Position numbers and translations under genes: made by a program
Part shown: in pieces, positions 1 through 64,000 of the stretch
Position numbering within the stretch: the first letter of the stretch is position 1
How the letters are laid out: every line of letters begins with the position of its first letter
NCBI RefSeq assembly: GCF_016859285.1
Contig: NC_053418.1
Span: 20,766,829 to 20,830,828 of the forward strand
Direction: 5' to 3'
DNA from: Xiphias gladius
Taxonomy: Eukaryota > Chordata > Actinopteri > Istiophoriformes > Xiphiidae
Length of the DNA stretch: 64,000 nt
The notes under the pieces: model-generated
Told to the model about the DNA's origin: nothing
What the model saw: the letters and a program-made list of their open reading frames with translations, nothing else
Databases searched by the model: none

Positions 1-513
1 TAAAAATGTCTTGTCAATGACCTTGTAAAAGTCTTTGGTGAGTATAATTCATATTTAATAAGTATTAAAATCCATGAGGATGTGACACAGCCAGACTCAG
101 TCATCAGTTATATTGATTTCAGGTAAAAGAGGTTCAAACATTTTGCCAGATTTCTTGGTATCCTTTGTTGTTAAATTGAAACATGTACAGAATACATTCT
201 TGTCAGTGCTTACTCTCATTGTTGGCTGCAGATTTGATGTTCTCACACAACTCTGTGACCAATTTTTTAAATCACAAATGCATGAAAGTTGATGAAATTA
301 TACTTTAATGTTTGGCCTAAAACAACAAATATTCTGAACAGGAATGTAACTATTTTAATGCTATGCTTACATTAACTACAGTCTTGACTAGAGTCTTATT
401 ACAGTTTCTGCAGTCCCTGTAGAAACTGATGAATTAGCTAAACATTTGCTTTGCACTTTGCAAGTGTTGTGTATGTCTCTCTAGTGTTTGGGCAGAATTA
501 TTTTTCTACTCAC

Positions 514-604
514 AGGAATGATCTGGCCACATACTCCAATGGGCTCATGTCGTGTGTAAGTAAAGTACTCTCCATCTAAAAAAACCCCAAATATATATAT
601 ACAA

Positions 605-663
<59 letters not shown>

Positions 664-3600
664 GTGCTCATTCATGATCACTTTGAACCCACTGTGGCTT
701 TTTTTTATGTCAAAACATAATTGTCAAACATGGCAGTATCTCTGTATATAAACTTAATCTATAATTTAAGGTTACGAGGAATCAGAGTGCTGAAAAGATG
801 GCAACTCACCTATGGGGATGGTTTTGCCATGAATCTTGTCTGCCCAGCCACCATAATATCTCAAGGTTTTGATCGTGGCCATCAGATCTACAAAATATGC
901 TATGAGAAAGACTTTGCCAGAGTCGAGAGACTCTAGGGTCTAGAAATAACAACAAAAAAAAACCTTGAAATTAGTGTACAAGTGATATTACTTCATTGTA
1001 TTAATCCAGTTGATCTTTCACTCTTTCACAAAACTAAATTTTGGGGAGTAATATTTAAACTGATGATGTATTGTGTATGTTCCTCACTGCCAGTAGTAGC
1101 CGGTCTCTCTCCACTAAGTCAGCAAGTCTATTAAGTAGATGACCTCGGTCTGAGGCGTCCATGCATCGCCATGGTGACCCCATCTGGAAGGTGGCTCGAG
1201 CACTCCTCACCGCCTTGTCCACATCTTCCTACAAGAGGTTCAATTTGACGAAGTGGTCACAAAACTCAAGTCAATTTCAGTTTTGTAGCCCAATATCACA
1301 AATCGCTAATTTGCCTCAAAGGGGTTTTACAATCTATACAGCATACGACACCCTCTATTCTTAGACCCGGGATTCAGATAAGGAAAAACTCCCCCGAAAA
1401 AAAACAACCTTTTAACTGGGAAAAAAATGGAAGAAACCTCAGGAAGAGCAACAGGGTAGGGATCCCTCTTGCTCTGCAGAACTCTAGAGACTCAGAAACA
1501 TCTGTATAAAAAGCATAACATGGTACAATGAACGTACTCCACCACCTTCATTTTGTCAAATTCTTGCTAGTACAGAGGTGAAAAGCACTTCTAAGTTACT
1601 GGTGATGTATAATATACTCACCGCATCAGCCTCCTCCACTTCACACAGCAGCTCTCCTGTGGCGGGATTATACACAGGAATCTTTCTCCCGCTGCATGAC
1701 TCATGCCACTCGTTATTGATGAACAACTGAGATGCCAGAGGAGAATTAGAAAGCAATAACACACACACAGAAACAGATTCTTCAAGTCCGTTTTTTTCTT
1801 TGAGTTTTATCTCCTCCACTTTTTGTCTCAAAGCAGATCAAAGACAGTCCTAAACATATGGTGAAGCGTATCAGCTCCGCTCAGCCTGATGAAATTAATA
1901 ACAGGCTCCCTGGATTTAGTGGGAGTCATTTTGCCTGCTCTGGTATTTTTATGAGGTGCATCTGCATGCTGTAAAGCAGGGAGACTATTTTTAGGTAATT
2001 GCCTTCATCAGTACCCTAACTGATAAAGGACCTGTAAATATTTTCCCATGTTCATCGTGTTTCATCTTGTTGAATCCACATTTCCATTCTCCTCTAATTA
2101 CAAGCAGACACAGCATAGTTTTCATTTTCATTTTGGACACAAACTATGAATACTAAATGACTACATCTCTGGGACACAATGCCGTTTTAAAGGGCAACTG
2201 AACCAATTATCAAGAGGTTGATTCCCCCAACTACAGACCAGATGATGAGACTCAATCTGCCTAAGAAAGCAACCCAGTTAGAAAATGCCCACCGGGATAC
2301 ATGATTAATGTTAGGATAAGGATAAAAGGTAAATATCCAACCCATAAAACACCTCAGTTTTTAACAAAAAAAAAACCCTACAAAAAAACAAACAGAATTG
2401 TTATCAAAACTTGGCTTCCTAATGTAAGACACCTACAAGGATCCCATGCTAGGTACCATGCTAATGACTGAGAAAGCCAAACCCAACATATGCCAAAAGA
2501 GGTTGATTTACTTGTTCTAATGAAACCCTTAAATCCTTAGTTTCTTATTGGGAAACTATATGGATCTCTGTGTACTCCATGCATTTTTGTTATGAGCTGA
2601 ATTGCCCTCCAGGGACAAAGAAACCTGAACCAAACTGGAGCTTGGATCATTCCTCACATTTGGTTCAGCCTTGATTGCTTTGACTCTTGACTGCTGGGTA
2701 CAGCTCACCTTAGTGTATTGAATTGGGGGATCTTGGACTGGCATGGGCAGGGCCTGCGTCTCAGGTCTTTCTACATGCTGTGATGCGTGGTTTTGGTTTG
2801 GACCCCGGTGGTCGCACCCATTCCCAGACTGCTGCTGGTTGCCGTTGTCAGACTGGGAGTCCATGTTTGCGTGTTTTCCATCTAAAAAAGACACAAATGG
2901 AAGCCAGTGTCCACCCAAGCATTTCTTTGTGCATATACTGTACTGCATGTGTGTGTGACCTCTTGATTGTGAAAGTTAATATCTGGATCACTGAGTGAGA
3001 ATACTTCCTTTCGTGGTTTGTCATAACCCTGTGCATGAGATGCCATCCCAACCCAGTGGAGTAACAAAAACTGTGCCAAATGAGGTTCTGGCATTGTAAG
3101 CAGGGTAACACCATCGGGTCGAGGGTTACGAATGGCACCGAGAAGTCGGGCTGGCTCTGAGCGGTGGATTGGACTGACCTCATTTGGTCAGAGGGGATCA
3201 GAGAGCAGCAAGATGCAGGCCGGAGCACAATACTACCAGAGGTGTGCTTCTTACAGATTTGCCAAAAAACTCCAAGCATTGTACTGGCTCATTTGTAAGA
3301 AACAATGAAGGGGTGATTAAGAAGATTCCATTTTACATACACAGATACCAACAGCTACATTTAATCTCTGCACACACACAAATAAATAGCAAAGATTAAT
3401 ATATTGCTCTTTAGTACGTACTAAAGGTTTCTATGTTTCTCTGTTTTATCTCTGTTTTATATTGATTATATTGAATATCTTTGCTCTTGGACTTGGACAA
3501 AACAAGCACTTTGCATATGTAACTTTAAGCTTGTAACGACGAGCATTGTTCACGGTTTTCTGACATTATGTAGACAAACCAGTTAATCCGTTAATTGAGA

Positions 3601-3819
3601 AAATACTCAGCAGGTCGCATTGGGAGGAAAAGGAATTATTAGCTTTAACATTAATTATCAAAGGTGAACTAGTTGGATTGGATTTGTATTTACCCTGAGA
3701 GGAATTACAGTCTTTCACTATAAAACATAAAAAGAAGTCTAAAAAAAAGTTTTGTTACCTGTGGGTGATGCTGATGAGGTGCCTCCAGTCTGGTGGACTC
3801 CCACTCCGGTCACCGGCAT
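514..3819 (-). CDS. aldh1a1: Retinal dehydrogenase 1 (aldehyde dehydrogenase 1A1), 5' part: six coding exons, gene continues past base 1
   Basis: Cytosolic NAD-dependent enzyme family oxidising retinal to retinoic acid. Exons read on the minus strand: 3819-3759, 2881-2709, 1726-1622, 1228-1088, 939-810 and 575-514. All have GT donors and AG acceptors, phases agree throughout, and they give 224 residues. Exon sizes 105, 141, 130 and 62 nt fit my recollection of the ALDH1A family structure. Recognisable family blocks are [52 protein letters not shown] and [30 protein letters not shown] and TIPIDG favour ALDH1A1 over 1A2 or 1A3 as I remember them, and the neighbours cyp1d1 and anxa1 agree. The catalytic cysteine and glutamate lie outside the window, so intactness of the whole gene cannot be judged; no disablement is visible here. 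The first 78 residues, ahead of the conserved part, come from two exons and are low in complexity and roughly twice the family's usual leader. Alternatives are another ALDH1A paralogue, or a gene broken further 3'. Confidence 0.88.
605..657. repeat. (AT)n(AC)n microsatellite beside the 62-nt aldh1a1 exon
   Basis: AT dinucleotides run to about 624, then AC from 625 to 657. On the gene strand this is a TG tract followed by a TA tract, ending about 30 nt before the acceptor of the exon that begins at 575, so it occupies the branch-point region of that intron. Confidence 0.95.
1262..1482 (+). repeat. Dispersed teleost interspersed repeat (SINE-like), within an aldh1a1 intron
   Basis: The stretch contains the words AGCCCAATATCACAAAT, TTGCCTCA, ACACCCTCT, AAGGAAAAACTCCC, GAAACCTCAGGAAGAGCAAC and GGGATCCCTCTT. 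These are consecutive blocks of a short repeat that I recognise as very common in percomorph genomes. It lies between the aldh1a1 exons at 1228 and 1622. Class assignment (SINE or the 3' tail of a LINE) is uncertain. Confidence 0.7.
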
Positions 3820-4080
3820 GTTGCTCTCCGCTGCCTCTCGCCGCCAGCGGACCGTAGACGCGCCGTGCAGCTTTATATAAACCTGCGGCTGTCTGCGCCA
3901 GGAAACAGAAAACGGCAGCATAACGTGCCGGAGCACCGGGAGTCCTCCTTGGTCCTCTAAGGGTCCCCCCCCCTGCACGCGCTAATCCCCGTTCAGACGT
4001 AACCAGTCCCCGTTTACCCCACGTGCCCCGCGAGGCAGGCGCGCGCACCGCTCAGTTGATCTGACTGTGAAACGCCGTAG
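3820..4080 (-). promoter_or_regulatory. aldh1a1: aldh1a1 promoter and short 5' UTR
   Basis: The minus strand carries a TATA box (TTTATATAAA, 3872-3881) about 53 nt before the first ATG at 3819. This predicts transcription start near 3845 and a 5' UTR of about 25 nt. The flank 3840-4080 is GC- and CpG-rich against an AT-rich background, with a CACGTG E-box near 4020-4025. I saw no clear direct-repeat retinoic acid response element. The start site is inferred. Confidence 0.6.
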
Positions 4081-4207
4081 GGCGTACGGTACGGTGAAGT
4101 TTTTAAATATTTGCATGAGAAAATATTTATTATTTAAATATGTAGTGTACATTTAATGTCCTAATAAGCAGTCAGGAGTCAGGAAATGTAGCCTTCCTCT
4201 TTCAGCT

Positions 4208-4500
4208 CATTTTTACTGGGGAGCAGTGGTGGAATGTAACCTACCAGTAGGCCCAGTTTAAAGTACAGTTTTGATGTACTTTTACATGAGTATTTACAGG
4301 AAATGCCACTTTATACCAATATTCCACTACATTTCAGAAAGAAATGTTGTACTTTTACTGCACTGTTTATCTGGCAGCTAGACTTACTGGTTACTTTGCT
4401 GATTAAGATTTATCATATCATCTTGCAAACTATGGTACAATCTTAAGTACATTAATCACTATTTAATGTAGTTAAAATTAGCACCATCAAACTGCAACAG
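4208..4500. repeat. hAT-like non-autonomous DNA repeat fragment
   Basis: It starts with a GTGGTGGAATGTAAC word and continues with AAAGTACAGTTTTGATGTAC, TTTACATGAGTATTT, CCACTACATTTCAGA and TTGTACTTTTACTGCACT. This is the characteristic 'stepping TACT' pattern of a repeat family common in fishes. A second copy lies near 21966. The copy is diverged and its ends are not precise. Confidence 0.6.
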
Positions 4501-5149
4501 TAAAATTCTGCCTTTTCCCCCATAAATATCAAAGTCTATACACTTTTAAAAACATGAACTTTTTACGTACAAACCAAGGCAACCGGAGCGCCTGGGTAGG
4601 CCCATCCACAAGGCAGCAAACATAATTGGGAAGATGCTTGCTTTCATAAAGGGCCCCCTGCTGCTTCACTGTCTCCCACGAACAATGTGATCACATAACT
4701 TGGTCTGATGCGCCTATTTTCATCTAGAAAGACACACATCCCTTTGAGAAATATCCCCTGGGACAACACAACCTCTGTATCTAATCCTTGTTGAAAAGAT
4801 CAGCTGAACTGCATTTAGGGAGTGTTGCAAAACACAGTGGAAACCACCTTCCCATACTAATGTGTATAGCTTTATTTTGTCATACAATTGACCCACAGCT
4901 GTATGAAGGCAAAGTCCATCTCAGCAGTTTTGTGCAAAGGTTGTGTGCCTGAGTGAGGAATTAAAACTGGTTTATATTTTTGATCAACACATACTTTATC
5001 ATTGTCAGAGCAGTAGTAGCAGTCTGTCTAGTTTAGCCACATGTTGGGCACATGTACAACAGCACATCATTCAAGTGTTTTGAGTCATGTATGAGCTATA
5101 GGTCAGTAACCTTTTTCTTAATGTTTAAATATGAGCAACACATTCTCCT

Positions 5150-5340
5150 TCTAGACACTTCACCATCTTGTCTGGCTCCACAGAGTCAGTGTGTGTGTCT
5201 CGGCTCTGTCTGCCAGAGTTAATGACACGATCGGACCGCCTCGGCCTGGAGAGGATGTGGACCACTGGGTCAAAGGAGCTGTCGCTCGGCTTGACAGCAC
5301 CAGGTGTCCCACAGTTGAGCCTGAGCTAAATTGACGGTTC
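5150..5340. other. Unassigned GC-rich, codon-like block in the aldh1a1-cyp1d1 interval
   Basis: This is a block of about 180 bp, markedly richer in G+C than its surroundings, with open frames on both strands. One minus-strand frame reads a plausible protein segment (words such as FDPVVHIL, RPRRSDRVI, DSVEPDKMVK). A possible acceptor (TTTAGCTCAG) precedes it on the minus strand. I do not recognise the product; it could be a conserved noncoding element, an exon of an unseen transcript, or a gene relic. Confidence 0.3.
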
Positions 5341-6640
5341 GATGGAGAGTGAGAAAGAAAGGAGAATGAAAGGAATGAAGGACGGAGAGATAGTGAGAGT
5401 GGGAGGAGGATGTAATGCAGGCATGGATGAAATGAGAGAAAATGAGGGCTGAGGATACAAGAAACAAGAGAGACAAAGGGCTTTGATAATCAGTTAAGGG
5501 CAACAAGGTAAACATTACAAATAATGAAAAATAAAAGCGATGGCTGCTTGAATGAAAGGGAACTACATCTGTCAGGTATTAAATTATTATACTATAGCAG
5601 TTGACTTGGCAGTTCTCTTATAATGGTGGACAAATCCATATGCTCTTTCCCAATTTTTTTTGCAAAAATAAATCTTTCTTTGACTGATGTTTGTACTGGT
5701 TTCTGTAACCAAAATTTGAACTTCATAACTATTACTAGAGACTGTTTCTCATAGCATACCTATACACAACTACAAGATGTTACCAGCAACTGCGTTAACA
5801 GTATAGCCTTGTGAAGCTTTTAAATAATCTTCTGTTATTGTTCAAAGAGTGTCAGCGAGGTTTGGATTGGGCTTTCATTTTGTGAAACCAGTATGTGAGG
5901 TTGTGTTGTGTTGTGTTGATTTGTGTCGCAGTACACTGTGAGCTGTTATTTCGTCCCCACTTCCTGAAAGGTTGTGGCTGTGGTAATATGTATACATATC
6001 ATTACTATCATGACAATGATGATATCTAGCCTGAAAGCAGCCTGAAAGCATGACCTCACACAAACTGCAGGTACATGAAGTCAACCCTAACAGGTGGAGA
6101 GCGTCCCCTTGTGACACAATATGGAAATTACATTGATCATAAAACTGATGGAGGACATACTCAAATCCTTTCCTTAAGTAGTAGGACTAATATCACAAGG
6201 TTAAAAGTCCCATATTCAAGGTTTTACTCACCTTAAAGTTCAGAAATATATCCAACAAAAATTTTACTATTTGCTTGAATGTGTCAAAAGTGGCCCATTA
6301 CAGAATAAGAGTTAAAGCATGTGTTTACAGATATTTTTTTCCACAATTTGTACTGCTCTATAATAGCACTTCAGTCATAGCTATGTCTTTAACTAACAAT
6401 GGATTCATGTGATTTTCCTTCCAAAGCACAAAAGTAAACTTAGATATTTATAAGACATATTTAGAGGCCGGCTATAAAGAACACTAAAGTGTACTTGCAC
6501 ATAAGCTATAAATTACTTCCTTCAAAATATATTAATTTGTGGATGGCCATGGTACATTTGCAGGATACTCATAGGTAATGTTTGTTTAGTTGAATTTTTT
6601 CCATCCCTGTATATTTCAAAACAAATTTCACAACGTATAA
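5341..6640. other. Intergenic DNA, nothing recognised
   Basis: AT-rich sequence between the divergent genes aldh1a1 and cyp1d1. The open frames are short and without family motifs. The beginning is purine-rich (GAGA/GAAAGAAAG, 5345-5490). Confidence 0.5.
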
Positions 6641-6699
6641 GCCCTTGAAATGACTTTTTTTTTAAACCTATGCACTGCAACAAACAGCCTCCAACTTTG

Positions 6700-7302
6700 T
6701 CAGGGACAGAAGGAACAGGAGAGGAGGGGCCCACGTTGTGAATGGTTCCAGTCTGCGGTCAAATGGGCTGATGTGGTCATTGGCTGCCCGGACTTGTCCT
6801 TAACCCTGAGCCAAGTTTCTCGCCATTTGCGCCTCTCTATTATGAATGGGCAGCAGCTCCCTCTGCAGGGGTCCCGGCTGCTGCTGAAAGGGACGTCCCG
6901 AACTTCAAGCTACTCTCACTAACAAGTTCTCCAAGATCAGACCTCAAACCTCTGCCTGTTGAGTAATTTTGTCTCTGCTCGGCTCTCTGTTGCCTGGGTT
7001 CGGCTCTCTACTTTTTATTACACCAAAGTTACTGAGGACGCTGCATGGTGAGTTTTCTATCAACATTATTTCCCATATTTCTTTCTGTCTTTGATTATTT
7101 GTTTGTTTGTTTTTTCCTGTGGTTTTCTTCTTTCTTTTAGTAGCCTGCTAATTACTTTTTCAGAAAAAAATCCTCTGTATTTTAAGCACAAGTCACAATT
7201 TTTTGATTTGAACTAATTTGATGGGGATTCTCTTTTTCTCTCATATACATAAGTTTTCACTTTCACACCCTATGTCTCAGTATTTGCAGTTTAACCGGCA
7301 AG
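6700..7302 (+). promoter_or_regulatory. cyp1d1: cyp1d1 upstream region with a probable noncoding first exon and 5' UTR intron
   Basis: A donor CATG|GTGAGT at 7047/7048 and an acceptor TTTGCAG ending at 7289 delimit a 242-nt intron. The exon resumes at 7290, 13 nt before the ATG at 7303. A noncoding first exon is the arrangement known for CYP1A genes. The transcription start is unknown; an AT-rich word near 7012-7019 could serve as a TATA-like element. I saw no obvious cluster of GCGTG/CACGC dioxin-response cores here, consistent with reports that CYP1D1 is not induced by AHR agonists. Confidence 0.5.
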
Positions 7303-9221
7303 ATGAGACTGACGTTTGGGACTCTGCCCATCAAGGAGAACCCTTGTGCTTCTCTGTCTAGTGTCACTGTTGGTCTGTGTCTTCTCACCCTCCTCCTGAT
7401 GGCCCTCAGGGGCCGAAGGAGCCACCATCAAACCTCCAAATTGGACCACCTAAAATATCCCCCTCCTCCTGGCCCTACACCGTGGCCCCTTGTCGGCAAT
7501 CTGCTCCAGATGGGGGACCAGATTCATCTTTCTCTAACCCGCTTGAGGCTCCAGTACGGTGATGTTTTCAAGGTATATACAGTAAAATGAAACATTTTAT
7601 AGAGGCAAAGGCTTTGTATTTGTTTTTTTTTTTTCAATCATTTGTTCATTCTATCACTACAGATGCGTCTGGGCTCTTTGACTGTTGTCGTCCTGAGTGG
7701 ATATACCACCATCAGACAGGCGCTGGTTCGGCAGGGGGAAGCTTTTGCTGGGCGACCTGACCTTTTCACCTTTTCTGCCGTAGCCAATGGGACCAGTATG
7801 ACCTTTAGTGAGAAGTACGGACCGGCCTGGATGCTCCATAAGAAGCTGTGTAAGAATGCCCTCAGGTCTTTCTCCCAGGCTGAGCCCAGGGGATCTGGTG
7901 CCACATGCCTGTTGGAGGAGCATGTCTGTGCTGAGGCTGCTGAGATGGTGGAGGTGATTCGGGAACAGGTTGCTCTTAAAGGGGAAATGGGCCAAGATGT
8001 GACGGGTATAGATCCAGTGGTGCCCCTGGTAACCTCAGTGGCAAATGTTGTCTGTGCCCTCTGTTTTGGGAAAAGGTATGACTACAATGACAAGGAGTTT
8101 CTCACTATTGTCCACATCAACAACGAGGTCCTGAGGATCTTTGCAGCAGGGAACCTGGCTGATTTTTTCCCTGTGTTTCGCTACTTTCCGAGTCCATCTC
8201 TGAGGAAGATGGTCCAGCACATCCGCAGGATGAATGGATTCATGGAGAGGAGCATTGAGGAACACATCAACACCTTTGATAAGGCAAGGAGACCCAGCAG
8301 ATTCACTGGTAGACAAGAATTTATATTGTTTAGGGGGGCGAAAAATGCAAAAGGCAATGCATAATTACACATTAATACAGTCACCGTAAATTGGAAACCA
8401 TTGTTGTTTTGCACGACAAGACATTACTGTATATGTTGAGGAACAAAATCAGCCTCTTATGATTTCAGGACTAAGTTCATTAGATATTTTAAAAGTCTAT
8501 CTGTTCCAATATGTTTTTATTTTGGTTTTAATATTGCGCTGTTTTTTGGCACCTGTAAAGAAAACTAAAGTACATGGGCAAAGCACAATTTAAGAGTTTT
8601 GAAGGACACACAATAGAAAATAGATATTTCAAAGAAAGGGACAAAAATTTCTCATGCCTACGCAGACCAAGCCACCATAATGAGTGGTAAAATATAATTA
8701 TGTATTATGATGACTAACTGATCACTGTTTTTTATTGAGTCTTATCTTGAACTTTGCCAATCTATGCAAAGTGACCACAAAATACAAACAAAATATTTTC
8801 AGGACAGCCTAATGTGGCTGATGGCGTGTCTGTAAGTGTTGTTTTCTTTAGATCTGTCCCACTAATTTGCTGTCCATTATTTAATCTGACATTGCACTCA
8901 TGTAGTAGTAGCTGTGTGTGCAACTGTAGCCAAAAAAATAACAAACAAGTCCCCTGGGAGGGACCTTTGTTCTTGTGCAGAGTGGCTAAAATGTTCGCAC
9001 ACACTCTAATTAGGAATTAGCAACCCACTGGAAGACACGCGTCGTACCATAACTGATTACTGTCTCTTCCCTAATTATTGCTTTTAAATTCTGAACCTCT
9101 ATTTCTGCACAATCACAAATCACTCTATTGTTAATAAAGATAGCTTGATGCTTCAGTGATGATAACGACAATGATTTAAGAAAGACAGAACCACAGTCAA
9201 ATGATGACTTTCCTGTCATAT

Positions 9222-9267
<46 letters not shown>

Positions 9268-10342
9268 TGTGATTGCAGAACTGTATCCGGGACATCACAG
9301 ATGCTCTGATTGCACTTTGTGAGGACAGGGAAGACAATACAGAAACATCTGTGCTCTCCAACTCTCAGATCATTCACACTGTTATTGACATCTTTGGAGC
9401 AGGTTAGACACACTGCAAATCAGTGACATCTCACTTCTATTATCATTGATGACAAATAGTGTTGGCAATGACATTAAATTGATCATACTGATGAAGGCGA
9501 TCAATCTCTTCACTGCAGTTGTATTTTTTGTGTTTTTCTAAAGGATTTGACACCATCATTGCTGGTTTACAGTGGAGCCTGTTGTACCTCATCAAGTTTC
9601 CTGACATCCAGGACAGAATACACCAGGAGATAGGTAATGTCTTATGTTGTAATATTACATATCGCTGCTATCCGTATTATATAAAATGTACTGTGATTCT
9701 ATTTTTATTTGTATACGAAGATAAACCTTTGCGTGCATGTATCTCATCAGAAGAGAAAGAATTCATGGTATGATAAATAGTGAGGGCCTATCCAGGGTCC
9801 GGTCTCATAATTTACTCATAGAAGAAATAGAAGATTGCTCATTAATGATTTACACATCGCTAATGAGAAAAGATTGCGGCGGGTCGTTTATTATTGATAC
9901 CGCAAAACTACTAACTTTAGAGAAGAAAGTGTTGCTTCACATACAGTAGGTCTTAATATTGGAGATATGAAGTAGACACAGAGACCAATACCAAATTTAG
10001 CTCTTATCTGATAAAATATGCACCACAAAGGATTCATAAAGTTAAAAGATGTTTTTTAGGACATAAACAGGTGAAAATGCATCTCTTTGTAAAATATTTA
10101 TTAGCATCACAGGAGTAGCCAGGCATATTTGATGTCCGTTAGGAAGTATCAAAATTTCAGGCAAAATCAACATAATAAAGACCCAACAATGGCCAACCCG
10201 AGTGCTCTTCCCGAACAGACAGAATCTGACAGCCACGAGAGAAACTCACAAAAGATCAGTCCAATTTGCTGATGCCAGAGCTACTTTTGATGTGGGCTGA
10301 CAGAACTGGTGCTGTCTGTTCTGAGGCACGTTGCATTTTCAC

Positions 10343-10379
<37 letters not shown>

Positions 10380-12163
10380 CTGACACTAAGAGAAGACTGG
10401 ATGAGTCAGAATGAGAGAGGGAGGCACAAACAGCCAGAGAAAGACAAAAAGGTTAGAGAGTTGTTCCAGACTGACACAAAGGCGGTAACACGCAAGGCAT
10501 TGAACACAAAGTTTAACATTCTTCACATTCTCATCAATTGAACTAAATTTAAATAAACACAATTTATTGACTAAGAAACTTTTATCTATTGTTTACAGCA
10601 GGTTCACCACTTTACTAGAAACCTTATTGGTGAACAAGTGAGAGAATTTTTTATTCATTTGAAAGATGAGCATACCTTATGTAACCAAGTCTGAATGAAA
10701 ACTAATCATCATGCAGTTATTTTAGAAACCCACTAATTAGCTGTAGAGTGATTTGATATCATTGCAGACCCCAACTTGTTGGGCTCTACTGGCCAAACCC
10801 TGACTTAACTTGCATCCCAGCTGAGGAGCTATCACCCCTGTATTGTATCTAGTTTGTATTGCAACACCCTGCACCAACTCCTAAAGGGCGGAAATATATC
10901 TGTGTTCGTTATTGTGAACAGCCTGTACAAGTTACTCACAGGTCCTCATAGTTTCATAAACGTTATCAGCCATCATGGTCCATGAAGCCCTAGTTTAACA
11001 CTGCTCTTGACCACTTCATTGTCACCCATTTGGGTGAACTTCCTGGTGACTTTACGAGTTGAAGAGGAGCACCTGAATGCACCTGCTGTTTTGGTCTCAG
11101 TGAGGACAAACATTTGAGACATCACATTTGGGGAGGTTTTGGGAGGTCAGCCTGGACTTGAGGTACATTTTGAGGTAACATTCTCCTGCCCAAAGAAACT
11201 GAGATGCAGATTATGTTTCAGGGGCACCTCTTTTCAAGATTTGCACAGTGCTCAGAATAATAATCTATTTCTAAATATCTATTCAGTCAAAGAAAAATAT
11301 CTAGTTCTACAAGTTGTGACAACTGATTTTTGGAACTATGAAACTCACCAGTTTTCCATAAATTTCTGATGGATTTTGGTGTTTTTTTTTCTTTTGTAGA
11401 TAACCACATTGGCACAGCCAGACTGCCCATGTTTTCAGATAAGCCCAAGATGCCTTTCACGGAGGCGTTCATATATGAAGTGTTTCGTCATGCTTCCTAC
11501 GTCCCTTTCACCATACCTCACTGGTAAGACAAATGTTTTGTGCACAGTAAATTTGAGGTTGTCTGTAGTGTTAATAATGCTTTCCTCTCCTTTCCTCTCT
11601 TTAAGCACTACAACAAATCTCACCCTGAATGGATATTTCATTCCTAAAGACACATGTGTCTTCATTAACCAGTATCAAGTCAATCATGATACGTGAGTAG
11701 CCACAAGCAGTCATCACTTAATAATGACTTTGAATTTGACTTTCATAAGACATGCTACTGTATCAGTAAAGAGTGAAATAATGTATGCCAGTCTCTTTTA
11801 ACATTATCTTTTCAGTTGATAGTAATGTAAAATTCTGTTTTATTGGTTTATTGATTTTCATCTTTCTCACTCTGTCCTAGTGATCTTTGGGGTGACCCGG
11901 ACACATTTCGCCCTGAACGCTTCCTGGGTCCATCAGGACTCCTCAACAAGGAGCTGACGGAAAAGGTTCTCATCTTTGGCATGGGGAAGAGACGCTGTCT
12001 TGGTGACGGATTTGCACGCTTGGAGATGTTTGTCTTTCTCACCACGCTGCTCCACGGACTGCGGATTGAAACTGTTCCAGGGCAGGAGCTGGATCTCAGC
12101 ACTGATTTTGGTCTGACTATGAAACCACGTCCATACAGGATTACAATCTCCTCGAGGTTTTAG
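7303..12163 (+). CDS. cyp1d1: Cytochrome P450 family 1 subfamily D (CYP1D1), complete
   Basis: Haem-thiolate monooxygenase anchored in the ER. Coding exons: 7303-7572, 7663-8283, 9279-9402, 9544-9633, 11400-11523, 11606-11692 and 11881-12163, in phase, 532 residues. An N-terminal hydrophobic anchor (about 18-35) is followed by a proline-rich hinge [14 protein letters not shown] (53-66). The I-helix motif AGFDT is at 338-342, the K-helix ExxR at E395-R398, PERF at 450-453 and the haem loop [10 protein letters not shown] at 471-480 with ligand Cys478. Sizes 124, 90, 124 and 87 nt match CYP1A exons 3-6, so the gene belongs to the CYP1A/1D branch, not single-exon CYP1C or two-exon CYP1B. Its place between aldh1a1 and anxa1 equals that of human CYP1D1P, hence CYP1D1. 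Oddities: an additional 90-nt intron splits the usual large first coding exon, and the second intron uses a GC donor (AAG|GCAAGG). CYP1A is the main alternative. No disablement seen. Confidence 0.9.
9228..9270 (+). repeat. (GT)n microsatellite at the 3' splice site of cyp1d1 exon 3
   Basis: GT dinucleotides run to about 9264, followed by TTGTGTGATTGCAG and the exon at 9279. The repeat therefore replaces most of the usual polypyrimidine tract. Confidence 0.95.
10342..10379 (+). repeat. (GA)n microsatellite in cyp1d1 intron 4
   Basis: A run of GA dinucleotides with one interruption (GATAGA), within the 1.77-kb intron between the exons ending at 9633 and starting at 11400. The rest of that intron holds nothing I recognise. 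Confidence 0.9.
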
Positions 12164-15100
12164 ACCCTCAAAAACCCAAATGATGATCTGTGTGGATGTT
12201 TTGAAATATCAAAACACAAATAATTATTATTTTTATTAGCCACCGTTTTTGGCTAACATTCATAACACCCCAGCGATACAGTACCTCTCATTAGACCTTT
12301 TTCATAGACTTGAGTTTTTGTTTTGGCAAATGTGGTCAAAACCATGAACACACACATGAACAACAAAAGGGAATTATGCAGTATGTATAAATGTGTTTCT
12401 AAAATATTGAAAAATAGCTAGAAATAGCACCGAATATGAACTAACTTCATCTTTGTATTGAACACTTTATTTGCTGAGTGAGGGTCATTCTAAGTGCTTC
12501 TGTGCCTGTTCTTTGAAAGGGTAGAGTCCCTCCGCTTTCGTGTCCCACCACATTAAAAATGAAACTAGCTTGAAACCAGCCCCCTCATTAAAAGTCTTTA
12601 TCTTAAGTTATTAGTTACAGTTAAACACTGAGGGAGGGAGAGAGAGACGGTGTTTCAGATTGGTGATCGGCGCCTCAGGCCTCAAACTGTGTTCATGCAG
12701 GGTTCATCCTCACTCTCGTTGGCCCTCTTGTCCCCCTCCTCGCTTCAACTTTTCTCCTATCTCCTCCTCATCTGTTAGATTCTCTTTCATCTTCTCGTCC
12801 CCATCACATCCTCATCTTCTTCCTGTCTTTATCCCCCTTCCCTGGCTCCTCCTCCTCTTTTTACTGTAGCTTCAAGGCAAACACTGCCGAGCGAAGTCAT
12901 CTGCTCCCATCTCCGCAGTCTCCCCCAGTGGCTCTCCGAGGAATGACGCAAAAGTATGTAAGACATTTTGAACCTCCTCCTCCTCTCCCATCAGTACTGT
13001 GACCTCCCACACAATCAGATTAGGTACAGTCCCAGACATCTTTGACGAGGTAAAGAGGACAGCGGGGTGTGAAATCGGGCAGTTCTATTTTCATAAGCTA
13101 AGTGTGAAGAAGGATGGCAGTATGTGTTTGAACAAAAAGGGAGTCGGGCAGAATTACTTATGGGAACTTCATCCTGAAATGGAGAGTTTGAAAGTTGTGT
13201 TCATGACAGTATTCACTGTTTAACACTTATATCTATACAGTGAAGTCTACTGAGTGATCATGTTCTTTTCCAGCAGAGTCCTACCTGTAAACTGCATCTT
13301 ACAGACACAGCCTTCTAAAATGACCAGTGAGTTCTTACACTTGAACAATAGTCAGTAAAGTCTGTCCCAAGGATTCAAACTGGCAACCCTCTGGTCACAG
13401 CTGTCTTCACTAACCTCTGGAATGCCCAGGAATAGCATGAAAGAGTGTAAAATTTAAAGGCCCTCCTCCACTCGGAAATGTGTTTTGCTTGTTGTTACTC
13501 TAGTTGGATGTTTGACCTTCATTGTATGTGCAGAGTTTGACAATGGCTGTTTTCACATTCTTATGCTGAAGAACAATATTTGCATATTCATTTTCTGGGT
13601 GTTTCTGTGAGGGAGAAGGAGAAGATGTCATTTCAAGAATTTTTAACTTGGTAATTGAACTTTTTTGTTGAAACACTTTGTCAGACACAAGCTATTTTCC
13701 AAATCAAATATTTTCTTTATGTCTTAAAACCTGTCTGAAGGGGCCCTTTAAAGATTTTTGGTGCCTAAGTTTCGACAAATCAAGTGATTTGTGGGGAATA
13801 TCAGTTATTATTTTTGTGTTTACGCCATTTCAGAGAATACTGGTTTAGTGGTAACTTTGGTCAAGTTGGTTAAAGCAATATTAAAGTAATTAAATTAATA
13901 TTAACTTAGGTAAAGTATATATATTTAAACACACATTCCTTGAAAGGACGTGGTATTTGTTGTGTGGTATAATAACTGTCATAGGTATTCAGGTATTCAC
14001 TTTTATTTTCATTATTTATAACTGCAAACATTTTGAATTACCTCTTGAAAAGATTAACTCAGAGCACTAAATCTCAGAGCACTGCGCTCTCATCATAGTT
14101 GATAATGTCAGCAAACCTAACTTTTTTTTAATAACATCTTCAAAGTAGATGAAATGAGGAAAAGGGTGAAATAAATGGCACTTATAGCCTATAATGTGTG
14201 TTAGAAGTAGTCACTTCTTATGATGCATATCATAATATTTGTGGGGAAGCATGTAATTTTAAAATAAAAAAGGAAATGCTTAATTTCTGTGTTGTACTAG
14301 TAATGTTTCTATTTCCAAGATACAGTAACTCTGCCATTTACATCTTCTTATTGTAGAAGTATAGTAACTCTCAGATTGTCCTCAAAAGCCTAGCATATAC
14401 TGACAGAAGTCATGTGGTGACAGCAAGCTTGTGGTCATTAACTGTATTAAGGCATCATTTGCAATTTTGCCTGTGGGTGGTCATGCATGCAAACCATTTA
14501 CAGTGAACTGGTTTGTGTTGATGGTGAAAAAAACACACCCAGAGGATGAGACCTCAGCCCCTCATCAACCCTGTTCCCTCTCCATGTGCTCTCTGTAGCA
14601 TTCTGTGTCTTTGTCCCTCACTTTGTTCTGGTCCACAGAGCTCACAGTATGAATTAAACTATGGCCGTCATTAAAGAATAACAAATCACAGTGAACATGT
14701 GCTGAGCGGCCTCTGGTCTAAAGCAGCCAATAAAACACAGCACGCAAAGCTAGGAATCATGGCTCTAATGTGGCGTGACAAAGAGAAGCACTTGTAGGGC
14801 CCGCGGTATAGATTAAAAATGCTGAACAATTAAGATTAGGCTCAAATGCAGACAAAAGACAGCCTACTTATAGAAACTTTTATCCCCCATCAGTGCTGAA
14901 ATGCTATCCTGCCTCAAACAATTTTGAAGCCTTGACTCCGCTGTGACTGTTTTAGTGTGAGCCAAGGCCTGCAGTGTAACAAAAACACGCCAATAAACAG
15001 CCCCAGGACTCCTCAATTAAATAATTGCCTTCATCACATGGATGTTGATATGAAACAGTAGCATATATACATTTAAGGTGAAATAAAACCTTGCAGGCTT

Positions 15101-15908
15101 ACTTTTTCTGAAATATTAATGTCTACAAATAACAAAATCCATAAATTTCCCCTGCAAACTTTGGCACTTTCTGAGCAGTGCCCTTCAAACAGTTGTCTTT
15201 AGCTTCTCTCATCAGCTCTAATTTTAGTGAACCCCCTGCTCATCAGAAAAAAGAAAACAACAACATAACAGGGCCTTTGCGTGTTTTGAGAGCATCCATT
15301 CCCAGCCATGAGATCTCACCCGACAACAGTATAGAGAAACTGGAGACTTAACCTCTCAGGCTCTAATGGGCTACAAACTTGTTGCTTTTTACTACTTACA
15401 ATAGAAGTGGAAACTGAATGACCAACTGACTTCCTTTTTGCCTATTCAGTTACACATGGGGCCCCAAATTGCGGGGGCCTCATTCTATAGACCCAGGCAG
15501 GCAGCACCCATTAACAAAGTGCACGCAATCCCCTGAATGCCACTGTCAGTGCCCCTATAGTGATGTCACCCATCCCTCCATGTTACAAAATCAAATATTT
15601 AAAGGACTTTAAAGATATGCTTATTCATAGGCATTTGTGGCTTCAACAATGCATACAAAATACGAGAAATGGTCCCAATGATCCCATTTCACCACTTTAC
15701 CGCACTATTGTGCAGAATGTGCAATATAGCACATCCTCCTCTTCAACTGTCTGTCCTGACCTCATCTATCAGAAAAAAATGGAAATAGAAAACAGAAATA
15801 AAATAAGTGTGTCTGTTTCAATGTGGCAATCAAATTCTTTTAGTTTTACTCTCAATATAGATTTATGTTTTGACACTTCTGACTGTAACAGATTATAGTG
15901 ACATATAC
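12164..15908. other. Intergenic region, no gene seen
   Basis: This is 3.7 kb between the cyp1d1 stop and the 3' end of the minus-strand kinesin locus. The beginning must hold the cyp1d1 3' UTR; an ATTAAA variant signal lies near 12552 but the end is not certain. A pyrimidine-rich stretch lies at 12700-12860. Short open frames show no family motifs and no splice context. Confidence 0.5.
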
Positions 15909-18900
15909 CTCTTTCAGTTGGGCAATCTCTTTGCTTTCCCCATTTCTCTGAGCATTGTTGGTTATGGCTTTCACTCTTGTTGCGTAACGGGAAGGTTCAG
16001 GAAGTTCATGTGTTAGTTAAGAGTTTGTTAGCATTCAAATAAATCAAACAATGAATCTCTCTCTTTCTCTCTCTCTCTCTCTTCTAACATGAGAGATGTG
16101 AGAGTCTCATCAAGGTTGCATTCTGAAGGAGAAATGTTGACAATCATGAGGGTTTGGGCAATGCCACCCAGAGAGTCCTGCATGGACGATTGATGAAAAA
16201 GCACAGGTCGTTTTTGGGTGACCTGCATTTCTCCATCACAGTCCAAGACCACACCTAAGAAATCATGAGCAACGTAATGTTCATTTCTGCAATATTTATA
16301 ATTTGTATGTGAAGCCAACAAAGTTTGAATTAATTCAAAACTGTATCAGATTGGATCATCAAAGTTTACTGCTTCATATGTTTACCTGTGTCAGCTTGCT
16401 ATTCCTGTAAGGTACATGGGGGAATTCAGCAGACAAGGCGGAAATCAATTAAGGGCACTCAGAGACTTGTTAATGGAGTTAGCCTCCTGCGGAGGAGAGG
16501 AGAATTTAGAGAATGCTTTACACTCACTTGATGCGCAAGTCAGGACATGATATATGATCAAACCGTCGCTGGTGTTCCTTGGCGCCAGTCTTGGCTGCTC
16601 TCTCACTGCCTGCCAGGTCCACAAGGCTCAACTTACTAGTGCTCATGCTCCCATTGCTCAGATTCCTGCTCTCCACTATGATGCCAACAATGAGATTGGA
16701 GCCGGAACTCTCCACATTCATCTCTTGGGCAACATACACTAAAAGAAATTGTTGCAGATTATATTTCAAATGATCGACATATCAATTCATCATATAATCA
16801 TTCTGCTCTAAACAAGTTGTTTATGATTAAGGAGAAAAAATAGCATAAATACCAATAAAAACAAATAAACATGTGATAACACTATTATTCGTTGTCTTTT
16901 TTGTACCATCCTTCCTTCCAGAGTACTTCTAAGTGTGTCACCTTTTTACAACTTGGTCAGTATCCACTGTCAATAGACTGTATTTGTGATTGATATCAGT
17001 AATTTTGTAGTTCCTAGTGGCTCCAGCTCCTGATTACTAAAATATTAGGTGTGTCCTCTATGGACTCTGATGACCTGTGTGCATCTATAAAACAATGTTG
17101 CTGATTCACATTTTGGCTGCTCTGCCACTCACCGTCCAGTCCAGTAATGATGTACCGAGCTGATGTACCCCTCACACTGACTGTAACTAACACGATTAAT
17201 CCAAACCATTTAGCAGGGCCCTGTTTGAACTGGGTGGCATGGCACGGTACAGAGAACTCACTGGTGGCAGAGATGTGTCAGTTGGCACTGGCTTGCTGGA
17301 ACAGATCGTAGAGCTCCTGGGCACTGGAAGCATCCTTTGTCTCTGCTCCTTGGGCGAACACAACCCCCTTTCTGTTCCTCTTGATCTCCACCCGCCTGGC
17401 CTGGCCATGGGACTGGGACTGTGCATGGGCCTCACCAGCCAGGCTCACAAAGAGGTCCTGCAGCCTGTCGTTGTACAGCTCCAGCATATAGGACAAAACC
17501 TGAGGTAAAAGGATGAAGAAACACAGGGAGGAGGGGGAGCAGGGGGATGGCAGGGACAGCGAGGGAGAAAGGGATGGGAGACAAAAGGAAAGAGATAATT
17601 TGCGGTTCTCATAATTCATGTAACATCTAAGATCTTTGCTCCCAGTGAGCTCTATTTACATTGGTGATAGACTGCCTGTTACCTTGAAGTTGAATTTGAT
17701 ACTGTTCTCCTGTAGGATATCAAATATGGCATTATTATATCCTGGGGTTCTTCTGTTTCTTGTCCCCCACCATGGTGAAAGTCTTCCCTGAGCCGTCTGG
17801 CCCTACACAAAGATACAGATATCGTAGCCATCCATAGCTGACTGGATCAGTGTGTGGTGAAAATATTTTCTGAACTACTGAGCTGACAGTATTTAAACAT
17901 TTGTAGATCCTTGGATTACAGGCATCTCTGTGGGCCTCCATCAATCTGCTACATGACATTATTTAAGTAACTGTACCTTTACTCCGTTTTAATTAGCACA
18001 AATTGGTACTATAAATTATCGGAAACTACTTTTCAAATAAATTTAAGTTGGATCAAAAGAACACATTTGTTGCTGAACACCTTGTCAAACTGCAACTCCG
18101 TCTACCCACAAGGGATTTCCATGGTGACAGAGTAATCGATGGCCCCACCCTGAGCATCCTCGGTTGGGCTCACTGGTTGAATCCGACAAAACACACAGAT
18201 CTTATCTAAGGAAAAAAAACATTAGACATGAAGCCTTAATAACCTCAAAAAAAGTGAGAATTAAACTGAGCAAGCCTCACTTTTTGCTGTTTAATTTCAA
18301 GCATAAAAATTTAATGCTGGCTAATGTGTACCTCTCATATCTTCAACCATATTGTAGTATTTCTTCCTCATTGTTCTTTCTGAAGTGTAGTTTTCAATTA
18401 TTTACTTTTTCTCTTCTTTAATTTGCTTTAGCTTGAGAGAAGAGCATGATAACACATGGGTGTGACACTAAAAGGCTTACTAAAATTACTTAGTAATCTG
18501 GAAACTTAAAAACCTATAGAAAAGTCGATTGATTTGCTACAATGTACTCAAGGTGTTGATTAACAGTCAATAATGAATCCAGTGTATGACCTGTTATATT
18601 ACAATAGCAGGCATAATATGTATGATGCTTCATCAGCCCATGTAATTTACGTCAAATCCTAAGTCGACACTTGTAACGGTTCAGTTGGAACTGAAATCAT
18701 CAAATTCAGACAGAAAAACAGAAAAGGAAGGCCCACGTCCTCTGGTACACAAGTTTGTTTTTTAATATACTGGGAAATTATCATCAGTGTTTTACCCCTG
18801 AGGCCAGATTTGAACTGAGACACTGACTTGTATGATACAACACCAACCTGATCCTGCAGCAAGAGAATCTGCTGACTGACACTCTTCACTCCCTCTGTGC

Positions 18901-21112
18901 TTTGGATTTTCCCTCATCCTCAGATGTCCTCCAGCTCTTAGACTGCACCACAATCTGAGGCAAAAAAATAAAATAAAATAACAAATGAAAACTACTGATA
19001 TAAGTGATGTACCTTACACTCAGTGAACCATACTAATGCAGAAACATACAGTTGTTGCAAGGCTAATGTAAAGATGCACACCATGTTTAACATGACTGCT
19101 GGATGCATGCAAAGTGAATGTAGTTATTCGTTTGACATTAATGTATAATAGGTAGAAAGCAACATACTCAGGGGATTTAAGATATTTATTTACCATTTTT
19201 TACACGGCTTTATCCAGTTTTGATACAGTCTAAAGCCATTTGAGAGACCTCATACTCCCTCACTGTTTCTTGTACTGAGGACAAACTTGACTCATATTCT
19301 TATGACCTGAAACATGGAAAAAAAAAATCTTTTTCATTATTATTATATTCTAGACAATAAAATGAATGAAGAAAATATAAAAGTTGGCTCAAATTAACCT
19401 GCCACTTTTGTACTGAGACTGGCCGTGTCTATTCCAACCAATAAGAAGCCACATATTGAATATATCTGGTAACTGTTTCCATGATATCTAACCGCTTTTG
19501 GTCAGTGGTCTTGTCCTCTCTGCCATTACTGTCATCTTTAATCGTTTGTAGACGGTCCAGTCCGTCTCTGGCTTCAACCATAGCAACCTGATTGTCCTCA
19601 ATCATCTGGTCCAAAAGAGCTCTGGTCTCAGGCACTGCACTGCAGATTGCATGAGCCTAGAAAACAAAACAAAGCAGACTTATGGTATCAGTACAAGAAA
19701 GTCATAAAATCAGGGTGATGTCTAAGAAAACAGAATGAGGTATTTACTACAGCAAAACAGAGAATGCCATATCTAAAGACATTCGATACCCAGGCAGTTA
19801 ACAGTTTACACATAGTTTAATAGTTGAACAGCAACTTCTGTATGACAGTGGGAAGCAACACACTGCAGGGTGGTTGAGGGGCAGCAGGGACAGGGCTCCT
19901 CTCCGCCTCCAGCAGCTCAGTGATCTCTCTCTCCCTCTGCTACAAACTCTCCTTCAGCTCCTCCAGACGATTTTTAGCCCCCTCCAGTGGCATATCTGAC
20001 TCACTGCAATCCTGCAGAGAGAAGCACAGCAGAACACACAAAAATATATTTTGTCATGTAACACCAGATATTAGTCCATGGAGATGGGTTTGTTCTTATG
20101 TGCTAATGTTGGCTATCATCCAAATACGTTAGTTCATATATATATATTCTTAGATCATGCTCTGAGATATGAGCTGCAGACTATCATGGTAACTAATTCC
20201 AACCCACCACAGTCTGTTGTTGTCCTTTGTTCTCTGATCCGTTACCTTCATCTGCAGCTTCCTGCAGCTCCTGTGATGATACCATCAACATTTCTTGGAC
20301 TTTCCCTACTTCCTGTCGGTTCATGTGCAGCTCCTGTAGTGCTGTTCAGTGTCAGTGAGCATTATTAAAGGGGTAATATATAATGGGTACACATGCACGT
20401 GAATGCATGCACGCAGACTCACTGGAGGCCTGGGGCCGTGTAGGACGTCCAGCCTGTTGGAGAACAATTCCAGCATTTTGCTCTAAAAGAAAGAGAGAGG
20501 CAAAATTAGTCTGATAATTATGTAATGAAAATTTAAAAGGTTTACTTTGAAATATGGCCACAAGAGGGTTCTTCAGAACAGAGGAAGACATAAGAGTTTG
20601 TTAAGTTTAACCTTTTCTCTGTGCCACTGCATTGCCTCCTCTTTACTCCTCCTCTCAGCTCTCTGCTCCTCCAGCAGCTGCTCGATGTGTGCAGTCAAGG
20701 CCTGCAAGAGACAGGGCCAGGCTAGGAGAGAAATACATTAATGACTGTTTGATATGTCACCTATACTGACTATAAAGTCTGCACAAGCATGACTGATGAA
20801 TTCATTCTACAGTTTGAAGTACGGTTCTGAGAATTTGACTGTATTGTTGAACTTTAAGACCAGAAAGAAAAAAGCTTACCACAAGGGAGCACCAGGAGTT
20901 GCAGGGGAATAAGCCAGATATTTAGATAATAAGGGAGAAAAAAGGACAGGAAGTTGGTTTTTCAGCGTCAGCGTTCTTCGTCTCCACCTTCTCCTGGCAG
21001 AGGTCCTGGAATCTCTGCAGGGTGTTTAACTTGTTCTGGTAATGAGATCCGATCTTCTGCATTGTCAATTCCTGATAACACACCATCATCTGCATTACTG
21101 TTACATTTTAGT

Positions 21113-21238
<126 letters not shown>

Positions 21239-21965
21239 CCTCACCCAGTTCTCTTGTGCTGTGATCATGAAGTTCTCTTCTATCTGTTTTGGAGTGTATG
21301 CAAACACATAGACCTCACATACACAGGCACCAAGTGCCTTCCAGGGCCACAGCAGCAGCATCGGGGTAACCATGTGAGTTTGAGCAAGAACACAACCCTG
21401 TGTCGACAGTGTATTCATTGTGTGCCTGCATGCCATCTCACTGAACAACTGGACAGAGCTCCAAGTCACACATTTAACTAATATTCACTGTTTCATGAGA
21501 TGAAGTAAAGGTTATTTTATCTGCTCTCACCATGTTGGTCTACAACTTTGGGTGAGTTCAGATTCATATGTTTTTCAGTATTCTTGTCTAAAGGTATGAA
21601 ACTGATTCCATTCTGAATATAAATACATTGCTGCATGAGACACAGTGTTTATTGTGTGCTGCTCTCCCGCCGATGACGCTCATTATTTTACCTGAGAGAT
21701 GCAGAGTTCAGCTGACTCGTAGGGGATGTAGATCTTGACGTCTTGTGATCGCTCAGCTTCTATTGCCTGATCCACCAAACTGTTATCTGACAGCTGAGAT
21801 TCTGAAGAGCCTGCAGAAAAAACATGCCGTAAATCACCATTCAGTTCAAGACCACGACGGTGATAGTGAGTAGAAAGCTTTATTTCTGTAACCTCAACCG
21901 CCACAGCTTATATATACCGTCAATATCTTTTCCACCTCCATACCCCGTCATCAGCCCATTCTCTA

Positions 21966-22240
21966 CACAGCAGAGGTGGAAAGTAACGAAGTGCATTTAC
22001 TCAAGTACTGTACTTAAGTACAGTTTTGAGCTACTTATACTTTACATGAATGTTTCAACTACCTTATAATTTTACTTCACTACGTGTCAGATCTTAACTG
22101 TTGGAGGCCCAGAAGGGTAAAATTATCCGTTGTTTTTTTTTTTTTTTTTCATTCCTGTCCCGTTGATGATATTACGACCCTTCAGATTTATCTTGCGACC
22201 TTTAGAAGGTCAGCCCCCAGTTTGGGAACCACTGGACTAC
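21966..22240. repeat. hAT-like non-autonomous DNA repeat in a kinesin pseudogene intron
   Basis: It begins GAGGTGGAAAGTAAC and continues with TTTACTCAAGTACTGTACTT and AAGTACAGTTTTGAG. It ends near TTTGGGAACCACTGGAC with a poly-T insertion at about 22133-22150. Same family as the copy near 4208 and better preserved. Confidence 0.7.
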
Positions 22241-24631
22241 TACTTAAATGTAAAGTAGATAAAACTAACTCCACCTCCACCAACTACAACAGTATAATGC
22301 TGCAGACACAGTGATGAGTATTTCCTTTGATCTACGCCAATCCAGCACCTGAACACAGCCCACCTCTTCGTCTAGAGAGATTTGTGTAGAACAACAGCTT
22401 GAACAATGAAGCAAATGTTGGTGGACAGTTGGAATCAGCTTGGGGAGTGGAGTAATAGCCAAAGGAAAGAAGAAGAGAAGAGCGAGGGTAAGAGCAAGCC
22501 TTGTAACACAAGAAAAATCCCCTGAGACACACAAAGGTATTCCAGCAATCCACAAATTATCATTAGACTGGAGATAAGTAATGATATTCATGTCAAATTC
22601 ATGAAATAGTTTCATTGGCTGCTGGAGCTCATAAATCACTCCTTCATCTGTGTGTGTGTCTGTTTATGTGGGTGATTGAGTGTGTGTGTCAGGGCAGAAT
22701 TTTGCTTGTAATTCTCTGAAGCAATCAAAACAATCATACAACTGGATATAGTGAAAGTAAATCCGTCCAACTTGTCACCTTCACAGTTTTTCATATGAGA
22801 AACTAAAGTTGTACAATGTGTTTATTCATAATGTGTTTTATCATCATTTTATTGCACTTCAAAAATGTCTGACAACGATGCAGGCACGTCAAAAAATAAA
22901 GCACAAACTTCAGTAAAACAGTTAACTTTTTATTTATCAGATTTAAAACAGTTTTCACATCTTCACCATTGTGATGCGTGATTAGCAGGCAGTTTAAGGT
23001 CTATTTACATGTTTATTTTTGAAAATACACTCAAAATGTACATAATGTCAGTAATTCAGTTATTTATGTGGTTATATGCATTGGGAAGGTAGTAATCGTT
23101 AGTCCCTGTTTATTTTTTTGTCACTGTGGCCAAGTTTGTCTAAAATACTGACACATCCCCGCTCTGTCTCATACGTTCCCATCCTAACCTCTCCACTCTT
23201 TGTTTGCTCATACAGGAATGCGGGCGTGCCGTCACGCTGTTATTTTCCTCCCAGAAACACCTTTTAGTAGAGAAACAGAAATAACGTCAGGAATTACAGA
23301 GAAAAGTTGGTAGGATAAAAAACACTCAGGTTGTCTGCTGCATGAGCTTGAAAGCAGACAGAGGGTAAACCCGAAGGATCAAAACAGAGCAGAATTGAAA
23401 CTTATAACAGTGTAAGCATGTTTTGTTTGGAGTTGAGTAAGGGAATAAAAGTGAGCAGATAAAAGATTGTAATCGCTGGCTAATTTACCTTATGAAAGAG
23501 ATAATGCAAGCTACAGTTTATGCCTCAGTGATTGCATGAATGTGTGCGTAAGGATTATACTGGTCCTACCTGCTGTGTTGTCCTCATACTGGTCAAACTC
23601 TGTGTTGCGATTTATTGGACATGGCCTGTCATCCCTCAGCTCTGGTACGCTGCCTGGTAAATCCTCCAGCACCTGTGCTGCCACTGGGACCCGGCCGGGC
23701 CGCGAGGGCACCAGAGGGTCCTCCGCGCAGGTAGACCTGTTAGTTGTTTCCCAAGCGCCTGAGAAGAAAAATTGACTTTCAGATGATGTACAGGACGTGA
23801 AAAAGGAAATTTTGGTGTCCAGGCAGACATAGAAATGAGGAACAGGGTATAATCTTTACTCATGGATTCCAAATAAAAAGGCAACTATTGATGTGTGGAA
23901 TACACAGCATATGGATGGATGTGAGGTGGCAGGAGAACAGATCACTTTCAGGTAACAAAACCATCTAGATGGAAAAGGATGGAGCTTACAGTGACCTAAT
24001 GCAAGCATGATAGGAACCCAAAGACCTCTGCATGCAGGCTACGTGAACACAAAACATATCTGCAATTCTACTTTCGTTTAAGATAAGCGTGCATATACTT
24101 GTCTATTAGTATGTGTGTTTGCATGTGTGGGTGTATTTAAATCTGGTCCTGGCTGGTCATCATACCCAGATCTCATACCAGACCCTGCCAGGAACGTTGC
24201 GGTATATTTGTTCTGATACACCGACTGCTCCACTGCTTCACAACGGAGGCAGCCAAGCAGCTGAAACATTTAAGCCTCGTCTAACTTCACCTGACTGCCT
24301 TTAACACATTTATCACTCAGAGCAGCTTTGTCTACAAGATATAATCTGATATCTGATACTGAAATGAGCACAAGGATGTCATTACCACCCTAAAGATGAA
24401 GACAATCCATTGCTAATGTGTGGGTGTCTACTAGTTGTTGGTGTTTTAAACTCACGTTGCTTGCCTGCAGGAGCCACAGACTGATGTCTCCCTACTTTCT
24501 TTCCCAGGAAGGTCAGTGAATAGGATCCATTCTCAGCTCCAGAAGAGTTCACATACATTGTGTGCACAAGTGTGTTTTGACTGCCACTACTTTTCTTTGT
24601 TTGCCCTGGGGATCTGTCCAAAATCTGCAGA

Positions 24632-27060
24632 GAAAAGATAGTTAATATTGTTTCGAAGCCATAGAGATCACTGATAGGTGAAAATTTCCAATTTATATGC
24701 AATTGAAAATTCCAAAAATATTTTAATCTACATTATGAACTCTCGTTCAACCCTTAAACTATTTTCAAAAAGTTCACCCAGCAGATTCACTCAGTAATCC
24801 GGCCTCTCCAAGCTACTATAAACTACTAGCTTGACGAGAGGAAAAAGTGAAAATCCCAAAGTCTAATTTGTGCGCTTTTTTTTTAGTTTCCCTGTTTTCA
24901 CAGTGCTAAATGAGAACAAATCTTACATCTCACTTGGCAGTTCTTTTGCTAAATAAAGTGATTTGAATTTACTGAAAATTGAGCTTTACTGCCATGTAAC
25001 TGACATATAAAATCCAAAATATACGTATGAATTAATCAGAAAACTACCTGGTCTCAGAGCAGATCAGATCCCTTCGGTGTGATTCAATGCAGTTAGGGTG
25101 CTGCTATGCTGACCAGGAGCGCAAGGACACATCGATCCTGATCTCTAAGGGGAACCAAACTCTCAACAGCCTTTAAATATTAAACCTGCAGAGATGGAGT
25201 TTCACCAGGTACTGGCTTAAACCCCACAGAGCCCGCTGGTAAAAAGATGCCCCAAACAGTCCTCAGGTTTCCCGTGTGTAAGATAGAGATTGTAACTAGA
25301 TGCTGTCTCGTACACACAGGCACACGCATATACTTCATACTACACACACTCATTTCAAATCAGTCTGTCCTGTTTCTGTTTGTTTACCTCGCATTTTCCT
25401 CAACTATTTGGGTGAAGGGAATGAGCCTGGAATATGTCACCTACACCCAGGTGAACTGCACTGACGAGTATTAGGAAATTATCTCCATGCAGGATTGCTG
25501 CATGGAGATGATCTGGTTTAATGAAAGGACATATTTGCTACAGTGCTGTGTCCGTAAACTGTACCTCCTATAGAAATAATTGATGGAAAAAAAAAAAAAT
25601 TTCATGGTGGTAAAGGTATTGCACTCTCTTTCCCTGTTGTTCTTGGCAAAGCCCTTCTATGAGGATGTCCTTTCTATTTTCGAACAAGATACTCATTTGG
25701 AACATTGGGACCGCATCTTAAGCATCACCTTGCTTGACAATATATCCACCCATGATGCCACTTTAATGAAAATGCAGCTTTGCCTCCGCCTTCCTTTTTC
25801 ACAATCCAAACCCTGCCCTGACTATATTCCACTGTGTTTGTATAATGTCACTTTGTTAAATACTACAACTTCAACAATTAAAAAAAATAGAGCCATTAAA
25901 CACATCTGCACTATTCACAACAGAGACAAATTGCCTTTCAGTGCAGAAAGTTTTGATGGACTTTACCCAGGGCCTATGAAGTCTTGATTGTTTAGACAGC
26001 TACTTACAGTGCGATGAATGTGTTAAAATAATGCCATGATCAGCCAAATGTGTCTTTACCCTGGCCCTAGATGTCTTGTCGTGACAACATGCCACACCTT
26101 AAAAAAACTCATTACCACATCGCACCAAAGGTGGACTCTTTTGGGGGATGTTGAGGTGGTCCTTATTCAGTTGGGCCTACAGGTACCATAATGCTGAGGT
26201 ATACAGGAACATACTGATCAGAGGTTCCATAGATAGATACACAATGAATCGTGGATTCATTTGATGAGGTTTTGTTGAACTTAACCTCCTGATAACATTT
26301 TTGCAAGAGGAGAGATAACAGCAAAAGAGAGATAGACATCATTCTGTCTACTGGCAAATGAAACAGCAGTAACATCAAACTTTTTCTTTTGCTGTGGACA
26401 CAACTGGATCCCGGCAGTGAATACATTACCTGTGTGGAACAGAGGAAGAAACCTGCGTATGTGTCCACAGAGCCTTAAACATCACTGAAATTCAAGTCTT
26501 GGTTTATTTACACTGGGCTTCCAACAAACACATGCACAGAAGCATAGAGGCCACAGATACCAAGTGATGGAGCAATACTTTAATTATGCTAAAAGTGGTT
26601 AGTTAGCGGAATGATCGATAATCACGTGCAGGGGAGCCTATATTAATTAAAAGACACGATCATTTTACTATATAAACTTTTAAATATAATATTGAAATGT
26701 CTAAGTGTTGAGGGAACAACAAAATCACAGTCCATCTTTAAAATATAAAGCTTAAGAAACGTAAAGATAATAGAATAGATAAGAACAGCGACCGAAAATA
26801 AATATTAGAATAAATCAATTTCTAAGGAATACTGCAGAAAAACCCCACAAGAAATACAAAAATATGTAAGTACAATAAAGTGAGTCATCATAACACTGCT
26901 CCCAAAGTACAAGACGTACTCTAGGTGTATATATTAGTGATTTTACACGTAATCCCCATTTTGATGAAAGATCACTACCTGGCACTTGGTCAGCATGTGT
27001 GCCAATAGGCAGCATGCCTGTTGAAAGCCTGTTGCAAGCCCGCTGGAGCAACTGTTACGA
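24632..27060. other. Intergenic region, no gene supported
   Basis: AT-rich DNA between the kinesin locus and anxa1. A 135-codon plus-strand open frame at 25580-25987 has no recognisable domain and no splice or promoter context. The 5' end of the kinesin gene could extend into the first part. Confidence 0.4.
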
Positions 27061-27124
27061 GGTCTTACGCACGACGTTGCGTTGTGGACAGAGATCCGTT
27101 GCGCTTCTGCTGTGGCAAGCAGCG

Positions 27125-27266
27125 GTTCAATCCAATGGCAGCTGTGTAAGGGGAGTGTGGGCTGGTTACTAGGTGGGGTTTATTATGGGTATAAATACGC
27201 TCTCTCTGTCGCGACCGCACTCCTGGAATCTCAGTCAGACTCACTTCTTCCCTACAAGGCCACGCG
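27125..27266 (+). promoter_or_regulatory. anxa1: anxa1 promoter and noncoding exon 1
   Basis: A CCAAT box lies near 27131-27136 and a TATA box (TATAAATA) at 27190-27197, so transcription should start near 27220. The noncoding exon ends at CACGCG|GTAAGT (27266/27267). The next exon starts at 27864, 21 nt before the ATG, leaving an intron of about 600 nt. Confidence 0.7.
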
Positions 27267-27884
27267 GTAAGTCGCCTAAATCTAAAGTCCGTTGTCCAGC
27301 TGTTAGTGTGAGCGTTCGGTGAAATCAGGTGCGAGATGTGATGGCTCTAAGTTTTCTCTCCCTCAGCTTAGTGATGCAACCCAGGAGGGTGTGGCTGGGG
27401 GGGGAAAAGCAGCGATACTTGTCTTGGATTTACACATTTGGCACTGAGGAGTTGAGGTGGTTTAATTATGCAGCAGAGTTTTCACTCAGTATCAATATTA
27501 ACACATCAGAGGAGCCTGGCTCTATCCTCTAGCCTACAATAAACTGCGTATCCGACTCAGAGTTGAACGTGGGTGTGGCCAGGAAGTCTCCACATACTTG
27601 CCATTATGGAAAACCACCAAATACAAATCTACAGTAAAGATGCAGAGTTTTTGCTCTCTAGGAGTGGATGAAGGAGAAATATTCTTTCTTCTGCTAACTT
27701 GTTTCATAAATGAGAACTTTACTCTCAATAAAAGAGTGATCATTTCTTCTTTGAATAACATCCACAGTGTGCTCATTTATTTTAGCTTTAGCTCCTCCAC
27801 TCTACTCCTCTTTGTATCACATCAGTGCTGACAGTTCTCTTCTGCTGCTCTCTCCCCCTACAGACCGACTCCAGCAGTCCAACC

Positions 27885-30800
27885 ATGTCTTTGATACAAG
27901 CCTTCTTGAAGCAGACAATCTATCTGGGCTTGCCCGATGACTCAGTACGTAACCTTGTGGGTCTGTTCCAGTTGCTAAGGCCAACCACCCTGTTTTTTCC
28001 TTCTTTTTTTTTTTCATCCTGTGGTATGTTCCAGTGGAAAAAAATTATCACGCAGAGTTTAGAGCGAGGGAAGCGGAGAAGTTTAGAAGATAGTGAGGGA
28101 AGAGAATGAATGAGTGGGATCTTAAATGGTGGATAGAGGGAAGGAAAAAGGAGTGGAGCAGAGCAGAAAGATAAGATTAGGACTATTATTAAAGAGAGAG
28201 GGAGTCTGGGTGGAAAAGATTATAGGCAATGAGAAAGATGACCATACAAACTCTTGTGAGTGTGTGACGTAAGAAACAGGAACTGGCACCCCTCCCTTTA
28301 CAAACTCTGCAAACACAATGCTACTTCTACTCTCCCTGGTTTCTCAATGTGAAGTAAGGGAAAGTTGCATAAAGGCATGCAGACTGATTTCAGTCTGTGC
28401 CTCTTCTCTTCTTTTATTGTTCAGGTCAGTCCAACACTGGCGTGCAGAGGCATTTTAAAGCGCACCTTCGTGGTATAGGGGCAGAGACGCAGGGCAGTGC
28501 CCACAGGCGTTTGTTTTTTTTTTTTTTTTTTTCTTTTTCTATTTTCTTTTGTATGTCTATTTTACAACCCACCTCGTGCACACCACTAAATAGAAGTCAA
28601 GTATTTACAAAACGTACAAATATCTCTGTTGTGTCGCTCAGGTCCTAAAAAACGAAGGAACGGTGACCGCAGCAACCAATTTCTGCCCAGGCGGAGATGC
28701 AGGAGTCTTGGATAAGGCCATCAAGGCGAAAGGTGAACTTAAAAAAATGTACACATGGAGTATTTGGAGCCTGTGTGAACATGTTCTGGCTTTACAATGT
28801 GTCTTTACTTCAAGTATGAAGGGCTAGCCTTTGTGGTAAGAACCTTAACACCCTCTGGTGGCAATCATGCATCATTACTCCAAAAATTGCAGTTGACTGT
28901 GGTAGAAAGTTGCCTCACATCTTTGTGTGGGCCTTTACACTGGAGAACAGATACTATAAGGGTTAAGATCTCAGCTGAATTGAATATTTGTCTCTGTCAT
29001 ACAGATGCAGAATGATCATGATTATATCCAATATCCTGTCATTTCTGCAGGTGTAGATGAGAATACCATTATTGAAATTCTGGTGAAAAGGAGCAACGAG
29101 CAGAGACAGCAGATCAAAGAGGCTTACCAGCAGGCCTGTGGCAAGGTATTGAGAACTACACAAAAATGTTCATAGCAAGAATGTGGTACACATTTTACAT
29201 TTTGTTTCAAAGTAGTTATGCACATGATCACATGCTCTCAAACACTTACGTTTACAACATCGGTTGTTCCCTCGTAGCCTCTGGAACCAGCGTTGAAGAG
29301 CGCTCTGAAGGGAGATCTGGAGGATGTGGTGTTGGCTCTGCTGAAAACACCGGCGCAGTACGATGCCCAGCAGCTGAAACTGGCTATGAAGGTGCACAAA
29401 CACACAAATGCAGTCTCACTTAAAATGAACATTTATATAAACATGAAAAATACTCGAGCCTTTAGAAACCAAGGACACTGGAACATATCTATGGTGAATG
29501 TTTCGATCTCACTTTTTTTTTTTTTTTTTTGTGCATAATGAAATTCACCCACTTCCACATATTCACATATTATTTTCTTAACAGTGGGAACAAGGTGTGT
29601 TTTTGTTTGAATTAGACCAGTGGAGAATAAGCTGTTTTTCTCTGTATCAAACTATCTATCCATGCATCCATGTCTCAGGGTCTGGGCACAGATGAGAACA
29701 CCCTGATAGAGATTTTGGCGTCACGGACCAACAGACAGATCCTGGATATAAAGACAGCCTACAAGGAGGGTGTGTAGCAACAAATTTTAAGCAACAAGCC
29801 TCAGTTTCATCAAGCTAGTGTTTGGAAATAGAAGTGATAGAACAGGTGACAGTGGAAAATTACAGCCTCGGGAATATGAGAGAAGGTTTACGCATCAGAA
29901 ATGGACTTGCTGAAACACAATTTGCTCATTCTGAACATTAATTTTGTATCTTCCTATTTTGCCTTCTTCACTAAGAATACAAGAAGGACCTGGAGGACGA
30001 CATCAGGTCCGACACTAGTGGAGACTTCAGGGCTGCCCTCCTTGCACTCTGCAAGGTAATTGTGTGTGTTTGCTTTCTGTCCCATTACTGTGGGTTTCCT
30101 TCCTTACTTGTTCCAGGATTTTTAATACACATTTACCACAGACAATTATTCAGTCACAAACATAACACTCCCTGGAGTGGTAGTGGTTTATAAACATAAA
30201 CCATCTCCCTACCTCAATACACACATATATGCTAACAAAATTGAGCCTATTGTGGCATTATATTTGGGCATCTTACAAGGGGAAATGCACAGGACAAACT
30301 CATAGGCTGAACATAAATTCCAGTTTGAATTAAGTCAAAAGCTGCATTTTGTTTAATGAGTGAGCTGTAGAATATCTGCTTTAATCTATCTGGTGGGTAA
30401 ATTAATTTCATTGTCTTATTTTCTTTGTTTGTTCTGCTTTTTAAACCTTGTCAACTTTCTTTTCGATCTGTGTGATAGATCTTTATTTATTAGGCAATAT
30501 CATATTTCTTGCCTATGCCAATATTTAGTTCTCATGTGCAAAAAATGTGTGATTGAATTGTTAAGATTTCCAGCGTCCAGCACATATTATATGATAGAAG
30601 CACCACATTTGAATATAAACGAGGACTGCTCTGAAATAGGGAGATGATATCACAGGTCCTATCTTAGGTATACAAACAGAGAAACCAGTTTCCTAATTGA
30701 CTTGCACATCATAAATCTCTTGCATCTATCTATCATTATCCCGCTCCATTCGCAGCAAGATGCTGCCTATGAAGGTTTGCTTCATTATCAATCAGGCTTG

Positions 30801-31937
30801 CACAGCAGTAAATTTAGATTTTTCAAGAATCTTTTGCTTTGAAAAATAAGCGACAGTGTGTCACACAGCAAACTGAAGTACAGCAAGTATAGTGCCTGGG
30901 TCATCCCAAACCCTCCCTTTGCTATCCCTCTACTATCTTAAAGGGATACTGAACTGTGTTTAGTCGGGTTCAATACAATGAAGTTGCTCTGTCTGTTTAT
31001 CACAGGCCGGTAGGACTGAAGGAGTTTCTGAGCAGCTGGTTGACAGTGATGCCAGGGCTCTGTACGAGGCTGGCGAGGGGAGGAAGGGCAAAGACTGCTC
31101 CATCTTCATTGAAATCCTCACCACCAGAAGTGCCCTTCATCTCCGCCAAGGTTAGCTGGCTGACTGCCTTATTTAGTAATATCTTACTAGTTCCTGTGTG
31201 GTCCTTTCAGATCTAACAGCCTTCCACTATGTCCTCTCCTTCAGTATTTGAGAGGTACTCAAAGTACAGCAAAGTGGACGTGGCCAAGGCTATCGACCTG
31301 GAAATGAAAGGAGATATTGAAAACTGTCTCACTGCAATAGGTAAAGGCAAAAACCTCTACTCTAATTCAAATACCTAAACATTCATCCAGTGATTTATGC
31401 ACAAACTTGATTTAAACTTGAACCTTTTTTTTTTTTTTTTTTTTAAATAACCATAGTGAAGTGTGCTGGAAGTAGGCCTGCATTCTTTGCTGAGAAGCTC
31501 TACTTGGCCATGAAGGTACAGTATGTTTAGGCCACTTTTACAAAATAAACTAAAAAATGCATGCAGGATGCTGTGCCTGCTGCCCCAGGCTTTCCCTGAC
31601 TGTCTCTTTTCTGACTGACTCTGCCCATTAGGGCAAAGGTACCCGCAAAAACATCCTGACCCGCATCATGGTGAGCCGCTCTGAAATTGACTTGAAACAG
31701 ATCAAGGAGGAGTACAAGAAAAACTACAACAAAACACTCTACCTTGATATTTTGGTGAGAAAACATCTTACCACAGATAATGACAATACACCCTTCCTCC
31801 ATACATAAGACAAATCACAAAACAAGATACAAAGGGGAACAGTTTAAAGATTTACTGACCATTTTTTTTTCTTTCAGGATGACACTAAAGGAGACTATGA
31901 GAAGATTCTGCTTGCTCTCTGTGGGGGGGAAAACTAG
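27885..31937 (+). CDS. anxa1: Annexin A1, complete
   Basis: Calcium-dependent phospholipid-binding protein acting at the inner face of membranes and, when released, in anti-inflammatory signalling. Coding exons: 27885-27944, 28642-28732, 29051-29145, 29278-29391, 29679-29769, 29976-30055, 31006-31150, 31245-31340, 31457-31515, 31632-31754 and 31878-31937. All are in phase and encode 337 residues. The N-terminal helix [10 protein letters not shown] resembles the ANXA1 leader (FLKQ conserved). Four annexin repeats follow: [40 protein letters not shown] and [19 protein letters not shown]. The end [17 protein letters not shown] is nearly that of mammalian ANXA1. The type II calcium loops GVDE and GLGT are present. 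Fish carry several anxa1 copies; which copy this is cannot be told beyond its synteny with aldh1a1 and cyp1d1. The 145-nt exon replaces two exons of the usual annexin structure. Confidence 0.96.
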
Positions 31938-32373
31938 TAGCCATTCAATGGTATCAAAGCTCATACAACAAAAGATCCGCCCCATGTGCAGTGGTGGAAA
32001 AATGACTTATAGTCTCTTGACACATATTGTGCCTTAGGCTCTTGTGACAAGACTGTCTTTTCTCTTTGTTTCTGTCATTTAGAAGATATTAACAGCAATG
32101 CGCCAAGTTTAACATGGAACCAGCACTGCTTCAGCAGATATATTCTGTCCAAGTTATTCCTTTTCTTCCAACACTCTTAACCCAACGCACGTATGAGCCA
32201 TGACAGATTTACTCTTACAGTTATTAGATTCTCCCATGTGGTACTTGAACGGAAGCTTAAGTCAGCAATCACCTTGCAGCTGCAAACAGATGTACACTGT
32301 ACAGTCTATGATGTAGACTGTACTCCCCTATTCAGTAGCAGAAGTCACCCTGAAGGAGCTTGGATATTTTGCA

Positions 32374-32379
32374 AATAAA
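32374..32379 (+). terminator. anxa1: anxa1 polyadenylation signal
   Basis: AATAAA about 440 nt after the stop codon, followed by a T-rich stretch. It gives a 3' UTR of normal length. Confidence 0.7.
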
Positions 32380-32759
32380 ACCTTTTTGTATCAAGGCCTA
32401 TTTTTGCCATCTCTTTTCTATTAACCTCACATTATGTTACACTGTGCACGTACAGTACATATCAGACAGACATAACCCAACCGGCTATAGGATGAACAAT
32501 GTATAGTAAGATTGTATAAGTTCTATAATCTTTAATATTCTCAGATTTTTTTGCAAGTCTTCATGAGGCATAGACAATCTCATTTATGGCACATTACACT
32601 GTAGGGTTGCCAGGTTGGGTAATAAAATATATCTTCTAGGTGTGTCTTATTATTATTATTAAATAAAGTATTGAAGGTCTAATAAATGAAACATGTTGAA
32701 CTGGGTCTTTTACAATGAAAGGAAAACAGACACCCTCTCTGCCTACTTGGTTTGCCATC

Positions 32760-33527
32760 CGCGGAAGAGGGATTGCTGTCACAGAACCTGGCAACCTCTT
32801 AGCTCATTCAGACCACAACTGTACGTAAACGAGCGGAGCTCCCTCCCCGGTTAGCGATCGCTAGGCTAACCAACTTTCTCTCTCAGTATGTGTTAAGATT
32901 TCTCTCATAACAGATACGGAACTATTTTTCTCATTGCAACAACCCCAAGTAATCATGACATGCTGAACAAATGTGTCTTAAAGCTGCTCGTTTACTAGGC
33001 TTAGCACGACAGCAAGCTAGCTAGCAAGCGGTAGCTAGTCAGACAGTGTGGAAACAAACTTAACTATTATACCTGTCAGTAAAATGTCAGCGATGCAAAG
33101 TCACGTTTGTGTTTAAGAATATACGAATTACATGATGAAATCCAATGTAGTCATCACAGTATTGAACATGTTTATGTACATAAGGCGTTTGACTTTGAGG
33201 GGGCTAACGTTAGCCAGGTTAACGTTACTGGCTACTTACCAGGGTAGAGAAGTGGTTAAAACTGCCGTAAAGACACATCCTTTAAAGGCTGCCTGCGGGA
33301 GCTGTGAAAGTCTTTAGCCACCCCGTAGCTGCTTCTTATCCACATCATTGTAAGTTTAACATCAATAACCCCGAACCTCACACGTCTTTTCATTTCAGGT
33401 CAATCAGTTCATCTGGGTCAGCTTGTCCATTTAAAGTACTCCCCTTTAATCAGAATGATGACAGTGACCTGACCAATGGACCACTGGAGGGTCTGCTCAG
33501 TGAGAGGGTCACGTTTTGAAGTAGATC
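32760..33527 (+). promoter_or_regulatory. mfsd3: mfsd3 upstream region with clustered GCTAAC/GCTAGC palindromes
   Basis: The 1.1-kb gap between anxa1 and mfsd3 carries several palindromic words. GTTAGCGATCGCTAGGCTAAC is at about 32851-32871, AGCTAGCTAGC near 33015, the perfect 12-mer GCTAACGTTAGC at 33203-33214, and GGTTAACGTTACTGG follows. A possible 5' UTR acceptor (TTTCAG) ends at 33398. The exact transcription start and any 5' UTR intron are undetermined. Confidence 0.45.
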
Positions 33528-54450
<20,923 letters not shown>

Positions 54451-54973
54451 GACTGGGAACAGGGTGTAAGGTCCTGATACGGAGGTGTCTGCAGGTGCTG
54501 AAGAAGTGTTGAAATATTTTGAGCCTGACTACCAGTGTACAGACACCTCAAACTCTGAATCCCGTTAGATATAACAGTCATGACTTCAGCCAATCGTTTC
54601 AGTATAGAAGATGTTGAATAAGTTGACTTTGATTCATCTGAGCCATTTCAGTGTTTTAATAAGCCAGCAATAAGAGCTGTAGCCAAAAGCAATATCGCTA
54701 CTGTGTGACGCTTGTTCTATCATACTGTACTGTATATAAATATGTTAGTCATTCTCCTGAGTTGTATGGTTTACAGTTCTAAATGAATGCATCCCCGCTA
54801 CCTCGTATCAGCACTGTATGGTACGATGCACAAGAGGCGAATGCAGAGTAACTGCAAAAAGTAGAGTATACACTCATTCACATTGAATAGTTTCAACACA
54901 TACACCATGTTACCTAGGCTACAGCAGTCTCAGTTCTTCAATCAAAGGATCAGACTCATTAATGAACTCTGAA

Positions 54974-54994
54974 AATAAATCTGTTCTCAATAAA
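54974..54994 (+). terminator. mfsd3: mfsd3 polyadenylation signals
   Basis: Two AATAAA hexamers at 54974-54979 and 54989-54994, about 530 nt after the stop codon. Confidence 0.65.
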
Positions 54995-57900
54995 ACTTGA
55001 AAGACCAGTACCACTGGTAAATTGCAGTTGCTGATAAAATTGTATGAACTTTGTGTTTTATGTTACACAAAATGTCTAAAGTATGTACTATAAAATATAC
55101 TGTAACTCTCAATGGTACTGTATACTATAAAAGATAATTTTCTCAATAATATATGAAAGAAACAGCAGCATAGCATGTTTCTTTTTTTCACCAGGCTCTG
55201 GTAGAATAAAATGAAATCCTCTATGCAGGTGAATGTAATAATAGAAATTCTTAAAATTGAAAAGTCTTAAAATTGATAATAGTGCCAAAGGGGAAACAGG
55301 CAGGTAAGACAAAGACAGCTTGCTTTGAATAAAGGCAGTAATCTCAGCAAATTTAGCAAAACAGAATAGCTAGTCACCTGCTTTCACCCACATAATAAAT
55401 AAGGGGATGCCATACCAAATCAACCAATTACTGGTTTATCCACTCGTTGCAAAGCACATCTCTTGTCCCTTAACTACTGTGAGATTTACACAAAAATAAA
55501 GCTGCTGAGTGAAACCTGCATTCTGGACTTTTTTTGTTTGCCCTCTTGTCAGCAGATTGTACCACATTTTCTATCCCCAGGGGAGAGGTCCTGTGTGGTC
55601 TTTGAGGACTCTCCCACCTTTGAAAAATCCACCGTGGTTTAGCTCTGAGCAGTGTCTCTCTGCAGTGTACTGGCTGAGGGCTACAGGAGTGAATAGGGCC
55701 CGTGTCACAGGATCCACAACCCTTACAGCTCTAATGATACAACAAATGCTGTGAAGGAGGATTAGGCCAGCTTACATGGCCCCTCAATACACCTCCACTT
55801 TACACTTTCTCACCCGGCCTCATTATCTGGGCGTACTGTTTTTGTAGTGGGATCGGCAATGCAGGGATAGAGAGGGAGGGTTTGAGGAGAGAGGCTTATG
55901 TTTGATCCACTCGCCATTCTCAGAAAAGAGCGAGCGTCGAAAGAGACAGGCCTGTTTAGTTTGGTTTCTTTTGAAAAGTCACACGAAACCACAAGCCCAT
56001 CTAAACTTTTGAGTGCCTTGTGTAAGAGAGGAGGGTTTGTTTTTCTTTACAGCTTTCTCAGCAGAATGAGATCCTGTAAATCATCACAAAAAAAAACACC
56101 TCCTAACCAGAAATGCAGAATTACATTAGACTCTGCACAACCATCAAGATCATCGGCCTCCTCCAGTCAGGAATGAGCTTTTATTCATCTGCTTGCCATT
56201 TGGGATGGTTGAGGAAACTTTTAACTGCTCCAAAAGCTTGTTTACATTCATGCTATGCAATGCTGAATTTTTTGTTTGTGATTTTGACTGAATATGTGGT
56301 AGGAGTGAACCAAGGAAAAGGGAAACCTTAATGTTGGATGTGGATAAAACAATCTCACCTCTAGTTCCATTAAGTAGTTATTGTGTTACTTTTTTTTAAG
56401 CACTTAAAGGACTTCTTATCCGTGATAGCTTAAAAGAGATTGAAAGTTTGACTTGAACTTTCAACTGGGCAAGCAAAGTAGATCATGTAATACAATCAAA
56501 AACCCCAGAACAGCTGCTAAATGAACCTTATGGTGAGTTTGTTTTGTCAACTACTGTTTCCTAAGTAAAAAAATTGACATTTATTCTCAAACTCAAATGA
56601 GAAATGTGTCAACTGCAGGGACATCATTTGCGAGCTCAATTTTAAAGCCTGTGCAGACAAGAGAGTGAGGAAAAGTAGGTGGTACGTGGTCTGGATCCTA
56701 CAGTGCTGATGAGAGTGAGACCTCCCACTGCGGTTGCCAGATTGGCAAATACCCCCTGTGGAGATAGTGCCTGTCTCAGGGCCTCCATCCCTGCCATGGT
56801 TACAATTGCAGCCATAGATTGGTGGATTTGATGTGAGTGTTGCCTCACATCTCGACTGTTAACTTCGTCTAATAATAACAGTCATGGGAATTGCATAAGA
56901 CATGTTGCCAAGTGTGAGAGAAGCTGGCTCAGTTTATCAGGCATGTGCTGTACACACAAAGTGTACCTTACACGTACGAGTGTTATCATAGTGCACGGAC
57001 CAGGCAGTTATTCAGTGACTATGGCACTAATGTTTGTACATGTGTGAATTCCTGAGCTGTTATCATCAGAGTCAGATTCCCCAAATGGAAGGGTTAGGAA
57101 GGGTATTCTTTTATATCAACAGCTATTAAGTTTCAGTCATCAACAATTAGGCTGGGGCACAGGTCTGGTCGCATCACCAACTCTATACCCATATCACACA
57201 GGAGGCACAGCAAAAGGATAGGCCTGTTCATTCACCCTGTGCCAAGACTGATCTGCTAATCACAGCATCACAAGACGCACCACAATGACACCCAAACAAA
57301 AGGAAACACAGAAATAATAAGACAGATTTTATGAGCTACCAAGAATGGAGAGAGAGTTCACTGACAGTTACATCTCTCGCCCGGTAGAGTTACCCCTGGA
57401 GAGAGAGGAAGGGAGGGAGGTGAGGAGAGGCGATGGGAGGCAGAGAATGCAACATGTTTTAATCTCAGCAAACAAAGGTGTTGTATTGCTTTTTTTTCCC
57501 TCTTTTGTCTCTGAGCGCCCCGGGGGGAGAGAGGTGTTGGCTTTTTGCGCTGCTTTGTCCTGTGGCCGGCAGAATGGCCTTCTGGGAAACATGAGTGGGC
57601 AGGTGGAGGAGCGATGAGCAGCGTCAAGTGTCACAGTGTTTCCTCCACTGGTGTTTACTTTTTGTTTATTTGCAGAATGAGAGACATGGACACCTCTCTC
57701 TCTATCTCCCATGCTCAACTCCTCTCGTTCTTCCCACTTCTTTGTCCTTTGTCTTTGTTTTCCTCCCCTGTTTTCTAAGCTAACTTCATCATCTGATCAC
57801 ATGAAGGCTCCACAAGTTTGTTTTTGGTTGTTATATGCTCTAGGACACTTTGTTAAAAAAAACACAGAGATTTGAGACTTCATTGTGATTTCTCTACGGA

Positions 57901-59480
57901 TGTGAACACTATCTAAAAAAAAAAAAATCCTGTATCTGATGTGATTAAAAAAGAACGGAAATAAATGAAAAATCTGAAATAAACAATCCATATTGGAGCT
58001 AATTTTGATATAATAAAATCAATATGTCGAGATATTCACCTGCGATTTAAATCCTACATCAAAATGTATTATTACTGTAGCAAGATTCTGCATTTGCCTT
58101 ATACAAGTACACATTTTTAGTGTGTAAGTGTTTATTTATTCTGTCACCTGTGTACCACACAGGAAATGAAATGGTAAAGCCTATGAGATAAATTTCCATC
58201 CAAATGTTACATTCAGTGTTAAGTTTCAGAAAAGCAGTTTTGTGCCTCTTTATGATTGCTATATGGATTAGTTTTAATTTATCAGCTAACCCAACGTACC
58301 ATTTTTATGATGTCGAAAAGATCTTTGCCAAAATAATCTTAGCTAATCTAAGTTTCACTTACTATCTTTTTGTAGAGCTTTAAACTGCATTTCTCTATCA
58401 TCAGAGGAATGAGGATGAAAATTTTCTCACATACCACAAAGGCCCTGAGTAGGGTGACAATGATATGGGTACTTGAAGGCGGTTACTTTTAGTTTTTTAC
58501 TTAAGAGCTCTAATTTTCACATTTATTGGATATCATTACATTTTTGCATTTTATTGCCACACACTTGGTCACGCTTTATCTGTAAAATCTTTGTTTTTTG
58601 TGGAAAAGATATTGATATGAAACTAAACCTGGATTGAGGAAAATGTTTTCAAACCAGGCAGCAATTAAACCTGCTATTCATCGGTGGGGAAACTGTGGGA
58701 GATGTTATTCACATAAAACTATTCTGTTCAAACTGTCTGATACATATAATACAACATATAATATGCAAAGAAAATAAAACCATTATTGCAGGTTTACAGC
58801 CAGCAATTACAACATGGCTTGTCATATAACTATATAAGGCCAAAAAGGTGGACATCTACAGTGTTAATTAAAGTGTGTACTTCAAATGTATTGCTCCTGC
58901 ACAGATGGGCCACATGAACTGTAAATGTAAAGAATGATAACAGTCATATCGTTGATTCTCATAATCTGAGGATCGTGTGTATTCATGTTCCTTCAACAGG
59001 ACAATGTCGAAGAGGAAGGGGAAAAGAAACTAGAGACTTGGCTGACCAGGATGTAAGGAGGAAGTCTGGGAGAGAGGCAGCTTTAATGCTGGACGGACAG
59101 AGGAGCAGTGAGGGTTCAGTTTGCTGTTAGCTAAGACACAACGGCCAGGCCGTAACTCTAGCCCACGGAGAGAGTAGCGCTGGTGTATTTTCTTCCACTG
59201 TAGGCAGGTAGATATCTTCACCTAGTGCCAACACACACCTGTGTGTAGATCACATGACCTGATCAGCACAGTGGGAACAGGCAGAAGGATGTAATCAGTC
59301 AGGGCAGCAGAGGAACAACCCAGGGAGGAAAAGTGATTAAGAATATTTCTGTGTATTTATTTTGTTTTATCTATAGTTAGATGTGTTCTATGTTCGAAAT
59401 GCTCCTCATAATCTAATGTAATATATTAACTAAGACAATCTTTTGCCTGTTTCAGGTGTAAAATTTGAAACATTTCTGGT
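54995..59480. other. Downstream intergenic DNA, no gene supported
   Basis: Only short open frames. One 69-codon minus-strand frame at 56642-56848 reads a smooth segment (QSMAAIVTMAGMEALRQAL, FANLATAVGGLTL) without a recognised family. A G+C-richer stretch lies at 57340-57640 (gag/gagg-rich, CCCCGGGGGG near 57520). A last exon or 3' UTR of a further gene cannot be excluded. Confidence 0.4.

Positions 59481-59481
<1 letters not shown>

Positions 59482-59575
<94 letters not shown>
59482..59575. repeat. (CA)n microsatellite, about 47 units
   Basis: 94 nt of uninterrupted CA in the intergenic region. Confidence 0.98.
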
Positions 59576-59579
<4 letters not shown>

Positions 59580-62170
59580 CTGCAAAATAAATCCAGCACA
59601 TGACTATTATATACTGTGATTTCAGGGTGTCTGATAATCTTGTTTTTGAGAATTTTCTTTTTGGGAATTAACAGCACTTGAATACAGTTAATTTAAAAAA
59701 ATCATACACATAATCCTTTGCACTTAATTTAGAAACAGCCATTTTCCATTTTGATGAGAGCCTGAGTAAAATTTTCAATTAGCTTCTGCTGAAATGCCAT
59801 GAGTTCACCTTAAAACAGCCTCTGAGCAATAACTACCATCCTGACCCCACTGAATAACTTAACATAAGAATAAATTGTATGTTCTGTACCCATTTCATTA
59901 ATAATACACAACTAATTTTCATACAGGATCTCTGCTCCCTGCCAACATAATCATAGTTGTCTATTTTTAGGCACAGGGCTTTAATTGGCATGAATATTCC
60001 AATGAGAGACAAAGAAGCATGTGTTGAAAAAGGCAGCGTAAACAGTGTGTGATTCCCCTAGAAAAAGAGAGAAGGAGGCAAAGATAGAGGGAGAGAAAGC
60101 ATTTTACATACAGTACAGTAAACAAACACATGTGCACAGAGACACACTGTCTATGAGTTCATCTTCATCATCACTATAATTTGGTTTGGAAACTTTGGCT
60201 TTGTCTAACTAATTTCTAAAAAACAGTATGCGTGTTTGTTGTGTGCATTATAGTATAGTAGAGATTTATATTATTGAAGGTTTACAGGGCAATTCTAGTT
60301 ATTATCAGTTATTACCAATCAAGTATTATTTCCTAGTTTTGGCCATATCTGATTGATTGATCGGTTGTGGCTTTGTACAGATAAACTTAAAATTAATCAT
60401 AAACAAAGTACAGCAGATAATTTTCATTTTTTGTGAGATCAGAGAAATCCCTGCTATGTTTACAGCCTGTTTACAGCCTTATATTCTATTTCTAATTGCC
60501 ACTTGGAGGTTGATGTGAATAGCTTCTCCCAGTGGGATTTGCATATTAACAGAAAATCCAATATGATACAATATATCCAATATCCAGTTAAAATAACTGC
60601 AATCATATCCGATACTGCAATCTATGCAAGTTTCAGGTAGCGGATAATTGAGAAATCAGTTGCAAGCAGGTGTTTGTGTTGCAAAAGACATGTTGCTTTT
60701 TCTTCGCTATAAATTTATTTATAATAACTTGTAAAACCATGTTGTTAGATGATGCTACAGTATGTTCTTAATGTCTGTCCTCATTAATTGTCTTGGGTTA
60801 TATCGCAAAATCTAGAGAATATTTCAAAAACGGGGACAATGTTCATTTAGAGCAAGCAACAAAAAGACAAGATCAAACCAAAAAGTGGCACAGCAAAATT
60901 AATTTGTGCATCTTTGCGAAATAGGCGCCGCTAAAGGCTTGATGACGCAGTGACTACTCACAGAGCTAGCTGGTGAAATACTGTTGCTGGCCAGCTCACA
61001 TCTAATGTGCTAGCGAGGCCAGGAAAATGCCAGGGCTTGTCAGTCACATTAGATCTCTGAGGTTTTTTCTCTTTCCTCTGTACTCCTCTCTAGCATTTTG
61101 TGGTAAGGATTAGCCACCACTTTCTATTTAATAAAGATTTACTGAACCTCTCTTAGCTAGCTAGCTTTCTAATGGTCAGTTAGCAAGCTCATTAGCTTGA
61201 TAGCTTATGGGACAATAATTTCAAAATTTATTCAAAAGACATATCCCAACCAACTCCCCTCTCATAACTGTCTAAAAAACATGCTTCTTTTGTGGGGCAA
61301 TTCGTACAGTGGCATTATAGCATTAAATAAAACTGGATAGTGGGACACAGCTAAGCTACAAAGCTTCCTTCATTTTGGACTCTGTCTCTCATTTTCTTCA
61401 AAAGACAGCATTGTCAAGATGACTTGTAAAATGTGTGGATTCATATGAAACACTTTACCAAAGCTGCATTTGAGATTTAAAAAAAAATTGCTCAGACTTA
61501 ATTGCCATCACAAGTGAATCCACTGATCATAGCCATTCCACTTAAATAAATTACATTTTGCAGCAAATCTTGCCGTTTTAAATGCTGGTGCGAATGTGCC
61601 TTTATAGAAATTTCTAAAAAAAAAAACAAAAAATCTATGAAATTATCTAAACCACATGTGTGTGCGTTTGAAGTGACAGGAGGTGCTCTGTGGTGAAACA
61701 GGCTCTGCTATCTGGTCCCTCAGTGATGGGCTGGGATGTGACAAGCTGCCAGCTCATATGGTGTTGAGCCTGAGTCACTTAGCTCTGGGCCGCCTCAGTC
61801 TTCAGGCTCAGACCCCTTCAGCCCAACCCTCCCGCATCCCCACTCTCTCTTCCTCAGTCACCACACACACACACACACCCATCCTCTCCCCCAGCCTAAT
61901 TTGGACCATTAGGGCCAAGACAGGAGAAGTCTCATTCTGCTGCACACACCCCACCTCTTCTCTTTCATTTTCTGTCATCTATTTTCCAGCGCCTTCTCTC
62001 CATTCCTCCATCTCGCTTCCTTCACATGCAGACGACCCGTCGGGACTAGTTGTTGACGGGGGAGTTAACAGTGCATTGTGATGGTGTTTAAAGGGTTCCA
62101 GCTCTATATGGCTGTCCGTTTAACTGGCTCCATGCCTCCTGATGATGGAGCCTTTATAGGTCATTTTGCC
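59576..62170. other. Intergenic DNA, nothing recognised
   Basis: AT-rich, with scattered GCTAGC words near 60966, 61010 and 61156-61165. The open frame at 61683-62081 is proline/serine-rich, low in complexity and lacks splice context. Confidence 0.4.
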
Positions 62171-62171
62171 C

Positions 62172-62246
<75 letters not shown>

Positions 62247-62279
62247 CATCCATCCATTCATCCATTCATCTATCTATCT
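62172..62279. repeat. (ATCT)n tetranucleotide microsatellite
   Basis: About 18 perfect ATCT units, followed by diverged ATCC/ATTC units. The Ile-Tyr-Leu-Ser open frames across it are artefacts. Confidence 0.97.
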
Positions 62280-64000
62280 TTTGCTGATCTTCTGTCTCTT
62301 TGCTCATTCATAAAAGCTGAGAAAAGCTTTTTAAACTGTTTATCGAGGAGTTGTTGTTGGCAGACTCGATAATATCATATTCCAGGCCTATATTATTTTC
62401 AATTTCTCTCAGGGAAATCATTCTTTGGCAGAGTTTGGCTGAGAAAAAACTCTATATTGTTTCTTAGAGTGCAGTCACACAAGAAAGACTCAGATTTCTC
62501 TTAATCCCATATCAGAATGTCTGTGGTATGAAACTGAGGCTATGAATAAATGGGAGATGTCAAATTTGTCGCGCTATCACTTACAAAAATTTGTGATATT
62601 GTGCTACATTGAACAGAGGCACACAGGTGTCGCTATCCAAACAATCTCCATTCATATTAATGTACAACAATAATGTGCAATATTCACATTTTTGTGTGTT
62701 CAGTACCGACTAAAAGACTCACAAGGTTACATTAGCAATTAATTGGAATGCTGTGATGGGAAGTGTATTTTTGTTCACAAATTAGTACCACACTGTACAG
62801 TTCTTTTCATTAAATTATCACAAAATGATTGGGAAATTAGAGAACTATATAGGCGTTCACAACTTTGGATTAAAAAAGAAAACACACATCTTCAGGTTTT
62901 TATTAATGTTATTTGGAACTTTTTGATAAAAGACAACCAAGAAACAACAAAGGAGATGCTGAGATAAACTTTAGATCTAGTGTCCAAAGCTGCCATAATG
63001 TAAATGTCCCTACAGGCTTAAATTGTCCCCACTGATGTCCAATGAGTGAACTTTAGAAAGGTTAATTTAAGCACTTCATATAAAATACAACTCATCATGG
63101 TCCACTAAGTTGCAGTTGAGTTGATTTGATTTCTGATATGATCAGTGAAGGGACCCCATGTCTTAACAAGTTACCAGTAGGAGTCAGATGAGTTGTACCT
63201 AATGTCTAAATAAGCACAGGAACTACTTCTTAAAACAAAGAAGGGAGGTTGGTTTCCATTCTCTCAAAATACCCTTTTAGGTATGGCAATACAAGACATT
63301 AAAACCTGAGTGGTCAAATAAGGCAGTTTGAAGGAGAGTCCACCTATTTTCAGTTTTATTGATAAAGTAAGAGTGCGGGGTTGGTTTGTGTGGTAATAGC
63401 TGAAATATCTTAACTAACAAATACCTGCCATTTGGTTCTTAGAAATGGTTCTTACTGTATATGATGGGTGTGTTGATGTGGAGAAAACATGAAGCGACGA
63501 GGTGATGGAGCGGAGTGGAGAGGAAGGGTGGGGATCTGGAGAGGAAGGGAAGTAAAGGATGGAAGGACCAAAGGACAGGAAGGGGGAATAGAGGACCATT
63601 ACTACACTGTTAGACATCATTAGTGATTCAGCCTCAGGCCAGAGCCACTAATGGGGGTCTCTCTGCCTCTCGCTCCCTCTTCCTCTATCTCACACACACA
63701 ACAATCACATTCAAAATGGACACTACATGTACAGATATGAATTCATGCATGCTTCAGCGCTTAGAGCTATACAAGCAGACACGTGAATACACATGTACAC
63801 AACTATGCACACAGACACACACACACAGCTGAGCTGCCATGTCCAATCCAATAAGGTTTTGTGCAGAGTTTAAAATAACAAATTGCTGAATCTACACTTC
63901 CTTTCGCTACCTCAAACTGTTTCTGCCTTAATTTTAGTGCAAATCTGTACTGTACATATTGTTCTGATGCATTGAAATTGCTTTAATAATACACACTGCA
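62280..64000. other. Intergenic DNA, nothing recognised
   Basis: No exon-like open frame with splice sites and no recognised repeat. A purine-rich stretch lies at 63475-63600 (GGAGAGGAAGG words). Confidence 0.4.

Follow-up and report, generated by a model that had tools for sequence, protein, structure and literature searches.

Swordfish very probably carries a complete ortholog of aldh1a1, the sole copy that we found, which encodes an aldehyde dehydrogenase of 557 residues and lies at the ancestral vertebrate position of this vitamin A-processing gene, in a teleost whose Hox complement is percomorph-like. The frame is intact across 14 exons, the splice sites as well as the catalytic and ALDH1A1-type residues are kept, the gene order is that of ALDH1A1, and aldh1a2 and aldh1a3 are present as separate genes. 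The enzyme as such is ordinary; its occurrence on this branch of the tree is unexpected and overturns an often repeated statement on teleosts.

Gene model

Six exons on the minus strand of the window (C19:20766829-20830828, the whole stretch of 64,000 nucleotides that was analysed; C numbers designate chromosomes) are the 5'-most of the 14 coding exons of a complete gene. We also analysed the 30 kb to the left of the window, in which the remaining exons were located by tblastn with human ALDH1A1 as the query; the human and sheep 1A1 sequences were verified. The coding exons are as follows (window positions unless a chromosome is given):

3759..3819, minus strand: aldh1a1 exon 1, 61 nt; proposed ATG and start of the leader; GT donor; frame continues into exon 2
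2709..2881, minus strand: exon 2, 173 nt; remaining leader; AG/GT borders, frame kept
1622..1726, minus strand: exon 3, 105 nt; ends in EEADA; AG/GT borders; tblastn match to human ALDH1A1
1088..1228, minus strand: exon 4, 141 nt; EDVDKAV...RDRLLLA; tblastn match to human ALDH1A1
810..939, minus strand: exon 5, 130 nt; TLESLDSGK...KTIPI; tblastn match to human ALDH1A1
514..575, minus strand: exon 6, 62 nt; last exon inside the window; tblastn match to human ALDH1A1
C19:20766811-20764347, minus strand: exons 7-14, eight exons left of the window, open up to the stop codon

All six window exons that the original prediction had described as consecutive, in frame and bounded by splice sites are present on the minus strand with AG/GT borders: AG is found at the five inner starts and GT at the six ends, and the frame is continuous. 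The description of their residues as ALDH1A1-like holds for the last four exons, whereas the first two, which encode the leader, match only in their final residues (IQYTK). What had been called an N-terminal half is indeed intact, but it is a half only by virtue of the window edge: exon 7 begins 18 bases left of the window's first base, and exons 7-14 adjoin. The alternative suspicion, that the gene is a late relic broken further 3', was not borne out. Checking the left flank for the catalytic exons yielded all eight remaining exons (7-14); they continue the frame, carry both the catalytic Cys and the catalytic Glu, and are interrupted by no stop codon.

In the resulting model, 14 coding exons are separated by 13 GT-AG introns and there is no internal stop; the coding sequence of 1674 nt (stop codon included), read from C19:20770647 down to 20764347, encodes 557 residues. 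From exon 3 onward the exon lengths are 105-141-130-62-129-114-103-185-165-158-75-73, a series that we take to be identical to that of human ALDH1A1; it also fits the aldh1a2 (12/12) and aldh1a3 (11/12) of the swordfish itself and is thus not specific to 1A1. Together, the window and flank exons give a Pfam Aldedh match of 605.7 bits (E 6.3e-182), covering positions 1-461 of 461, and chance is therefore excluded. A retrocopy is ruled out by the 13 introns.

Leader and promoter region

The leader spans 78 residues across exons 1 and 2, is of low complexity and includes a stretch rich in Gln, Asn and Ser. The end of exon 2 aligns to LTDLKIQYTK, which precedes IFINN in human ALDH1A1, and the leader's last few residues (IQYTK) match ALDH1A1 by tblastn with 20.8 bits. 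Human ALDH1A1 has 22 residues ahead of IFINN, in contrast to the 78-residue leader, split over two exons, of the swordfish gene. The start site and the leader are predictions drawn from the open frame and the splice borders alone; a second in-frame ATG lies within exon 2. One further element was read from the sequence upstream of the proposed start codon:

3871..3879, minus strand: TATA-like box TATATAAAG, 51 nt upstream of the proposed ATG

This box would be a candidate promoter element, and the 78-residue leader may be new and peculiar to the surviving swordfish enzyme.

Catalytic and pocket residues

Asn169, Lys192, Glu268, Cys302, Glu399 and Phe401 (human numbering), which we take to be catalytic or cofactor residues, are all identical to human ALDH1A1 (6/6), and the protein ends in KISQKNS, the same C terminus as that of mammalian ALDH1A1 (ISQKNS). 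The substrate pocket is different: where human ALDH1A1 has G, V and I at positions 458, 460 and 304, the swordfish protein has N, M and L; sheep has S at position 458. The substrate preference may therefore differ from that of the human enzyme. The product is predicted to be a cytosolic NAD-dependent retinaldehyde dehydrogenase in which Cys302 would attack the aldehyde, Glu268 would activate water, and Asn169 and Lys192 would position the substrate and NAD. Such an enzyme would convert retinaldehyde to retinoic acid and may also clear other aldehydes.

Other aldh genes of the same genome

The whole genome was searched with the swordfish aldh1a1 protein (E ≤ 0.001; 89 of 97 candidates scored), which gave 74 matches. 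Besides aldh1a1, three related genes were recovered, at C1:18.453-18.467 Mb, C1:3.690-3.716 Mb and C22:1.296-1.307 Mb, and spliced models of them were built by imposing the exon lengths on the search:

C1:18453427-18467207: own aldh1a2; 82.5% identical to human 1A2; exon lengths fit 12/12 from the third exon on
C1:3689834-3715548: own aldh1a3; 68.9% identical to human 1A3; 11/12 exons, the unmodelled last exon being counted as mismatch
C22:1.296-1.307 Mb: own aldh2; partial model, 8/12 exons

Swordfish thus possesses all three aldh1a genes, the complete set of tetrapods. Both of the other members belong to the same family as the swordfish aldh1a1 but are clearly distinct from it, with 70.6% identity for aldh1a2 and 65.6% for aldh1a3, which follows the same exon plan and whose unmodelled end is again counted as mismatch. 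The first exons of these two genes were looked for, and none was found. No second copy or relic of aldh1a1 was present among the 74 genome matches at E ≤ 0.001 (89/97 candidates scored). Other ALDH matches, for example those on C2, C4, C6, C10, C14 and C21, look like more distant ALDHs.

Constraint on the coding sequence

A pseudogene or a 3' break was rejected on the strength of the full open frame. An aldh1a1 pseudogene that was inactivated recently, or is unexpressed, and whose frame is still undecayed appears improbable to us. What speaks for it is that 12 of 214 columns invariant in the other nine rows of the alignment are changed in the swordfish gene, against 0 to 2 of about 203 in the mammalian 1A1 and 1A2 rows, each of which has a near twin in the set. 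The same count is 9/211 for the swordfish's own aldh1a2, 17/209 for its own aldh1a3, and 11/213 each for human 1A3 and human ALDH2, and the end branch of aldh1a1 (0.17) lies between those of aldh1a2 (0.15) and aldh1a3 (0.25), so that in both respects the gene resembles its two paralogs. Furthermore, the 14 exons contain neither a stop nor a frame break. When the 479-codon core was simulated with substitutions only, 30 of 500 runs (6%) stayed free of stops at a divergence of 5%, and 2 of 500 (0.4%) did so at 10%. GC3 (0.548) is above the GC content of the introns (0.368), which also speaks against a pseudogene. As judged from the coding sequence, these measures fit those of a working gene.

Genomic position

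The locus reads tmc-tmc-aldh1a1-cyp1-anxa1, with the neighbours on the plus strand and aldh1a1 on the minus strand. To the left, two tandem TMC genes lie on the plus strand, with TMC domain matches at C19:20746040 and C19:20761296; they are 65% identical over 865 aligned residues in 20 matches, some of which overlap or are out of frame. The right-hand neighbours lie inside the window:

7489..12124, plus strand: cyp1-family gene, right neighbour; five tblastn pieces (human CYP1A1 query); Pfam p450, 105 bits
29038..31928, plus strand: annexin gene, anxa1-like; seven tblastn pieces (human ANXA1 query); Pfam Annexin, 132 bits

One exon of the cyp1-family gene had CYP1A1 as its best PDB match (193.6 bits), followed by CYP1A2 and CYP1B1, and by its position we assign the gene to cyp1d1. 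Among the PDB matches of the annexin gene, annexin VI (three stretches) and 6tu2 (two stretches) lead, and annexin I comes next. The claim that the gene occupies its ancestral position beside cyp1d1 and anxa1 is in good agreement with these data: a cyp1-family and an anxa1-like gene lie to its right and the TMC pair to its left, which is the same place, between TMC and CYP1/ANXA1, as that of tetrapod ALDH1A1. The orientations agree with those that we assume for human TMC1, ALDH1A1 and ANXA1 (+, -, +). The human gene order has been given as TMC1-ALDH1A1-ANXA1 (PMC2682703), and Tmc1, Cyp1A/D and Anxa1 make up a synteny set of jawed vertebrates (PMC10350081).

Relationship to ALDH1A1, ALDH1A2 and ALDH1A3

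The best PDB scores of the swordfish protein were 856 bits for ALDH1A1, 846 for 1A2, 772 for 1A3 and 760 for ALDH2, with two ALDH1A1-type chains scoring under 1A2 (7yob, 840.8 bits; 1o9j, 826.8 bits). Compared with tetrapod ALDH1A1 (4wb9 and 1bxs, which we take to be the human and sheep structures), the protein is 75% identical over 479 residues without a gap (human 1A1, 75.2%; sheep 1A1, 75.4%). Identity over the same 479 residues was about 1% lower for 1A2 (human, 74.1%; rat, 73.3%), and reached 69.3% for human 1A3 and 67.0% for human ALDH2.

Private residues of the mammalian rows were held in common with the swordfish gene in 15/47 cases for 1A1, 8/54 for 1A2 and 9/73 for 1A3; after addition of the fish's own paralogs, these numbers became 6/31, 1/20 and 2/13. 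When states were polarised by 1A3 and ALDH2, 6 of 14 derived states of the 1A1 type were present and 3 of 16 of the 1A2 type (9/30 and 6/34 under a looser rule). Evidence in the other direction comes from the 97 sites at which mammalian 1A1 and 1A2 differ: the swordfish gene has the 1A1 state at 40 of them, but the 1A2 state at 28 and neither at 29.

Since the gap between the 1A1 and 1A2 scores is small, we built trees. The swordfish gene grouped with 1A1 in the tree of 7 rows (support 88/97), in that of 10 rows, to which the fish's own paralogs had been added (73/95), and in that of 11 rows, which also includes a chicken ALDH1A1 (94/94). The ALDH1A1 branch was starred in none of the three trees, and rows from gar, bichir, bowfin and the aldh1a1 of other teleosts or percomorphs are absent from them. 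The swordfish's own aldh1a2 grouped with human 1A2 (100/99) and its own aldh1a3 with human 1A3 (98/97). The gene was not placed inside teleost aldh1a2 or aldh1a3: in the 10-row tree, sisterhood with the own aldh1a2 was rejected at p 0.0013 (lnL 45.9 worse) and sisterhood with the own aldh1a3 at p 0.013, the latter result disposing of an aldh1a3 copy.

These tests bear on the possibility that the gene is a second copy of aldh1a2, born in the teleost duplication, retained and relocated beside cyp1 and anxa1. The identity to human 1A2 (74.1%) is indeed near that to 1A1 (75.2%), and in the AU test a placement with the whole 1A2 clade was not rejected (p 0.138 with 7 rows, 0.283 with 10 and 0.065 with 11). 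However, a teleost-duplication copy should be the sister of the own aldh1a2, which is precisely the arrangement rejected at p 0.0013; moreover, identity to human 1A2 reaches 82.5% for the own aldh1a2, as opposed to 74.1% for the gene studied here, and the neighbours are those of ALDH1A1. We consider this origin highly unlikely. Equally remote is a retained ohnolog of ALDH1A3 from the early vertebrate duplications, of the kind proposed to have "gone missing" (PMC2682703). The gene has 9 of the 73 residues private to human 1A3, but grouping with the whole 1A3 clade was disfavored in all three trees (p 0.016, 0.038 and 0.039 for 7, 10 and 11 rows), the score to 1A3 was 772 bits compared to 856 bits to 1A1, and the position is that of ALDH1A1. 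Overall, the sequence on its own leans to 1A1, short of fully settling the matter, and the locus tips the balance in favor of aldh1a1.

Teleost identity of the genome

Hox9-type homeoboxes were found on six chromosomes (C3, C11, C16, C18, C22 and C24), with 137-149 bits and 85-88% identity to the probe (150 of 174 candidates scored), and further Hox-like homeoboxes on a seventh, C9. A ray-finned fish that had not undergone the teleost duplication should have four Hox clusters, whereas six clusters with a hox9 gene are in keeping with percomorph-like fishes. The genome is therefore that of a teleost, not of a gar or a bowfin, and the presence of Hox9 on six chromosomes rules out a non-teleost fish such as gar as the source. 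In a published analysis of Aldh1a1/2, the ray-finned fishes were represented by gar (PMC10350081). An aldh1a1 in gar or bowfin would be no surprise.

Discussion

Canestro et al. 2009 reported zebrafish, stickleback, medaka and pufferfishes to be without aldh1a1, considered that the loss probably predates the radiation of teleosts, and raised a possible link between it and tandem tmc duplications in the gap (PMC2682703). The absence of the gene, in zebrafish, in sea bass or in teleosts generally, was repeated later in a sea bass paper of 2019, a zebrafish review of 2023 and a zebrafish gonad study. The statement that teleost aldh1a1 is generally described as lost thus holds for reviews, but not for a paper of 2015: the outgroup of Feng et al. 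2015 was an Aldh1a1 of Nile tilapia (XP_003445644.1), for which they reported very low gonadal expression (PMC4432375). This protein bears the same name and comes from a teleost; the passages concerned do not discuss its orthology (PMC4432375). Expression of an aldh1a1 has also been reported in Atlantic salmon (PMC13193417), and an aldh1a1 appears as a hub gene in Lateolabrax maculatus (PMC9456278). Teleost aldh1a1 therefore already exists in annotation. Among the matches listed in PMC, no paper argued for the retention of aldh1a1 in teleosts.

Of the two readings originally offered, that of a loss which was not universal is the one upheld, by a complete, in-frame aldh1a1 with its catalytic residues in a teleost. 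Because the whole gene is present in swordfish, a single loss in the common ancestor of teleosts is ruled out; this contradicts the loss published for stem teleosts (PMC2682703), and the claim of a universal loss is outdated. The gene would have survived the teleost stem and disappeared later, on more than one occasion, from the lineages of zebrafish, medaka, stickleback and pufferfish. We thus think it likely that aldh1a1 was kept in stem teleosts and through the teleost duplication, remained full-length beside aldh1a2 and aldh1a3 in at least the swordfish lineage, and suffered repeated losses among the model fishes. The tandem tmc pair and aldh1a1 coexist at this locus, and tmc duplication alone therefore did not remove the gene.

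These data date the loss or losses of aldh1a1 after the teleost stem and separate them from the tandem tmc duplication, to which they were once proposed as possibly related. The loss of aldh1a1 in teleosts has served as a model case for the reshaping of surviving paralogs by gene loss after genome duplication (PMC2682703). With a fish that possesses all three aldh1a genes, this idea becomes testable, by comparison between fishes with and without aldh1a1.

Genes and open frames around aldh1a1

The surroundings of aldh1a1 on C19 (NC_053418.1), from the left flank into the window, comprise the following features:

C19 about 20740409-20763300, left flank: two TMC1/2-type genes in tandem, directly adjoining aldh1a1
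Window 7603-8361, plus strand: long intact exon of the cyp1 gene, 253 codons open
Window 17281-17655, minus strand: open frame resembling a kinesin motor, located between the cyp1 and annexin genes
Window 33525-34238, plus strand: first major-facilitator-like open frame (Pfam Acatn, 60.8 bits; MFS_1, 39.4)
Window 43609-43959, plus strand: second major-facilitator-like open frame, judged by eye

Both TMC1/2-type genes carry a long Lys/Glu-rich stretch close to the 5' end. Within aldh1a1 itself, intron 3 harbors a putative dispersed repeat (window 1262-1500) that resembles one common in percomorph fishes. In the neighboring cyp1 gene, one or more long exons are intact; the human gene at this position is the pseudogene CYP1D1P. 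The Pfam Kinesin match to the minus-strand frame reached 20.9 bits, under the cut-off of 29.3. The two major-facilitator-like frames may belong to mfsd3.

Chromosomal location of aldh1a2 and aldh1a3

Both aldh1a3 (C1:3689834-3715548) and aldh1a2 (C1:18453427-18467207) of Xiphias gladius are carried by a single chromosome, C1, and human ALDH1A3 and ALDH1A2 likewise share one chromosome.
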